Positions 1-58,410 of a stretch of DNA of 58,410 nucleotides are shown here, one piece after another (the stretch's first letter is position 1; each line of letters begins with the position of its first letter). The position numbers were made by a program, and so were the translations under genes. Source of the DNA: Candidatus Sulfotelmatobacter sp. (GTDB lineage: Bacteria; Acidobacteriota; Terriglobia; Terriglobales; Acidobacteriaceae); assembly GCA_017883385.1 (NCBI GenBank), contig JADGNQ010000021.1:1-58410 (forward strand), given 5' to 3'. The notes below the pieces were generated by a model. The model had not been told where the DNA came from. It saw only the letters and a program-made list of their open reading frames with translations, and made no database searches.

Positions 1-189
1 GCGGGAGTGCGGTTTCGGATTGGAGGGGAGTAAGTGGGCGCGGATTCATTCCGGTGCCTGGCGTCCAACGGGAGCGGCTCTGAAACTCCCTTCGACGGTA
101 CCGGTTGCGCAACAGTACAGGGGTCCTTCGCTTCGCTCAGGATGACAGTGGGCAGATCTGGAGCTCTTGTTCGTCTAGCGGACTCTCGT
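1..189. other. Left-edge non-coding stretch
   Basis: No gene is recognised between the window edge and the aldolase stop codon. It holds one copy of a dispersed repeat at about 122-148 (TCCTTCGCTTCGCTCAGGAT core) and a short direct repeat of CGTCTAGC near 174-196. The end of an upstream gene could lie in the first bases, but nothing in the sequence supports it. Confidence 0.5.
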
Positions 190-882
190 CTAGCTGACTT
201 TTTGCGGGGTGCGGGGCAGGGGCATAGATGATGCCATTTTCGCGCCGAAATACTTGGTGCGCGCGAGCAAGAGCTTTTCAATTTCTACTTCCTGCAAGGG
301 TTGCTGGCGTCCGAGCAGGTGCGTGACCAGAGCGATCTGGGCAAAGTGCTCGACGGTTTCCATCTTCATGTAGGCGTGTTCGAGGGTGTCGCCGTAGGTG
401 ACGACGCCGTGATTCGACATGAGGATGGCGTCATAGCTCGGAACATACGGTTCGAGCGTCTGGGCCAATTCTGAAGTTCCGGGCGTGCCGTAGCGGGCGA
501 GAGGAATGCAGCCCAGTCCCATAACCACTTCGCAAACCAGAGGCTCGGTGAGCGGGATGCCGGCGGCGGCGAAGCCGGTCGCGGTGGGGGGATGGGCATG
601 ACAAATCGCCTGAATATCGGGGCGCATGCGGTAGATCAGCAGGTGCATGCCGATCTCGCTGGTCACATGGCGGCGTCCGGCGACGCGCTGGCCGTCGAGA
701 TCGACAATGACCATGTCGGCGGGACGCATAGCGCCTTTGCTGAGGCAGGTTGGCGTGACCAGAACGCGGTGCCCGGGAAGGCGCACCGAGAGATTTCCAT
801 CCATGGCGGCCACGAATCCCCTTTGGTGGAGCATCCGCCCGTAATGGACGATTTCTTCCCTATGTTTGCGTTCCGTAGGCAT
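190..882 (-). CDS. Class II aldolase/adducin family protein
   Basis: The 230-aa product has the length and fold signature of class II (zinc-dependent) aldolases such as L-fuculose-1-phosphate aldolase and L-ribulose-5-phosphate 4-epimerase, which are cytoplasmic and cleave or epimerise sugar phosphates. The N-terminal GNLSVR segment resembles the substrate/phosphate loop. CHAHPP (about residue 94) supplies two zinc histidines, and SNHG followed by HAYMKMETVEHFA supplies the later histidine and the helix around the metal site. The start is preceded by an AAGGG motif. It is divergent from queA with about 150 bp between them. The exact substrate cannot be read from sequence; no sugar-kinase or isomerase gene lies nearby to suggest one. 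Confidence 0.85.
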   Translation of the reverse strand: MPTERKHREEIVHYGRMLHQRGFVAAMDGNLSVRLPGHRVLVTPTCLSKGAMRPADMVIVDLDGQRVAGRRHVTSEIGMHLLIYRMRPDIQAICHAHPPTATGFAAAGIPLTEPLVCEVVMGLGCIPLARYGTPGTSELAQTLEPYVPSYDAILMSNHGVVTYGDTLEHAYMKMETVEHFAQIALVTHLLGRQQPLQEVEIEKLLLARTKYFGAKMASSMPLPRTPQKVS

Positions 883-1023
883 GGATACCCTTTGGGGGAG
901 TTAACACAAAGCGGGCCGCACTTTGGCATCCGCATAGTACCAGCAGTCCGGGTATCGAGACAATCCAAAATTTCGAGAAAAAACGATATGCTGAGCCGCA
1001 AAGCCGCGAGGCTAGCCGATCCC

Positions 1024-1029
1024 TATAAT
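1024..1029 (+). promoter_or_regulatory. -10 hexamer TATAAT of queA, leaderless arrangement
   Basis: A perfect TATAAT lies 7 nt before the GTG start at 1037. With the usual 6-8 nt between -10 element and transcription start, the mRNA would begin at or next to the start codon. No Shine-Dalgarno sequence is present between them. The -35 region is not recognisable. Confidence 0.6.
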
Positions 1030-1036
1030 CGGACGC

Positions 1037-2230
1037 GTGCTGGTCTCTGACTTCCAATACGACCTGCCCGAGGATTTGATCGCGCAGGAACCGCTGGCGG
1101 ACCGGGCGGGATCGCGCCTATTGCATCTGGAGTCTTCCACGGGGAGGCGACAGGATCGGCAGTTTTGCGAGTTCCCAGAACTGTTGCAGGCTGGCGATCT
1201 GGTCGTTTTCAACAACACTCGGGTGTTTCCTGCCCGGCTTTATGGGCGGCGGGGCGGGCTCCGGTCGCAGGCGGTGAGCGCGAACAATCCGGCGGCGCAG
1301 GAGTTTCTTCATGGACGGATTGAGGTGCTGCTCACGCGGCAATTGCAGCTCGAGCCCAATGAATGGGAATGCCTGGTACGACCGGGGAGGAAGATTGGAG
1401 TCGGCGAACATCTCTTCTTTGGCGAGCACGACGAACTGCAGGCTGAGGTGATTGCGCGCGGCGAGTTTGGGGAGCGGAGGATTCGCTTTGCGCCAGCGCT
1501 GCCGGGCCTTGCCCGGCCGGACCCTTCGGCCTCGCTCAGGGCAGGCAGCCGAGGGCGGCTGTCCCCACATGAGCATGCTGACCCCGCGTCTGATCCGGCG
1601 GACGACTTCTTCCGGCTCGTGGAAAGGATCGGGCACATCCCGCTGCCGCCTTACATTGCGAGGACGGATTCTTCCGCCGACCGCGAGCGCTACCAGACGG
1701 TCTACGCGCGGGAGCGCGGGTCGGTGGCGGCGCCGACGGCCGGACTGCATTTCACGCCCGAAATTCTGGGGCGCATCAAGGATCGTGGCGTCGAGACTGC
1801 CGAAGTTACGCTGCACGTCGGGCTGGGTACGTTTCAGCCGGTGCGGACCGAGCGTGTCGAGGAACACAAATTGCACTCCGAGGCGTATTCGATCTCCGCC
1901 GAGGCCGCCGAGAAGATCAATCGGGCGCGGAGCGAGTCGCGGCGCATTGTCGCCGTGGGGACCACAACCGTACGCACGCTGGAATACGCGGCGCAGCAGG
2001 GCGCGGGAGAAATTCGGGTGGCCTCGGGCGAGGCGAATTTGTTTATTTATCCTGGGTATAAATTTCAAGTTGTGCAGGCTTTGCTGACGAATTTTCATTT
2101 GCCGCAATCGACGTTGCTCATGCTGGTCTGCGCGCTGGGTGGGAAAGACAACGTCCTGCGCGCGTATGAGCATGCGGTGTCGCAGCGGTATCGGTTCTAT
2201 TCGTACGGGGACTGCATGTTCGTGGAGTAA
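1037..2230 (+). CDS. queA: S-adenosylmethionine:tRNA ribosyltransferase-isomerase
   Basis: QueA moves the ribosyl group of SAM onto 7-aminomethyl-7-deazaguanine in tRNA to form epoxyqueuosine, the penultimate step of queuosine synthesis. The N-terminus [17 protein letters not shown], the GRxGGL region, [29 protein letters not shown] and the C-terminal [16 protein letters not shown] are family signatures. The GTG start at 1037 puts VSDF at residue 3, as usual. At 397 aa it is longer than the common size of about 345-350. The extra residues, roughly 155-179, come from a dispersed palindromic repeat at 1501-1573 that reads through in frame just before the [14 protein letters not shown] block. 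Whether the enzyme tolerates this is not known, but the frame stays open on both sides. Confidence 0.95.
1501..1573. repeat. Composite palindromic repeat inside queA
   Basis: Three pieces lie side by side: a GCCGGGC-CTT-GCCCGGC hairpin (1501-1517), a CTCAGGGCAGG-type repeat (about 1522-1546), and a GCCGAGGGCGGCTGTCC motif running into CCACATGAG (about 1548-1573). The last two recur, in the other orientation, at 24642-24791 and elsewhere. Here the block is translated as a proline/arginine/serine-rich insertion in QueA. Confidence 0.8.
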
Positions 2231-2258
2231 CAACCGTGTGGCCGAACAGAGATCTCAT

Positions 2259-2894
2259 TCATTCCGAGGGGGCAGTCGCGAGATGTCGGTTGATCAGAAT
2301 ACCGCCCGCGATCAGACCGATGATCATCGCCGAGAAGAACAATAACCAGCCCCAATACTGCGACGGATGCCGCAGTACGCGAATGAAGTGGCGCCCATAG
2401 TAATCGGCAACGATGGCGATGGTGGCATATCGAACCGCTCGGCCGATGGTGACGATTACGAGAAACTTCCCGACAGGATAATCGGAGGCGCCGGCTGCCG
2501 CGAAAAACATGCTGGTCGGGGTCGGGACAGGAATGGCCGTGGAAGCGATCAGAGTTCCGGTGCCCCACTTCTTAAACAGCTTCAGGAACCGGAATACTTT
2601 ACCTTTCCCAAATTTGCTGTCCAGATAAGCCGACCCGGCCTTGCGTGCGATCCGGAATGTAAGATACGCGCCAATCACTGACCCGGCGGTTGCCATGGCG
2701 GCGTACTCATACCAGGGACCGCGGTGGCTGGCAGACAGGATCGCCGTGAGAATATCTGGCCCACCAAAGGTCGGCAGTGGAGAACTGTCGAGAATCGCGA
2801 GGAAGAACAGCCCCAGCGCCCCGAGGTGCCGGAACATCGAGGCCAGACTCTGCGTACGATGTGGCGCGGCCTTCTGAAGGAGCAGATGGAGCAT
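2259..2894 (-). CDS. VTT-domain (DedA/YqaA-like) membrane protein
   Basis: A 211-aa integral membrane protein of the SNARE-associated/VTT superfamily (DedA, YqaA, TMEM41/64), whose members act as lipid scramblases or flippases or affect envelope homeostasis. Visible features are a re-entrant-like N-terminal segment with SSPLPTFGGPD, a helix containing GSVIGAYLTFRIARKAG, the conserved FKKWGTGTLIASTAIPVPTPTS segment, and a C-terminal WLLFFSAMIIGLIAGG helix. It starts 22 bp downstream of the TrkA-N gene on the same strand, so the two are probably co-transcribed. A start at the internal Met20 is possible; neither start has a clear ribosome binding site. Confidence 0.8.
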   Translation of the reverse strand: MLHLLLQKAAPHRTQSLASMFRHLGALGLFFLAILDSSPLPTFGGPDILTAILSASHRGPWYEYAAMATAGSVIGAYLTFRIARKAGSAYLDSKFGKGKVFRFLKLFKKWGTGTLIASTAIPVPTPTSMFFAAAGASDYPVGKFLVIVTIGRAVRYATIAIVADYYGRHFIRVLRHPSQYWGWLLFFSAMIIGLIAGGILINRHLATAPSE

Positions 2895-2916
2895 GCTCGC
2901 AATATATTCGGTGCTC

Positions 2917-3666
2917 TTACTTGATGGCCAGTGGTATCGGGTAATACTTCTGGATCATTCTTCCGGTCATGAGACCGCCTTCATATTCCGGAATGATGAC
3001 CTCGTCCGCGCCGGAGCTTCGGATGGCGTTGGCGTAGCGTTGCTGGCCGGCCCGGGTGATGATCTTGATTTTGGGATTGAGCGAGCGGGAGGTCACGGTG
3101 ATGTAGAGGTTGTCGGCATCGTTGTCGATGACGATGCAGATGCCGCGGGCGCGGTCGATTCCAGCCTGCAGCAGGACGTCGTGGCGCTTGGCATCGCCTT
3201 GAATGACCGGGATTTTGTCATTCAGCAATTCGCGGTAAAGGCCTTCATTGGTTTCAATCAGCACGAAGGGGATATCGAGGCGCTGAAGTTGGTCGACGAC
3301 GGTGCGGCCGACCTGGCCGTAGCCGCAAATAATAAAGTGGTCATTCAGGCGGTTGACATTCACTTCATTGACCATAGTTCTCCATGCCTCCACGCCGTGG
3401 CGGCTGAAAATGGTGAGCAGAACGCGCTCGGCAATCCAGATCTGGAGCGCAAATACTCCCGCGTAAACCAACATTGAAAAGATCTTGGTGGACTTGTGGA
3501 CTGCGCGGTATTCGATGGAATGGGGATGGATCACCCAGAACAGGGCATCGAGCGGGCGCAAGCCTTCGACGCGGACGTAGAAAACGACACACACTCCCAG
3601 GAAGCCGGCCAGCACCAGCAGCGGCAGCCACAATCGCCGAAGGAATACGAGGAGGATGCGTCCCAT
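2917..3666 (-). CDS. TrkA-N (RCK) protein with channel-like membrane part lacking a K+ filter
   Basis: The 249-aa protein has two membrane helices (about residues 8-30 and 62-88) followed by a TrkA-N/RCK Rossmann domain (about 110-245). GYGQVGRTV binds a dinucleotide, and the acidic residue of VLIET closes the second strand. The layout is that of a two-TM RCK potassium channel. Between the helices, where channels have a pore helix and TVGYGD, this protein has DALFWVIHPHSIEYRAVH with no filter motif. It may be a redox/NAD-sensing membrane protein rather than a pore. No RCK_C domain follows. It lies directly upstream of the VTT protein gene. Confidence 0.7.
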   Translation of the reverse strand: MGRILLVFLRRLWLPLLVLAGFLGVCVVFYVRVEGLRPLDALFWVIHPHSIEYRAVHKSTKIFSMLVYAGVFALQIWIAERVLLTIFSRHGVEAWRTMVNEVNVNRLNDHFIICGYGQVGRTVVDQLQRLDIPFVLIETNEGLYRELLNDKIPVIQGDAKRHDVLLQAGIDRARGICIVIDNDADNLYITVTSRSLNPKIKIITRAGQQRYANAIRSSGADEVIIPEYEGGLMTGRMIQKYYPIPLAIK

Positions 3667-3978
3667 GATTTTTCCGGTTCAACCGAACTAGCCTTCAGAA
3701 AAAGGGGACAAGTATACCAAGTGGGGGGAGGAACAGGGATGAATTCTTCACGTGGGACTAACGTACGGGAGGAGCATTCTTTCGCCCCGCTGGAGCTTGC
3801 TGGTGTCCCACTTGGCACCCACGCCTTACGCCATGGGCTGCATTATTACGCCGCTTCGCGGCTGGACAGCGACGGCGGCGCTACGTTTGCCCGAAAAAGC
3901 AAAACGGACATCCTTGCGGATGCCCGCTGCTGAACCTTGGCCAGAATCTTCCAGGGCGAAGCCTCTTCAGTACAGAAG
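3667..3978. other. Intergenic region carrying a tri-hairpin element
   Basis: This 312-bp gap lies between the TrkA-N gene start and the bactofilin stop. It contains tri-hairpin copy 1 at 3784-3862 and its 5' extension from about 3745. No ORF in it resembles a protein. Confidence 0.6.
3784..3862. repeat. Tri-hairpin dispersed element, copy 1
   Basis: Hairpin 1: GCCCC-gct-GGAGC (3784-3796). Hairpin 2: arms around CCCACGCC and GCCATGGG (3818-3837), with two mismatches. Hairpin 3: GCCGC-ttc-GCGGC (3850-3862). Hairpin starts are 34 and 32 nt apart. Copies 2-4 are at 6703, 44817 and 48401. Confidence 0.75.
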
Positions 3979-4512
3979 CTAGGCGCGCGCGCCGACCGCA
4001 GTCGGCTCGGTTGCCGAAACGGCTTTGTCTTCGCCGTTGGGCTTCAGTTGCTGCGGCTGTCCGCCTTTGCGGATGTCGATGCCGCCTTTGAAGAACGCGC
4101 CGTCTTCAATCGAGATGCGGGCCGCGATGACGTCTCCGGTGAGCGAACCGTCGCTGCGAATGTCGACGCGATCGCTGGCGGTGAGGTTGCCGCGAACTTT
4201 TCCCAGTACGACGATCTCGCGGGCATTGATATTGGCGGCAACGACTCCGTTGCGGCCGATGGTGACGCGGTTGCCGGCCAGATTAATGGAACCTTCCACG
4301 CGGCCGTCTATGTAGAGCGACTCGGAGCCGGTTACCTCGCCCTTGATCACGAGCGACTTGCCGATGGTGGCCTGGTCGGCTGTGGTGGTGGCAATCGGCC
4401 GGGGAGCAGGGTCCGCAGCGGCCATGGTGGGCACGCTAGGGGTAGACGTAGTTGGGCGCTCCGGCTCGGCGGGCCGGGCAGGGGTCTGAGGCTGATTGGT
4501 CGGCTTCCACAT
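3979..4512 (-). CDS. Bactofilin (polymer-forming cytoskeletal protein)
   Basis: The 177-aa protein has a proline-rich N-terminal tail (about 1-45), a bactofilin right-handed beta-helix (about 48-155) with repeating short strands such as GEVTGSESLYIDGRVEGSI and GKVRGNLTASDRVDIRSDGS, and a short charged tail. Bactofilins polymerise without nucleotide into membrane-associated filaments and often scaffold peptidoglycan enzymes or position cell structures. A GGAAAGG motif lies about 15 nt upstream of the ATG. No peptidase or cell-wall gene is adjacent, so its task here is unknown. Confidence 0.9.
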   Translation of the reverse strand: MWKPTNQPQTPARPAEPERPTTSTPSVPTMAAADPAPRPIATTTADQATIGKSLVIKGEVTGSESLYIDGRVEGSINLAGNRVTIGRNGVVAANINAREIVVLGKVRGNLTASDRVDIRSDGSLTGDVIAARISIEDGAFFKGGIDIRKGGQPQQLKPNGEDKAVSATEPTAVGARA

Positions 4513-4878
4513 GGGGTTAAAAGGTCCTTTCCTAGTTGGTATTAGGGGTCACTGGCCGCACTTTCGTGACCAAAGCGAATTGTACTCCCGCGTCTCAAAG
4601 TGAGCCCTGTGGAAAAGCCTTTATTTTCAATCGGGAGTTCCTCGAATGGTACTTCTGAAGGTGCTCTGGGACGGTGAGCGTGCACCCTCGTTGCACCGCT
4701 ACTTTTCTGCCCGTCCGAGGGGGATTCCGGGAAAAATTTGCCGGACCCGTGCCCTTCCACAGGGCTGGGGAGTTATGCTCTCAGGGTCGAAGATTTATCG
4801 AAGACGGAATCTGGGATGGAGAGTCTAAGTCTCGAGAATCACGCCCCATGGGAACTCACTCATACGGGAGCAAAAAGC
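4513..4878 (+). other. Intergenic region, no gene seen
   Basis: This 366-bp gap separates the divergent bactofilin and DinB genes. An open frame runs into it upstream of 4879, but its sequence has no domain and the DinB start at 4879 has a good ribosome binding site. A GCCCT...AGGGC inverted pair near 4750 is the only structure noticed. Confidence 0.4.
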
Positions 4879-5436
4879 ATGTCAGAACCAGCCGTTGCTT
4901 CGCCTGCAGTGTTCGCCATCGCCCGGCCGGAGCCTGGCGAATATGCGCCTTACTACGACCGCTACATTTCACTGATACCGGGGTCCGACATTCTGGGAAC
5001 GCTCGACGCGCAGAGGCGGCAGATGGTGCTGCTGCTCTCGGGACGCGACGAGGCCGATGGAGATTTTCGCTACGAACCCGATAAATGGAATGCCAAGGAA
5101 GTGCTGGGGCACGTCTGCGACACGGAGCGCATCTTTGCGTATCGCGCGCTGCGGATTGCGCGCGGCGACCAGACTCCAATTGAGGGCTTTGAGCAGGACG
5201 ATTATGTGAGCAATGGTCCGTTTGCGCGCGGGTCGCTCGCGGAGATTGTTGAGGACTACATCGCGGTGCGGCGGGGGACGCTCGCGCTGCTACGCAATCT
5301 GGATGAACCTGCGTGGACGCGGCGCGGCGTGGCCAACAAAAATGAAGTCAGCGTGCGGGCGCTGGCCTATATTGTCGCGGGGCATGAACTGCATCATCGC
5401 AGGATTCTGGAGGAGAAGTATTTTGTGGGACGGTGA
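4879..5436 (+). CDS. DinB family protein (first of three)
   Basis: A 185-aa four-helix-bundle protein of the DinB/YfiT superfamily, whose members bind a divalent metal through three histidines and include bacillithiol and mycothiol S-transferases. Histidines in VLGHVCDTERIFAYRALR and in the C-terminal GHELHHRRIL match the expected triad; KWNAKEVLGH is the usual entry motif. The frame is open from 4738, but ATG 4879 is preceded by GGGAG at suitable spacing. Two related genes follow on the same strand. The thiol substrate cannot be inferred. Confidence 0.85.
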   Translation: MSEPAVASPAVFAIARPEPGEYAPYYDRYISLIPGSDILGTLDAQRRQMVLLLSGRDEADGDFRYEPDKWNAKEVLGHVCDTERIFAYRALRIARGDQTPIEGFEQDDYVSNGPFARGSLAEIVEDYIAVRRGTLALLRNLDEPAWTRRGVANKNEVSVRALAYIVAGHELHHRRILEEKYFVGR

Positions 5437-5475
5437 TCGTAGCCCGGAGTTCTTCGGTGTTCGCTTTGAATCAGT

Positions 5476-5934
5476 ATGAAGACCTTGCTCAACCCGCGGG
5501 ACCAGGAAGAAGTCCTCGCCCGGCTGCAAAGGGTTCGTGCCGACAGTACGCGCCAGTGGGGAAAGATGTCCGCGCACCAGATGATTTGTCATTTGAGTGA
5601 CGGATTCAGGATGTACATGGGCCTGAAAACAGCGACTCCCGCGGGCTTTCCCTATCCCAGCAAGATCCTGAAGTCGGTCGCTCTATGGGCTCCAATCTCG
5701 TGGCCTAAGGGCTTCAAAACTGTCCCGGAGCTGGACCAGCAGAGAAACGGCACTCCTCCAGCGCAGTTTGACCGTGACGTGGGTGAGCTGAGGAGCTTGA
5801 TGGATCGCTTTACGCGACAGCCTAGAGATTGCCGGCTGCAATCTCATCCACACTTCGGACAGATGTCCGAGAAGGAATGGATGCGCCTGGCGTATCTCCA
5901 CATGAATCATCACCTGCGGCAATTCGGCGCGTAG
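5476..5934 (+). CDS. DUF1569 (DinB-like) protein
   Basis: The 152-aa protein has the DUF1569 pattern, a distant DinB relative: RWQ/WGKMSAHQMICHLSDGFRMYMG near the N-terminus, the HPHFGQMSEKEWMRLAYLHMNHHLRQFG segment at the C-terminus, and histidines placed for metal binding. It lies 39 bp after the first DinB gene and 16 bp before the third, so the three probably share a transcript. Its function is unknown. Confidence 0.85.
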   Translation: MKTLLNPRDQEEVLARLQRVRADSTRQWGKMSAHQMICHLSDGFRMYMGLKTATPAGFPYPSKILKSVALWAPISWPKGFKTVPELDQQRNGTPPAQFDRDVGELRSLMDRFTRQPRDCRLQSHPHFGQMSEKEWMRLAYLHMNHHLRQFGA

Positions 5935-5950
5935 TCTAGGATTCTTCTTG

Positions 5951-6460
5951 ATGTCCCAGCGCGCGCTGACAGAACTGCTTCGCGGTAAAGGCGCGCACGC
6001 CGATCCCATCGCGTGCGTGGAGGATATTTCTGCCGAAGTGGCGGCGCGGCAAGTTCCGGGATTCCCTCATTCCGTCGGACAGCTTGTCTTTCACATGAAC
6101 TACTGGATGGACTACGAGCTGCGCCGCATTCGCGGGCAGAGGCCAGCGTATCCGGAGCACAGTTCGGAGAGCTTTCCGCCAGCGCCCGCGCCGTCGCCTG
6201 TCGATGCGCAAGAATGGGATCGGCTTAGAGCGCAGCTTGTCACGCTGCTGGCCGAATTTGCCGCGTTGGCGAAGTCTCCGCGGGCGGAACTCGATCGCCA
6301 GATCGAAACCGTGCACGAGGGCGACAAGAAGATTGCCGGCACACTTGAAGCCGTGCTCTGGCAGATGGTGACGCACAACAGCTATCACCTGGGACAGATT
6401 GCGACGGTGCGGCGTGCCCTCGGCGCGTGGCCGCCGCGCGGAGGCGGGGATACGTGGTAA
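5951..6460 (+). CDS. DinB family protein (third of three)
   Basis: A 169-aa DinB-superfamily protein. SVGQLVFHMNYWMDYELRRIRG carries the first histidine, and MVTHNSYHLGQIATVRRALG carries the HxxxH pair at the C-terminus, a typical metal site. ATG 5951 is chosen over the TTG three bases upstream. The clustering of three DinB/DUF1569 genes suggests related thiol-transfer or detoxification roles, but no thiol biosynthesis gene is in the window. Confidence 0.85.
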   Translation: MSQRALTELLRGKGAHADPIACVEDISAEVAARQVPGFPHSVGQLVFHMNYWMDYELRRIRGQRPAYPEHSSESFPPAPAPSPVDAQEWDRLRAQLVTLLAEFAALAKSPRAELDRQIETVHEGDKKIAGTLEAVLWQMVTHNSYHLGQIATVRRALGAWPPRGGGDTW

Positions 6461-6958
6461 CGGCAGAGGCTAAGCTTGAAGTGGTTGATTGAATTCGCAG
6501 AAGGAATCGGGATAGTCTTTGTGGCCATTGTCGGCGTGATTCGGTGGAGCGCTCCTTCTTCTGCAGAGTTCTGGGCAACCTTTGGCGTACTTGGAAGGGC
6601 GAACGAAGTCGTCCGTGAAGCGAGAGGATCTACCGTCGGGGCTGATGAGTCTTCGTGGGAACCGGTGCCGTTCCTGCTAAGTCTTGTCGTATCTTTTCTT
6701 CCGCCCCGCGGGGGCTTGTCTATTCCCCACTCAGCACCCCATGGCTCACGCCATGGGCTGCATTCTTTCGCCGTTGCGCGGCTTGGAGCAGTCGATCTCT
6801 TTCGACTTGTGCGCAGGGCGTTGCACACTGCGCGGCTGCATGCGCTGGAGGTGATTTCTTCCTTGTGGCGCTTGGGGCGATGAAGTAGGATGCCTCGCCA
6901 GAAGTAACATCACACCGCTAGCGAGGATCAATGACTCGCTACTTTCCTGGGGGAATCT
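6461..6958 (+). other. Intergenic region with tri-hairpin element
   Basis: About 500 bp between the third DinB gene and the tail-collar gene. It carries tri-hairpin copy 2 (6703-6782) and the conserved 5' extension GCCGTTCCTGC from about 6666. An open frame at 6476-6883 reads through the element and shows no domain, so it is not called. Confidence 0.5.
6703..6782. repeat. Tri-hairpin dispersed element, copy 2
   Basis: Hairpin 1: GCCCC-gcg-GGGGC (6703-6715). Hairpin 2: CCCATGGC-tcac-GCCATGGG (6738-6757). Hairpin 3: GCCG-ttgcg-CGGC (6770-6782). Stems 1 and 2 pair perfectly. Starts are 35 and 32 nt apart. Confidence 0.8.
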
Positions 6959-7549
6959 ATGATTTCACGTCACACCGTGCTGGTCCTTGTTGTCGTTTTA
7001 CTGGCGATCGTGGCATCCGTGCCTGCGAGTGCTCAGGAGCCATTCCTTGGCGAGATTCGTTACGTGGCGTTCAACTTTGCCCCACAGGGATGGGCGCTCT
7101 GCAATGGTCAGATACTTCCGATAAACCAGAATCAAGCTCTCTTCTCTCTTCTGGGCACGAACTTCGGCGGTGACGGCGTCACCACCTTTGCTCTGCCTGA
7201 CCTGCGCGGCCGGGTACCCGTCGCCACCGGGCAGGGAGTCGGTTTGACGAACCGCAATATCGGCGAACAAGGGGGGAAGGAAAGCGTTGCCCTCACCGTA
7301 GCGCAGTTGCCCGCGCACCGGCATCCCATTCATGCCTCCAGCGGAGCCGGTAACTCAACGGCTCCAGCCAGCAACGTGCTGGCCAACGGCTCTTCGACGG
7401 CGATCTACAGCACCCACCCACCCGATGTGGAGTTGCAGTCGAAAGCAACTACCTCTGTAGGGCAGAACCAGCCGCACGAAAACATGCAGCCTTTTCTGGG
7501 GATGACTTGCATCATTGCGCTGGCAGGCATATTCCCCTCGCGGAACTAG
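6959..7549 (+). CDS. Secreted phage tail-collar (microcystin-dependent-protein-like) domain protein
   Basis: The 196-aa product starts with a signal peptide (about residues 1-25, cut after ASA). A tail-collar domain follows: FLGEIRYVAFNFAPQGWALCNGQ, NQALFSLLGTNFGG, FALPDLRGRVP and LPAHRHPIHAS. This domain is known from phage tail fibres and from the bacterial MdpB-like proteins that share it without a phage. The signal peptide and the lack of phage genes point to a chromosomal secreted protein. GGGGG precedes the ATG at good spacing. Its role is unknown. Confidence 0.9.
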   Translation: MISRHTVLVLVVVLLAIVASVPASAQEPFLGEIRYVAFNFAPQGWALCNGQILPINQNQALFSLLGTNFGGDGVTTFALPDLRGRVPVATGQGVGLTNRNIGEQGGKESVALTVAQLPAHRHPIHASSGAGNSTAPASNVLANGSSTAIYSTHPPDVELQSKATTSVGQNQPHENMQPFLGMTCIIALAGIFPSRN

Positions 7550-7671
7550 AGACTTCTTGTGCTTGGTCCAAGCCGGGCGACCGGACGCAGGAACGCTTCC
7601 GGTCGCGTATGCTGAGAGCTGCCTAGCCTGCCCTGCGGCGAGCACTGAAGGGGAAGGCTGATGGCTCTCGC

Positions 7672-10209
7672 ATGCTTTCTGATTCCACAATTCTGAAACA
7701 CATCGCGCGGCAGCCCAAGCGGGCGGCGGGATTCAAGCAACTCGTGCGTGAGCTTGGGCTGCATGGCGAGGAACGCGGCGAACTCGACGAGCATCTGCGG
7801 AAGATGGTCGCGAGCGGCGCGATCATTCAAGCCGAATCCGACCGTTACGCTCTGCCGCAGGCTGCTGCTGATAAGAATCTGATCGCGGGACGGCTCACCA
7901 TGCACCGCGATGGATTCGGGTTTGTCATTCCTGACTCCAAGTCGCTGAGCCCGCCGCTCAGGGCTCGGCTCACGGGCGATATCTTCATCGCACCGCATCT
8001 GATTGGCAACGCCATGCATGGGGATCTGGTGCTGGTGGACATCAGCAACGTGCGTCCCGATGGACGGGCCGAGGGGCGTATTGTGCGGCCGGTGATGCGC
8101 GCGCATCCGACGGTTGTGGGAGTGTTTCACTATGGTGGGCAGCGCAACTACGTCACGCCCATGGACTCGAAGATCACGCAGGAGATCGTGATCCCGGCAG
8201 GAATGGAAGTTCCGGAGGCCTCCGTGCCCCTTGCGTCCTCCGTGGTCGGAAAGACTCAACCACAGAGGACACCGGGGACACAGAGGAAAGAGGCTTCTGT
8301 CGATCGCGTGCTCGGCACTGAGGCTGCACGCAAGACGGAGTGGGACGATCTGGAAGGCGTGGTAGTCGATGTGGAGATTACCGACTGGCCCTCGCCTACA
8401 CAGAATCCGCGGGGACGGGTGATCGAAGTGCTCGGCCGCGAGGATGATTTTGGTGTCGATGTCGAGATCACGATTCGCAAGTATCATCTGCCGCATCATT
8501 TTCCGGCGGCGACGCTGCAGGAGGCGCAGGACACGCCGGCGGAAATCCCTGCCAGCGAATTGCAGCGGCGGCAGGACTTTCGAGCGCTGCCGATTGTCAC
8601 CATTGACGGCGAGACAGCGCGCGATTTTGACGACGCGGTGCTGGTGCGCATGCTGGCGAATGGCAACTTCGAATTGCAAGTGCATATTGCCGACGTGGCG
8701 CAGTACGTGACGCCCGGGTCGGCCCTCGACCAGGAAGCGCGGCTGCGCGGCACCAGCGTTTATTTTCCGGACCGCGCCGTGCCCATGCTGCCGCTGGAGC
8801 TCTCAACCGACATCTGCAGTTTGCGGCCGCAGGTGGATCGACTGGTGCTGTCGTGCGTGATGGAGATGGACCATCGCGGCGAGATCGTGGGCTACGAACT
8901 GAGCGAGGGCGTGATCCGATCGGCTGAGCGCATGACTTACACTGCGGTGAACGCGGTGCTGGAAAACGATGCCGCCGCCCGCGAGCGCTATGCACCGCTG
9001 GTCGCGACGTTTGAGCTGATGCGCGATCTGGCGCTCATTCTCAGACGCAAGCGACAGAAGCGGGGCTCGATTGATTTCGATCTACCGGAGCCGGTGATCG
9101 AGTTCGACGAATTCGGATTGATGAAGAGCATTGCGCGGTCCGAGCGTAACATCGCGCACCGGCTGATCGAAGAATTCATGCTTTCGGCGAACGAGTGCGT
9201 GGCGCACGATCTGGAATCGAAGCGCATTGCGTCGCTGTATCGTGTCCACGAAAAGCCGGACGCGAAGCGGGTTTACGACTTTGAAGTCATCGCCGCGACA
9301 TTTGGGTATTCGCTGGGCGTGGGCCCGCTGCCGATTCATCGGGTGCAGATGAAAACCGATCGGCGTGCGGCTTACGGTACGGGGAAGCGCGTACGCGAGA
9401 TCGAAGTCCCGAAAGAAGTGCACATCACTCCGCGTATGTATCAGAAACTGGCGGAGAAGATTGCGGGCAAGCCGGAGGAGCGGATTCTGAGTTACCTGAT
9501 GTTGCGCTCGCTGAAGCAGGCGCGGTATTCGGAGGAAAACCTGGGGCACTTCGCGCTGGCGGCAACGAGCTATACGCACTTCACTTCGCCGATCCGGCGG
9601 TATCCAGATTTGATTGTGCATCGGATTTTGAAGCAAGTGCTGCGCGCTGAGGGCACCGCCGGACTGCGCCCGGCGGGACAGCCGAAGGCGGCTGTCCCCA
9701 CACAAGCTTCTGGATCCGACGATGCGCCCTCGCCATGGTCCAAGCGGCGCGATCACGCGGCGCATCGGGGGGCACTGGAACCTTTGGGCGGGCCGATCGC
9801 GGTGAAGGAACTGCACGACATCGCGGAAGAATCGAGCCAGTCGGAACGCCGCGCCGACGAAGCCGAGCGCGGACTCATGGAGTGGAAGAAAGTGAAGTTT
9901 ATGCAGGACCGCGTAGGCGAAGATTTCGACGGGCTCATCACCAGCGTCACGAAGTTCGGATTCTTCGTCGAACTCGCCGATCTGTTTGTCGAGGGCCTGG
10001 TGCCGTTGAACACTTTGACCGACGACCTGTACACCTACCACGAGAACACACGCGAAATCATCGGGCAGCGGTCGCGCAAGACCTACCATCTGGGCCAGAG
10101 GATTCGAGTGCTGGTGGACCGGATTGATCCGGTGGAGAAGAAGATTCAGTTTGCGGTATTCGAGGAAGCTCCGCCGCGCCCAGCGGGCAAACGCAAGAAG
10201 CGACGGTAG
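7672..10209 (+). CDS. rnr: Ribonuclease R
   Basis: RNase R is a processive 3'-5' exoribonuclease that degrades structured RNA. Over 845 aa it shows an N-terminal winged-helix part (about 1-65), two cold-shock-like OB domains (about 70-260), the RNB catalytic domain with the aspartate cluster DGETARDFDDAV (about 310-322) and HFTSPIRRYPDLIVHR (about 637-652), and a C-terminal S1 domain (about 745-825, DGLITSVTKFGFFVEL) with a basic KRKKRR tail. Two insertions not usual for the family coincide with dispersed repeats: about residues 183-205 in the OB region and about 660-700 before the ADEAERGLMEWKK helix. Both keep the frame. GAAGGGG lies upstream of the ATG. Confidence 0.95.
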   Translation: MLSDSTILKHIARQPKRAAGFKQLVRELGLHGEERGELDEHLRKMVASGAIIQAESDRYALPQAAADKNLIAGRLTMHRDGFGFVIPDSKSLSPPLRARLTGDIFIAPHLIGNAMHGDLVLVDISNVRPDGRAEGRIVRPVMRAHPTVVGVFHYGGQRNYVTPMDSKITQEIVIPAGMEVPEASVPLASSVVGKTQPQRTPGTQRKEASVDRVLGTEAARKTEWDDLEGVVVDVEITDWPSPTQNPRGRVIEVLGREDDFGVDVEITIRKYHLPHHFPAATLQEAQDTPAEIPASELQRRQDFRALPIVTIDGETARDFDDAVLVRMLANGNFELQVHIADVAQYVTPGSALDQEARLRGTSVYFPDRAVPMLPLELSTDICSLRPQVDRLVLSCVMEMDHRGEIVGYELSEGVIRSAERMTYTAVNAVLENDAAARERYAPLVATFELMRDLALILRRKRQKRGSIDFDLPEPVIEFDEFGLMKSIARSERNIAHRLIEEFMLSANECVAHDLESKRIASLYRVHEKPDAKRVYDFEVIAATFGYSLGVGPLPIHRVQMKTDRRAAYGTGKRVREIEVPKEVHITPRMYQKLAEKIAGKPEERILSYLMLRSLKQARYSEENLGHFALAATSYTHFTSPIRRYPDLIVHRILKQVLRAEGTAGLRPAGQPKAAVPTQASGSDDAPSPWSKRRDHAAHRGALEPLGGPIAVKELHDIAEESSQSERRADEAERGLMEWKKVKFMQDRVGEDFDGLITSVTKFGFFVELADLFVEGLVPLNTLTDDLYTYHENTREIIGQRSRKTYHLGQRIRVLVDRIDPVEKKIQFAVFEEAPPRPAGKRKKRR
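8219..8286. repeat. Hairpin repeat of the CCACAGAGGACAC family inside rnr
   Basis: Two 28-nt arms (8219-8246 and 8259-8286) are inverted copies with 22 of 28 positions matching and a 12-nt spacer. The right arm contains ACCACAGAGGACAC and matches a single-arm copy at 39771-39804. The element is translated within RNase R. Confidence 0.8.
9675..9705. repeat. Palindromic GGACAGCCG repeat inside rnr
   Basis: GGGACAGCCG-aagg-CGGCTGTCCC (9675-9698) is followed by CCACA. It belongs to the same family as the copies at 1548, 24642, 24764, 37097 and 48294. It is translated in frame as part of a linker before the S1 domain. Confidence 0.85.
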
Positions 10210-10258
10210 GGGCGACGACCATCAGCTAAGGGAGCCTTCGTCGCGGCTGCGCGCGAGA

Positions 10259-10312
10259 TCCCCTTCGACAAGCTCAGGGCAGGCTCTCGGCCCGCTGGAG
10301 AAAACGCGGGCC
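10259..10312. repeat. Dispersed repeat plus hairpin between convergent genes
   Basis: A CCTTCGACAAGCTCAGGGCAGG copy (about 10261-10283) is followed by the inverted pair GGCCCGC (10289-10295) / GCGGGCC (10306-10312). It sits between the rnr stop and the GloVer gene stop and could act as a terminator, although no T-run follows. Confidence 0.6.
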
Positions 10313-10369
10313 TTCGGGATGACGCCAATCGGTTCTACTCTGCTAGTTCCCTGCCATGCTCACTACCGC

Positions 10370-12001
10370 TTACGGCGTCACGGTAAACGAGCCGATGCTG
10401 TTGGCATTGCCGGAGGGCGTCTTGACCGTCAAGCGTCCGCTGGTTGCGCCGGTGGGGACTGTGGCTGTAATTGATGTCGCACCGTTCACCGTGATGCTGG
10501 CGGCTTTCGTACCGTTGAATGTGACCTGGGTGGCTCCCAGAAATCCTGTGCCTTTGATCGTGACCTGGGTTCCGACTGGACCGGTCGTCGGCGTGAGATT
10601 GGTAACGACCGGGACCACGGCGAACTGGTGGTCGCCCGACAAAGTGCCGGTCGGAGTAGTAACCGCGATGACGCCGCTGGCGGCATCGGGAGGAACGGTC
10701 GCCGTAATGTATGTGTTCGAGACCACGGTGAACGATGCAGGCACTCCGCCGATGGTTACGCCGGTGGTCCCGTGCAGGCCCGCGCCAATGATCTGAACTG
10801 TCTGGCCGCTGCTGCCGAAGGGCGTCGCCACATGGACGAAGGGCGCGAGGCCTTCATCAAGACTGTAGACGATACCGGCATTCGTGGGGCCGCCGCGCTG
10901 GGTCATCCCATAGATCTTGCCGTTGGTGTGCTGCATAAGAGCCGCCTCAGCCAGGCTGCCGTGGGTGTTATCGAACACGTGGCGGATGGAGTAATTCCCG
11001 CTGCTGTCAATGCGAAACAGCGTCCCTTCCGGAGCGGATCCGTAACTGGCTCCTGCGCTGGTGGCGCCGTAGAAGTTGCCGTCGGTAGCGGCGACCATGC
11101 CGGCACGCGGATTCGACCCGTCGGTCAACACATTGATGTCGTATTGGTGAAGCAGAGTGAGATGTCCGACCGTGCTGAGCTTGAAGATGACTCCGCCGCC
11201 ACCAGACCCGCCGCCGGTGGTGGGGCCGTAGAGAAGGCCGTCGGCGCCTTGCACAACGGGCCCATAGAGATAGATGCCGTGGGTCAGATCGAAGCTGTAC
11301 ACGAGCGTCACGTCACCAGCTGGCGTCATGCGGAAGACGGTGCCCTCATAGCTTGCTCCTCCGACCTGCGACGTGCCATAAAAGTTGCCGTCGTTGCCAA
11401 GAATCATTCCGCCGTAGGGACAGGGTGGAATAAAACCGGTCAGCGCGCGAAAGCTACCAGAGGGTGTGACCTCAAATCCGACCCATGGTCCATACTGCGA
11501 GCAGGTGGTGCCGTAGAAGTTGCCGTTGCGGCCAAGGGTCAGCGTGCCCACCGGATTGGAACCCTCCCCGGGACCGAAACTGTGCAGCAACGTGAAGTGG
11601 CCGGTAGAGGTGATTTTAAAGATGGTCCCGATGTTGTTGGCGCCGCCGATTCTGGTGGCGCCGTAGAAGTTGCCGTCTTGCCCGAGCGTCAGGCCGCCGA
11701 CCGGATTCCAGCCGTCAGCGCCAGAGAAGTTGTAGAGCGTGGTGAGGACACCCGCCGGCGTCATCTTGAAGACGGTCCCCATGTCATTGGTGCCGCCCTG
11801 GTTGGTGGTGCCGTAGAGGTTGCCGTCGTGGCCTTGCACCAGGACTTCGGGAGCGGTGGGTATGCATCCTTCGACGCTGCATTCGAAATCGTGGATGTCG
11901 GTAAACGTTTGAGCCTGAACGAGCGCCGGAATGAAGGCGATAGCGAGGCAGAACAGGCACGAAGGCAGACTCATAAGGGAAATGCGATTGGTGTTGGGCA
12001 T
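10370..12001 (-). CDS. Secreted GloVer-repeat protein with two IPT/TIG domains
   Basis: The 543-aa protein has a signal peptide (about 1-31, ALVQA). It is followed by about seven repeats of roughly 45-50 residues with the pattern DGNFYGTT..GG...GTVFK.TP.G...LY.F (about 50-375), known as choice-of-anchor tandem GloVer repeats and probably folding as a propeller. Two IPT/TIG immunoglobulin-like domains (about 378-455 and 460-540, with TPTTGPVGTQVTIKGTGF) complete it. An AAGGAG site sits 7 nt before the ATG. Such proteins are frequent in acidobacteria and presumed extracellular; no enzymatic residues are visible. It is antisense to several long spurious frames. Confidence 0.85.
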   Translation of the reverse strand: MPNTNRISLMSLPSCLFCLAIAFIPALVQAQTFTDIHDFECSVEGCIPTAPEVLVQGHDGNLYGTTNQGGTNDMGTVFKMTPAGVLTTLYNFSGADGWNPVGGLTLGQDGNFYGATRIGGANNIGTIFKITSTGHFTLLHSFGPGEGSNPVGTLTLGRNGNFYGTTCSQYGPWVGFEVTPSGSFRALTGFIPPCPYGGMILGNDGNFYGTSQVGGASYEGTVFRMTPAGDVTLVYSFDLTHGIYLYGPVVQGADGLLYGPTTGGGSGGGGVIFKLSTVGHLTLLHQYDINVLTDGSNPRAGMVAATDGNFYGATSAGASYGSAPEGTLFRIDSSGNYSIRHVFDNTHGSLAEAALMQHTNGKIYGMTQRGGPTNAGIVYSLDEGLAPFVHVATPFGSSGQTVQIIGAGLHGTTGVTIGGVPASFTVVSNTYITATVPPDAASGVIAVTTPTGTLSGDHQFAVVPVVTNLTPTTGPVGTQVTIKGTGFLGATQVTFNGTKAASITVNGATSITATVPTGATSGRLTVKTPSGNANSIGSFTVTP

Positions 12002-12175
12002 AGATGCTCCTTCACGGAGGGGGACCGTAGGGATGTTTCGTCCCTAATGGAATATGTGAAAAATGGGGTGGATTTGGCTCACGGGCGCCGGGGAATTTTG
12101 TGGCGGATGGAAGCCCCCGCGGACCCACCCGCTGGACAGCCGGGGCGGTCCCTACATGGGCCCCTCTTGGGTCCG

Positions 12176-13552
12176 TTAGATTCCGAGCGCTTTTTGGATT
12201 TCGGCGGCTATGGCGGCAGTGTGGGCACGCATTTTGTCTTCGGATTCTGCTTCCACCATGACGCGCGCCAAGGCTTCGGTGCCCGAGTAGCGTACGACTA
12301 CGCGACCGTTGCCGTCGAGGTCGCGCTCGGCGGCTTGAATTGCAGCCTGCACCGCGGGCACTTGGGAAAGGGGCGTCTTTTCCCGAACCCTTATGTTCTG
12401 GATTTTCTGGGGAAAGACCTTTAGGTCGCCGATCAAGTCCGCCAACGGCTTGCCGCTGCGCACGATGATGTCCATGAGGCGCAGCGCAGTCAGCAAGCCG
12501 TCGCCGGTGGTCCCGTCTCCATCGCGAAAGATAATGTGACCGGACTGCTCGCCGCCGAGAGTGGCGCCCATCTTCAGCATCTCCTCCAGCACATACTTGT
12601 CGCCGACGTTGGCGCGCAGCATGCGGATGCCGGACTTCTTCAGCGCGATCTCGAGGCCCATGTTCGACATGGTGGTTGAGACCACGGTATCGCCCTTCAA
12701 CTTTCCTTGCCCATGCAGGTCGCGCGCCGCGGCGAGCAGGACGCCGTCTCCATTAACCACGCGGCCGGCGGCGTCGCAGAAAAGTGCGCGGTCGGCGTCG
12801 CCGTCGAAGGTCACGCCGAGATCAAACTTCCCTGCGGATGCAGCGACTGTCTTGCCTAACGTCTCCGGGTGCAACGCACCGCAGCCTTCATTGATATTCT
12901 TTCCGTCCGGCGAGACGTGAGTGAAGGTCGCTTCAATTCCGAGACTGCGGAACAACTCCGGTGCCTCCGCCGTGGCTGCTCCGTTGGCGCAATCCACCAG
13001 CACGCGCAGTTTGCCTAAGCCGGAGGTCACGCTCTCCGCGAGCGACTTGATGTAGGCGTGGCGCAGGTCGGCCTCACCCGGAAGGGATGGCGCAGGAACC
13101 TTGAGCGCGGTATCGTCTGCGGAAGCCGGGTTCTCCAGCAGCGCGAAGATTTCTTTTTCAATCGCCAACTCGCGAGCGTCGGTCAGCTTGAAGCCATCGC
13201 CGGAGAAAACCTTGATGCCGTTGTCGGTCCAGGGATTGTGCGACGCGGAAATCACCACGCCTGCAGCCATTCCCCGCGTGCGTGCGAGGTAAGCCACGCC
13301 CGGAGTGGTAATCACACCCGCGCTGTGCACGTCCACCCCTACCGCCGCCAGACCTTCGGCAACGCGGTCGGCAATCCAGCGGCTCGACTCGCGGGTGTCC
13401 TGGCCGATAACGGCCTGCGCCTTGGGAACCGTCCGCACCAGGTCGTGGCCGAGCGCGCGGCCGATGAGATACGTGCTCTGCTTGGTCAGCGGAAAGTCTC
13501 CCGCTACGCCACGAATGCCGTCGGTGCCGAACAACTGCCTTTGCTGGCTCAT
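12176..13552 (-). CDS. glmM: Phosphoglucosamine mutase
   Basis: GlmM interconverts glucosamine-6-phosphate and glucosamine-1-phosphate on the way to UDP-GlcNAc for peptidoglycan. The 458-aa sequence has FGTDGIRG at the N-terminus, the phosphoserine loop ISASHNP (Ser104), the metal loop TFDGDADR, GGEQSGHIIF for sugar specificity, and RYSGTEALARVMVE for phosphate binding. It is the last gene of an xseA-cdaA-cdaR-glmM run, 69 bp after cdaR. In Firmicutes the same cdaA-cdaR-glmM order lets GlmM inhibit the c-di-AMP cyclase CdaA; that link is inferred here from order only. Confidence 0.97.
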   Translation of the reverse strand: MSQQRQLFGTDGIRGVAGDFPLTKQSTYLIGRALGHDLVRTVPKAQAVIGQDTRESSRWIADRVAEGLAAVGVDVHSAGVITTPGVAYLARTRGMAAGVVISASHNPWTDNGIKVFSGDGFKLTDARELAIEKEIFALLENPASADDTALKVPAPSLPGEADLRHAYIKSLAESVTSGLGKLRVLVDCANGAATAEAPELFRSLGIEATFTHVSPDGKNINEGCGALHPETLGKTVAASAGKFDLGVTFDGDADRALFCDAAGRVVNGDGVLLAAARDLHGQGKLKGDTVVSTTMSNMGLEIALKKSGIRMLRANVGDKYVLEEMLKMGATLGGEQSGHIIFRDGDGTTGDGLLTALRLMDIIVRSGKPLADLIGDLKVFPQKIQNIRVREKTPLSQVPAVQAAIQAAERDLDGNGRVVVRYSGTEALARVMVEAESEDKMRAHTAAIAAEIQKALGI

Positions 13553-13620
13553 AAGAGAATTCCGGGGACGCTACCAAAAAGACGAGGACTAGAGATGATA
13601 AATGAGAGTGCGTCAAATCT

Positions 13621-14298
13621 TCAGTGCGCGGAAGCTTTTCCCACCTTCTGCACGAGTACGGTGACGCGAATCGACGTGGTCTGCACCACTTGTACTAACG
13701 GGTCGGGCACATACACATTTGTGGTGAAGACCGCGCTGCCCCTGGTGCCGGTAGCGTCGACTGGATCAGTCGTGGCCGCATCGATCTGGTCTATATGATG
13801 CTTAGGCCCGGTAATGGTAATGCGAGGCGGATCGGCTTCGACTTTGACAATCTGTTCGCCGCCTGCAAAGCTCCCCGTCACCCGCGGATGAACCTCGACC
13901 TCACGGGTCGCTCGCGTATCAAACGCCAGGTGCAGTTGGCTGGGCACGACTTGCACCACGCTCACGTCGCGCGGGTGGCGCACTTGCTGCGAGGTCAGAT
14001 CATAAGTGCGTTCGCTGGGCTTGGCATCGGCCAGGTCGATCTCCGCGTGAATCTCGTTCGCCTGTAGTTGACGGATCACCCGCTCTGGCCCGCGCACACG
14101 GATCTGCGCTTCTGGAATCGACTCGGAGCTGATCACCAGTTGCGATGGCACGTGCTGAAAGACAACAGGCGCGCGCACCGCCACTTCCGCCGGTTGCTCG
14201 TCGGGCGAGATCAGGAACCACAACCCCGCGGCCAGCAGCAGGGACATCATTTTCAGCATGAAGTTATGCAGCACGTAGCGCTTGAAGAAACCGATCAT
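13621..14298 (-). CDS. cdaR: YbbR-domain protein, CdaA regulator type
   Basis: The 225-aa protein has one N-terminal membrane helix (about 14-30) and an extracytoplasmic part with YbbR-like repeats, for example RVRGPERVIRQLQANEIHAEIDLADAKPSERTYDL and VHPRVTGSFAGGEQIVKVEADPPRITITGPKHHI. YbbR proteins next to cdaA (CdaR) modulate c-di-AMP synthesis. Its start overlaps the cdaA stop by 4 bp (ATGA), so translation is probably coupled. Confidence 0.88.
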   Translation of the reverse strand: MIGFFKRYVLHNFMLKMMSLLLAAGLWFLISPDEQPAEVAVRAPVVFQHVPSQLVISSESIPEAQIRVRGPERVIRQLQANEIHAEIDLADAKPSERTYDLTSQQVRHPRDVSVVQVVPSQLHLAFDTRATREVEVHPRVTGSFAGGEQIVKVEADPPRITITGPKHHIDQIDAATTDPVDATGTRGSAVFTTNVYVPDPLVQVVQTTSIRVTVLVQKVGKASAH

Positions 14299-15188
14299 GG
14301 GCGCGGCTCCGGCTCCGAGCCGGGCTGGGTGCTGCGTTGTGGCGCGGGTTCGCGCAGAGGAGAATCCAGGGTCGCGGCCAACTCATCACTGTGATTCAGT
14401 CCGATCGAAGTAGGCAGGGTCACCGGAGCCAGGTAACGCCGCAGTTCGCTGCCTAGGCGCTCGCGCAACTGCTCGACCGTCAGATCGCGCTCGATTGCGC
14501 CTTCGATGGCCAGGCTGATCGCACCGGTCTCCTCGGAGCAGATGACGGCAATCGCATCCGTTTCTTCGGTGATGCCGATGCCGGCGCGATGCCGGGTCCC
14601 CAGTTGGGTGGAGAGCAGCGGATTCATGGAGAGCGGCAAGAAACAGGCTGCGGCGGCGATACGGTCCTTTTGGACGATGACAGCCCCATCGTGCAACGGC
14701 GCGCTGGGGCGGAAGATCGTGGCCAGCAGATCGTAGGAGAGGCGGGCGTCGAGGGGCACACCGCTTTCGATGTGGGTGCGCAATCCGATTTCACGCTCAA
14801 TCACGATGAGCGCGCCAGTCTGGTGCTGGGAAAAAAGGTTTGCGGCCAGCACGATGTCATCGTAGGAATCGCTCTCCGCGGAAGACCCCCCGAGAAACGT
14901 CAATCGCCGACCCACATCCGCAAGAACGTGACGGATCTCCGATTGGAAGACCACGATCAGCGCAAACACGAGGTAGGGGAGCACGTGGCTCACCACCCAG
15001 TTGAGAGTCGTGAGCTCTCCGATGCGCGCCAGGTAGAAAGTGATGGCGACTACCACCAGCCCCACCAGCATGGGAGCAGCGCGCGTGCCGCGGATGATTA
15101 CCAGCACCTGGTAGATGAGGAGGGCGACAAGCAGGATATCGAGCGCCACCCATGCGCCTTGCGACCATGACGTGATGACTGGCGTCAC
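14295..15188 (-). CDS. cdaA: Diadenylate cyclase CdaA
   Basis: CdaA makes c-di-AMP from two ATP at the membrane. The sequence has three hydrophobic segments (about 12-75 from the GTG start) and then the DAC/DisA_N domain with LHDGAVIVQKDRI (DGA motif) and LGTRHRAGIGITEETDA (RHR motif), both needed for catalysis. An in-frame ATG exists upstream at 15296, but GTG 15188 is preceded by GAGGAGAG at about 8 nt and starts where the family usually starts, giving 297 aa. The C-terminal 30 residues are proline/arginine-rich and probably disordered. It lies about 130 bp after xseA and overlaps cdaR. Confidence 0.95.
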   Translation of the reverse strand: MTPVITSWSQGAWVALDILLVALLIYQVLVIIRGTRAAPMLVGLVVVAITFYLARIGELTTLNWVVSHVLPYLVFALIVVFQSEIRHVLADVGRRLTFLGGSSAESDSYDDIVLAANLFSQHQTGALIVIEREIGLRTHIESGVPLDARLSYDLLATIFRPSAPLHDGAVIVQKDRIAAAACFLPLSMNPLLSTQLGTRHRAGIGITEETDAIAVICSEETGAISLAIEGAIERDLTVEQLRERLGSELRRYLAPVTLPTSIGLNHSDELAATLDSPLREPAPQRSTQPGSEPEPRP

Positions 15189-15320
15189 TCGAATCTCTCT
15201 CCTCGCGGAAATTCGATCCTGGAAACCCCATTGTAATGCAGCGGATTCCTGGCATTCGCGGTCTGACGAATTTTTACAAAGCGCATCAGGAAGCACCTAC
15301 GAAGGTCGTTCAGGGGAGGC

Positions 15321-16694
15321 TCATCCCTGCTTCTTCGTTACGGCAGCGTGCATCTCGCCGTGCGCCAGCCGCGCCGAAATCTCCTCGCCCACTTTCACCT
15401 TGCGCACGTCCTTCAACAGCTTGCCTTCGGAATCGAATACCAGGGCGTAGCCGCGCTCCAGAATGGCCAGCGGCGACAGCGATTCCAGCACCATCTGCAG
15501 GCGCTCGCGCCGTACTCTGTGCTGCAGCAGTACATTCCGCATCACCGCGGTCAGGGCCGCGGTCCCACTCTCCAATTCTTTCCGCATTCCCGAGAGCACC
15601 AGGCGCAAGTCGTAATGCCGCACGGCGGCCGACGTCAGTTCCCAACGGCGGCGCATTAGCTCCAGCAGTTGGCGCTCGGCAAGTTCCATTCGATGAGTCA
15701 GATCGTCGAGCTTCTGTTGGCGCTGGCGGATGAGTTCCATCATGCGCGCGAACGCGCCGTGCTGCGCGCGTTCGGTCAAGGCCTGGCGGCCCATCAGCAG
15801 TCGGTAGCGCATGGCCCGGCTGAGGCGCTCGCGCAACGCGGCCGCATGATCTTCTACTTCCTGTCGTGAACGGATCACCAGTTCCGCCGCCGCTGAAGGC
15901 GTGGGAGCACGCAGATCGGCCACGAAATCCACAATTGTGAAATCGGTTTCGTGTCCCACCGCGGAAATCACGGGAATTTCAGACGCGGCGACCATTCGCG
16001 CCAGGGCTTCGTCATTGAAAGCAGCCAGATCCTCCGCAGAGCCGCCGCCGCGCGCGACCACAATCACGTCAACATTGTCGTGCTGGTTGAAAAAACGAAT
16101 GCCCGCCGCCACCTCGTGCGCAGCAGCGTCGCCCTGCACTTGTGCCGGATAAATCAGCACATTCACCGAATGATGCCTCCGCTCGATCACATTCAAAATG
16201 TCGCGGAGCGCGGCCGCCTGCGCCGAGGTCACAATACCGATACGCGTCGGCAGCGACGGGATCGGTTTCTTGCGCTCCGCCGCAAACAGTCCTTCTGCCT
16301 CCAGTTTGGCCTTGAGTTGCTCAAAGGCCAACTGCAGAGACCCAGCGCCCTTGGGCTCGATGTACTCCGCCGAGATCTGCAGCTCGCCGCGATCTTCATA
16401 CACGGTCACGCGCCCACGAACGATCACCTGTAAGCCGTCCGCCGGACGAAACCGCAGCAGCCGCGCGGATGACCGGAACATGACTACGCGAATCTGCGCA
16501 TTGCCGTCTTTCAGCGTGAAATAAAGATGCCCGGAATCGGGCGCGCGGAAATTCGAGATCTCGCCTTCCACCCACGCGTCGGAATACTCGCGTTCAATGT
16601 GCGAACGCACCGCCGCGACCAGATCGCGCACTTTCCACACCCGGCGCTCCGGCGGACGGAAGCTAAAGCCCATCTGGTCGGTGAGGGAAGACAT
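15321..16694 (-). CDS. xseA: Exodeoxyribonuclease VII large subunit
   Basis: XseA with XseB degrades single-stranded DNA to oligonucleotides. The 457-aa sequence has an N-terminal OB domain (about 17-115, VWKVRDLVAAVRSHIEREYSDAWVEGEISN), the catalytic domain with RIGIVTSAQAAALRDIL, DVIVVARGGGSAEDLAAFNDE and AVGHETDFTIVDFVADLRAPTPSAAAE, and a long coiled-coil C-terminal part. No xseB gene follows, although they are often adjacent. ATG 16694 is chosen because TACACT lies 7 nt upstream (possible leaderless start); Met8 at 16673 is the alternative. Confidence 0.95.
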   Translation of the reverse strand: MSSLTDQMGFSFRPPERRVWKVRDLVAAVRSHIEREYSDAWVEGEISNFRAPDSGHLYFTLKDGNAQIRVVMFRSSARLLRFRPADGLQVIVRGRVTVYEDRGELQISAEYIEPKGAGSLQLAFEQLKAKLEAEGLFAAERKKPIPSLPTRIGIVTSAQAAALRDILNVIERRHHSVNVLIYPAQVQGDAAAHEVAAGIRFFNQHDNVDVIVVARGGGSAEDLAAFNDEALARMVAASEIPVISAVGHETDFTIVDFVADLRAPTPSAAAELVIRSRQEVEDHAAALRERLSRAMRYRLLMGRQALTERAQHGAFARMMELIRQRQQKLDDLTHRMELAERQLLELMRRRWELTSAAVRHYDLRLVLSGMRKELESGTAALTAVMRNVLLQHRVRRERLQMVLESLSPLAILERGYALVFDSEGKLLKDVRKVKVGEEISARLAHGEMHAAVTKKQG

Positions 16695-16700
16695 TGAGGG

Positions 16701-16706
16701 CAGTGT
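16701..16706 (-). promoter_or_regulatory. -10 hexamer TACACT of xseA, leaderless arrangement
   Basis: On the minus strand TACACT is followed by 7 nt (GCCCTCA) and the ATG at 16694. No Shine-Dalgarno motif lies between. It diverges from the pccB promoter 70 bp away. Confidence 0.45.
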
Positions 16707-16775
16707 ACCGCAGGAACCGTCCATAAGCTCACGGGCGCCGTGATCCGGCTCATACCGCCGCGCCGTCCCAACCGC

Positions 16776-16781
16776 TATAAT
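16776..16781 (+). promoter_or_regulatory. -10 hexamer TATAAT of the carboxylase gene, leaderless arrangement
   Basis: A perfect TATAAT ends 8 nt before ATG 16790. The spacer TTCGGCCC has no Shine-Dalgarno motif. Confidence 0.6.
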
Positions 16782-16789
16782 TTCGGCCC

Positions 16790-18340
<1,551 letters not shown>

Positions 18341-18692
18341 TGAGTGCGACGACTTGCCGAGAATCTACTCTGCCTAACGAATTCAGATCTGCGGTTGAGT
18401 AAACATAGCCTGCCGCTTTCGCTTTCCTCACGCCGCCCCATTGCTTAAAGAAGAACGGCAACTGGTATTGCGGCATTCATCTGCGACCAAGATGGCAACA
18501 ACCGGCAGAAGAAACACGGAAACACACTCTGTTATGCCTTTCCCCTGCGGTGATTTTCATCACATCTCTGCGTGAGCCACGTCCAATAGGCTGAGTCCCT
18601 GGTGCGGGCATGATTGACAACATCAGCACCGTTCGGGAGAAATAGTCGCGAGGGGCGTAACTATTCGCAGTTTGCGATCCGCGGAGGGCGCG
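18341..18692 (+). other. Intergenic region upstream of the S53 protease
   Basis: This 352-bp gap has no supported ORF. Its only clear feature is the CRP/FNR-like dyad at 18549-18564. The last 30 bp resemble the region just upstream of the GH172 gene, ending with a purine-rich ribosome binding site. Confidence 0.5.
18549..18564. promoter_or_regulatory. CRP/FNR-type dyad
   Basis: GGTGA-TTTTCA-TCACA is a 5-6-5 dyad that differs from the CRP consensus TGTGA-N6-TCACA at one base. It lies 129 bp before the S53 protease start. No CRP-family gene is in the window, so this is a candidate only. Confidence 0.35.
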
Positions 18693-21600
18693 ATGAGACG
18701 ACTGCTGGTGTTCCTCTTTCTCTGCTTTTTGACCGTCCCAGTCCTCTCGCAGAACCCGGCTACCGGGCTTTCCTCCTCGTCGACGCCGCTCATTGCCGCG
18801 CCCATCGACGAGTCGAAACTGGTGACGCTTGACGGCAGCGTCCATCCCCTGGCGCAGGCTGGTCATGACCTGGGCACGGTTCCTGATTCGTTCGCCGCGG
18901 ATCGCATGCTGTTGCTCTTGCACCGGCCACCGGAGCGCGAGGCGGCGCTTCGGGATTTTCTGGACAATGTTCACCGGCGCGGATCTCCTGGCTATCACCA
19001 CTGGCTGACGCCGCAACAGTTCGGCGATCAATTCGGTGCCTCCGAGGCAGACCTTCAGACCGCGACGGGCTGGCTCAGGTCGCACGGGTTCATCGTGCCG
19101 AGAATCAGCAAGAGCAAGCAGGTGATCGAGTTCTCAGGGACGGTGCGTCAGCTAAGTGATGCCTTCCATACCCAGATCCACCAATACAGAGTCGACGGAG
19201 AATCCCACTACGCGAACGCGACCGAAATTTCCATTCCAGAAGCGCTCGCTCCTCTCGTGGCCGGTATTTCTCCGCTCAACAACTTCCGCGCCAAGCCTCA
19301 ACTTCGAGTGCTGGGCCCGGCCTTGTACACAAGAGCGACGAACAAGACCACTCCGCAATGGACCATCCCCATCAACGGCGCCCCGACGTTTTACGCTGTC
19401 GCTCCCGAGGACTTCACCACCCAGTACGATCTGGCGCCGCTGTACCAGGCCGGTCTGAGTGGGACAGGACAGACCATCGGGATCATCAACGAATCCAACG
19501 TTGATCTCAGTCTCGTCGGTGCCTATCAGCGCCTGTTCGGCCTCTCCAGTACGGTCCCGCAGTTAGTGATCGATGGCGACGATCCTGGGACGCTTCCCGG
19601 CGTTTCCGTTGAGGCGTATCTGGACATCGAAGAGGCTGGAGCAGTAGCTCCCGGTGCTACGGTGAACCTCTACGTCAGCGCGGGCAGCCTGGTGCAGGAC
19701 CCGTTGTACTTGGCCGCATTGCGAGCCGTGGAAGACAATCAGGCCAGTGTTTTAAGTGTGAGCTTTGGAAACTGCGAGGGCTTTCTGCAGCAAGCGGGCA
19801 ATGCTCTTTGGTTGGGCCTCTGGGCACAAGCCGCGGCTCAGGGACAAACCGTGCTGGTTTCGAGTGGCGACAGCGGCTCGGCAGGTTGCGACGATGGCAA
19901 CGGTCAGTGGATCGTTGCGTTTGGGTTGGCGGTGAATGGTCTCGCGTCCACGCCGTGGAATGTCGCCGTCGGCGGCACGGACTTCTACTACAGCGACTAC
20001 GCCTCCGGTGGCGCGAGCGCCTCCACCCTGTGGAACCAGACCAACGATTCCAACGAGGGCTCATTGAAAGCGCCTCTGCCGGAGCAGCCCTGGGACACCG
20101 CGTTTGGACTCAACACCACCGGCCCCTATGTCCCATCGACAGCGGTAGCGATTCCCGCCGCGGGCGGTGGCGCCAGCGGTTGTGTCAATTCCTCCGTTTC
20201 CCCGCAAGGGGCAGCGCTTCCTTTCTCCTGCAATCCGGTCTCGGGATCCGTTTATGGATATGCAAAGCCCAGTTGGCAGAATGGAACGGGCGTCCCCAGC
20301 GACGGCGTGCGCGACATTCCCGACATCTCTCTGTTTGCGGCGAACGGCACCAATTGGAGCGCGTATCCCATTTGCGCTTTTCCCGGCGACTGTGTTGTCG
20401 ATCAAAGTGGTGGTGTAACGGTCACGGTGGTCGGTGGAACCTCGGCTTCAACGCCGGCCATGGCTGCCATTATGGCGTTGGTGAATCAGAAGTACGGCCG
20501 GCAAGGGCAGGCGAATTTCACCCTCTACCCATTGGCACACCAAAAACCGAGCGCCTTTCATGACGTTACTCTCGGCAGCATTAACATGCCGTGCGTGCAA
20601 GGGACGCCCAACTGCTCACTCGACACCGGCGACAGCTTGAATTCTCTACAGAAGTACCCTGCCGGGGCCGGGTACGATCTCGCCAGCGGCCTTGGCTCCG
20701 TGGATGCCAGTGTTCTGGTCAACTCCTGGAACTCGATTACTTCGGAACCCACCACGACTACACTCTGGGTTTCCCCAGCTTCCGTGGCTCACGGCGTGCC
20801 AATCACCTTTACGGTGGATGTCAAACCGTCTTCGGGCAGTGGCAGTCCGCAGGGAGATGTTTCGATTCTGACGAACTCGTCAGCGCCCTGGAGCTCGGGA
20901 CAAGGTGTTCTGAAAATCGCCGGCGACGGTTCGGTCAGTGGCAGCTTGAGTGGTCTCCCCGGCGGCAGCTATCAGGTGTGGGCCGAGTACGGCGGCGACG
21001 GAACCTTTGCCAGCAGCAAGTCCGAATTGCAGAATGTGACGGTTACTTCCGCCAGCAGCAATCTCGGCCTGTCGACGTATTACATGGGTTACCCTGGCGG
21101 GTTTTTCGATCCCACGATCGCATGCCACTCGATTTTGCCGTCCTTCTCTTATTTGCCGTCAGATGCCACGCCCATTGCGAATGGAACAGTCATTCGACCG
21201 GACTTTCCAATTGTGGTGGATGTCAGATCGTCTCCGAAGTCTACAGGGACGGTAGCCTTCACTCTGGATGGCCAGACCATCAAGTCGGGTGCGTTGAATG
21301 CCGGAAGCACCGCAACCTGGGTTCCCCCCGGAGTGGTTGGCGCTGGCTCTCACAGTCTTGGTGCCAACTACTCGGGCGACACCAGCTACGCTCCGTCGAC
21401 AGCCGCGCCCTTTACCTACACCGTGTCCCAGGGAACAACGTATCTCTATGCGTGGCCAGGCGGACTCTGCGGGTCGTCTGGCGCCTGTACTTTCAGCGCC
21501 GGAGACAATCTTGTAGTGGAAGTACGACTTGAAGGCCAAAGTTGCCAATATCCCACCGGCACGGTCACGGTGAACCTCGGCTCGCTGACCCAGACCGTCA

Positions 21601-22592
21601 CACTTTCTCCGGCATCGATGGGACGAGCTGGGAACACTGTACAGGTAGGCCATGCCGTGTTTCAGAACCTCCCGGCGGGCTCCTACCCTCTCTCGGCTAC
21701 GTATGCCGGCGACGCGAACTTTGTGGCCGCAACCACGGTCGGCAGTCTCTTCGGGAATATGACCGTGGTTGCGGCGACTCCGCCGAGTCCGCTGCTTCCT
21801 ACAACCACTACCGTCTCTGCCAATCCCCCATTCCTTACGTATTACGGCCCTTTCACGGGCACATACACAATTTTCACGGTCGCTGTGACTGGCGGATCCG
21901 TGCCTCCTACCGGAACCATCACGGTGTACGACGACGCCATGGAGGACTTCCCCGTCGGCCTTACCCCGTCCGGCCCAAACAGCTCTGCAGGCACCTCGGG
22001 GCCGGCTTCGGCATCATTTTTTGAATATGGTCCGAACCAGATCACTGCTGTGTACTCCGGTGACAGCGTCTACCGGGCGTCCAGCACGACGATGAATTTT
22101 AACTACGTCGTTCCGAACACTCCTGACTTCTTTTTTGCGCCGCAGATTCCCCAGATCACCATCAAGTCCGGAAGCTCGGGAACTGTTGGCCTGAACATGG
22201 CTTCCCTGGCGGGCTTCAGTGGGGCGGTAAATTTGAGCTGCACCCCGTCTTCGAACAAAATCAGCTGCTCCGTGGACCCCTCCAGTGCCACGCTGAACGG
22301 ACAGGCAACGGCGACACTCACCATCACTGCACCCGCTCAGACCTCCGCTCTCGCTCCGCCTACCCGACCAGGACAATTTGGCTGGCTGGGCGCGCAAGGA
22401 ATTCTTGTCTTTGCCGGTTTTATTGCCGGCGGATTCCTCAATCGCAAGCTCCGGCACAGCACGCTCCGGCACAGGACGATCGTCGGCCTCGTTTTCCTTG
22501 CGACCTTGCTGGCTGTCAGTTGTGGCGGAGGTGGAGGTGGGAGTTCCAAAACGGTGCCCCACCGCCTCCGGCGCAATCGACCGCTGGTGTGA
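18693..22592 (+). CDS. Secreted S53 (pro-kumamolisin) peptidase with Ig-like repeats, 3' end frameshifted
   Basis: Signal peptide about 1-22 (VPVLSQ), pro-domain about 45-190 (HYHHWLTPQQFGDQFG-type), then the S53 catalytic domain. The catalytic Glu307 and Asp311 (VEAYLD), oxyanion Asp393 (SSGDSGS) and nucleophile Ser584 (GGTSAST) are all present. Ig-like repeats with SYQVWAEYGGDGTFASS-type ends cover about 690-1130, followed by two hydrophobic segments near 1240-1285 and SCGGGGGG. S53 enzymes are acid proteases. The ORF stops at 22592 with an unusual tail; in the next frame the DNA encodes PPPPAQSTAGVTYTVAVSGT and ends in VVVQ with TAA at 22664-22666, the usual end for this family. One C missing from the CCCC run at 22557-22560 would explain it. 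ATG 18693 has GGAGGG upstream. Confidence 0.9.
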   Translation: MRRLLVFLFLCFLTVPVLSQNPATGLSSSSTPLIAAPIDESKLVTLDGSVHPLAQAGHDLGTVPDSFAADRMLLLLHRPPEREAALRDFLDNVHRRGSPGYHHWLTPQQFGDQFGASEADLQTATGWLRSHGFIVPRISKSKQVIEFSGTVRQLSDAFHTQIHQYRVDGESHYANATEISIPEALAPLVAGISPLNNFRAKPQLRVLGPALYTRATNKTTPQWTIPINGAPTFYAVAPEDFTTQYDLAPLYQAGLSGTGQTIGIINESNVDLSLVGAYQRLFGLSSTVPQLVIDGDDPGTLPGVSVEAYLDIEEAGAVAPGATVNLYVSAGSLVQDPLYLAALRAVEDNQASVLSVSFGNCEGFLQQAGNALWLGLWAQAAAQGQTVLVSSGDSGSAGCDDGNGQWIVAFGLAVNGLASTPWNVAVGGTDFYYSDYASGGASASTLWNQTNDSNEGSLKAPLPEQPWDTAFGLNTTGPYVPSTAVAIPAAGGGASGCVNSSVSPQGAALPFSCNPVSGSVYGYAKPSWQNGTGVPSDGVRDIPDISLFAANGTNWSAYPICAFPGDCVVDQSGGVTVTVVGGTSASTPAMAAIMALVNQKYGRQGQANFTLYPLAHQKPSAFHDVTLGSINMPCVQGTPNCSLDTGDSLNSLQKYPAGAGYDLASGLGSVDASVLVNSWNSITSEPTTTTLWVSPASVAHGVPITFTVDVKPSSGSGSPQGDVSILTNSSAPWSSGQGVLKIAGDGSVSGSLSGLPGGSYQVWAEYGGDGTFASSKSELQNVTVTSASSNLGLSTYYMGYPGGFFDPTIACHSILPSFSYLPSDATPIANGTVIRPDFPIVVDVRSSPKSTGTVAFTLDGQTIKSGALNAGSTATWVPPGVVGAGSHSLGANYSGDTSYAPSTAAPFTYTVSQGTTYLYAWPGGLCGSSGACTFSAGDNLVVEVRLEGQSCQYPTGTVTVNLGSLTQTVTLSPASMGRAGNTVQVGHAVFQNLPAGSYPLSATYAGDANFVAATTVGSLFGNMTVVAATPPSPLLPTTTTVSANPPFLTYYGPFTGTYTIFTVAVTGGSVPPTGTITVYDDAMEDFPVGLTPSGPNSSAGTSGPASASFFEYGPNQITAVYSGDSVYRASSTTMNFNYVVPNTPDFFFAPQIPQITIKSGSSGTVGLNMASLAGFSGAVNLSCTPSSNKISCSVDPSSATLNGQATATLTITAPAQTSALAPPTRPGQFGWLGAQGILVFAGFIAGGFLNRKLRHSTLRHRTIVGLVFLATLLAVSCGGGGGGSSKTVPHRLRRNRPLV

Positions 22593-22666
22593 CTTACACT
22601 GTGGCGGTAAGCGGTACGGCCAACGGAATCATTCACAACACCAATGTGATTGTGGTCGTACAGTAA
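22559..22666 (+). pseudogene. Out-of-frame C-terminal end of the S53 protein
   Basis: Frame-shifted by one base relative to the S53 ORF, this stretch encodes PPPPAQST followed by GVTYTVAVSGTANGII and HNTNVIVVVQ. This is the normal short beta-rich ending after a poly-glycine lipobox-like motif in acidobacterial secreted proteins. It has no start of its own. Either the read is missing a C, or the gene truly carries a frameshift that replaces the last about 36 residues. Confidence 0.65.
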
Positions 22667-22735
22667 ACTCGGGGCTGGAGAATATTCGCGGACGGGCATG
22701 CTCGTGCGAATTGCCCCGGCCCGATCGGAGACTCG

Positions 22736-23857
22736 ATGAGACGACTGCTGGTGTTGTTCTCTTTCTGCTGTTTGACGGTCCCCTTACTCTCGCAGGACCC
22801 GGACACCTGGATCTCTACCCTTCCCCAGGCCAAAGACTACGTTCAGAAGCGAGCCTCCAGCTACGACCGCAGTGGCGGAAATGCGGACGCTCGCAGCATC
22901 GCGCCTGGAGCAATGCTCACGCTGCTCGACGAAGCTGGCCCCGGCCTGATCAGCCATGTCTGGGTCACGATCGCCAGCGACGATCCCAACCATCTCAAGG
23001 CGTTGGTGCTGCGCATGTATTGGGATGGCGAGCCCGCGCCAAGCGTTGAGACTCCCATCGGAGACTTCTTTGGGCTCGGGCTCGGAGACTACCACCTCTA
23101 TCAGTCGCTCCCCCTCGCAGTCGGTTCCGACAAGGCTCTGAACAGCTTCTTCCCCATGCCCTTCCAGAAGCATGCGCGCATTACTGTCACCAACGAGGGC
23201 GGCCGCCAGACCGACGCCTTTTATTTCAATATCGACTATCGTGCCTATAACAAGGCTGTGCCTACGGATCTGCTTTACTTCCATGCGCAGTATCGGCAAG
23301 CCGCCCCGGCGCATGGCTGGACCAATCAGTGGACATCCAACGGCGATCCGATCGTCAATGACAAGAAGAATCTCAATGGCGAGGGCAACTACGTCTGGAT
23401 GGAAGCGACGGGCCGTGGCCACTTCGTCGGCGTGACCATGTCGGTTTTGCAGAATCAGGATGGCTGGTGGGGCGAGGGCGATGACATGTTCTTCGTTGAC
23501 GGAGAGACCACGCCGTCGATTAACGGAACCGGTTCGGAAGACTATTTTCTGGGAGCATGGGACTTTGGCGGCCACGCATTTTCCTATGGATTACTCGGCG
23601 CGCCGGTAGTCGGACAGGAAGTCGCTGGCGGGCGCTCCTCGGTCTATCGCTTCCATCTGGATTCTCCGATTCCGTTCACCAAGTCGCTGCGCGCCACCAT
23701 TGAACATGGGCACGCCAATGTTCGGTCGGATAATGTTTTCTCGGTCGCCTACTGGTATCAGAGCGAGCCGCACGCGGCGTTCCCCGCCCTGCCGCCGCTG
23801 GAGCAGCGGATTCCCAGGATCATCCAGGTTGGTGGTCCGGGGAATGCGGCGAAGTGA
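22736..23857 (+). CDS. Secreted DUF2961 protein (glycoside hydrolase family 172)
   Basis: The 373-aa protein has a signal peptide (about 1-20, VPLLSQ) and a DUF2961 domain, the family that contains GH172 difructose-dianhydride and arabinofuranosyl/fructofuranosyl hydrolases. Family segments are GDFFGLGLGDYHLYQSLPLAV, FPMPFQKHARITVTNEG, YFHAQYRQ, GEGDDMFFVDGE and NGTGSEDYFLGAWDFG; acidic residues in the last two are candidates for catalysis. Its ATG and the following about 60 bp are nearly the same as in the upstream S53 gene. It lies 70 bp after the restored S53 end, so both may be one transcript. The substrate is unknown. Confidence 0.85.
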   Translation: MRRLLVLFSFCCLTVPLLSQDPDTWISTLPQAKDYVQKRASSYDRSGGNADARSIAPGAMLTLLDEAGPGLISHVWVTIASDDPNHLKALVLRMYWDGEPAPSVETPIGDFFGLGLGDYHLYQSLPLAVGSDKALNSFFPMPFQKHARITVTNEGGRQTDAFYFNIDYRAYNKAVPTDLLYFHAQYRQAAPAHGWTNQWTSNGDPIVNDKKNLNGEGNYVWMEATGRGHFVGVTMSVLQNQDGWWGEGDDMFFVDGETTPSINGTGSEDYFLGAWDFGGHAFSYGLLGAPVVGQEVAGGRSSVYRFHLDSPIPFTKSLRATIEHGHANVRSDNVFSVAYWYQSEPHAAFPALPPLEQRIPRIIQVGGPGNAAK

Positions 23858-24044
23858 AGGGCACTGCTCTTCAGTTTCACAGATAGAGGCGCGTTTCACG
23901 ACCAAGTTCAGAGTGTTTCGAAGGTAGGGATGCTTCGACTCCGCAGTGAGGATCGCTTCGCTCTCCTCGCTGCTGCGCTCAGCATGACAACGCTTGGGGA
24001 CGGTCAAAGGTGGGGTAGCTAAGAGCTGAGAGCTGCAACAAATA

Positions 24045-24210
24045 AGAGTTCCGAGGTAATGTAAGGTCCATTCGTCTCGGCCAGTAGCTCGCGTTTGACC
24101 CTTGCTTGACCTGCTCTCAGTACTTCCCTTGCGGGCTGCACCGCGCGATCTTCGCTTGGGCTCCGGGCTCACCGCCAACCGGATAAATCTACCCTACGCC
24201 TCGGAACTCT
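24045..24210. repeat. Element bounded by 12-bp inverted repeats
   Basis: AGAGTTCCGAGG (24045-24056) and CCTCGGAACTCT (24199-24210) are perfect inverted repeats enclosing 142 bp. The interior (about 24077-24190) is partly repeated at about 24243-24345: both copies have CTCG.CCAG, GACCCTTGCT, then GCTTG.GC.CCGG and CCAACCGGA.AAA. The second copy lacks matching ends. Confidence 0.55.
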
Positions 24211-24641
24211 ATCTTGCCTTCAACATTTCTTCCCTGTTCTCCTCGACCAGCGCTTAGCTATAGACCCTTGCTCGCCCTCCTTCTCACCTCGCGGTAAGAA
24301 AGTGACTCCGCTTGAGCCCCGGACGCCGCACCAACCGGAAAAACTTAAGAAGCTGTCAAAGAACGATCTTGTTGTACTCCTTCTATTTTCCCAGTCAACG
24401 AAAAATCGCAGCTTGTAACTATCTGCATTTTCAATCGTGTGCAGCCCGTCCACAACCCCATGACCGGATTTGGTGCAGACCCGCAAAGCCCTTCTCGCAG
24501 ACCCCGCGCCCAGCGCAGAGTTGCGCCCGCTGCATTCACACGGATCAATGTGACGCCACTGCAAGAATTCATTGTGCAGGTGTGAAAATCACGCACAATC
24601 GGCGCGGGACAAGGCATTCGAATATCGCAGCCATGAAACTC

Positions 24642-24791
24642 ATGTGGGGACAGCCGCCCCTTCGACAGGCTCAGGGCAGGCTTTCGGCTGTCCGTCCGGA
24701 ATGGAGACTCAGAAGTCTTGCTTCTCAGATTTTGAGGGATCGACACTCGTCGAGCTGCTCGACGGACAGCCGAAGGCGGCTGTCTCCACAT
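24642..24791. repeat. 150-bp composite element with 17-bp inverted ends
   Basis: The left end ATGTGGGGACAGCCGCC (24642-24658) and right end GGCGGCTGTCTCCACAT (24775-24791) are inverted repeats with one mismatch. Inside the left end is a CTCAGGGCAGG repeat and a CGGCTGTCC; the right end contains GGACAGCCG-AAGG-CGGCTGTC. No ORF is inside, so it looks like a MITE-type or duplicated palindromic element. Confidence 0.7.
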
Positions 24792-24805
24792 AACCATTTT
24801 CTGGG

Positions 24806-25240
24806 CTAGGCGAGGTCGATCTTCTCATCCACCAGCCGCTTGTCGCTTTCGTCCGACCCGGTCAGTTCGAAGGAGTTCGTGATCGCGGCCTTCCCTTTTT
24901 CCACGCTGGTGATGACGTAGGAGCACCCGAACCAGTGCGCTTCAGCCAGGTCGGTGGACGACCAGCGAGCGGGATGGTCCGGATGAGAATGGTAGAAGCC
25001 GATGATATCTTCGCCGCGCTCGCGGCCTTGGCGTTGGATCCGCACCAGTTCGCGCGGATCGATGTTGTAGCGGTTGTGGGCGGAATCAGTCCGGGTGTTG
25101 CCAGCACGAGCGGTTGATGTAGTGGTGCGGGCGCCATCGTCGTCCACGCGGCCAAGAAGGACGCCGCAGCATTCGTGGGGATAGGTCTCTTCGCCGTGGC
25201 GGCGGAGGGCGTCGTAATCTTGGCGGGTGAGTTTCAGCAT
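24806..25240 (-). CDS. M67 (JAMM/MPN) metallopeptidase, Mec+-like
   Basis: The 144-aa JAMM protein has HECCGVLLG (catalytic Glu region, about 23-31), GFYHSHPDHP (zinc histidines, about 82-91) and SSTDLAEA (Ser and Asp ligands). Family members near cysteine genes, such as Mycobacterium Mec+, hydrolyse cysteine from the C-terminus of the sulphur-carrier protein CysO. It lies 105 bp downstream of a cysteine synthase on the same strand, which supports that role; no CysO/ThiS-like carrier is in the window. There is no clear ribosome binding site. Confidence 0.85.
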   Translation of the reverse strand: MLKLTRQDYDALRRHGEETYPHECCGVLLGRVDDDGARTTTSTARAGNTRTDSAHNRYNIDPRELVRIQRQGRERGEDIIGFYHSHPDHPARWSSTDLAEAHWFGCSYVITSVEKGKAAITNSFELTGSDESDKRLVDEKIDLA

Positions 25241-25281
25241 TTGACGAGGTTTTGCGGTGCCGGGTCGACTGGAGTCAAGAT

Positions 25282-25318
25282 CCCCACCCTAGCCGCAAAG
25301 AACGCGGCTCGGATGGGG
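25282..25318. repeat. Hairpin between cysteine synthase and M67 genes
   Basis: Arms CCCCACCCTAGCCGC (25282-25296) and GCGGCTCGGATGGGG (25304-25318) pair at 13 of 15 positions around a 7-nt loop. It could attenuate or process the transcript between the two genes. It resembles a dispersed palindromic repeat, but no second copy was found in this window. Confidence 0.55.
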
Positions 25319-25345
25319 CACCCGCGATCTTTCTGATCGACAATT

Positions 25346-26332
25346 TCACCCTTCGCTCCAGAATCTCTCGCTCAAATACTTGTCGCCCGAATCGCACAGG
25401 ATGGTCACCACCACCGCTTCCTGTCCTCGCTTCAGTGGAAGGTCGCGGGCGATCTTCAGGCATCCCACCACCGCAGCGGCGGCCGAGATCCCCACTAGCA
25501 ATCCGGCACCGCGCGACATTTGCCGCGCCATGGCGTAGGCGTCTTCGGTGGCAATCTCGAGATTCTGGTCCGCCAGTGTCGCATCGTAAATCCTGGGCAC
25601 GATCGCGGTGGCCATGTGTTTGGCGCCTTCAATCCCGTGAAACGACGAGTCCGGCTGCAGCGAAATGCACTTCACCGCCGGATTCAGTTCCTTCAGCCGC
25701 CGGGTCGTTCCCATGAATGTGCCGCTCGTCCCGAGCATCGAGACAAAGTGAGTCACGCGTCCCTGGGTCTGCTGCCAAATCTCGTTGGCCGTGCCGTGAT
25801 AGTGCGCCTTCCAGTTGGCTTCGTTCGAATACTGGTCGGCATAAAAATACTGCTCTGGATGCTTGCTGGCCAGCTCGCGCGCCAGGCGAATCGCGCCGTC
25901 CGACCCGTCGCCCGGATCGGTATAGAGGATGTTCGCACCGTAGCCCTGCAGGATCTGCTTGCGCTCCCGCGACACATTTTGCGGCATGCACAGCGTGACT
26001 GGGAATCCTTCAGCCGCGCCCAGCATGGCATAAGCGATGCCAGTATTGCCGCTGGTCGCGTCCAGCAGGATCTTTCCCGCGCGCAGTTGCCCGCTCCGCC
26101 GCGCCTCGGACACGATGTTCGACGCGGCGCGATCCTTGACCGATCCGCCCGGGTTGTACCATTCGGCCTTACCCAGAAGTGCTACGCCCGGCAGGTCACC
26201 GGTCAGCGCGTCCAGGCGCAGAAGTGGAGTATTTCCGATGCGATCGATCAGGCTCTGGCCCAGCGTTTCGCCCAGTCCTGACGCCATATCCTGCGGTGCG
26301 CTGGGCTGTGCGTGAGTAGAGATTGCCGTCAT
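25346..26332 (-). CDS. cysM: Cysteine synthase, CysM/CBS-like PLP enzyme
   Basis: A fold-type II PLP enzyme that makes cysteine from O-acetylserine or O-phosphoserine and a sulphur donor. IGNTPLLRLD opens the domain, NPGGSVKDRAA holds the PLP lysine, DATSGNTGIAYAM binds substrate, GTSGTFMGTTRRLKE is the phosphate loop, and LCDSGDKYLSERFW ends the protein. The following M67 gene suggests use of a protein thiocarboxylate donor (CysO-type) as in Mycobacterium. ATG 26332 gives 328 aa; an ATG at 26353 is possible. Neither has a good ribosome binding site. Confidence 0.9.
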   Translation of the reverse strand: MTAISTHAQPSAPQDMASGLGETLGQSLIDRIGNTPLLRLDALTGDLPGVALLGKAEWYNPGGSVKDRAASNIVSEARRSGQLRAGKILLDATSGNTGIAYAMLGAAEGFPVTLCMPQNVSRERKQILQGYGANILYTDPGDGSDGAIRLARELASKHPEQYFYADQYSNEANWKAHYHGTANEIWQQTQGRVTHFVSMLGTSGTFMGTTRRLKELNPAVKCISLQPDSSFHGIEGAKHMATAIVPRIYDATLADQNLEIATEDAYAMARQMSRGAGLLVGISAAAAVVGCLKIARDLPLKRGQEAVVVTILCDSGDKYLSERFWSEG

Positions 26333-26538
26333 TTTGGTGGAGCCGTACGCCATATTTGAACCGAATCGCCGTGACCAACGTAATGTGCTATGGGATCACA
26401 AACGCGGTATGTAGTACTTTGTTAGATGAATAAGGTTCGCCCGGCGATGCGGCCCCTGTAAAGTTACGCTCGGTCCTTATAAACCCTGCATCTAATAGAC
26501 GAACGTACGCCGGCAAGGAAAGGTTGAAGTTAAAAGCA

Positions 26539-27021
26539 ATGTCTAAGACAATTGAAGCACGAACCTACGATGAAGCGCTAGCTTGGCTGCGCGACAACGG
26601 GTTCGACATAACCGACGCACCCGGCACCAACGGCCGCGCCTTCCTGCGCAAATACAATGTGTCGGCCGCCATTCAGAAGACTCCCGACGATCTCGTCAAG
26701 ATTTTCGCTTACCCCGGCTATCTGATCGGCAGCGAAATCTCCAAGCTGGTCAACCGCGGATACCAGCAGTTCCTGAAGACCTCCAAAACTGAAGTCGCGG
26801 CCACCGCCGACCACCTGAAAGCCTTGCATTCTTTCGCCGAAGAGCTCAAGGTCGCCCTCGGCCTGCCCAGCCTCTACAACGAGTCGCTCGGCAGCGTGAG
26901 CGAGTCCTACCACTACGACCGCATCGAGGATCGGGACAAAGCCACCGTCGACCGGCCGAAACGGCCCTGGGAAACGGCCGGCAAGCAAGCCGCGGCCGCC
27001 GGGAAGAAGGGCCGGGCATAG
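26539..27021 (+). CDS. Conserved hypothetical protein, soluble
   Basis: I do not recognise a named family. The 160-aa product is charged and soluble, with no signal peptide or membrane helix. The N-terminal half (YDEALAWLRDNGFDI ... AFLRKYNVSAAIQKTPDDLVKIFAYPGYLIGSEISKLV) looks like a compact mixed fold, and the C-terminal 35 residues are basic and alanine-rich (PWETAGKQAAAAGKKGRA). AAGGAAAGG lies 15 nt before ATG 26539; a TTG at 26524 directly follows that motif. It is divergent from the cysteine synthase gene. Codon use matches the neighbours. Confidence 0.65.
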   Translation: MSKTIEARTYDEALAWLRDNGFDITDAPGTNGRAFLRKYNVSAAIQKTPDDLVKIFAYPGYLIGSEISKLVNRGYQQFLKTSKTEVAATADHLKALHSFAEELKVALGLPSLYNESLGSVSESYHYDRIEDRDKATVDRPKRPWETAGKQAAAAGKKGRA

Positions 27022-27093
27022 ACCTGCGCAGCAACTAACGCCACCTTCACCCTACGCGAGTCCGCGCAACGACGCCGCTTTGCAATTCCCGCA

Positions 27094-27594
27094 CTAAGCC
27101 GCTTTCGCCAGTGTCGCAGCCGTCGGCGCGTCGACTCGAAAGCGCTTCACCGCGAATATCCCCAGCACCACGAATACTGCCATCACGATAATCTGCGTAA
27201 CCAGGAACGGCGGTTCCGATTGCGTCGGAGCCAGCGCTTTCAAGGCCGGGACCTTCCGGAAAAGCTGCACGATCAACACAAACACATTCAGATAGAGCGC
27301 AATCGCGGCGTTGATCACATAGGCCGAACGCCAACCGCCGGCCAGGTGACGGACGTAGCGCCCCACGATCGCCACTGCCAGCACAACCAGCGAAACGATA
27401 CCGACTCCGTGAGACGGCAGGAATTCATGGAACGGAAAGAAGAACCCAGTCACGCTCGTCGCCACCGTAGTCGCCAGAAACAGCGCCGTCCCACTATCCA
27501 TCCGTTCGTTGCGCAGCATTCCATACAGCACGACGAGTCCCGAGCCAATCCCCGCCAGGCTCAACACGACGTGCACGAGAGTGAATGTCGTCAT
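27094..27594 (-). CDS. Small integral membrane protein, unknown function
   Basis: The 166-aa protein has five hydrophobic segments (about 5-25, 38-55, 62-82, 95-115, 132-150) separated by short charged loops such as RNERMDSG and RYVRHLAGGWR. No catalytic motif is seen. ATG 27594 has a strong GGAGGTCC site; the open frame upstream to 27675 is not used. Its neighbours are the unknown gene above and a divergent acyltransferase. Confidence 0.75.
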   Translation of the reverse strand: MTTFTLVHVVLSLAGIGSGLVVLYGMLRNERMDSGTALFLATTVATSVTGFFFPFHEFLPSHGVGIVSLVVLAVAIVGRYVRHLAGGWRSAYVINAAIALYLNVFVLIVQLFRKVPALKALAPTQSEPPFLVTQIIVMAVFVVLGIFAVKRFRVDAPTAATLAKAA

Positions 27595-27903
27595 ACGGAC
27601 CTCCTTGACGAAACAAATGTGGGAGATTGTACACCCGACTCGAACGGAATACCGGGGATTCGCCCAAGTCTTCACACGACTTTAACGTCGAGGCGCCCCG
27701 CCCACCCGCCTCGCGCAATGGCCTGGCGCGTGGCGGCGTTTCTCTGCTCGTGTTATCGTGTCCCGGCGGAGGTCTGTGGCGGCAACAAAAGTGGCGCCAG
27801 CGAACCACTTCCGACAGTACATCTTTCGTCCACCGGCGTCGAAGACATCGTCACTGCCTTGCGAGAGCGTGCAGGAAGTGCTCCCGCGCCCCGGAGCAAA
27901 CTG

Positions 27904-29133
27904 ATGAGTGCTGCCCTCACTCCCACTCCAATCGCCGTCAACACCACGCCGAAATCCCGCATCGGGTCCATCGATCTGATCCGCGGCGCCGTGATGATCC
28001 TGATGGCAATCGACCACGTGCGAGTTTTTTCGGGTGTTCCGGCCGGCGGCCCCACGCCCGGAGTCTTTTTCACCCGCTGGATCACCCATTTCTGCGCGCC
28101 AACGTTTATCTTCCTGGCGGGAACCAGCATCTTCCTCTACGGCCGCAAGCACGCTGACCTGTCGCGGTATCTGCTGATTCGGGGCGCTTGGCTCATCTTC
28201 CTGGAATTCACATTTCTCCGTGTAGCCTGGACCTTCAATCTCGACTTTTTGCATTACGAAATGGCAGGCGTCATCTGGGTCATTGGCTGCTGCATGATCC
28301 TGATGGCCGGATTGGTGAAGCTGCCGCTGCCGGTGGTCGGCACAATCGGTGTGGTCATCATCGCAGCCCACAACCTGATGGATTCGCACATGGGCGCGCT
28401 GCTCGAAGGCCTCGACCAGAACCGGCTCTCCGGTCTCTGGAAGCTTTTTTATGTCGGGTTCTTCGCCGGCCCAATCCAGTTCGGCTCCAACGGCCCCAAC
28501 CTCATCGTGCTTTACTCAATCATTCCGTGGATCGGCGTCATGGCGGCAGGTTATGCCTTCGGCAAGATCATGGCCTTGGAGCCCGCGCAAAAGCGGCGCC
28601 TGTGCCTGGCGATCGGACTCTCGGCCGTAGCACTCTTCCTCGTGCTGCGAGGATTCAACTTGTACGGAGATCCGCGTCCGTGGCATGCCGCGGCGCAGGG
28701 GAGGAACGGCGCGCCCCCGATGCCCGCGCTGTTCTCGTTCCTGAACACCAGCAAGTACCCGGCGTCGCTCTCTTTTCTGTTGATGACGCTGGGCCCCATC
28801 ATCGCTCTGATCCCCTTGCTTGAGGGCCTCGGTGGAGCTGTCGCCCGTGGAATCACTCTTTTCGGACGCGTGCCATTCTTCTACTACATGCTGCACATCC
28901 CCCTGATCCACGCGCTCGCCCTCGTGGTGTCGAAGATCCGGCTTGGGTTTGTCAGCCCATGGCTCTTCACCAACCATCCCATGGGCAATCCAGAGCCACC
29001 GGACGGCTATGTCTGGAGCCTTCCCCTTCTTTATCTGGTATGGGGGATCACCATCGTGCTGCTGTACTTCGCATGCCGATGGTTTGCTGCGCTCAAGGCA
29101 AGGAGGAACGATTGGTGGCTGCAGTACCTGTAG
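27904..29133 (+). CDS. DUF1624/HGSNAT-like membrane acyltransferase
   Basis: The 409-aa multispanning protein resembles the heparan-alpha-glucosaminide N-acetyltransferase/DUF1624 family. RIGSIDLIRGAVMILMAIDHVRVF carries the family R..D..RG..M..M..DH signature, FTRWITHFCAPTFIFLAGTS follows, and about nine further hydrophobic segments run to the C-terminus, including RVPFFYYMLHIPLIHALAL. These proteins move acyl groups across or at the membrane to sugars or other acceptors. ATG 27904 has GGAG upstream and matches the family start; the open frame extends back to 27220 but that part is not protein-like. Confidence 0.85.
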   Translation: MSAALTPTPIAVNTTPKSRIGSIDLIRGAVMILMAIDHVRVFSGVPAGGPTPGVFFTRWITHFCAPTFIFLAGTSIFLYGRKHADLSRYLLIRGAWLIFLEFTFLRVAWTFNLDFLHYEMAGVIWVIGCCMILMAGLVKLPLPVVGTIGVVIIAAHNLMDSHMGALLEGLDQNRLSGLWKLFYVGFFAGPIQFGSNGPNLIVLYSIIPWIGVMAAGYAFGKIMALEPAQKRRLCLAIGLSAVALFLVLRGFNLYGDPRPWHAAAQGRNGAPPMPALFSFLNTSKYPASLSFLLMTLGPIIALIPLLEGLGGAVARGITLFGRVPFFYYMLHIPLIHALALVVSKIRLGFVSPWLFTNHPMGNPEPPDGYVWSLPLLYLVWGITIVLLYFACRWFAALKARRNDWWLQYL

Positions 29134-29249
29134 GTGAGTTAGCCCAATTTCTAACCTTGGACCGGGAAGACGCGTCGTAGGTTCTCGTCAGGCGGGACTG
29201 GCCAAACCTTTCGCGGGGACCTAAATCCCGAGGGTGCCGCAGAGTCGGA

Positions 29250-29681
29250 TCACCTGACCGTCGCGATCGTTAGATTTGCTGTTCGGCTGAATGTCCCAAA
29301 CCACGGACGTTCTCGCTTCTTGAACTCCCGAAGGACGCGACTCTTGAGATTGACTAAGGCTGCCACCCATTCATCTTGATCTTCCGAACTGTTGTGGGCG
29401 GTGGCGAGTATCGCAACTTCGGTTTTCTTGATTTCTTCGCGATGGGTATTCTTCATTTCATGATCCCTAGTCACGAGCATCCAACCAGTCTTATGACAGA
29501 ATCGGATTACTTCGGGATCTTCTACGTTCCGCCTGACGTGACCGTTCTCATCCAGGAACCATTCAGGGAATCTCTGAACAGTAAATCCAGCCGTCCGTAG
29601 ACGGACAGCGACCGATTCGGCCGAAAAGCCTTCATCAAGAAAGAGGACACATTCCTCACGCCGCTTTTTGACGTATACCAA
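29250..29681 (-). CDS. DUF5615 PIN-like toxin
   Basis: The 143-aa protein has a PIN-like/Mut7-C fold: CVLFLDEGFSAESVAVRLRTAGF (first acidic residues), DPEVIRFCHKTGWMLVTRDHEM (acidic Asp in VTRD) and a basic tail with FKKRERPWFG. DUF5615 proteins pair with DUF433 antitoxins (VapBC45-like) and are presumed RNases. It overlaps the antitoxin gene by 26 bp and is second in the pair. Toxic activity is inferred from family and pairing. Confidence 0.8.
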   Translation of the reverse strand: MVYVKKRREECVLFLDEGFSAESVAVRLRTAGFTVQRFPEWFLDENGHVRRNVEDPEVIRFCHKTGWMLVTRDHEMKNTHREEIKKTEVAILATAHNSSEDQDEWVAALVNLKSRVLREFKKRERPWFGTFSRTANLTIATVR

Positions 29682-30357
29682 TGTGGGTTAGCGCCTTTTC
29701 GACAGTGTCGGTATCAAGGCCGTAATCCTTGGCAATTTCCTCAACCCTCACTCCAGCGCGCTTGCGTCCCCAAAGCACGGTAACCGGAATGCGCGTACCA
29801 GTGACCACTAAACGTCCAGACATAATGCGAGGATTCATAGATACTGGGCGGCTGAGATGATCGGAGGCCGCGAAGCGCCACGGGAAGATGAACCGTCCAG
29901 CCTCTATTCTCTCGGCGAACATGTTTGCTACTTCCTCCACGAGTTGCTGCCCGGGCTTCTTACCAAGCGAGGTAATAGTGCGCGGTCTTGCACCGCGAGC
30001 AGGCTTGTCGTAAACGAGGTCTTGCAAACATTCCTTGATGGCGTCGGCACGCTGTAATGGATGTTGGGAGCGGAACAGCTTGCGGGCATTACGCATTGAG
30101 CGCCTGACAAATTGCAGCGGAAAGTGGAATCTCTCGCGTAGCAGATAAATCCTGTAAGCTTCCTCGAGGTCCCTGTACGAAAGCAGATGAACTGAGCCGT
30201 TGTGGCCCGATGCCTTCAGAATCGGATCGTTCCCCTCGTACCAAGAAAAGAGCGTCCTCTGCTTTATGGCGAGAAATGCGGCGGCTTCTGGAATCGTGTA
30301 GGTAGGAAGCGTTCGAATGTCCTGTCCGGGCCGGCGCACTGGTTTGTGTTTCAACAT
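29656..30357 (-). CDS. DUF433 antitoxin with MerR-like N-terminus
   Basis: The 233-aa protein combines an N-terminal MerR-type helix-turn-helix (about 20-65, YTIPEAAAFLAIKQRTLFSWYEG) with a C-terminal DUF433 domain (about 165-230, PRIMSGRLVVTGTRIPVTVLWGRKRAGVRVEEIAKDYGLDTDTVEKAL). DUF433 proteins are antitoxins of DUF5615/PIN-like toxins; the DNA-binding part would give autoregulation. ATG 30357 is chosen because translation upstream of it shows no domain. It overlaps the toxin start. Confidence 0.8.
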   Translation of the reverse strand: MLKHKPVRRPGQDIRTLPTYTIPEAAAFLAIKQRTLFSWYEGNDPILKASGHNGSVHLLSYRDLEEAYRIYLLRERFHFPLQFVRRSMRNARKLFRSQHPLQRADAIKECLQDLVYDKPARGARPRTITSLGKKPGQQLVEEVANMFAERIEAGRFIFPWRFAASDHLSRPVSMNPRIMSGRLVVTGTRIPVTVLWGRKRAGVRVEEIAKDYGLDTDTVEKALTHIGIRQKAA

Positions 30358-30823
30358 GTGATCACTACCGCTCTCAAAAAATCTGGCTGACCTCTCATCT
30401 GAAACTATACTCGTCCAAGTAAGGCTGCAAATACTTCTTGGAAGCCGCAGTTGATTCCTTGGATATGCCCTCTGCGGCAAATGAGGGAATGCACCGCTTT
30501 CCAGGAATCCACTCACGGAATGTGACGTCCAACCTTGACTTCGCCGCACTTATCTGTCGATGATCGACAGGCATGGGGACGCGGCTCGGCCCAGAGGCAT
30601 AGCCTAACTTCTTTGTTTCCAGGATTTTGACCTCTAAACCGTTTGTTATGAATATTTTGCAGACCATTTTTGTAAATCTCTAATGTTTTCAAGGTTTTAG
30701 GAGATCTAGGGGAGGGGGGTGGGGGTGGGGTTATCAAGTAGTAATCTTCCCCAAGACGGAAGTGACTTCTCCACGTATGTGTGGCCTGCGCCGAAGGCGC
30801 GTCTGTCGGGACGGCTAGTTCCC
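30358..30823. other. AT-richer intergenic block with G-quadruplex motif
   Basis: This 466-bp stretch is visibly richer in A/T than its surroundings between 30600 and 30700. A 90-aa minus-strand frame (30395-30667) begins MVCKIFITNGLEVKILETKK but has no recognised domain and is not called as a gene. It carries the G-run motif at 30709-30730. It may be foreign DNA that came with the toxin-antitoxin pair. Confidence 0.5.
30709..30730 (+). other. G-quadruplex-forming motif
   Basis: Four G-runs of 4, 6, 5 and 4 are separated by single bases (A, T, T). Single-base loops give very stable parallel quadruplexes in vitro. The motif is on the plus strand, about 93 bp beyond the stop of the minus-strand glycosyltransferase-like gene, so that transcript would carry C-runs. 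Confidence 0.7.
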
Positions 30824-32059
30824 TCACCCTTGTGGGACTTGGGCTAGGGCGACCAGGGTTATTGCGATGTAGATGACCAGCAGGGCGACGATGCAGGCTG
30901 CTATCAGAGGACGGTAACTCGTCTCCAGCAGGTCAGCCAGAACTCCTGCGACGAAGACGAAGAGAAACGGAATGGCCGCGAGTAGAAATCCGGCGCCGGC
31001 CAAGTCCGGATGCGCCATCCCCAGGGCGAAGAACAGGACAGCGACCAGCAGCGGCGCGGTGTTGCCGAAGTAGCGTGTGCGCGGCCATGCGGCGTAAGTC
31101 ACCAGCGTGACCGGAAGCGCCAAGGCGAGCACGGGACATGCGAGTCCAATGTGCACCGCGACCTGCTTGTAGACTCCGAGGACGGTAAATCCGCGCCACG
31201 TCGCTCCCCAGAAAGCGGCGCGGCGCATGCTTTCCGCGAACGCATGAGGATGGAAAAAGTACGCCGCAAACAGCAGAGCAAATCCCACCACGCAGGCCGC
31301 GATCCAGATCACCAGCGCTGCCTGCCGGCGCACCGGAGCGACATAGAGCAGGAACCCCAGCGCCATGGGAACGAGGATAATTAGCGAGAATTGTGATCCG
31401 ACGGCGATGGCGAGGGAGACTCCGAGCAGCACGATGCGCCGCCAGTTCCACAGCACGACTTCGCGCGGAGCGTAAAGCGTGTGTGCGACCGCGATGGCGG
31501 TAAAGATGGTGCCGAAGGCTCCCCAGGCCGCGGCAATTTCGGGCTCGGTGTGCCAGACCGCGCTTGCCTGAATCAGCGAGGGAGAGAAGCAGTAGAAGGT
31601 GAGCGCGACGAAGCCTCCCGCATTGCTGCAGAGGCGCCGCGCGACATACCACAACGATGCGCCCAGGAAGACGCCGCAGGCGAGAAAGGGGATCCGCTGA
31701 AGCCACCGCCAGTACGCGGCGGAATCACTGGCAAGATCCTGAGGCCAAGCCAGCAACGGCGCGGCGGAAACCAGGTAGAGCAGCGGCGAATGCTCGGTGT
31801 CAAAGCCGCTGTCCTCGCTGCGGAATGGGTCTTGCATGTTGCCGCCCGCTCCGTCCAGAAAGGGAGCGGCGGCGACGCCCCGGCCGTGCCACTGCTTCCA
31901 GCCCTCGCCGATGCGGACCGCTTCAGAGGCCTCAGGTTCTCGAGCGCTGCGCAGTTCGGCATGCACCAGCCACAAGGCCTGAGCCAGGAACGCGAGCAGC
32001 AGCAATCCCGCGAGAAACTGCGGACGGCCGAAGCGTTCGCGGGTGAAATATGGACGCAT
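30824..32059 (-). CDS. Multispanning membrane protein, GT39-like
   Basis: The 411-aa protein has an N-terminal helix (about 14-33), a luminal-type loop with DTEHSPLLYLVSAAPLLAW, and about ten further membrane segments. The RIPFLACGVFLGASLWYVARRLC and PSLIQASAVWHTEPEIAAAW segments are typical of polyprenyl-phosphate-dependent glycosyltransferases (GT39/ArnT clan). The acidic residues at SEDSGFDTEHSP could be the catalytic ones. It is divergent from the CPBP gene by 56 bp. The donor and acceptor are unknown. Confidence 0.65.
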   Translation of the reverse strand: MRPYFTRERFGRPQFLAGLLLLAFLAQALWLVHAELRSAREPEASEAVRIGEGWKQWHGRGVAAAPFLDGAGGNMQDPFRSEDSGFDTEHSPLLYLVSAAPLLAWPQDLASDSAAYWRWLQRIPFLACGVFLGASLWYVARRLCSNAGGFVALTFYCFSPSLIQASAVWHTEPEIAAAWGAFGTIFTAIAVAHTLYAPREVVLWNWRRIVLLGVSLAIAVGSQFSLIILVPMALGFLLYVAPVRRQAALVIWIAACVVGFALLFAAYFFHPHAFAESMRRAAFWGATWRGFTVLGVYKQVAVHIGLACPVLALALPVTLVTYAAWPRTRYFGNTAPLLVAVLFFALGMAHPDLAGAGFLLAAIPFLFVFVAGVLADLLETSYRPLIAACIVALLVIYIAITLVALAQVPQG

Positions 32060-32115
32060 AAGGTCGAGCCGAGTGTTTTACCATGTCGGGGGTCGTTTGC
32101 GGGGAAAGATCTGCG

Positions 32116-33150
32116 ATGAGTGAGCTAGATGTCAAAACGGAAAGCAGTCCGGAGCCGAGTCCAGCGCCCGCGCCGTCTGGTCCAGAATTTGCGGTCGCGA
32201 CCCAGCCTTCGTACGCGCACACGCTGTTTCTGGGCTCGGAAGGACTGCGCGCAGGTTGGGGGTTCGCCTTCTACGTCGCGATGTCTTATCTACTGCGCCG
32301 GCTGGCTGTGCAATTGGCGTCGTCGCGGGATCTCGGCGCCGGCGGCTTGTGGTCAGCGATGCTGGAGGAGTTCGGCGCTCTGGTGGCTGCGGTGATTCCG
32401 GCGGTTGTGCTGGCGCGAATCGAGCGGCGTCCGTGGAGAGTCTACGGGTTGCCGGCACGCCAAACGTTCGGTAGGTTGTTTTGGGTTGGCGCAGTGTGGG
32501 GATTTGCCGGAATCAGCGTGCTGATGTTCGCACTCTACGGGTTGCACGGGTTCACGTTCGGCAATGTTGTGCTGCATGGCGCACGCATGGCGAGGTTCGC
32601 GGCGTTCTGGGCGGTGATGTTTCTGCTGGTGGGACTGTTTGAAGAGTTTTTGTTAAGGGGATATACGCAGTTCACGCTGGCGCGTGGGATTGGCTTCTGG
32701 CCTGCGGCAGTGGTGCTGTCGTGTGCGTTTGGGTTGTTTCACCTGCAGAACGGCGGCGAGCAGTGGACGGGCTTGCTGGCGGCGGCGTTCATCGGGTTCT
32801 TCTTCTGCTTGACGCTGCGGCGCACGGGGAATCTCTGGTTCGCCGTGGGGTTTCACGCGGCATGGGATTGGGGCGAGACCTACTTCTACTCCGTGCCCGA
32901 CAGCGGAATGGTCGCTCCCGGCCACCTGCTGAGTTCGTCGCTGCGCGGTCCGCAGTGGCTCAGCGGAGGGTCCGTTGGACCAGAGGGAAGCGTGTTGTGC
33001 TTCGTGGTGATAGCCATGGTCTGGATTGCGTTTGATCGGATGTACCCCGCGAGAGTGCTCGCGGAGCATGGGACATCGGCGCTGCCGGCGACAGCAGATT
33101 CCCTTCGGCAAGCTCAGGGCAGGCCCTCGTCGCTGCGCTCCTCGGAATGA
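32116..33150 (+). CDS. CPBP family intramembrane protease
   Basis: The 344-aa protein has a proline-rich cytoplasmic N-terminus (about 1-35), then about eight hydrophobic segments with the CPBP (Abi/Rce1) motifs: EEFLLRGYTQFTLAR (glutamate pair and Arg), FGLFHLQNGG (His) and FAVGFHAAWDWGE (His/Asp). These are membrane proteases or related enzymes of unknown substrate. GGGAAAG precedes ATG 32116. The last about 17 residues (DSLRQAQGRPSSLRSSE) are encoded by a dispersed repeat at 33100-33155, so the original C-terminus has been replaced or extended. Confidence 0.85.
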   Translation: MSELDVKTESSPEPSPAPAPSGPEFAVATQPSYAHTLFLGSEGLRAGWGFAFYVAMSYLLRRLAVQLASSRDLGAGGLWSAMLEEFGALVAAVIPAVVLARIERRPWRVYGLPARQTFGRLFWVGAVWGFAGISVLMFALYGLHGFTFGNVVLHGARMARFAAFWAVMFLLVGLFEEFLLRGYTQFTLARGIGFWPAAVVLSCAFGLFHLQNGGEQWTGLLAAAFIGFFFCLTLRRTGNLWFAVGFHAAWDWGETYFYSVPDSGMVAPGHLLSSSLRGPQWLSGGSVGPEGSVLCFVVIAMVWIAFDRMYPARVLAEHGTSALPATADSLRQAQGRPSSLRSSE

Positions 33151-33155
33151 CAAGG
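33100..33155. repeat. Dispersed repeat forming the end of the CPBP gene
   Basis: CCCTTCGGCAAGCTCAGGGCAGG followed by a GCTGCGCTCCTCGGAATGAC end is the same family as copies at 122-148, 10259, 23934 and 24658. The CPBP stop codon TGA (33148-33150) lies inside it. Confidence 0.75.
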
Positions 33156-33259
33156 ATCTCGAGGGTACCGACAGTGCGCTCGGGATTTCGTACATTCCAG
33201 TTCGGGAGTTGAACGGCGCGAAAAGCGCTGCATTGCAAGTACCCTTTTCCTGCACACCC

Positions 33260-33265
33260 TATACT
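33260..33265 (+). promoter_or_regulatory. -10 hexamer TATACT of recQ, leaderless arrangement
   Basis: TATACT is followed by 6 nt (CATTCC) and ATG 33272, with no Shine-Dalgarno motif. A TTGCAA at 33233 is 21 nt upstream, too far for a normal -35. Confidence 0.55.
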
Positions 33266-33271
33266 CATTCC

Positions 33272-35167
33272 ATGACTCCAGAAGCGGATCTGCTCACACC
33301 GTTGCGGCGCTACTGGGGATACAGTGCGTTCCGGCCTTTGCAGGAGCGGATTGTGCGCAGCCTGCTGGCGGGGCGCGACACTTGCGTGGTGATGCCGACA
33401 GGCGGAGGCAAGTCGCTCTGCTATCAGCTGCCCGCAGTGGTTTCGGGGAAGACGACGGTGGTGATTTCTCCGCTGATTGCGCTGATGCAGGATCAGGCAG
33501 CGCAACTGGCGCAGATGGGGATTCCGGCGGCGGTTCTGAACAGTTCCGTCAGCAGCGACGAACAGACCCGGGTGACGCGGCAGGCGCGAGAGGGCGCATA
33601 CCGACTGCTGTATCTGGCGCCGGAGCGGCTATCGCGCGGCGACACGCTGGGATGGCTGCAGCAGGTACCGATCTCATTTTTTGCCATCGACGAGGCGCAT
33701 TGCATTTCGGAGTGGGGACATGAGTTCCGTCCGGAGTACCGGCAGCTGAGCCGGCTGCGGGGAAAGTTCCCGGATCGTCCGATTGCGGCGTTTACGGCGA
33801 GCGCGACGCGCCACGTGCGGCACGACATTCTGGCGCAACTGGAGTTGCGCAATCCCGACAAGTACATCGCGAGCTTTCACCGTCCGAACCTGCGCTATTT
33901 GGTGCGCGAGTGCGACAGCGTGGAGCAGACTGCGCTGCTGGTGACCGCGCTGCGCAATTACGACGAGGGGAATGTGATCGTCTACTCGCCCACTATTAAC
34001 AAAGTGGAAGAGACGGTGGATTTTCTGGAAGACCAGGGCATTGAGGCGGTGGGATATCACGCCAAGATGGACAACAGCGATCGCCGGCGCAATCAGGAAC
34101 GCTGGATGTCGGATGAAGTGCGTGTGCTGGTGGGCACGATCGCGTTCGGACTGGGGATTAATAAGGCGACTGTGCGCGCGGTCATCCACCTGGCGCTGCC
34201 CAAATCGGTGGAACAGTTTTATCAGGAGGCGGGCCGCGCGGGGCGCGATGGAAAACCGGCGGACTGCGTTATGCTTTGGCGGAAGCAGGATGCGGGCTTG
34301 CTGGGATATTTTGCGAATCAGATTCTGGACTCGGCCGAGCGCGACCGCGCCTGGCAGAGATACCACACGATTCGGGCTTTTGCGGAGTCGGGAAAATGCC
34401 GCCACCGCCAGATCTGCACGCATTTTGGCGAGACGCCGAAGTGGACGTCGTGTGGAGGCTGTGACGTTTGCGGAGCCGCACCAGAATGGCTGGCCGAAGC
34501 GGTGACTCCAGCAGTTGTGCGCCGCGCGGTGAGCCCTGTCTCCAGTAGCGTACGAATGGCGCCGAGTCCAGTGGCCGAGGCGGACCAGGGTTTGCGGGAG
34601 TATCTGCGGGAGTGGCGCCGCATGACCGCCAAGGAACAAGGCATGCCCGCATACGTCGTGCTGCATGATAGTTCACTGGATGAGATATGCCGAGTACAGC
34701 CGACCTCGATCGCGGATCTGCTGAACGTTACAGGAATGGGAGAACGCAAAGCTGATCTATATGGGCGAGCCATTCTCTCGGCGCTGCGGCAATATCGCGA
34801 AGGCGCGCGGGCGGCTGGACTGCCCGCGAAGAAGACGGCTCCGGCGCTAGAGACCCTGCAACTCCTTGCCGAGGGCAAGACCTTCGAAGAGATTGCGCAA
34901 ATTCGCGGGCGGCAGCTCGCGACCGTGGTGAACGCGGTGGCCGGACTGGTGGAGGGAGGCGAATTGGAATTTCGTCCGGAGTGGATCGATCGAAACAAAC
35001 TGGCAGTGATTGAGGCGGCCTGCGCGAGCCTGGGCCTGGAGCGATTGGAGCGCCTGAAGACGCTGAAAGATGCACTGCCTCCGGAGATTACATACGAAGA
35101 AATCCGGCTGGTCGTAGCGCGCCTGCGGCGCGAGGGGATGGAAAAGAAGACGTCGATGCCCGCATAG
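33272..35167 (+). CDS. recQ: ATP-dependent DNA helicase RecQ
   Basis: RecQ unwinds DNA 3'-5' in recombination repair and fork restart. The 631-aa protein has the helicase core with GYSAFRPLQERIV, Walker A MPTGGGKSLCYQLPA, DEAH box, GTIAFGLGINK and QEAGRAGRDGKPA. The zinc-binding part uses CRHRQIC and CGGCDVC cysteines. A HRDC domain (about 430-510, LREWRRMTAKEQGMPAYVVLHDSSL) and a C-terminal helix-turn-helix (about 530-580, LLAEGKTFEEIAQIRGRQLATV) follow; the latter is a known RecQ appendage. ATG 33272 follows TATACT by 6 nt. The open frame upstream overlaps the CPBP gene and is not used. Confidence 0.95.
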   Translation: MTPEADLLTPLRRYWGYSAFRPLQERIVRSLLAGRDTCVVMPTGGGKSLCYQLPAVVSGKTTVVISPLIALMQDQAAQLAQMGIPAAVLNSSVSSDEQTRVTRQAREGAYRLLYLAPERLSRGDTLGWLQQVPISFFAIDEAHCISEWGHEFRPEYRQLSRLRGKFPDRPIAAFTASATRHVRHDILAQLELRNPDKYIASFHRPNLRYLVRECDSVEQTALLVTALRNYDEGNVIVYSPTINKVEETVDFLEDQGIEAVGYHAKMDNSDRRRNQERWMSDEVRVLVGTIAFGLGINKATVRAVIHLALPKSVEQFYQEAGRAGRDGKPADCVMLWRKQDAGLLGYFANQILDSAERDRAWQRYHTIRAFAESGKCRHRQICTHFGETPKWTSCGGCDVCGAAPEWLAEAVTPAVVRRAVSPVSSSVRMAPSPVAEADQGLREYLREWRRMTAKEQGMPAYVVLHDSSLDEICRVQPTSIADLLNVTGMGERKADLYGRAILSALRQYREGARAAGLPAKKTAPALETLQLLAEGKTFEEIAQIRGRQLATVVNAVAGLVEGGELEFRPEWIDRNKLAVIEAACASLGLERLERLKTLKDALPPEITYEEIRLVVARLRREGMEKKTSMPA

Positions 35168-35398
35168 GCGGCGGCTCCAAGTCAGCGCTTGTGTTCAAAA
35201 GAGAACACTTCCTCGGTATCGCGCAAGACGAGAATCGACTGGGAACAGCGGCACTTGCAGTGAAGGTGTACAATTTCATGGGTTCTGAAATCTCATCTAC
35301 ATCATCACCAAAGATTAAGTAGATTTGCCATTTCTTGGCATCGCTCGTGACGCTTCCGTGCGGTGAAGCACGTCCACTCCCCGAGGAGGGAGCTTGTC

Positions 35399-36973
35399 AT
35401 GAGAATTCTGCTCTACAACCCCGACAACGGCGTAACTCGCAATTTCATGCCGCACCTCTGGATGTTTCTGCTGCAGTCACTGACTCCGGCTGGACATGAG
35501 GTGCTGTTGATCGACGGTAACGCCAAGCCCATGGACGAGGCGCAAATCGCGCAGTATGTCCGCGACGAGAAAATTGACCTGGTCGGCATTGGCGCGATGA
35601 CGCGCATGATTGCCAAAGCGTACCGCATCGCCGATGCGATTCGGGCGACCGGAGTGAAGGTCGTGATGGGCGGACCTCACGTCACCGAACTGGCGGATGA
35701 GGCTCTGGGGCGCGACGGAGGGCCGAGGCATGCCGATGCGGTGGCTCTGGGCGAAGCCGATGAAACGTGGCCGCAGATCGTGAACGACGCGGCTCGCGGC
35801 GAACTCAAGGAAATCTATACGCCGGTGGACGAGACGGGCAAGGAGCGCAAGCCCTCGCTGAAGCAATATCCGGTGATTCCGTGGGAGTCGATTGATCTCG
35901 AGCAGTTCAACCTGGTGCCCAAGGCCGCGTTCCCGCTGCTCAAAAAAGTCGGCACGGGCTGGGGGACGTTTCGCATTATTCCGGTCGAGTCAGGGAGAGG
36001 TTGCCCATACGGCTGCGAGTTCTGCACCGTGACGGGATTCTTCGGCGATTCCATTCGATTTCGGACTAACGAGAGCGTGGTGAACGAACTGCTTTTGCTG
36101 AAGGCGCGCGCGCGCAAGGAAAAAGGGCAGATGGCGGTTTTCTTCATTGATGACAATTTCGCCATCAATGTGAAGCGCACCAAGTCGCTGCTGCGGGACA
36201 TTATTGCCGCTGGAGCGCAGATGCATTGGGTGGCGCAGATCAGCGCCAACTTGCTGCGCGACGAGGAACTGGTGGACCTGATCGCGGCGTCCGGGGGCAA
36301 GTGGGTGTTCATCGGGATGGAGTCGATCGATCCGGCAAACCTGAAAGATGTGAACAAAGGATTCAACAAGCCCGGTGAGTACGCCGAGGTGCTGGAGCGG
36401 TTGGCGAAACGCAATGTCTATGCGATCACGTCGTTTATTTTTGGCATGGACAATGACACGGTAGGCGTGGGTGAGCGAACACTCTCGCAGGTGCGCACGT
36501 GGCCGCCGGGGCTGCCTATTTTTGGGCTGCTGACTCCGTTGCCGGCAACACCGCTGTACAAGCGGCTGGAGGCTGCGGGGCGGCTGACGCGTGTGAAACA
36601 CTGGCAGGAGTTTATCCCGTTCGCCATGGCGCACACTCCGCTAAAGATGAGCATCGAAGAGGCTCATGCGGAGGTGAAGTATGGATGGGAGCACGCCTAC
36701 AGTCCGGAGGCGCTGGCCCAGGCTGTCGACTCGCTGGATGACCAGCCACTGGGGTATCGCATCAACATCTTCCTGGCGCGGATGTGTTTCCGCGGAATCT
36801 ATTTCCCGATGCTAGGGAAGATGGCCTGGGTGAAGATGGTGGCGCAAAACCGGCATACCATTTTCAAGCTGGTGAAGGAAGCCGTGTTTGGACGCAAGGC
36901 GCGACCGCGGAATCCGGAGGGTGACGTTCTCTACGAAAAGGCGGCTGCGCCGGAATCGCAGGTTAGCGCTTAG
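35399..36973 (+). CDS. B12-binding radical SAM protein
   Basis: The 524-aa enzyme has an N-terminal cobalamin-binding domain (about 1-140; LLIDGNAKPMDE, GGPHVTELA, ALGEADETWPQI) and a radical SAM domain whose CPYGCEFC motif (Cys202, Cys206, Cys209) binds the 4Fe-4S cluster. FFIDDNFAINVKRTKSLL, KWVFIGMESID and SFIFGMDNDT are typical of the class. Such enzymes methylate unactivated carbons or cyclise rings; hopanoid methylases and BchE belong here. The target cannot be chosen from sequence, and neighbours do not help. GGAGGGAG sits upstream of ATG 35399. A strong terminator follows. Confidence 0.9.
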   Translation: MRILLYNPDNGVTRNFMPHLWMFLLQSLTPAGHEVLLIDGNAKPMDEAQIAQYVRDEKIDLVGIGAMTRMIAKAYRIADAIRATGVKVVMGGPHVTELADEALGRDGGPRHADAVALGEADETWPQIVNDAARGELKEIYTPVDETGKERKPSLKQYPVIPWESIDLEQFNLVPKAAFPLLKKVGTGWGTFRIIPVESGRGCPYGCEFCTVTGFFGDSIRFRTNESVVNELLLLKARARKEKGQMAVFFIDDNFAINVKRTKSLLRDIIAAGAQMHWVAQISANLLRDEELVDLIAASGGKWVFIGMESIDPANLKDVNKGFNKPGEYAEVLERLAKRNVYAITSFIFGMDNDTVGVGERTLSQVRTWPPGLPIFGLLTPLPATPLYKRLEAAGRLTRVKHWQEFIPFAMAHTPLKMSIEEAHAEVKYGWEHAYSPEALAQAVDSLDDQPLGYRINIFLARMCFRGIYFPMLGKMAWVKMVAQNRHTIFKLVKEAVFGRKARPRNPEGDVLYEKAAAPESQVSA

Positions 36974-36996
36974 GATCGGTTGTCACTCAAGACAAG

Positions 36997-37039
36997 GGGC
37001 CAGCAACAATTCAGTATTGTTGCTGGCCCTTATTTATTT
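36997..37039 (+). terminator. Rho-independent terminator
   Basis: GGGCCAGCAACAAT-tcagt-ATTGTTGCTGGCCC is a perfect 14-bp stem with a 5-nt loop, followed by TTATTTATTT. It ends the radical SAM gene 23 bp after its stop codon. Confidence 0.9.
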
Positions 37040-37096
37040 CAGCGAGCAACCAGGGCTCATCGCACTTCGACTCGAGCCGGCGGACTTCGTCCTGCC

Positions 37097-37124
37097 GGGA
37101 CAGCCGAGGCGGCTGTCGCCCCAT
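37097..37124. repeat. Palindromic GGACAGCCG repeat
   Basis: GGGACAGCCG-ag-GCGGCTGTC followed by GCCCCAT, a copy of the family found in queA and rnr. Here it is intergenic, between the terminator and the hemG stop. Confidence 0.75.
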
Positions 37125-37138
37125 AGGCCTTCGTGGGC

Positions 37139-37164
37139 TAGAGACGTAGCAAGCTACGTCTCTA
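37139..37164. repeat. 26-bp palindrome overlapping the hemG stop codon
   Basis: TAGAGACGTAGC-aa-GCTACGTCTCTA has perfect 12-bp arms. The hemG stop (37154-37156) lies in the right arm, so the last residues VET and the stop are supplied by it. It could also act as a transcription terminator for either strand. Confidence 0.75.
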
Positions 37165-38545
37165 CGAGTTGCTTTGCGGCCGCGCTTCCCGAACGGATGC
37201 AATCGGGGACGCCGATGCCGCGATAGGCGTTCCCGGCGAGGGCGAGGCCGGGCAACTGCTGGCGCAGGCGTTCGATGCGGTCAAGGCGATCGAGATGTCC
37301 AACGCCGTATTGCGCCATCGCGGACTTCCATTTGTAGACGCTGGCGAAGAGAGGCTCGGCGCGCAGGCCGAGGATTTGCTGTAGCTCGTTGCGCACGATG
37401 GCGATGATCTGATCGTCGGCGAGCGGCCAGACGTTTTCCGCATTCGATCCAGCGAAAAAGCAACGCAGCAGGGCGCGGTCTTCCGGAGCGCGGTGGGGGA
37501 ACTTGTTGTGAACGAAGGTGGCGGCCAGAAGGCGCTTGCCTTCGCTGCGGGGCACGAGGAATCCGAAGCCGGGGGGAAGAGACTGGCGCACTTCGCGATC
37601 GTAGCCCAGGCCCACTGTGATGGAGGAGCTATATTGGATGGCGGCGAGTTCCGCGGAGAGTTCAGGACTAGCGAGTCGAAGCACGTTGGCGGCTGCGGGG
37701 GCGGGCAGAGCGAGGATGATGGAATCGAACTGGTCGGATTGCAATCCGGCTGAGACAACCCAGCTTCCGGCTTCGCGCTGAATGGCTTGCACCGGAGCGT
37801 TGATGAGTAGCGACGTCGGGGTGAGGCGGGAGACAACGGTCTCGGCAAGGTACTGCATGCCGTTTTTCAACGAAGTGAACAGTGGTGGTGCGGGCTTGCG
37901 TGGTCCCTTTGACATTTTCTTGCGCGCGGCAAGCATGGCGCGGCCGAGACTACCGTGGGTACGCTCCATTTCCGCGAAGCGGGGGAGGACGGCGCGGACA
38001 CTGAGGCTGGCAGCTTCTCCGCCGTAGACGCCGGACAGGAGCGGGTCGGCGAGGCGGTCGACCATCTCGGAGCCATAGTGGCGTTCGACGAAGGACGCGA
38101 CGGACTCGTCACGATCGACGGCTCGCGGCGGGTGGAATAGCTCTTGCGTCATGCGCAGCTTGGTCTTCCACGAGAAGAGCGGCGAGAGGCCGGTGGGCAG
38201 GATTTTTGTGGGGACCATGAACATCAGGCCGTCGGGCATTTCGACGAGGCGGCCACGGGTGAGGACGTAGGTTTTGCGGTCGGCGTCGTTCGAGCCGATG
38301 AGCTCGTCGCCAAGTCCGAGGGCGCGCGCGAGATCGGTGGCCCAGGGCTTTTCGGTGATGAAGGAATCGGGGCCGGCCTCGACGAGGCATCCGTCGATGT
38401 GTTCAGTGCGGAGGACGCCGCCGAGACGCGGGGACGATTCGTAGAGGACATAGTCGACGGTAGCGCCGGCGCGGCGGTGCTCCTCGAGGGCGAAGGCGGC
38501 GGCGAGTCCGGAGATGCCTCCACCGATGATGGCGATGCGAGTCAT
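37154..38545 (-). CDS. hemG: Protoporphyrinogen oxidase, oxygen-dependent HemY type
   Basis: The enzyme oxidises protoporphyrinogen IX (or coproporphyrinogen III) with FAD in haem synthesis. The 463-aa sequence starts with the FAD dinucleotide fold RIAIIGGGISGLAAAFALEE and continues with SSPRLGGVLRTEHIDGCLVEAGPDSFI, ADPLLSGVYGGEAASLSVRAVLPR and a C-terminal FAD-binding GLALAGNAYRGIGVPDCIRSG. It is HemY-like rather than the flavodoxin-like HemG. It lies 125 bp downstream of hemE on the same strand; the ferrochelatase often found between them is absent. Its 3' end is formed by a palindrome. Confidence 0.95.
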   Translation of the reverse strand: MTRIAIIGGGISGLAAAFALEEHRRAGATVDYVLYESSPRLGGVLRTEHIDGCLVEAGPDSFITEKPWATDLARALGLGDELIGSNDADRKTYVLTRGRLVEMPDGLMFMVPTKILPTGLSPLFSWKTKLRMTQELFHPPRAVDRDESVASFVERHYGSEMVDRLADPLLSGVYGGEAASLSVRAVLPRFAEMERTHGSLGRAMLAARKKMSKGPRKPAPPLFTSLKNGMQYLAETVVSRLTPTSLLINAPVQAIQREAGSWVVSAGLQSDQFDSIILALPAPAAANVLRLASPELSAELAAIQYSSSITVGLGYDREVRQSLPPGFGFLVPRSEGKRLLAATFVHNKFPHRAPEDRALLRCFFAGSNAENVWPLADDQIIAIVRNELQQILGLRAEPLFASVYKWKSAMAQYGVGHLDRLDRIERLRQQLPGLALAGNAYRGIGVPDCIRSGSAAAKQLVET

Positions 38546-38670
38546 GAGAGAGTTGAAAAATCGCTCCCTGCGTTCGGCGAAACCCAGCGACTCAAGCCGG
38601 AAGCGGTTTTGACAATCCTACGGCTCGTCTAAAGGCGAGCCCTGAAACGAATCAAAATCGGTCGCGGCGC

Positions 38671-39711
38671 CTAGCGCTTGGGCACGGAATACTCTTGCAC
38701 GAAGCGGGCCAGGTTTTTCACATTCTCGACTGGAGTTTCGGGCAGGATGCCATGGCCGAGATTGAAGATGTGGCCGGGGCGTCCGGCGGCGCGGCGCAGA
38801 ATGTCTCCGGCGCGCGGCTTTAGTTCTTTCCAGTCGGCAAACAACAACACCGGATCAAGATTTCCCTGCACCGCGGTTTTGTGGTCGAGGCGGCTCCAAC
38901 CCTCATCCAGCGGGATGCGCCAGTCGAGTCCGATCACGTCGGCTGCAGTTTCTTTCATGGCGGGCAAGAGCGTGGCGCTGTCGGTGCCGAAATAAATGAT
39001 GGGCGCGCCGGTTTTCTGCAACTGCTTCACCATGCCGGTGACATGCGGGAGCACGTAGCGGCGATAATCTTCTACGCTGAGGCAGCCGACCCAACTGTCG
39101 AAAATCTGGATGACGTCGGCGCCGGCGCGCACCTGCTCGGCGGAGTAGGCGGTGGTGACAGTGACCAATTTGCGCATGAGCGCGTCCCAATCGGTGGGGG
39201 AGTTGTACATCATCTTCTTGGCTTGGATGTAGTTGCGCGAGCCTCCGCCTTCGATCATGTAGCTGGCGAGGGTGAAGGGGGCACCGCAGAATCCGATGAC
39301 GGGGACGCGGTTGGCGAAATGCTTCGCGACCAGGGCCACGGCTTCGGAAACATAGCCGAGTTCGGCGGCGCGGTCGGTGCGCAGGTTTGCGATGTCTTCC
39401 TTGCTGCGCACGGGCTTCTCGATGACGGGACCTTCTCCGGCGGAGAAATGAAAAGGCAGGCCCATCACTTCGAGGGGCAACAGCAGGTCGGCGAAGATGA
39501 TGGCGGCATCGACTCCGAGGAATTCCGCGGCGGTAATCGTGACTTCCGCGGCTAACTCGGGCTTCTTGCAGATTTCGAGCAGTGAGTGTTGCTTGCGGAC
39601 GGCGCGATACTCGGGCATGTAGCGTCCGGCCTGGCGCATGAACCAGACGGGAGTGCGGTCGACGGGCTGGGACTTGCAGGCGCGAACGAAGCTGGAATTG
39701 GGGGCAGACAT
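38671..39711 (-). CDS. hemE: Uroporphyrinogen decarboxylase
   Basis: HemE removes four carboxyls from uroporphyrinogen III to give coproporphyrinogen III. The 346-aa product has the two signatures PVWFMRQAGRYMPEYR and GFCGAPFTLASYMIEGGGS, the catalytic Asp region IIFADLLLPLEVMG, and GLDWRIPLDEGW. ATG 39711 gives the normal length; the frame is open to 39792, but that extension is read from the dispersed repeat at 39771-39804. The first gene of the hemE-hemG pair. Confidence 0.96.
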   Translation of the reverse strand: MSAPNSSFVRACKSQPVDRTPVWFMRQAGRYMPEYRAVRKQHSLLEICKKPELAAEVTITAAEFLGVDAAIIFADLLLPLEVMGLPFHFSAGEGPVIEKPVRSKEDIANLRTDRAAELGYVSEAVALVAKHFANRVPVIGFCGAPFTLASYMIEGGGSRNYIQAKKMMYNSPTDWDALMRKLVTVTTAYSAEQVRAGADVIQIFDSWVGCLSVEDYRRYVLPHVTGMVKQLQKTGAPIIYFGTDSATLLPAMKETAADVIGLDWRIPLDEGWSRLDHKTAVQGNLDPVLLFADWKELKPRAGDILRRAAGRPGHIFNLGHGILPETPVENVKNLARFVQEYSVPKR

Positions 39712-39770
39712 GAACTGTTGACTGTAGCATTTTTGGGGCGGTGCGTGCTGTGCGCGGAAGATCAAGACTG

Positions 39771-39804
39771 AACCACAGAGGACACAGAGCACACAGAGGA
39801 AAAA
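39771..39804. repeat. CCACAGAGGACACAGAG dispersed repeat
   Basis: AACCACAGAGGACACAGAG is followed by a second ACACAGAGGA. It matches the right arm of the hairpin in rnr (8259-8286). It lies between the divergent hemE and copper/haem protein genes. Confidence 0.8.
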
Positions 39805-39814
39805 CCTGAGCTTG

Positions 39815-39820
39815 TAGAAT
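39815..39820 (+). promoter_or_regulatory. -10 hexamer TAGAAT, leaderless arrangement
   Basis: TAGAAT is followed by 6 nt (CACTGC) and ATG 39827, with no Shine-Dalgarno motif. Confidence 0.5.
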
Positions 39821-39826
39821 CACTGC

Positions 39827-41149
39827 ATGGCGCACAGGCTGATCGGCGTGCTGGCGGCTGCGGGGCTGGCCATCTTTGGTGCTGCTGCCTCGCAGAAGAC
39901 GGGAACAACCTCCGCTTCGCCCACCTTTTATAGGGATGTGCTGCCGATCCTGCAGGATCACTGCCAGAGTTGTCATCGGGCGGGCGAGGTTGCGCCGATG
40001 CCGCTGGTGATTTACGAGCAGACGCGGCCATGGGCGCGGGCGATGGCGCACGCAGTGGAGATGAAGATGATGCCGCCGTGGTTTGCCGATCCGCGGTATG
40101 GGCACTTTGCTGACGATGCTTCTTTGACGGAGCAGCAGATTGCTGTGATTTCGGCGTGGGCGCAGGCGGGCGCGCCTGCGGGGGATACGCACGATGCTCC
40201 TACTCCGCGAAAGTGGGCGGAGGGATGGAATATCCCGCAGCCCGATCTCGTGGTGAAAATGCCTAAGGCGGTGCCGATCCCGGCACAGCGCGAGGTGGAG
40301 TACACGTACGAGATTGTTCCGACGCATTTCACGGAGGACCGGTGGGTGCAGATGTCGGAGTTCCGGCCGGGGAGTCCAGCGCATGTGCATCATGCGGTGG
40401 TGTATATTCGTCCGCCGGACTCGCAGTGGTTGCGGCACGCGCCTGTGGGACAGCCGTTTACGGCGTCGACGCTGAACGATCCGCTGGAGCGGCGCGAGGC
40501 GCACGAGACGACCAGCGATTTGTTGCTGGTGTATGCGCCGGGGATTTCGCCGGACCAGTGGCCGGATGGGATGGCGAAGTTTGTGCCTGCGGAATCGGAC
40601 CTGGTGTTTCAGATGCACTACACGACCAATGGGACGGCGGACCAGGATCAGACGAGCATTGGTCTGGTGTTCGCGAAGGCTGCGCCGAAGCAGAGGGTGA
40701 TCACGCTGCAGTTGAACAATCATGCGCTGATCATTCCGCCCGGGGCGGATGATTTTCGCGTGGACGTGCAGGGTACGTTGCCCAACGACGCGACGCTGTT
40801 GAGCCTGTTTCCGCACATGCATCTGCGCGGGAAGCGGTTTGAGTACGACATTGTGCATGACGATGGCAGCGTGGAAGTGTTGCTGCGGGTGAACTATCAC
40901 TTTCACTGGCAGTTGAGTTACCGGCTGGCGGAGGCGCGGGTGTTGAAGGCGGGAACGCGGCTGCGAGCGATCGCGTGGTATGACAATTCGAAGAATAATC
41001 CGCATAATCCCGATCCGGCGAAGACGGTGACGTGGGGAGATCAGACTTCGGACGAGATGATGGTAGGGTTTTTTGATGTGGCGGTGCCGGCAGGGATGGA
41101 TAAGTGGAGATTCTTTGTTCGGCACGGAGGAGAGGCATCGAAGCAATAA
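39827..41149 (+). CDS. Secreted haem-c protein with copper monooxygenase-like domain
   Basis: The 440-aa protein has a signal peptide (about 1-23), then a cytochrome-like domain with CQSCH at 46-50 (haem c) and a possible distal Met. The rest resembles ascorbate-dependent copper type II monooxygenases (PHM/DBM): HVHHAVVYI (Cu site), LVFQMHYTTNG, and LLSLFPHMHLRGKRFEY. Histidines in these match the two copper sites. Fused haem/copper proteins of this sort occur in acidobacteria and planctomycetes; the substrate is unknown. The next gene is also a cytochrome c. Confidence 0.8.
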   Translation: MAHRLIGVLAAAGLAIFGAAASQKTGTTSASPTFYRDVLPILQDHCQSCHRAGEVAPMPLVIYEQTRPWARAMAHAVEMKMMPPWFADPRYGHFADDASLTEQQIAVISAWAQAGAPAGDTHDAPTPRKWAEGWNIPQPDLVVKMPKAVPIPAQREVEYTYEIVPTHFTEDRWVQMSEFRPGSPAHVHHAVVYIRPPDSQWLRHAPVGQPFTASTLNDPLERREAHETTSDLLLVYAPGISPDQWPDGMAKFVPAESDLVFQMHYTTNGTADQDQTSIGLVFAKAAPKQRVITLQLNNHALIIPPGADDFRVDVQGTLPNDATLLSLFPHMHLRGKRFEYDIVHDDGSVEVLLRVNYHFHWQLSYRLAEARVLKAGTRLRAIAWYDNSKNNPHNPDPAKTVTWGDQTSDEMMVGFFDVAVPAGMDKWRFFVRHGGEASKQ

Positions 41150-41213
41150 AGGTAGTTGGCAGATTCAAGGTGTGAGTTAGACTTTCCGTGATTCCAACTG
41201 AGGCGAAACATTG

Positions 41214-42374
41214 ATGAGCGCGAAACGGACGGTGGTTCTGGGGATCGTGGCACTTCTCTCGATCTGCGGGTTTGTGGTCAATGGGGTGAAGGCGCAGTCG
41301 GGTGGGACGGGGCAGACTGCGGGTGCACCGGGGCCGAAGAAGGCGGAGGAGCAGTTCAAGAACATTCAGGTGCTCAAGGGAGTTCCGGCGGACCAGATAT
41401 TTCCGACCATGCAGTTCATCACGGCGTCGCTAGGCGTGGAGTGCGATTTCTGCCATGTGCAGGGCGCGTTTGAAAAGGATGACAAGAAGCCGAAGGCGAC
41501 TGCGCGGAAGATGATGGAGATGATGTTTGCCATCAACAAAGACAATTTTGAGGGATACCGGGAAGTGACCTGCTACTCGTGCCATCGCGGCAGCGCGGCG
41601 CCGGTGGCGATTCCGGTGGTGATGACCGAGGAGCCTAAGGAAGGCATGGGCGAGCCCAAGAAGGCAGAAGGCGACGCTAAAGAGGCCAAGGACGCCGGAC
41701 CCAGCGGGGAGCAACTGCTCGATAAATATGTGCAGGCTTCCGGCGGCGCGGCGGCGATCGAGAAGGTTACCAGCCGCATAATGAAAGGGACGATCGAGTT
41801 TGGCGGGAAATCGCTGGCGATCGATATTTATTCGAAAGATCCAGACAAGCGGATTTCGTTTACGCACATGCCGGAGGGAGACAGCGTGACGGCATTCGAT
41901 GGACATGACGGATGGCTGGGGACGCCGGGGCGTCCGTTGCGCGAGATGCATGGGGGCGATCTGGATGGGGCGTCGATTGATGCGGATCTGCATCTGGCCA
42001 CACATCTGAGGCGAATTTTCACCAAGGTGCAAGTGCGCGGGACGGAGAAGGTTGGCGATGAGGAAACGTATGTCGTCGTGGGCGAGCGCGAGGGGAAGCC
42101 GCCGATCCGGCTATATTTCGACCAGCAGACGGGGCTACTGGTGCGACTGGTACGGTTCGGCGAGACAGCGCTGGGGCGGATGCCAACACAGATTGATTAC
42201 GCGGACTACCGGGATACGAATGGAGTGAAGATTCCGTACCGGTGGACGCTGGCGCGGCCGAGTGGGCGGTTTACGATTCAGGTGAGCGAAGTGAAGCAGA
42301 ACGTTCCGGTGGACGATGCGAAGTTTGCCAAGCCACCTGCGCCGCCGGAACCGCCGAAGGGACCAGCGAAATAG
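41214..42374 (+). CDS. Cytochrome c of the photosynthetic-reaction-centre subunit type
   Basis: The 386-aa protein has a signal peptide or membrane anchor (about 1-25), then a domain like the reaction-centre cytochrome c subunit: NIQVLKGVPADQIFPTMQFITASLGVECDFCH and EVTCYSCHRGSAAPVAIP, with two CxxCH haem sites and a Met in each helix. About residues 150-380 form a beta-rich part (LLDKYVQASGGAAAIEKVTSRIMKG), as found after such domains in acidobacteria. The organism is not thereby phototrophic: these genes are common without a reaction centre. GAGGCGAAAC precedes ATG 41214. Confidence 0.85.
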   Translation: MSAKRTVVLGIVALLSICGFVVNGVKAQSGGTGQTAGAPGPKKAEEQFKNIQVLKGVPADQIFPTMQFITASLGVECDFCHVQGAFEKDDKKPKATARKMMEMMFAINKDNFEGYREVTCYSCHRGSAAPVAIPVVMTEEPKEGMGEPKKAEGDAKEAKDAGPSGEQLLDKYVQASGGAAAIEKVTSRIMKGTIEFGGKSLAIDIYSKDPDKRISFTHMPEGDSVTAFDGHDGWLGTPGRPLREMHGGDLDGASIDADLHLATHLRRIFTKVQVRGTEKVGDEETYVVVGEREGKPPIRLYFDQQTGLLVRLVRFGETALGRMPTQIDYADYRDTNGVKIPYRWTLARPSGRFTIQVSEVKQNVPVDDAKFAKPPAPPEPPKGPAK

Positions 42375-42410
42375 CGGGGCGGCTGCAGAGGAAATTTCAA
42401 GGAGAAAACA

Positions 42411-44726
42411 ATGTCCGGAGAGCACTCCACGTCAGAGTCGTTCTCAGTATCGCATTTCGCAGTATTAATTCTTCTCGCGCAGCTTTGCCTACCTCATCTC
42501 TCTGCACAAAGCCATCCCAGGGCAAGCGATCTGCTGAAGCAAATGACGCTCGAAGAGAAGATTGCTCAACTCTCGCAGTTGCCGGGCTTTCCCATCGGCG
42601 AGTTCAAGGAGCAAGTTGGCACGCCGCCTGAGGAAGTCGTCCGCAAATACGGGGCTGGATCGGTGTTGTGGGTGTCGGATCCCAAGGAGATCAACCGCTG
42701 GCAGCACATTGCGGTGGATGAGTCGCGGCTGCACATTCCCATTCTCTTCGGACTCGATGTGATCCATGGCTATCACACGATTTTTCCGGCTCCGATTGCA
42801 ATGGCTTCGTCGTGGGATCCGAAGATGGTGGAGGCGGCACAGAGTGTTGCGGCGCGAGAGGCGCGGGCCGCAGGCATTGAGTGGACCTTCGGGCCGATGG
42901 TGGACATTGCGCGTGACGCGCGGTGGGGGCGCATGGTAGAGGGAGCGGGAGAGGATCCGTACCTGGGCGCGGCGATGGCGCGGGCGCAGGTTCGCGGGTT
43001 CCAGGGTGAAGATTTCACGGCTCCCGACCGCGTGATGGCGTGCGTGAAGCATTTCGCAGGCTACGGCGCGGCAGACGGTGGACGGGACTACGACTCATCC
43101 TACATTCCGGAAGAGCTGATGTGGAACGTGTATTTGCCGCCGTTCAAGGCGGCGGTGGACGCGGGCGTGGGCTCGGTGATGAGCGCCTACATGGACTTGA
43201 ATGACGTCCCTGCGACGGGGAACGGTTGGCTGATGCGCGATGTGTTGCGGGACGCGTGGCACTTCAAGGGATTCGTGGTCAGTGACGCGGTCGCCGTTCA
43301 CAGTCTGATCACCCACGGGTACGCGCGCGACGGTGAGGATGCCGCGTACAAGGCATTCGGCGTTGGGTTGAACATGGACATGGCCAGTGGTACTTACCTG
43401 AAGTATTTGGCCTCGGAAGTGAAGCAGAGACGCATTTCTGTGCAGCAGGTTGACGAGGCCGTACTGCCGATTCTCGAGGCCAAGATCCGGCTGGGGCTGT
43501 TTGAGCACCCGTACATCGACGAGTCGCGGCTGCAGCAGGTGCTGAACGCGCCGGAACATCTGGAGCGGGCGCGGAAAGCAGCACAGCGGTCAGTCGTCCT
43601 GCTGCGTAACGAACATGGCGCACTGCCGCTTGACAAGAGTGGCCAGAAGATTAAGTCGGTCGCGGTGCTTGGGCCCCTAGGCGATGCCGAGGTGGATTTG
43701 CTCGGCATGTGGGGCGCGATCGTGAAGCCGGGGCCCTCGGTGAGCATTCTGCAGGGCATCAAGGAAAAGGTGGGAAGCAATGTTCGGGTAGAGTTTGCGC
43801 ACGGTCCGAATATCCGCCGCAACATTGCTTCCATGTTTGAGAACATTCCAATGTCGCTGATGAAAGAACAGCCTTCGCAGTCGGAAGAAGAAGTACGGAA
43901 GGCGATGGACGACGCCGTGGCTGCGGCGAAACGCTGCGATGTGGCCGTGCTGGTGCTGGGGGAAATTGATCTGATGAGCGGAGAATCGGCGTCGCGGTCA
44001 TCACTGAAGCTCTCAGGCGGCCAGGAGGAATTGCTGGAATCGGTTGCGGCGCTGGGCAAGCCAGTCGTGTTGGTGCTGGTGAACGGTCGCCCGCTGGACA
44101 TTAGTTGGGCGGCGGAGCACGTGCCGGCGATTTTGGAGGCATGGTATCCGGGCAGCCAAGGCGGAAACAGCATTGCTGACGTGCTGTTTGGCGACGCGAA
44201 TCCTGGCGGACATTTGCCGGTGAGTTGGCCGCGCAGCACAGGACAGGTTCCCATCTACTACAACCACAATCGCACGCAGGCTCCGGAAGATGCGCCGGAC
44301 TTCAAGTCGCGGTACTGGGACTCGCCGAGCAGTCCGCTCTATCCGTTCGGGTACGGATTGAGCTATACCAGCTTTTCGTTTGGAAATCTGAGGCTGAGCG
44401 CAGCGGAGGCGAAGGTTGGAAGCAGCCTGGACGTCTCGGTTGAGGTGACTAACACGGGTAGCCGTGAGGGAGATGCTGTGGCGCAGCTCTACATCCACCA
44501 GCGCGCCGGAAGCTCATCGCGGCCGGTTCGGCAGCTGAAAGGCTTTCAACGCGTGAGCTTAGCGGCGGGCGCAAAGCAGATGATCCACTTCACGCTCGGG
44601 CCGGACGAATTGCAGTTCTGGAGTCCGGCGAAGAGACAGTGGGTCGTCGAGCCCGAGCAGTTCGACGTGTGGATCGGGGAAGATTCCACGGCGAAGTTGC
44701 ATGAGGAGTTTCGGCTGACACAGTGA
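42411..44726 (+). CDS. bglX: Beta-glucosidase, glycoside hydrolase family 3
   Basis: The 771-aa secreted enzyme has a signal peptide (about 1-33, PHLSAQ). The GH3 N-terminal barrel (about 60-370) includes KHFAGYGAADGGRDYDSSYIPE and FKGFVVSDAVAVHSL, whose Asp is the nucleophile. The C-terminal alpha/beta domain (about 400-630; AVLVLGEIDLMSGESASRS carries the acid/base region) and a fibronectin-III-like domain (about 675-750, SLDVSVEVTNTGSREGDAVAQLYI) follow. It removes terminal beta-D-glucose or xylose. It starts 36 bp after the cytochrome gene, so the two may be co-transcribed. Confidence 0.93.
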   Translation: MSGEHSTSESFSVSHFAVLILLAQLCLPHLSAQSHPRASDLLKQMTLEEKIAQLSQLPGFPIGEFKEQVGTPPEEVVRKYGAGSVLWVSDPKEINRWQHIAVDESRLHIPILFGLDVIHGYHTIFPAPIAMASSWDPKMVEAAQSVAAREARAAGIEWTFGPMVDIARDARWGRMVEGAGEDPYLGAAMARAQVRGFQGEDFTAPDRVMACVKHFAGYGAADGGRDYDSSYIPEELMWNVYLPPFKAAVDAGVGSVMSAYMDLNDVPATGNGWLMRDVLRDAWHFKGFVVSDAVAVHSLITHGYARDGEDAAYKAFGVGLNMDMASGTYLKYLASEVKQRRISVQQVDEAVLPILEAKIRLGLFEHPYIDESRLQQVLNAPEHLERARKAAQRSVVLLRNEHGALPLDKSGQKIKSVAVLGPLGDAEVDLLGMWGAIVKPGPSVSILQGIKEKVGSNVRVEFAHGPNIRRNIASMFENIPMSLMKEQPSQSEEEVRKAMDDAVAAAKRCDVAVLVLGEIDLMSGESASRSSLKLSGGQEELLESVAALGKPVVLVLVNGRPLDISWAAEHVPAILEAWYPGSQGGNSIADVLFGDANPGGHLPVSWPRSTGQVPIYYNHNRTQAPEDAPDFKSRYWDSPSSPLYPFGYGLSYTSFSFGNLRLSAAEAKVGSSLDVSVEVTNTGSREGDAVAQLYIHQRAGSSSRPVRQLKGFQRVSLAAGAKQMIHFTLGPDELQFWSPAKRQWVVEPEQFDVWIGEDSTAKLHEEFRLTQ

Positions 44727-45225
44727 GGTAGAGGCACCTCCGGGCGATAGATTTGAGTGGAATGCACGCGAGAGCCGCTGCCGTTCCTGCCAAGTCTGTG
44801 TCATAACTATTCTCGCGCCCCTCCGGGACTGGCTCATCACCCAATTCACCGACGGCCTGCGCCGTGGGCTGAATTCATTCGCCGCTCTGCGGCTTGGAGC
44901 GCGTCGCCACCGCCACTCTCCGCCGGGCGAATCAATAACAAAACCTGATGGGCACGATAAATAGTTTCGATTTCCGTGAAGCGACCGCGGACGATACAGT
45001 GAGGCGGTCGCGGATTGCGCAGTCCTCGGCTGCGTGCAAGCCGGATTGCGCGCTGGACGACTCGGAGGATGAGAAAGTTCTAGGCCTGGATTCTCTCCCT
45101 GCGCGGAGAAGAGGAATACTATTGGGGAGACGTCGACGTAGAGATTGGCCGGGAGTTTCCTGGGCAGTCAGCGACAAACTACTGGACGGCGGCGTGAACA
45201 ACGCAGAACAGGACTTCGGAATATT
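44727..45225. other. Intergenic region with tri-hairpin element
   Basis: About 500 bp between bglX and glnB. It carries the conserved GCCGTTCCTGC stretch (about 44779) and tri-hairpin copy 3 (44817-44893). A 93-aa frame (44948-45229) overlaps the glnB start as ATGA but has an arginine-rich, low-complexity sequence and no ribosome binding site, so it is not called. CGGATTGCGC occurs twice near 45007-45050. Confidence 0.5.
44817..44893. repeat. Tri-hairpin dispersed element, copy 3
   Basis: Hairpin 1: GCCCC-tcc-GGGAC (44817-44829). Hairpin 2: CCGACGGC-ctgc-GCCGTGGG (44849-44868). Hairpin 3: GCCGC-tct-GCGGC (44881-44893). Starts are 32 and 32 nt apart. Against copy 2, stem 2 has A-T/G-C pair swaps on both arms, which keeps pairing. 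Confidence 0.78.
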
Positions 45226-45564
45226 ATGACGAAGATTGAGGCAGTCATTCAGAACTCAAGGCTGGAAGCGGTGAAAAGTGCGCTGCACGAAATTGGCGTC
45301 GAAGGCATGACAGTAATGGAGGTGCGGGGGCACGGACGACAGAAGGGGCATACGGAGGTTTACCGCGGGCGCGAATACAGCGTGGATCTGATTCCGAAGA
45401 CCAAGCTGGAGATGGTGCTGGCGGACGCGGTGGTGGAGAAGGCAGTGCAGGCCATCCTGGGAGCAGCGCGCACGGGGAAGATCGGAGACGGCAAGATTTT
45501 TCTGTCCCGCGTGGACGAGGCGATCCGCATCCGGAATGACGAGCGCGGGGAAGGCGCATTGTAG
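45226..45564 (+). CDS. glnB: Nitrogen regulatory protein PII
   Basis: The 112-aa PII protein senses 2-oxoglutarate, ATP/ADP and glutamine status. VEGMTVMEVRGHGRQKGHTEVYRGREY includes the T-loop with the uridylylated tyrosine (REY), SVDLIPKTKLEMVLAD follows, and TGKIGDGKIFLSRVDEAIRIRNDERGEGAL is the second signature. ATG 45226 gives the exact family start MTKIEAVI. glnD follows 125 bp downstream. No amtB is present, so it is the glnB rather than glnK type in context. Confidence 0.96.
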   Translation: MTKIEAVIQNSRLEAVKSALHEIGVEGMTVMEVRGHGRQKGHTEVYRGREYSVDLIPKTKLEMVLADAVVEKAVQAILGAARTGKIGDGKIFLSRVDEAIRIRNDERGEGAL

Positions 45565-45689
45565 AGAGTGGTATCCGGCGAGGACAGGACAACATTGTTT
45601 AACGGGACGCGACTGGAAAGCATTTGACAGGCAGTGGCGTAGCAGCCTTCCCCCAGTGAGGCTTGGCGTCACGGGGGTAACTTACTTTC

Positions 45690-48281
45690 ATGATGGCAGC
45701 GTCCTCATTGATCAGCGAACTTCGGGGTTCCCTTAGCGACGAAACGGCGCGCATCCAGCGGGAGTTTGAAGCGACCGGGGATGGGCGCGCGGCTGTGGCG
45801 CAACGCACGCGGCTGGTGGAAGACATTCTCTTACGCCTATGGCGGGATATCGTTTCGCCGGATGAAGCAAAACCTGCCAATTTTTCGCTGGTGGCCACTG
45901 GAGGGTTCGGGCGTGGCTGGCTCTTTCCTTACTCTGACATCGATCTGCTGTTTCTCTTTGGGGACCGCGACGCGGAGCAGGCGTTCAAGGATCCGGTGCG
46001 CCGCTTTTCGCAGGAATTGTGGGACCTGCGTTTGAAGCTGAGTCCGGCTTCGCGGACGCTGAGCGAATGCGACCGGTTCGACGCCAACAACACTGAGTTC
46101 ACCATTTCCCTTCTCGACTGCCGCTATCTGGCTGGTGATCGTGACCTGTTCCGGCGGCTTCATGACAAGTCGATCCCGAAGCTGGTGATGCGGGAATCCA
46201 AGGCCCTGCTGCAGGGTCTGGCGGAGGTCACGCGCGAGCGGCATGGAAAGCATGGGAATACGCTTTTCCACCTGGAGCCGAATTTGAAGGAGGCACCCGG
46301 GGGACTCCGTGATTGCAACGTGGCTTTCTGGCTGGCCCTGATCTCGGCAATGGACAAGCTGCGGGACTGGCCGGATGCGAGTTCACTGCGGGCTCCGGTA
46401 CGGAAACAACTCGAGGCAGCGCTGGATTTCCTGATGTCGGCGCGATGCTTTCTGCACTTCCGGCATGGGCGTGACGACAACACGCTGAGCTGGGAGGCGC
46501 AGGATGCAGCGGCGGCGCAGAGAATTGGGGCTGCGGACTTGGGCCAAATTTCGGCAGCGGACTGGATGCGGATTTACTTCGGTCATGCGCGCGCGGTGGA
46601 ACGGACCGTGACACAACTGCTGGAGGAAATTCCGGAAGCATGGTCGGCGTTGTACCGGCAGGTGCAGAGCTGGCGGTCGCGGCTGACGACGGCGGATTTT
46701 TCCGTGGTGGACGGGCTCATCTTTTTGCAGCAGCCTTCGGCCCTGCAGGATCCCGAGGTGTTGCTGCGGATGTTCCATTTCATGGCGCATCACGGGTTGA
46801 AGTTGAGCGCAACTACGGAGTACCGCATTGAACAGGCGCTTCCAGCGCTGGCGTCGATGCCTCCGCGGGGAGCGGAACTGTGGTTGTACTTGCAGGAGAC
46901 ATTACTGCAGCCGCATGCGGCCGACGCACTGCGCGCCATGCATTCCTTGCGGCTGCTGACGCTGCTGTTGCCGGAGTTGAAGCTCATTGACTCGCTGGTG
47001 GTTCGAGATTTCTATCATCGCTTCACAGTAGATGAGCATTCGTTTCTGGCGATCGACAGCCTGCACCGGTTGAAGCAGTCGAAGTCGGAATGGGACAAGC
47101 GGTACGGAGAACTGCTGGGCGAACTGGAAAATCCGGAATTGCTTTACCTGGCGTTGCTGCTGCACGACACGGGCAAGGGTGTACCGGGCGGCAATCACGT
47201 GGAGGCAGGCCTGGAGATTGCGAACCGCGCGATGGACCGGCTGGATGTGGATCCGAAGGAGCGGGCGGAGGTGTTGTTTTTGATTGGTAGTCACCTGGAG
47301 ATGTCGGCGACATTGCGCCGCGACATTTTCAATCCGGAGACGGTGGCGGCGTTCGCGGGAAAAATAGGAACTCCGGAGCGGTTGAAGATGCTGTGCCTGT
47401 TGACCTATGCCGACATCAAGGCTGTGAATCCGGAGGCGCTGACGCCGTGGAAGGCGGAGAATGTCTGGCAACTCTACATGGGGGCGGAAAACTACCTGAA
47501 CCGCAGTGCCGACCAACGCGTCCATGCGGATGTGAATGACGAGAAACTGGCGCGGCTGCGGTCGTTGGCGCCGGTGACCAGCAGCAAGTTCAAAGGCTTC
47601 CTGGAAGGATTTCCGCAGAGGTATTTACTGGTCCATTCCGCGGAAGAAGTAATGCGGCACATGGGAATGGCGAACGAACTGGGCACAGATCCGGTGCAGG
47701 TAGAACTGAAGCGCGGGCGGCACTGGTATGAGCTGACCATGGTGACGCGGGACCGTCCATTTCTGTTTGCGAAGCTGGCGGGGGTGCTGGCGGCGTGGGG
47801 GATGAACATTGTCAAGGCGAACGCGTTTTCGAATGAGGCGGGGACGGTGGTCGACACGATTCACTTTACGGACCGGTTCCGGACGCTGGAATTGAATCTC
47901 TCGGAGTGGGAGAGGTTCCGGCGTAGCGTCACCGAGGTGTTGCTGGGTGAGGCTGATCTGGAGAAGATGCTGCGTGACCGGCAGCGTTCGGAGAAGGGTA
48001 CGATCGCGAAGGTGAAGGTGGAGACGAAGATTGAGTTCGACGACTCGAGTTCGTCGACGAGCACGCTGGTGCAGGTGATCGCACAGGATCGTCCGCGGCT
48101 GCTGCATCGGATTGCGTCGTGTTTGTCGGATCAGGAGTGCAATATTGAGATCGCTTTGATCGACACCGAGGGGCAGATGGCGATTGATACGTTCTATCTG
48201 ACCTCGAGCGGGAAGAAGCTTAGCGCAGAGCATTGCCGAGGGGTGGAGAAGGCGTTGGTGGAGGAGTTGCGGGGGGAGTAA
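45690..48281 (+). CDS. glnD: [Protein-PII] uridylyltransferase / uridylyl-removing enzyme
   Basis: GlnD attaches UMP to PII at low glutamine and removes it at high glutamine. The 863-aa protein has the nucleotidyltransferase domain with GGFGRGWLFPYSDIDLLFLFG (about 72-92), a central PII-UTase region with GGLRDCNVAFW, an HD phosphodiesterase domain (about 455-580, LLLHDTGKGVPGGNHVEAG) and two C-terminal ACT domains (about 680-765 and 790-860, DRPFLFAKLAGVLAAWGMNIVKAN and DRPRLLHRIASCLSDQECNIEIA) that bind glutamine. It is the cognate modifier of the preceding PII. ATG 45690 or the next ATG at 45693 may be used. Confidence 0.96.
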   Translation: MMAASSLISELRGSLSDETARIQREFEATGDGRAAVAQRTRLVEDILLRLWRDIVSPDEAKPANFSLVATGGFGRGWLFPYSDIDLLFLFGDRDAEQAFKDPVRRFSQELWDLRLKLSPASRTLSECDRFDANNTEFTISLLDCRYLAGDRDLFRRLHDKSIPKLVMRESKALLQGLAEVTRERHGKHGNTLFHLEPNLKEAPGGLRDCNVAFWLALISAMDKLRDWPDASSLRAPVRKQLEAALDFLMSARCFLHFRHGRDDNTLSWEAQDAAAAQRIGAADLGQISAADWMRIYFGHARAVERTVTQLLEEIPEAWSALYRQVQSWRSRLTTADFSVVDGLIFLQQPSALQDPEVLLRMFHFMAHHGLKLSATTEYRIEQALPALASMPPRGAELWLYLQETLLQPHAADALRAMHSLRLLTLLLPELKLIDSLVVRDFYHRFTVDEHSFLAIDSLHRLKQSKSEWDKRYGELLGELENPELLYLALLLHDTGKGVPGGNHVEAGLEIANRAMDRLDVDPKERAEVLFLIGSHLEMSATLRRDIFNPETVAAFAGKIGTPERLKMLCLLTYADIKAVNPEALTPWKAENVWQLYMGAENYLNRSADQRVHADVNDEKLARLRSLAPVTSSKFKGFLEGFPQRYLLVHSAEEVMRHMGMANELGTDPVQVELKRGRHWYELTMVTRDRPFLFAKLAGVLAAWGMNIVKANAFSNEAGTVVDTIHFTDRFRTLELNLSEWERFRRSVTEVLLGEADLEKMLRDRQRSEKGTIAKVKVETKIEFDDSSSSTSTLVQVIAQDRPRLLHRIASCLSDQECNIEIALIDTEGQMAIDTFYLTSSGKKLSAEHCRGVEKALVEELRGE

Positions 48282-48293
48282 GACGAACCGAGT

Positions 48294-48320
48294 GACAGCC
48301 GAAGGCGGCTGTCTCCACAT
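48294..48320. repeat. Palindromic GGACAGCCG-family repeat
   Basis: GACAGCCG-aagg-CGGCTGTC followed by TCCACAT. This is the same end sequence as at 24775-24791. It lies 12 bp after the glnD stop. Confidence 0.8.
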
Positions 48321-48400
48321 GGGTGTTTCCACGAGCGAGCGAGCCACCTCAGAGCCGGAGGCCGGCTGAAAAACCCTGAATTCCGCGCACGATTTCAACC

Positions 48401-48483
48401 GTCCCTGACGGGACGAACGCTCTAACCATCGGGCATACCCGGCGTTGGAAACGCCGGGCTACTGTCAAGCATCCCTACGGGAT
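48401..48483. repeat. Tri-hairpin dispersed element, copy 4 (divergent sequence)
   Basis: Hairpin 1: GTCCC-tgac-GGGAC (48401-48414). Hairpin 2: CCCGGCGTT-gga-AACGCCGGG (48438-48458). Hairpin 3: ATCCC-tac-GGGAT (48471-48483). Starts are 37 and 33 nt apart and hairpin 2 is followed by CT, as in copies 1-3. The stem sequences are different but all pair perfectly. It lies between the convergent glnD and galM genes. Confidence 0.75.
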
Positions 48484-48509
48484 GCCGCGGCATTTCCCTC
48501 CTGCCACCC

Positions 48510-49658
48510 CTACTTTGTCGAGAACTTGAATACCGTCTTCGATTTGAAGGTCTCGCCGGGCTTCAGGATTGTGGTTGGGAAATCCGGATGATTCGGCGAA
48601 TCCGGAAAATGCTGAGTCTCGAGGCAGAGGCCGTAGCGGCGCTTGTAGACGTGGCCTTGCTTTCCGGTGACGGTGCCGTCGAGGAAGTTTCCGGTGTAGA
48701 ACTGAACGCCGGGTTGAGTAGTGGAGACTTCCAAGACGCGGCCGCTGGTGGGCTCATAGACGCGCGCAGCGAGGGTGAGGCCTTCGCCTTTGCGGTTTAG
48801 GACCCAGTTGTGGTCGTAGCCGTGGCCGAGGACCATCTGGTCGTAGGTGTCTTCGATGCGGGCGCCGATTTTCGTGGACGTGGTGAAATCGAAGGGCGTG
48901 GCTTTCACCGGGCGGAGTTCGCCGGTGGGGATGAGGGTTTTATCGACCGGGGTGAAGCGGTCGGCGTTGATCATGATTTCGTGATTCAGGATGTCGCTGG
49001 TGCCCTCTCCGGCCAGATTGAAATAGCTGTGCTGGCTGAGATTGATGGGCGTGGCTTTGTCGGTGGTGGCTTCGTAGTCGATGACCAGCTCGTTGGCGTC
49101 GGTCAGAGTGTAGGTGACTTTGACTTTGAGATTGCCGGGGAATCCTTCTTCACCGTCTTTGCTGAGGTAAGTGAAAGCGACGCTAGTCTTGCCTTTGAGG
49201 GGCTCGCCATCCCAAGCAACTTTATTGAAGGTCTTGTCGATCCCGCCGTGCAGGGTGTTGGGGCCGTCATTCTTGGGCAGATTGTAGGCCTTGCCTTCGA
49301 GGGTGAATGTGCCACCAGCGATGCGGTTGGCGTAGCGGCCGACAATGGCGCCGAGGAACGGAGGATTGGGAATGTAGCCTTCGAGCGCTTCGTGGCCGAG
49401 GACGACATCACCGAGCTGGCCTTTGCGATCAGGGACACGGATAGAAAGGATGATGCCGCCATAATTCATGGCTTTGACTTCGACGCCGTGAGAATTCGTA
49501 AGAGTGTACAAGGTGACGGGCCTCCCGCCCTGCGTGCCGAACGGTTGTTGGTCGACTCCATGGTGTTTTGAAGGAGATGTTTGCGCGAGAGCTAGTCCGC
49601 CGATCGCGAGGCTGAGCAGGAGGGCAGTAAATAGGGTCCTGAGGCGTCTTGGCATCAT
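48510..49658 (-). CDS. galM: Aldose 1-epimerase (galactose mutarotase), exported
   Basis: The 382-aa protein has a signal peptide (about 1-26, LALAQ), then the GalM beta-sandwich: MNYGGIILSIRVPDRKGQ, GAIVGRYANRIAGGTFTLEGK, the catalytic histidine region LHGGIDKTFNKVAW, and LSQHSYFNLAG with the second histidine. The catalytic base glutamate lies in RRYGLCLETQHFPDSPNHPDFP. It interconverts anomers of glucose and galactose, probably in the periplasm. TACACT lies 6 nt upstream of ATG 49658 with no Shine-Dalgarno motif; ATG 49655 is the alternative. It may serve the nearby secreted GH3 enzyme. Confidence 0.94.
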   Translation of the reverse strand: MMPRRLRTLFTALLLSLAIGGLALAQTSPSKHHGVDQQPFGTQGGRPVTLYTLTNSHGVEVKAMNYGGIILSIRVPDRKGQLGDVVLGHEALEGYIPNPPFLGAIVGRYANRIAGGTFTLEGKAYNLPKNDGPNTLHGGIDKTFNKVAWDGEPLKGKTSVAFTYLSKDGEEGFPGNLKVKVTYTLTDANELVIDYEATTDKATPINLSQHSYFNLAGEGTSDILNHEIMINADRFTPVDKTLIPTGELRPVKATPFDFTTSTKIGARIEDTYDQMVLGHGYDHNWVLNRKGEGLTLAARVYEPTSGRVLEVSTTQPGVQFYTGNFLDGTVTGKQGHVYKRRYGLCLETQHFPDSPNHPDFPTTILKPGETFKSKTVFKFSTK

Positions 49659-49664
49659 GGCGGA

Positions 49665-49670
49665 AGTGTA
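49665..49670 (-). promoter_or_regulatory. -10 hexamer TACACT of galM, leaderless arrangement
   Basis: On the minus strand TACACT is followed by 6 nt (TCCGCC) and ATG 49658. No Shine-Dalgarno motif is present. Confidence 0.45.
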
Positions 49671-49832
49671 CTACGGGAAGGGCGATCTTGGCGCGGGGGT
49701 GTATGACTGGCAGTGTGTTCTATTTGCGGCAATTCTGCAGGATGAGATAGCAGCCGTGTTCAGTCGGGAAGAGTTTTCCGTCCAGAGATCGATCATCATT
49801 CGCTTCGACCAGAGTCATCATGATCCCGTTCT

Positions 49833-50375
49833 CTACCTTTGGACGAGTGCGCTTGAATCCACCCGGGAGCGGCACGACTCGCACAGGGTGCTTTCGCGAA
49901 GGTCAATCCACTCGACGGCATGAGACGAGGCCATGACGCAGCGGTAGTCCTGGCAGTGGCGGAGATCGAGCGTGTGGCCTAGCTCGTGAACAGATTCCTT
50001 GAGGAGACGCTGGCCGAGCAGGGCACCGTCTTGGTCAAGGCCGTAGAAATCCTGACGCAGGCGGTGGGAGGAAATGACGGCGCAGGGGCCGCCCATCTGG
50101 GCTTCGCCGAAAACGTATTTCAAGATGGGGATGTAGAGGTCGACATCGGCAACGGCAAGGACGCGCCAGGTCTGCGGTCGGACCAGAGACTGCATGCGCT
50201 GCAGGATTTCAGAGGAATGATACTGCTGACGTTCGGGATGGTAGGCGGGGGCGGGGTCGAGTACTACAGGGAGAACTTCACATCTGACATGAAGACGGTC
50301 AGGAATTGCGGCGCGCAAGTCCTTGAGGAGTGAGACATCCACCTTACCGACCGGAAGCAGATGCAGCAGCTTCAT
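49833..50375 (-). CDS. amzA: Archaemetzincin (M54 metallopeptidase)
   Basis: The 180-aa protein has the archaemetzincin motif: HELGHTLDLRHCQDYRCVM carries the HExxH zinc site, the third histidine and the downstream CxxxxCxM, and CESC lies in the C-terminal tail, giving a second zinc knuckle. The N-terminal LLHLLPVGKVDVSLLKDL and RVLAVADVDLYIPILKYVFGEA are also typical. It is a cytoplasmic zinc peptidase of unknown substrate, more common in archaea and vertebrates than in bacteria. It lies downstream of the sigma-54 activator gene on the same strand, 63 bp away, and may be part of that operon. Confidence 0.9.
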   Translation of the reverse strand: MKLLHLLPVGKVDVSLLKDLRAAIPDRLHVRCEVLPVVLDPAPAYHPERQQYHSSEILQRMQSLVRPQTWRVLAVADVDLYIPILKYVFGEAQMGGPCAVISSHRLRQDFYGLDQDGALLGQRLLKESVHELGHTLDLRHCQDYRCVMASSHAVEWIDLRESTLCESCRSRVDSSALVQR

Positions 50376-50438
50376 TTCAACCAGCTTTAGCCAGGCCTGT
50401 TCAACGAGATTCGTTCAGCGAGCTTTATGCGCAGAACA

Positions 50439-51794
50439 TCACCGAGCCTCGACCGGAGTACGGCTCCAGCCGTAGCGTTTGAGTTTGTGGTGGAGCGTAA
50501 CACGGTCGATGTCGAGGACTTCGGCGGCGCGGCTCTGGTTGCCGCCGCACTCGTCGAGGACCCGCAGGATGTGGGCGCGCTCAATCTCGTCCAGAGACTT
50601 GCCGGCGGAGGCGAGGGCGGGCTGCGTCTTGAAGATGAAGTCCTGCTCGCGTAGTTCGGGTTCCTGGGCCACGACCATGGCACGCTCGACGGCGTTTTCA
50701 AGTTCGCGAACGTTGCCCATCCAGGGCTGCTGCTGCAGCTGATTCATGGCGGCAGGCGAAATCCGCGTGATGTGCTTGCTCATGGCGAGTGCAAACTTGC
50801 GCACGAAATGCTCGACGAGCGGGGGGATGTCCTCGCGGCGGTCGCGCAGCGGAGGCAACTCGATGCGGAAGACATTGAGGCGGTAAAAAAGGTCCGGGCG
50901 GAACGTGCCGTCTTCGATCATGTGTTCGAGATTCTTGTTGGTGGCGGCCACGCAACGGAAATCGACTTTGATAACCTGATTGCCGCCGACGCGGGTGATC
51001 TCGCGCTCCTGGAGCACGCGCAGGAGATCAGTTTGCGTCTTGAGACTGATGTCGCCGATTTCGTCGAGAAATACGGTACCGCCCTCAGCGATTTCGAATT
51101 TGCCCTTCTTGCGGTATTGCGCGCCCGTGAAAGCGCCTTTCTCATGGCCGAAGAGCTCGCTTTCAAGCAAGGTCTCGGTTAGAGCACCGCAGTGGATGAC
51201 GACCAGGGGATGGAAGCGACGTATGCTGGCGGCGTGGATGGCGCGAACCACGAGTTCCTTGCCCGTACCGCTCTCACCAGTAATCAGGACGTTGGCGTCG
51301 GTGGGGCCTACGGTTTCGATGGCTTCGAACACTTTGCGCATGGCTGAGCTCTGCCCTACCAGGTCGCCGGGGTTTGTGGCCGCGGCGACAGTTTCCCGCA
51401 GCTGGATGTTCTCCCTTTCGGCGCGGTGGTGGGCAAGGGCTTTCTTCACGAGATGTGCGATCTCGTCCGGGTCGAGGGGCTTGCTGACGTAGTCGTAGGC
51501 GCCATTCTTCAGGGCGGTGACGGCAGTTTCCACCGAGGCGTAACCGGTCATCATGATGACGATGAGGTTGGGATCCATCTCGTGCAGGCGGCGCTGCAGT
51601 TCGATTCCGTCGGTGCCACGCATTTTGATGTCGAGCAACGCGAGGTCCCACTTGTTTTCGGCCATGCGAGTGAGGGCGTCGCTGGCGCTTTCGGCGGTGC
51701 CGATTTCATAGCCTTCTTCGCGAAACCATTTACCGAGGGAATCGCGGACGCTGAGTTCATCGTCGACGATTAGTAGCTTGCCTTGTGTTTCCAC
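50439..51794 (-). CDS. Sigma-54-dependent response regulator (NtrC/AtoC type)
   Basis: The 451-aa activator has a receiver domain (about 5-120; LIVDDE, phosphoacceptor in LALLDIKM, MTGYAS, SKPLD), an AAA+ sigma-54 interaction domain (about 145-380; Walker A GESGTGKE, GAFTGA loop intact, Walker B GGTVFLDEIGDI, RPDLFYRLNVFRIELPPLRDR) and a Fis-type helix-turn-helix (about 405-445, GGNQSRAAEVLDIDRVTLHHKLKRYGW). The start is GTG 51794 with GGGAGGTG upstream. It lies 6 bp after the sensor kinase and should be its partner, activating sigma-54 promoters. Confidence 0.95.
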   Translation of the reverse strand: METQGKLLIVDDELSVRDSLGKWFREEGYEIGTAESASDALTRMAENKWDLALLDIKMRGTDGIELQRRLHEMDPNLIVIMMTGYASVETAVTALKNGAYDYVSKPLDPDEIAHLVKKALAHHRAERENIQLRETVAAATNPGDLVGQSSAMRKVFEAIETVGPTDANVLITGESGTGKELVVRAIHAASIRRFHPLVVIHCGALTETLLESELFGHEKGAFTGAQYRKKGKFEIAEGGTVFLDEIGDISLKTQTDLLRVLQEREITRVGGNQVIKVDFRCVAATNKNLEHMIEDGTFRPDLFYRLNVFRIELPPLRDRREDIPPLVEHFVRKFALAMSKHITRISPAAMNQLQQQPWMGNVRELENAVERAMVVAQEPELREQDFIFKTQPALASAGKSLDEIERAHILRVLDECGGNQSRAAEVLDIDRVTLHHKLKRYGWSRTPVEAR

Positions 51795-51800
51795 GTTTGA

Positions 51801-53486
51801 TCACCTCCCGCTGGCAGTCGCGGAAATTTCGTTGGCCCGGGACGGCGCGGTTTTTTCGGTACCCGCTTCCGGATCCCAGGGCAGAGTTACGGTAAAGGTG
51901 GTGCCACGGCCGGGCTCGGATTGCACTTCGATGTTTCCGTTGTGGCGCTCAAGAATGCTGTGGCTGATGGCGAGGCCCAACCCGACGCCGCGTCCAGTCT
52001 CTTTGGTGGTGAGGAAGGGCTCAAAGATACGGGGTAGGATTTCGGGAGGAATACCGGCGCCGTCGTCGCGCACCACGATGCAGACTTGGCTGGGCTCACG
52101 GGTGGAGCTGGTCGTGAGCCACAGGTTGCCGCCTTGCGGCATGGCGTCCATGGCATTCATGACCAGCGCGAGGATCACCTGCTCGATCTGGGCGGCGTCG
52201 CAGAGGACCAGGGGCAGATCGGGATCGAGTTGCGGTTGGATTTGGATTCCGGCGAGTTCGAGTTGATGTTGCACAAGGCGCAGGGACCGGTCGATGACCT
52301 GGTTCACGTTGGCGGGCTGCAGGTTCATCGGTGTGGTGCGCGAGAAAGTGAGCAGGTTCTTGACCAGATCGCCGCAGCGGCGGCTCTCGGAGGCGATGAG
52401 ATCGAGGGAGTCCCTGATTTCCTGGCGGTGGCTGCGGCCAGAGTCGTCCCGATCAATCCACTTTCGCAGAAGCTTCGCGTAAGTGAGGATCCCCGAGAGC
52501 GGATTGTTGATCTCATGGGCGAGCACAGCAGCCATCTTGCCGATGGAGGCCATCTTCTCGGTGTGCAGGGCATGCTCGTGGGCCCGTTTGAGTTCGCGGG
52601 TCTTTTGCTCCACGCGCTCCTCGAGTGTGCGGGTCCAAGCAACGTTTTCGCTATGCTCCGACTGGAGTTGGCGACTCATGCCGTTGAAGGAGTGGGCGAG
52701 TTCGCCGATTTCGTCTTTGGACTGCACATCAATCTGGTAGCCCAAGTCACCGGCGGCGAGACGTTCTGTACCGCGTTCGAGCGCCTTCACCGGCCGGCCA
52801 ACGACTTTCCAGACAAAGAACCAGCTTAGGAGAGCAATCAACAGCAAGGCGCAGCCGGTGTAAGCGATCATGCGGTGGCTGCTTTCGGCGAGTTGCACGT
52901 CGGCCTTGGCGAGGGAAAGATTGGTGTCGAGGACGCCGAGGATGTGCTGCTCCGCGGGATGAGCGTGGCAAGCGGCATTGGAGCACGCTGGCTGGTTCTC
53001 GATGGGAGTGATGATGCCGAGGACGCGCGCTCCCCCTGCATTTCGGTAAATGCGGAACCGGTCGGGACGGTTCAGGCGCGCCAGCGGTTGAGACTGGGCG
53101 TGGCACGCGTAGCAGGCTTCGGCGGTCTTATCGACGACATGGTTCTGTTCGGCCGAATCGGTAGTGTAGGTGATTCTGCCTTCCTGATCGAAGATGCGGA
53201 TTTTCTCCATGCCGGGCTCGGCAGCCATGGTCTTGATGGAGTGGTAGAGTCCTTCGCGATCGTTGCGGAGCATGTAATCGGTGGTGCTGTGCTTGATGAC
53301 GTCGCTGACACGTTCCGCACTGAGCAGGGTAGTTTGCTCTAGATGCTGGCGGTGCAGGCGGACGTTGAGATAGCCGAGCAGACCGAAAATCAGCACCATG
53401 GCACCGAGCAACAAAATGTTCAGCTTGGCGCTGAGGGTAAAAGTCAGGCGCAACCAGCGACTGCGAGTTGGTTCAGTCTCCTGCAT
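51801..53486 (-). CDS. Sensor histidine kinase with periplasmic haem-c motifs
   Basis: The 561-aa kinase has a first membrane helix (about 22-42), a periplasmic sensor region, a second helix (about 207-227), HAMP (about 228-280), HisKA with VLAHEINNPLSGILTYAKLL (about 318-340) and HATPase_c (DDGAGIPPEILPRIFEPF, GVGLGLAISHSILERHNG). The sensor region holds CYACH at 125-129, a standard c-type haem site, and CSNAACH at 168-174, a CX4CH variant. It should sense redox potential or a ligand such as NO or O2 through haem. It overlaps the NrfD gene by 14 bp. Confidence 0.9.
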   Translation of the reverse strand: MQETEPTRSRWLRLTFTLSAKLNILLLGAMVLIFGLLGYLNVRLHRQHLEQTTLLSAERVSDVIKHSTTDYMLRNDREGLYHSIKTMAAEPGMEKIRIFDQEGRITYTTDSAEQNHVVDKTAEACYACHAQSQPLARLNRPDRFRIYRNAGGARVLGIITPIENQPACSNAACHAHPAEQHILGVLDTNLSLAKADVQLAESSHRMIAYTGCALLLIALLSWFFVWKVVGRPVKALERGTERLAAGDLGYQIDVQSKDEIGELAHSFNGMSRQLQSEHSENVAWTRTLEERVEQKTRELKRAHEHALHTEKMASIGKMAAVLAHEINNPLSGILTYAKLLRKWIDRDDSGRSHRQEIRDSLDLIASESRRCGDLVKNLLTFSRTTPMNLQPANVNQVIDRSLRLVQHQLELAGIQIQPQLDPDLPLVLCDAAQIEQVILALVMNAMDAMPQGGNLWLTTSSTREPSQVCIVVRDDGAGIPPEILPRIFEPFLTTKETGRGVGLGLAISHSILERHNGNIEVQSEPGRGTTFTVTLPWDPEAGTEKTAPSRANEISATASGR

Positions 53487-54666
53487 GCTCCATTACCGGC
53501 GAAACGTCCGGCACCTCGGAGTCCGGCTCGGTTAACTGTTCCTGCGTGACCTCTTCTTTGGGGAAGATGGGCAGATACTTCACCGCCAGTCCAAAGAGGG
53601 CGAAGCCGGCGGAAATAATCATGCCGGTTACGGCCAACTCGCTCCACTTGGGGAAGTAGCGGACGCCGGTGGAACCTTCGAAGCCCGTGATGCTTACGTT
53701 CATTCGGTTGGTGATGAAGCCGAGGACGACGAGCACAGCGGCAAAGTAGAGGCCGGTCGGGCTGGATCGCACCTTGGGCTGTACCAACAGCAATAAGGGA
53801 AGAATGATGCAGAGTGAGATCTCGAGCCAGAACAGGTACATCTCATATCCGGGCTGAAGCGCCAGCTTGAGCGCGCCGCGATTGGCCAGGTCTTCGAAGC
53901 GGAGGATGGCGTAGACGCCAAGCACGACCACTAGAACGCGGCCGAGTTCCTGCAGGACGGGTAATTCCAGCTGGAGTCCGAAATGCTTGGAACTCATGGA
54001 CGACTCGAAAATGGTCATGGCCAATCCCACAGCTATGGCCGAGAGGAAGAAGAACACCGGCAACAACGGGCTGTACCACAAGGGGTATAGCTTCTCGGGA
54101 ACGATGAGGTACAGCGTGCCGAGGGAGGATTGATGCAGCGTGGAGAGGATCACGCCGAAGATTACGAGCGGAATCAGAATGGCGCGAACGACCTTTAGGG
54201 GCTTCTGCAGGTTAAAGCGTTCCAGCACGATGGGGGAGAACTCGAGCGCGAGGACGGTGGTGTAAAGCATTACGCAGTAGGCAACTTCGAACATGACGGA
54301 GTGAGGATTCCGCATGATCAGTGGATGCCATATGTTGTAGGGCTTGCCCAGGTCGAACATCAGGGCCGCGGAAACCAGGATGTATCCAAGAAATGCGGTG
54401 AGAATCGTAGGCCGGATGATGGAGTGCAAGCGCTTGATATTGAGAATGTGGACGGCGGCGGTGAGAGTAAATCCACCGGCTGCCAGCATGACGCCGCACA
54501 GTACGTCAAAGCTGACCCAGATGCCCCAGGGGAATTGATCGCTGAGGTGGGTCGAGGCGCCGAGACCCTGGGTGAAGCGGATGAAGGTGGCGTAGAGGCC
54601 GGCGGCCATCATGAAAAGGAAGACGAGCTTCCAGAAAGTGAAGCGGAACTTCGTGGCGGGGGCCAT
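53473..54666 (-). CDS. NrfD/HybB-type quinone-interacting membrane subunit
   Basis: The 397-aa protein has about ten membrane helices and belongs to the NrfD/PsrC/HybB family, which exchanges electrons with the quinone pool for a Fe-S partner. Typical segments are DQFPWGIWVSFDVLCGVMLAAGGF, MFDLGKPYNIWHPL and STLHQSSLGTLYLIVPEKLYPLWYSPLLP (HybB-like). Its ATG immediately follows the TAA of the 4Fe-4S gene. Family length is typical. No molybdopterin or NiFe catalytic gene accompanies it here. Confidence 0.93.
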   Translation of the reverse strand: MAPATKFRFTFWKLVFLFMMAAGLYATFIRFTQGLGASTHLSDQFPWGIWVSFDVLCGVMLAAGGFTLTAAVHILNIKRLHSIIRPTILTAFLGYILVSAALMFDLGKPYNIWHPLIMRNPHSVMFEVAYCVMLYTTVLALEFSPIVLERFNLQKPLKVVRAILIPLVIFGVILSTLHQSSLGTLYLIVPEKLYPLWYSPLLPVFFFLSAIAVGLAMTIFESSMSSKHFGLQLELPVLQELGRVLVVVLGVYAILRFEDLANRGALKLALQPGYEMYLFWLEISLCIILPLLLLVQPKVRSSPTGLYFAAVLVVLGFITNRMNVSITGFEGSTGVRYFPKWSELAVTGMIISAGFALFGLAVKYLPIFPKEEVTQEQLTEPDSEVPDVSPVMEHAGD

Positions 54667-55440
54667 TTATCTCTTCCTCCCATTCTTCTCGTCAGTCGGT
54701 TTAGGGCCTTCGGCGAGGGCGACCTCTTCGCGGCGGTGCGTGATCCACCAGATACCGCCCAGCACCATTCCACCAAGGGGAACGAAATCAGGGATGTGAG
54801 ACAGGACCCGGTAGGTGAGCATGGGCATTGGATCTTTGGAAAGGTTGGTACGGTAGCCGAAAGTCTCGAACGGAACAGCGGAGAGCAGCAGCACAGACGT
54901 GCCGCCGACTTCCTGCAGACCGTAAATGTGGTCCACATACTTGCCAGGGTTGTCGTGGATGCGTTGCTGGGCCTCGGCAATCAGGTCGTCGCGTTCACCG
55001 AACTTGGTGGCACCGGTGGGGCAGATTTCCGCGCAGGCGGTCTGTTTTCCCTGAGACACACGATCGGGACACATGGTGCACTTCTGCACTTTGGGAACGA
55101 GCTTGCCCCACTCGTATTTGGGGACGCTGAACGGGCAGGCAACCATGCAGTATCGGCAGCCCATGCACTTCGATGCGTCGTAGGTGACGGGGCCGAGTGC
55201 CGTCTTCTGGAGCGCACCAACAGGACAAACCGAGGCGCAGGAAGGGTCCGTGCAATTCATGCACAGGCGACGCATGAACTTGTCGCCCCGCGTGAGAACG
55301 ACCGTCATTTTGTGCGCCGACTGTATTTCTTCGGCGGCGATGGCATCGTCGTAGGGAAGTTTGTTTTGAGCAGCGCAGGCCTGTTCGCACTGCTTGCAGC
55401 CGATACAAACCGTGGAATCATATAAAAGAGCTTTGCACAT
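54667..55440 (-). CDS. HybA-like 4Fe-4S dicluster-type ferredoxin protein
   Basis: The 257-aa protein has four cysteine groups for four [4Fe-4S] clusters: CIGCKQCEQAC, CMNCTDPSCASVCP, CMGCRYCMVACP, and CTMCPDR with CAEICP. It ends with one membrane helix (about 213-232, VPLGGMVLGGIWWI) and a basic tail. HybA proteins normally have a Tat signal and face the periplasm; this one starts directly with MCKALLYD, so it probably faces the cytoplasm. GGGAGAC precedes ATG 55440. First gene of the operon, divergent from the GcvH-like gene. Confidence 0.92.
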   Translation of the reverse strand: MCKALLYDSTVCIGCKQCEQACAAQNKLPYDDAIAAEEIQSAHKMTVVLTRGDKFMRRLCMNCTDPSCASVCPVGALQKTALGPVTYDASKCMGCRYCMVACPFSVPKYEWGKLVPKVQKCTMCPDRVSQGKQTACAEICPTGATKFGERDDLIAEAQQRIHDNPGKYVDHIYGLQEVGGTSVLLLSAVPFETFGYRTNLSKDPMPMLTYRVLSHIPDFVPLGGMVLGGIWWITHRREEVALAEGPKPTDEKNGRKR

Positions 55441-55659
55441 GAAATATGTCTCCCGGTATGGCTATTCTGAGGACGGAGCCACCCGGAAATCCTTTCGACC
55501 GACGCCTGAGCTGAGGAGGATGGGGCGAGCGACGACCGGCGTAACCGCAGACGGGAATCGGACCCGCACAAGCTGCATACCTCATCAGATCGGAGGCTGT
55601 CGCGAAATTCAGCAGCTTCAGACAGCTAGTATTTTCAACAATTAAGGATTCCTCAACCG

Positions 55660-55693
55660 TGACCCGCATCACCAGCACACGTGATGGTGGTCA
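55660..55693. promoter_or_regulatory. Inverted repeat, candidate activator site
   Basis: TGACCCGCATCAC (55660-55672) and GTGATGGTGGTCA (55681-55693) pair at 11 of 13 positions across 8 nt. CATCAC/GTGATG relates it to the TGATGC dyad 58 bp further on. Candidate binding site for the adjacent sigma-54 activator. Confidence 0.4.
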
Positions 55694-55750
55694 ATAGGAT
55701 TTTGCGGGGTTGGACTGAGCGGTTCCCCGTTGCTTTTTGCAGCAGCCGGG

Positions 55751-55767
55751 TGATGCGGTTTGCATCA
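55751..55767. promoter_or_regulatory. TGATGC-N5-GCATCA dyad, candidate activator site
   Basis: A perfect 6-5-6 dyad 311 bp from the 4Fe-4S start and 292 bp from the GcvH-like start, a normal enhancer distance for a sigma-54 activator acting both ways. Confidence 0.4.
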
Positions 55768-55957
55768 GGAGTCTGTATACAGCCAAGCTATTGATAGCAG
55801 GCTAGTTCCAAGGCACTGGATCTGGCAGAGCGAAGAGATTGGGGTGTTCCGTGTTGTGATTGTCATCGTCAGGCGATGATGTGTTTTCTCGCAGGCTTTG
55901 CGACTCCGGATCTCTGCACATCGGTATCTCCTTCATAGTGTTAGGGATCCACGCGCA

Positions 55958-55974
55958 TTGGCATAGTGCTTCGC
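55958..55974 (+). promoter_or_regulatory. Weak sigma-54-like promoter
   Basis: TTGGCATAGTGCTTCGC keeps TGGCA of the -24 element and TT of the -12 element, but the GC is shifted by one base compared with TGGCAC-N5-TTGC. It is about 85 bp before the GcvH-like start. Confidence 0.25.
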
Positions 55975-56058
55975 ACCCCGTGTGGGTTTGGTCGGGCGAT
56001 TGCCTTTAGGAAAAGTGAGAGCGGCTCTGAAGAAAGGGCGCTCCGGGCGAGGTGGGTT

Positions 56059-56733
56059 ATGACAGTCATCATGGTACTGCTTACATTCGGAATCTTCTTA
56101 CTGATTGATTACGTGCGTGGCCAGAAGCAAGTGGCCAAGCAAGCGGTTGTGCGGATGACAACTCGGGAAGCGGCGCCACGAGTCGTTCCGGCGATGGTCG
56201 CGGGCTTCCAGGTTCCAGAGAATGTGCGCTATCACGCGGGGCACACGTGGGCACTGAGCGAGAGTCCAGACCGAGTGCGGGTGGGCATGGACGATTTCGC
56301 GTCGAAACTGGTGGGAAAGATCGAGAGCATCGCGCTGCCACAGCGGGGACGGTGGGTCCGGCAGGGGCAGAAGATCTGGACGATCTTCCGTGACGGCAAG
56401 TCGGTGGACATGGTTTCGCCCATCGAGGGCACGGTAACCGACATCAACGAGTCCGTGATGAAGGATCCGGAACTCGCGCGGAAAGACCCTTATGGTGAAG
56501 GCTGGCTGCTGACGGTGCAGGCTCCTGATTCGAAGATCAACTTCCGCAACCTGCTGGGTGGCACGCTGGCACGGCTGTGGACAGAGGATTCCGCCCTGCG
56601 ACTGCAGAAGCGAATGCCGATGGCGCTGGCGGGTGCGCTGGCACAAGACGGCGGCGTGGCGGTCGATGACCTGACAGCACACATGCCAGACCAGGACTGG
56701 GCCACCGTGACGAAAGAATTCTTCCTATCCTAA
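56059..56733 (+). CDS. Membrane-anchored GcvH-like lipoyl domain protein
   Basis: The 224-aa protein starts with a membrane helix (about 2-18, VIMVLLTFGIFLLIDYV) followed by RGQKQVAKQ, so the rest probably lies in the cytoplasm. About residues 55-185 match the glycine-cleavage H protein: RYHAGHTWALSESPDRVRVGMDDFASKL, GRWVRQGQKIWTI, then RDGKSVDMVSPIEGTV, where Lys114 aligns with the lipoylated lysine, and DPYGEGWLLTVQ. No gcvT or gcvP is present. H proteins have no membrane anchor, so this is a specialised lipoyl carrier. It is divergent from the Fe-S/NrfD/kinase operon. GAGGTGG precedes ATG 56059. Confidence 0.85.
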   Translation: MTVIMVLLTFGIFLLIDYVRGQKQVAKQAVVRMTTREAAPRVVPAMVAGFQVPENVRYHAGHTWALSESPDRVRVGMDDFASKLVGKIESIALPQRGRWVRQGQKIWTIFRDGKSVDMVSPIEGTVTDINESVMKDPELARKDPYGEGWLLTVQAPDSKINFRNLLGGTLARLWTEDSALRLQKRMPMALAGALAQDGGVAVDDLTAHMPDQDWATVTKEFFLS

Positions 56734-56772
56734 GACAAAGGCCGAGCACAGGCCTCGCCCAAACTGCTGTAC

Positions 56773-56810
56773 CGCCGCCCGGGATCGATCCCGGGCGGCG
56801 TTCTTTCGTT
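56773..56810. terminator. Palindromic terminator
   Basis: A perfect 28-bp palindrome (56773-56800; arms CGCCGCCCGGGATC and its complement) is followed by TTCTTTCGTT. It lies between the convergent GcvH-like and small membrane protein genes and could serve both. Confidence 0.8.
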
Positions 56811-56822
56811 CGGGGGGAGAGT

Positions 56823-57230
56823 CTAGTCGGGGAGGGCGCCTTCCGGCACAGAACGCGAGTACGAACGAAAGATCCACGTGCCCACGATGACAGCAGAAGT
56901 CAGCATGATCACGCGCAGATACTGGGCTGGAGGAACGGCGCCGTCTCCGAAGATGGTGCGAAGCAGACCGAACGTTGCGCTGCTGGCACAGAGAACAAAA
57001 TAGACACGCTCTCTGACACAGCGTGAGATGGTCACCAGCCAAGCCAGGATCGATGCGACGGTGAGATAGATCCCGATAAGAACGATATCAGCAGTTGCGA
57101 CAAGGCCGGGACGCACAATGCCAGCTTTGGGGGAAGCGAAACCGTGGAACGCGACGCCGAGGAACACCACGGAGTGGACGAGGGCGATCAAGGCGCGCTT
57201 GCGATTGGTGAGGACCCCAAACTCGCTCAT
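56823..57230 (-). CDS. Small membrane protein, unknown function
   Basis: The 135-aa product has four hydrophobic segments (about 11-30, 40-62, 72-90, 100-120) and short basic loops (LTNRKRALIAL, RCVRERVYF). No motif identifies it. ATG 57230 (MSEFGVLTNRK) is preferred over the open frame from 57332, whose N-terminal translation is charged and not membrane-like. No strong ribosome binding site is seen. Confidence 0.6.
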   Translation of the reverse strand: MSEFGVLTNRKRALIALVHSVVFLGVAFHGFASPKAGIVRPGLVATADIVLIGIYLTVASILAWLVTISRCVRERVYFVLCASSATFGLLRTIFGDGAVPPAQYLRVIMLTSAVIVGTWIFRSYSRSVPEGALPD

Positions 57231-57366
57231 ACGATGTTCTAGTTTCGCGTGTTCGGTGGCCAGATGGTGTGACTTGTCCCACCGTATCTTGTGATTCCCG
57301 TCACAAGACGGGTCCCGGGGGCCGTCTGGCATCGGGAGATTCGTGGTGGTACTATCGCGGGCGAAT

Positions 57367-58410
57367 ATGACTAACCGAAGCTTGGTTTCCGCATCAATCC
57401 TTCTGCTGTTTTCGTTGACCGTCTGTAGTGCTGCGGCGGGTCAGTCTCAAGCCGCATCGGCGCACCCGATCGTGCTGCGCGCGGCGCGGTTGCTGGACGT
57501 AAAGAACGGGCGCATGGTCAAGCCTGGGGAAGTCCTGGTGCAGGGCGAGCACATCGTCGAGGCGGGGACCTCGGTAAAACATCCGGCGGGAGCGGAAGTG
57601 ATCGACCTGGGGGATCGCACGCTGCTTCCCGGGCTGATTGATGCGCACATCCATCTGTTTCTGCATCCGGGCGCGGAGGATCTGCAGACGGTGCAGGAGT
57701 CGGTGCCGCAGCGCACCATTACGGCTACGCTGGCGGCGCGCGATGATCTGATGGCAGGGTTCACGGCCGAGCGCGACATGGGGACCGAGGGCGCGGGGTC
57801 AGCCGATACGGCGGTGCGCAACGCGATTGATGAAGGGCGAATTCCCGGGCCGCGGCTGCGCGTCAGCGGGAATGCGGTAAACATCCTCGGCGGACACGAA
57901 GACGCGATTGGCTACAACCCCGCGCAGCACGTTCTGCCGAATGCAGACTATGCGAATAACGTGGACGAACTCGTTGCCGTGATGCGGCAGCAGTTCAAGG
58001 AGGGCGCGGACTTCATCAAAATTTACGAAACAGGACCGGATTCGGTTCGGGATGGGAAGCTGTCGACCGTTTTCCAATACACCGAGCCGCAACTGGAGGC
58101 GGCGGTGAAAGAAGCGGCGCGTGTGGGAAAACGCGTGGCGGTGCATGCGACGGGAGAGCCGGGAACGTTGTTTGCAGCGCAAGCGGGGGTAGTCTCCATT
58201 GATCATGGCAATCAACTGGGCGACGAGACGATGCGATTGATGAAGGAGAAACAGATTTTCGCTGTGCCGACGTTTACGATTTTCGAATATTTTGCGGATC
58301 ATGCGGCCACACCGGAGCAGGGTGCGCGGGAGCGCCAGATGCTCGATTTGCATGTGCAGGAGTTCAAGAAACAGATTGCGGCGGGAGTGCCGATGGCAGT
58401 GGGGTCGGAT
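57367..58410 (+). CDS. Amidohydrolase family protein, exported (3' end outside window)
   Basis: At least 348 residues, cut by the window edge. A signal peptide (about 1-26, AAAGQ) precedes an amidohydrolase (imidazolonepropionase/prolidase-like) domain: PGLIDAHIHLFL (HxH metal site), GADFIKIYETG (lysine that is usually carboxylated), VAVHATGEPG and SIDHGNQ (later histidines), and GVPMAVGSD with the catalytic Asp at the very end. This set is complete for a binuclear enzyme. Related acidobacterial proteins are secreted peptidase/amidohydrolases with unassigned substrate. TACTAT lies 11 nt before the ATG. Confidence 0.88.
   Translation, partial: MTNRSLVSASILLLFSLTVCSAAAGQSQAASAHPIVLRAARLLDVKNGRMVKPGEVLVQGEHIVEAGTSVKHPAGAEVIDLGDRTLLPGLIDAHIHLFLHPGAEDLQTVQESVPQRTITATLAARDDLMAGFTAERDMGTEGAGSADTAVRNAIDEGRIPGPRLRVSGNAVNILGGHEDAIGYNPAQHVLPNADYANNVDELVAVMRQQFKEGADFIKIYETGPDSVRDGKLSTVFQYTEPQLEAAVKEAARVGKRVAVHATGEPGTLFAAQAGVVSIDHGNQLGDETMRLMKEKQIFAVPTFTIFEYFADHAATPEQGARERQMLDLHVQEFKKQIAAGVPMAVGSD

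Follow-up and report, generated by a model that had tools for sequence, protein, structure and literature searches.

Multi-cluster Fe-S proteins paired with ten-helix NrfD subunits are found in HmcB/HmcC and HybA/HybB, the best NCBIfam matches of the pair described here. Our pair shares this architecture, whereas it scores under the curated cut-offs, lacks a Tat signal, has no conserved catalytic subunit that we could find, and is linked instead to a GcvH-like protein, a kinase, an activator and an archaemetzincin. Alternative complex III and Qrc are comparable with type-B relatives, in which Fe-S and NrfD are joined by a five-haem cytochrome and a Moco-like subunit of sub-threshold score; of these components the studied cluster has Fe-S and NrfD only. 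ZraSR and AtoSC with sigma-54 offer the same kinase and activator architecture, −24/−12 promoter and upstream palindromes; a haem-c sensor, an archaemetzincin in the operon and a GcvH-fold output set the present locus apart. Among H-protein relatives, LbpA is presented in one report as a lipoate carrier outside glycine metabolism (PMC6067878), and another paper remarks that very little is known on the biological importance of archaemetzincins (PMC3427221). We found no published description of a matching system in the open-access literature, nor any paper there pairing an archaemetzincin with NrfD or a histidine kinase. We analysed a window comprising a whole stretch of 58,410 nucleotides of contig JADGNQ010000021.1 from Candidatus Sulfotelmatobacter sp. 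With a probability of about 0.6, it encodes a conserved acidobacterial redox-control module, in which a haem kinase would act through a sigma-54 activator on a GcvH-fold subunit of an NrfD/Fe-S pair.

The open reading frames of the contig place four genes of the candidate module on the minus strand. A sigma-54-dependent response regulator (NtrC/AtoC/ZraR-like; 50439..51794; Pfam Response_reg, Sigma54_activat and HTH_8) is separated by 6 bp from a membrane histidine kinase that carries haem-c motifs on the periplasmic side (51801..53486; HAMP, HisKA and HATPase_c). The kinase gene overlaps by 14 bp that of an NrfD-family quinone-reactive membrane subunit resembling HmcC/HybB (53473..54666; PF03916, 86.8 bits; 10 predicted transmembrane helices), which abuts the gene of an HmcB/HybA-like multi-cluster Fe-S subunit with a C-terminal helix (54667..55440; Fer4_11). 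A membrane-tethered GcvH-fold protein, predicted to be non-lipoylated, is encoded divergently on the plus strand (56059..56733). The first-pass annotation had described this layout, with its overlaps, gaps and divergent gene, and had assigned the five families; the ORF coordinates and the Pfam and NCBIfam profile searches agree with it on both counts. The five genes it named stand, but the set was incomplete, as it missed a sixth operon gene directly after the sigma-54 activator, which encodes an archaemetzincin (M54) metalloprotease (49833..50375, minus strand; NF033823, 155.2 bits against a cut-off of 145). Its start for the GcvH-like gene, GTG 55966, was replaced by ATG 56059, since relatives begin at the equivalent ATG. 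The six-gene order recurs in many genomes, so the layout is not a matter of chance.

The GcvH-like protein shares its fold with the glycine cleavage H-protein and LbpA, whereas it differs from them in lacking the lipoyl lysine and in having an N-terminal membrane helix and a C-terminal helical extension with a family-specific DGG motif. The best PDB matches of its AF2 model (pLDDT 80.9) are H-proteins, with TM-scores of 0.75–0.93 by target length among 22 matches at E ≤ 0.001. It scored 70.4 bits against Pfam GCV_H (cut-off 22.2) and 73 bits against NCBIfam gcvH, under the threshold of 115.85. The DGG/ALAQD tail, which we considered as a possible protease site, is found also in type C GcvH-like proteins, beside whose genes no archaemetzincin was seen. 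Across 68 loci, not a single lysine or arginine occurs in the few residues before the helix and 179 occur in the 15 residues after it; this skew predicts a cytoplasmic domain and bears out the N-terminal anchor and positive-inside loop proposed earlier.

The new part of the module is regulatory, namely the predicted sigma-54 promoter and candidate palindromes before the GcvH-like gene. The −24/−12 promoter TGGTCGGGCGATTGC (55989..56003, plus strand) aligns with the orthologous core GTTTGGC..GATTGCCTTT and, having three mismatches to the consensus, fails the two-mismatch cut. Sites with at most two mismatches precede 64 of 77 GcvH-like genes (control 15/124) and are missing from the other 13; 35 have at most one mismatch and 10 are perfect (controls 2/124 and 0/124). 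The promoter is mostly present even where the GcvH-like gene is away from the operon. Further upstream lie the palindromes CCGTTGCTTTTTGCAGC (55727..55743; PWM 13.5 at −266), GTGATGCGGTTTGCATCAG (55750..55768; PWM 8.4 at −243) and CGTGTTGTGATTGTCATCG (55850..55868; PWM 8.4 at −142). With a matrix trained on the same upstreams that it scored, at least one palindrome was found before 73/77 GcvH-like genes (control 23/300) and a pair 20–25 bp apart before 53/77 (control 4/300), at fixed spacing upstream. Among distant loci outside the training, 12/18 upstreams of 420 bp held a palindrome and 14/18 a sigma-54 site; no palindrome or promoter sites were found in 7 upstreams tested of types B and C. 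The combination of palindrome and promoter is almost confined to GcvH-like upstreams in 1.64 Mb of loci with duplicates removed: 51 instances precede GcvH (in 49 of 109 loci), 2 precede first genes of relative operons, and 6 lie elsewhere. Because of this near-confinement, the most likely role of the kinase and activator is to turn on the GcvH-like gene, whose product would be a non-lipoylated, membrane-tethered subunit belonging to the Fe-S/NrfD pair. The gene looks like one under the control of the activator, not like one for a fixed electron shuttle. Co-occurrence suggests that the studied activator may bind the candidate palindromes, and the proposed regulatory links rest on these cis-elements together with co-occurrence.

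The activator has the NtrC-family architecture of a receiver, an AAA+ domain with a GAFTGA loop (present in 39/39 relatives) and a Fis HTH, together with a partner kinase. The haem-c motifs of the kinase, CYACH at residue 125 and CSNAACH at 168, are located between two membrane helices; CxxxxCH is kept in 34/34 relatives and both motifs in 30/34. The kinase reached 22.2 bits, under the cut-off of 27, with Pfam PF21563 (Mcp40H-20), which we take to be a haem-c PAS-like sensor domain, and the haem motifs are present. The archaemetzincin is a predicted protease of the M54 family by its zinc-ligand motif and cysteines: HExxHxxxxxH occurs in 37/37 full-length relatives, and C141, C146, C165 and C168 are invariant in 11 diverse rows. 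It resembles known archaemetzincins in exceeding the NF033823 cut-off and in keeping the zinc ligands and cysteines, but D replaces G of HExxHxxGxxH in the studied locus, and the gene sits inside a two-component operon. Since this gene adjoins or separates the kinase and activator genes, we assign the protease to the signalling side. Its role is one that we infer; that it turns over the GcvH-like protein is a guess.

Co-occurrence extends beyond linkage. Among 37 same-genus genomes, 22 have both the GcvH-like gene and type-A NrfD, one has only the former, one only the latter, and 13 have neither (Fisher p = 5e-8, relatedness ignored). Type-A NrfD is encoded elsewhere in 28 of 30 genomes with few or no operon genes near GcvH. 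The GcvH-like gene is therefore conserved with the operon, and the module idea of the first-pass annotation survives this test as well as the search for an outside catalytic subunit described below. At E ≤ 1e-30, archaemetzincin occurs in 45/48 Acidobacteriota genomes with the GcvH-like family and in 18/249 without it. Three loci (L124, L206 and L210) have kinase, activator, protease and GcvH with Fe-S/NrfD not beside them. The loci are related to one another, and a few of them share a MAG. Two loci, L127 and L120, are labelled Riflebacteria and Bacillota, bin names that we take as doubtful.

An electron-carrying role of the GcvH-like protein itself had been suggested earlier, with a lipoamide dithiol on Lys114 passing electrons to the Fe-S protein. 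The GcvH fold, the membrane anchor and the presence of Lys114 (counted from ATG 56059) in the studied locus would suit such an arm. However, among the 77 of 80 loci that could be scored, the Lys114 column holds K in 19, C in 16, V in 14, A in 11 and other residues in 17, and it is not the aligned lipoyl position; the column of the lipoyl lysine in true H-proteins reads G in 72 and D in 5. True H-proteins of the same phylum, including the studied genome's own, keep VESVKAVS, and the AF2 model forms the beta-turn at D112-G113 and puts K114 in the following strand. With the aligned lysine missing, the lipoyl arm is refuted and we consider it extremely improbable, so that the conserved module of the earlier interpretation stands and its electron mechanism falls. 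Alignment and model together establish a predicted membrane-tethered protein of the cytoplasmic face, with an H-protein fold that would be unable to carry lipoate at the usual site. The promoter and palindromes could also serve another enhancer-binding protein, the neighbouring activator having other targets. The genome may well encode further sigma-54 activators, and the operon itself mostly lacks a site: at most two mismatches are seen upstream of just 6/36 Fe-S genes, so we rejected sigma-54 control of the operon, and likewise of the KorABC operon (KorA, 1/11) and the VorB operon (first gene, 1/12). Another regulator is nevertheless unlikely, for the sites follow the GcvH-like family also in unlinked positions, and comparable palindromes are seen upstream of distant GcvH operons, several of which have a related kinase, activator and protease next to them.

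The Fe-S/NrfD pair itself admits two other readings. It might be an ordinary HybAB or HmcBC, serving as the membrane part of a hydrogenase or molybdoenzyme whose genes lie elsewhere. These families gave the best NCBIfam matches, but all four lie below curated cut-offs: HmcB 259.6 bits (420) and HybA 199.6 (263) for the Fe-S subunit, and HmcC 325.9 (550) and HybB-type 303.9 (450) for NrfD, which reached 165.9 bits against QrcD (570). The Fe-S protein matches FdnH (1kqf), NrfC of 2vpw and subunit B of alternative complex III at a general level only, and for the NrfD subunit a sequence search at E ≤ 0.001 gave no relative of solved structure. Among the matches listed, a NiFe large subunit lies near type-A NrfD in just 2/23 same-genus genomes, whose contigs are fragmented (an operon about 2 kb away in G002, a subunit about 8 kb away in G011), none was found on the studied contig, and no molybdopterin gene occurs within 10 kb. 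The G002 hydrogenase carries its own HybA/HybB-like pair with a Tat-bearing HybA, and the studied genome has another Tat-bearing pair on contig C172. Among the matches listed, a catalytic subunit is not always just outside the cluster and there is no conserved NiFe or molybdopterin neighbour; a general partner of this kind was rejected. We regard the hydrogenase reading as improbable.

A stronger contender, possible though still the less probable account, is a quinol:periplasmic cytochrome c oxidoreductase, the 2-oxoacid oxidoreductase neighbours being merely co-regulated or fortuitous. In distant clusters the Fe-S protein is Tat-bearing and a multihaem cytochrome is present, which suggests periplasmic electron flow there: L193, L195 and L200 encode Tat-bearing Fe-S, NrfD, GcvH and a three-haem cytochrome, and the NrfD proteins of L202 and L204 themselves carry three CxxCH motifs (TIGR04257, 57.3 bits for that of L202). 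In type-B relatives, the five-haem cytochrome and the subunit with a sub-threshold molybdopterin match come in addition. Across 35 loci that hold at least four of the five operon genes, a small cytochrome-c-like protein is the additional neighbour encoded most often (14/35, 13 with CxxCH); its gene as a rule lies before the Fe-S gene in type-A loci. Against this reading, the studied operon has no cytochrome gene and the type-A Fe-S protein lacks a Tat signal. The latter had been claimed in the first-pass annotation and is confirmed by the start at ATG 55440, the first after a stop, and by most type-A orthologues beginning at the same point; starts were called a few residues off in L058, L076, L116 and L129. 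The C-terminal helix of the type-A protein is flanked by basic residues just as in exported cousins, so that it could lie on either side of the membrane. Genes of 2-oxoacid:ferredoxin oxidoreductases, of two kinds with alpha subunits about 36% identical, lie near 25/80 loci; none was found near the studied locus or its closest clade. A single-chain PFOR (1731.7 bits, cut-off 911) adjoins the distant cluster L201, where the Fe-S protein is Tat-bearing too.

In the redox-control module that we favour, the kinase would sense the envelope redox state via its periplasmic haem-c sensor and phosphorylate the activator, as the domains suggest. The activator would then bind the palindromes at fixed distance upstream of the GcvH-like gene and fire the sigma-54 promoter. 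The product, held by one helix with its non-lipoylated domain at the cytoplasmic face, might serve the NrfD/Fe-S pair as a subunit that can be switched or as a docking protein. The pair itself would exchange electrons with quinone, as family and co-occurrence suggest, in a direction that we infer. Judged from neighbourhoods, a 2-oxoacid:ferredoxin oxidoreductase would probably be the pair's partner in the cytoplasm of several lineages, and the archaemetzincin would belong to the signalling side. A bolder extension, a so far undescribed kind of circuit in which haem-c kinase, activator and a cytoplasmic archaemetzincin control, by transcription and DGG-tail proteolysis, a non-lipoylated H-protein mimic docking the oxoacid oxidoreductase onto Fe-S/NrfD throughout the phylum, seems to us quite doubtful.

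The module would assign a different, testable role to proteins widely annotated as "glycine cleavage H" in soil Acidobacteriota, supply a predicted regulon with exact candidate binding sites, and place a bacterial archaemetzincin in a biological context. Several source names among 120 listed are given as "glycine cleavage system H lipoate-binding protein", and lipoate-binding labels on PF01597 matches need a lysine check.

The five genes delineated in the first-pass annotation, the sigma-54-dependent activator (50439–51794), the haem-c histidine kinase (51801–53486), NrfD (53473–54666) and the Fe-S protein (54667–55440) on the minus strand and the GcvH-like gene on the plus strand (56059–56733, ATG at 56059), were recovered at these positions with the overlaps noted, and their families agree by Pfam and NCBIfam. 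A sixth gene, encoding an archaemetzincin (49833–50375, minus strand), lies 63 bp past the activator, and a gap of 618 bp between the GcvH-like and Fe-S genes holds the regulatory sites. The window is an entire contig of a 6.8-Mb draft genome; its closest loci, in a set of 80 fetched by the GcvH-like protein, come from MAGs of Acidobacteriaceae, Terriglobia, and Candidatus Sulfotelmatobacter. A small two-helix protein at 56823–57332, matching nothing in Pfam or NCBIfam, turns up close to GcvH at 8 of the 35 loci holding at least four of the five operon genes. We found no literature pairing GcvH or GcvH-like proteins with NrfD, or archaemetzincin with NrfD or histidine kinases. The main text of an NrfD review (PMC8076601) does not mention histidine kinase, GcvH, regulator, or "lipo", and a study on dissimilatory sulfur metabolism in peatland Acidobacteria (PMC6018796) does not mention NrfD, glycine cleavage, Hmc, ferredoxin oxidoreductase, sigma-54, or menaquinone.

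At least four of the five operon genes occur together at 35 of the 80 loci; the remaining loci are short contigs or carry GcvH-like copies whose fetched surroundings do not include the operon. Among 30 genomes of these remaining loci that were searched, 28 encode a window-type (type-A) NrfD (E ≤ 1e-60) outside the stretch fetched, one as a fragment. The two others are a 1.6-Mb genome (L115) and that of L124, where kinase, activator, and protease are present with no Fe-S/NrfD beside GcvH. At L206, L210, and L124, the GcvH-like gene accompanies kinase, activator, and archaemetzincin genes without adjoining Fe-S/NrfD. The proposed conservation of GcvH with the operon held among 37 same-genus genomes, the window's own included: with cut-offs of E ≤ 1e-80 for GcvH and at least 55% identity for NrfD, both were present in 22, GcvH alone in 1, NrfD alone in 1, and neither in 13 (p = 5e-8, shared descent ignored). 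The type-A archaemetzincin (at least 60% identity) occurs in 21 same-genus genomes, all inside the NrfD set. Across 297 acidobacterial genomes, the GcvH family, defined by E ≤ 1e-20 matches extending to position 217 or beyond of 224, was found in 48, and archaemetzincin (E ≤ 1e-30) in 45 of these 48 versus 18 of the 249 others (p = 8e-35, shared descent ignored), with thresholds for both chosen after the lists were seen; at E ≤ 1e-20 (74 genomes), archaemetzincin appears in 29 of the 249 genomes without the family. Genome G106 was excluded from the family since its match ends at 190, though archaemetzincin adjoins. A separate, longer GcvH-like family in genomes of family f32, with open frames often near 376 aa, gives matches ending short of the DGG tail.

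The first-pass annotation had proposed a lipoyl group on Lys114 of the GcvH-like protein, and this proposal was not sustained. True H-proteins, both among relatives and in the window's genome, carry VESVKAVS at the lipoyl site, and the window protein has IFRDGKSVDMVSP there, at the same length; hence glycine falls in the lysine column and Lys114 one residue after it. Over the 77 scorable of 80 named loci, which include a few from one MAG and two, L112 and L129, resembling parts of one gene, the lysine column holds G in 72 and D in 5, and the Lys114 column K in 19, C in 16, V in 14, A in 11, T and R in 4 each, S, I, and Q in 2 each, and Y, N, and E in 1 each. The AlphaFold2 model (mean pLDDT 80.9, 11 sequences) places a turn at residues 112–113, and every one of the 22 entries that Foldseek matched at E ≤ 0.001 is an H-protein, a GcvH-like protein, or a complex, human LIAS being the title of two. 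Because of the lysine-column counts, the model, and these matches, the window protein has the GcvH fold but no lipoyl attachment residue. Over 68 loci, the family has no Lys or Arg before its N-terminal helix and 179 in the next 15 residues. A C-terminal DGG motif marks the family, with exceptions seen in L046 (DAG), L208 (DGA), L197 (none), and L131 (a mis-called frame). A search of 5.8 billion proteins gave 4840 relatives at E ≤ 1e-3, the best 120 being listed, and true GcvH is probably among the 4840.

The Fe-S protein was described as lacking a Tat signal, which is correct for type A; its C-terminal helix and basic flank resemble those of Tat-bearing relatives. In our reading, the short basic loops of the window-type NrfD suggest the usual HybB orientation. 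The GcvH-fold protein might dock on the Fe-S/NrfD pair, and the kinase could sense by means of haem.

Scanning 300 bp 5' of each gene for TGGCAC-N5-TTGC with GG and GC intact, and dropping upstreams of 150 bp or less, we found sigma-54 sites before GcvH-like in 64/77 at ≤2 mismatches, 35/77 at ≤1, and 10/77 at 0, those at ≤1 mostly 65–85 bp 5' of the ATG; control genes from the same loci gave 15/124, 2/124, and 0/124, and the Fe-S gene 6/36, 3/36, and 1/36. None was found before the kinase gene (0/37), and at ≤2 mismatches the archaemetzincin gene gave 2/37, KorA 1/11, and the first gene of the VorB operon 1/12. A dyad search returned GTTG-N7-CAAC in 28/71 GcvH-like upstreams versus 9/566 controls. 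Scanned with the matrix derived from it, these upstreams show copies near −265, −243, and −141 relative to the −24 box, and frequently near −117 as well; at least one occurs in 73/77 upstreams, at least two in 66/77, and a pair 20–25 bp apart in 53/77, with 23/300, 6/300, and 4/300 in controls and 3/77, 0/77, and 0/77 in shuffles. Because 36 sites from the scored upstreams went into training the matrix, loci outside that set provide the fair test: among 18 distant upstreams (420 bp), the score reached at least 8 in 12 and at least 14 in 7, and 14 had a sigma-54 site at ≤2 mismatches somewhere, two of them about 300 bp or more 5' of the gene. Seven type B/C upstreams had neither element. The combination (a sigma-54 site at ≤2 mismatches plus two palindromes, or at ≤1 plus one strong palindrome) was scanned for in 1.64 Mb from 109 loci, duplicates removed. 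It precedes GcvH in 51 instances, spread over 49 loci; two more stand 5' of the first gene in a distant operon (L193 and L195), and six fall elsewhere. Of these six, four draw again on GcvH palindromes, read on the opposite strand (one each in L095 and L107, two in L101), and a fifth does so on the same strand, in L106; the sixth sits about 480 bp 5' of its GcvH (L203). The window's own promoter (55989–56003) has three mismatches and stands outside the 51-site count; its palindromes start at 55727, 55750, and 55850. The neighbouring regulator would be expected to activate the GcvH-like gene.

Genes for 2-oxoacid:acceptor oxidoreductases flank 25 of the 80 loci, in flanks of up to 9 kb per side, many shortened by contig ends; a 26th has an accessory gene only. 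With identities assigned by NCBIfam, KorABC lies directly 5' of GcvH on the same strand at 11 loci, a VorB-type operon that in most cases includes CoA transferase and ferredoxin lies to one side of GcvH at 11, and VorB-type genes lie past the Fe-S end at 5, two of which also belong to the KorABC class. At L046, VorB-type genes precede GcvH-FeS-NrfD-kinase-activator-archaemetzincin. Relatives carry 0 to 7 POR_N genes each (E ≤ 1e-20), from which we estimate a chance neighbour at roughly 2% per locus; since the loci are related, we put the effective count of events at perhaps four or five. Neither the window nor the fetched stretches of the closest-clade loci contain such a gene. Electrons might flow between oxoacid oxidation and quinone.

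Paralogous and distant clusters echo the theme of the window. Type-B clusters (L047:7613–14765, L041:4144–10395, L052:5267–11481; part of another on contig C177 of the window's genome, L040) encode a GcvH-like protein, NrfD, Fe-S, a Moco-like subunit, and a five-haem cytochrome, together with another GcvH-like protein whose N-terminus is rich in Cys; a kinase-archaemetzincin-activator set adjoins them. Both GcvH-like proteins lack the lipoyl lysine. The five-haem cytochrome, Fe-S, NrfD, and Moco-like subunit, whose molybdopterin-binding match (19.6 bits) is under the cut-off of 26.8, form a set like that of ACIII/Qrc. Type C has GcvH-like, Fe-S, and NrfD with a kinase lacking CxxCH. L193, L195, and L200 encode a small Cys protein, a Tat-signal Fe-S protein, NrfD, GcvH-like, a three-haem cytochrome, and GcvH-like; L201 has the same set minus the cytochrome and a single-chain PFOR 3' of its GcvH genes on the same strand. 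The small protein (CPxLKEVVMLYC...; L193:5203–5427, L195:5575–5817, L200:5511–5750, L201:11770–11976) precedes the Fe-S gene, its L195 copy has no match in NCBIfam, and type B's second GcvH-like protein opens with a similar Cys motif. NrfD bears a C-terminal three-haem domain at L202:9465–11102 (TIGR04257) and L204:9968–11542 (three CxxCH motifs). Archaemetzincin lies between the kinase and activator genes at L040, L041, L047, L193, L200, L201, and L206. In a distant relative (L197:595–5915), Fe-S-NrfD-GcvH is directly preceded by diaphorase genes (NuoE-, NuoF-, and HoxU/NuoG-like) together with one gene that has no match, and at L205:7860–12088 three GcvH-like genes surround one Fe-S/NrfD pair.
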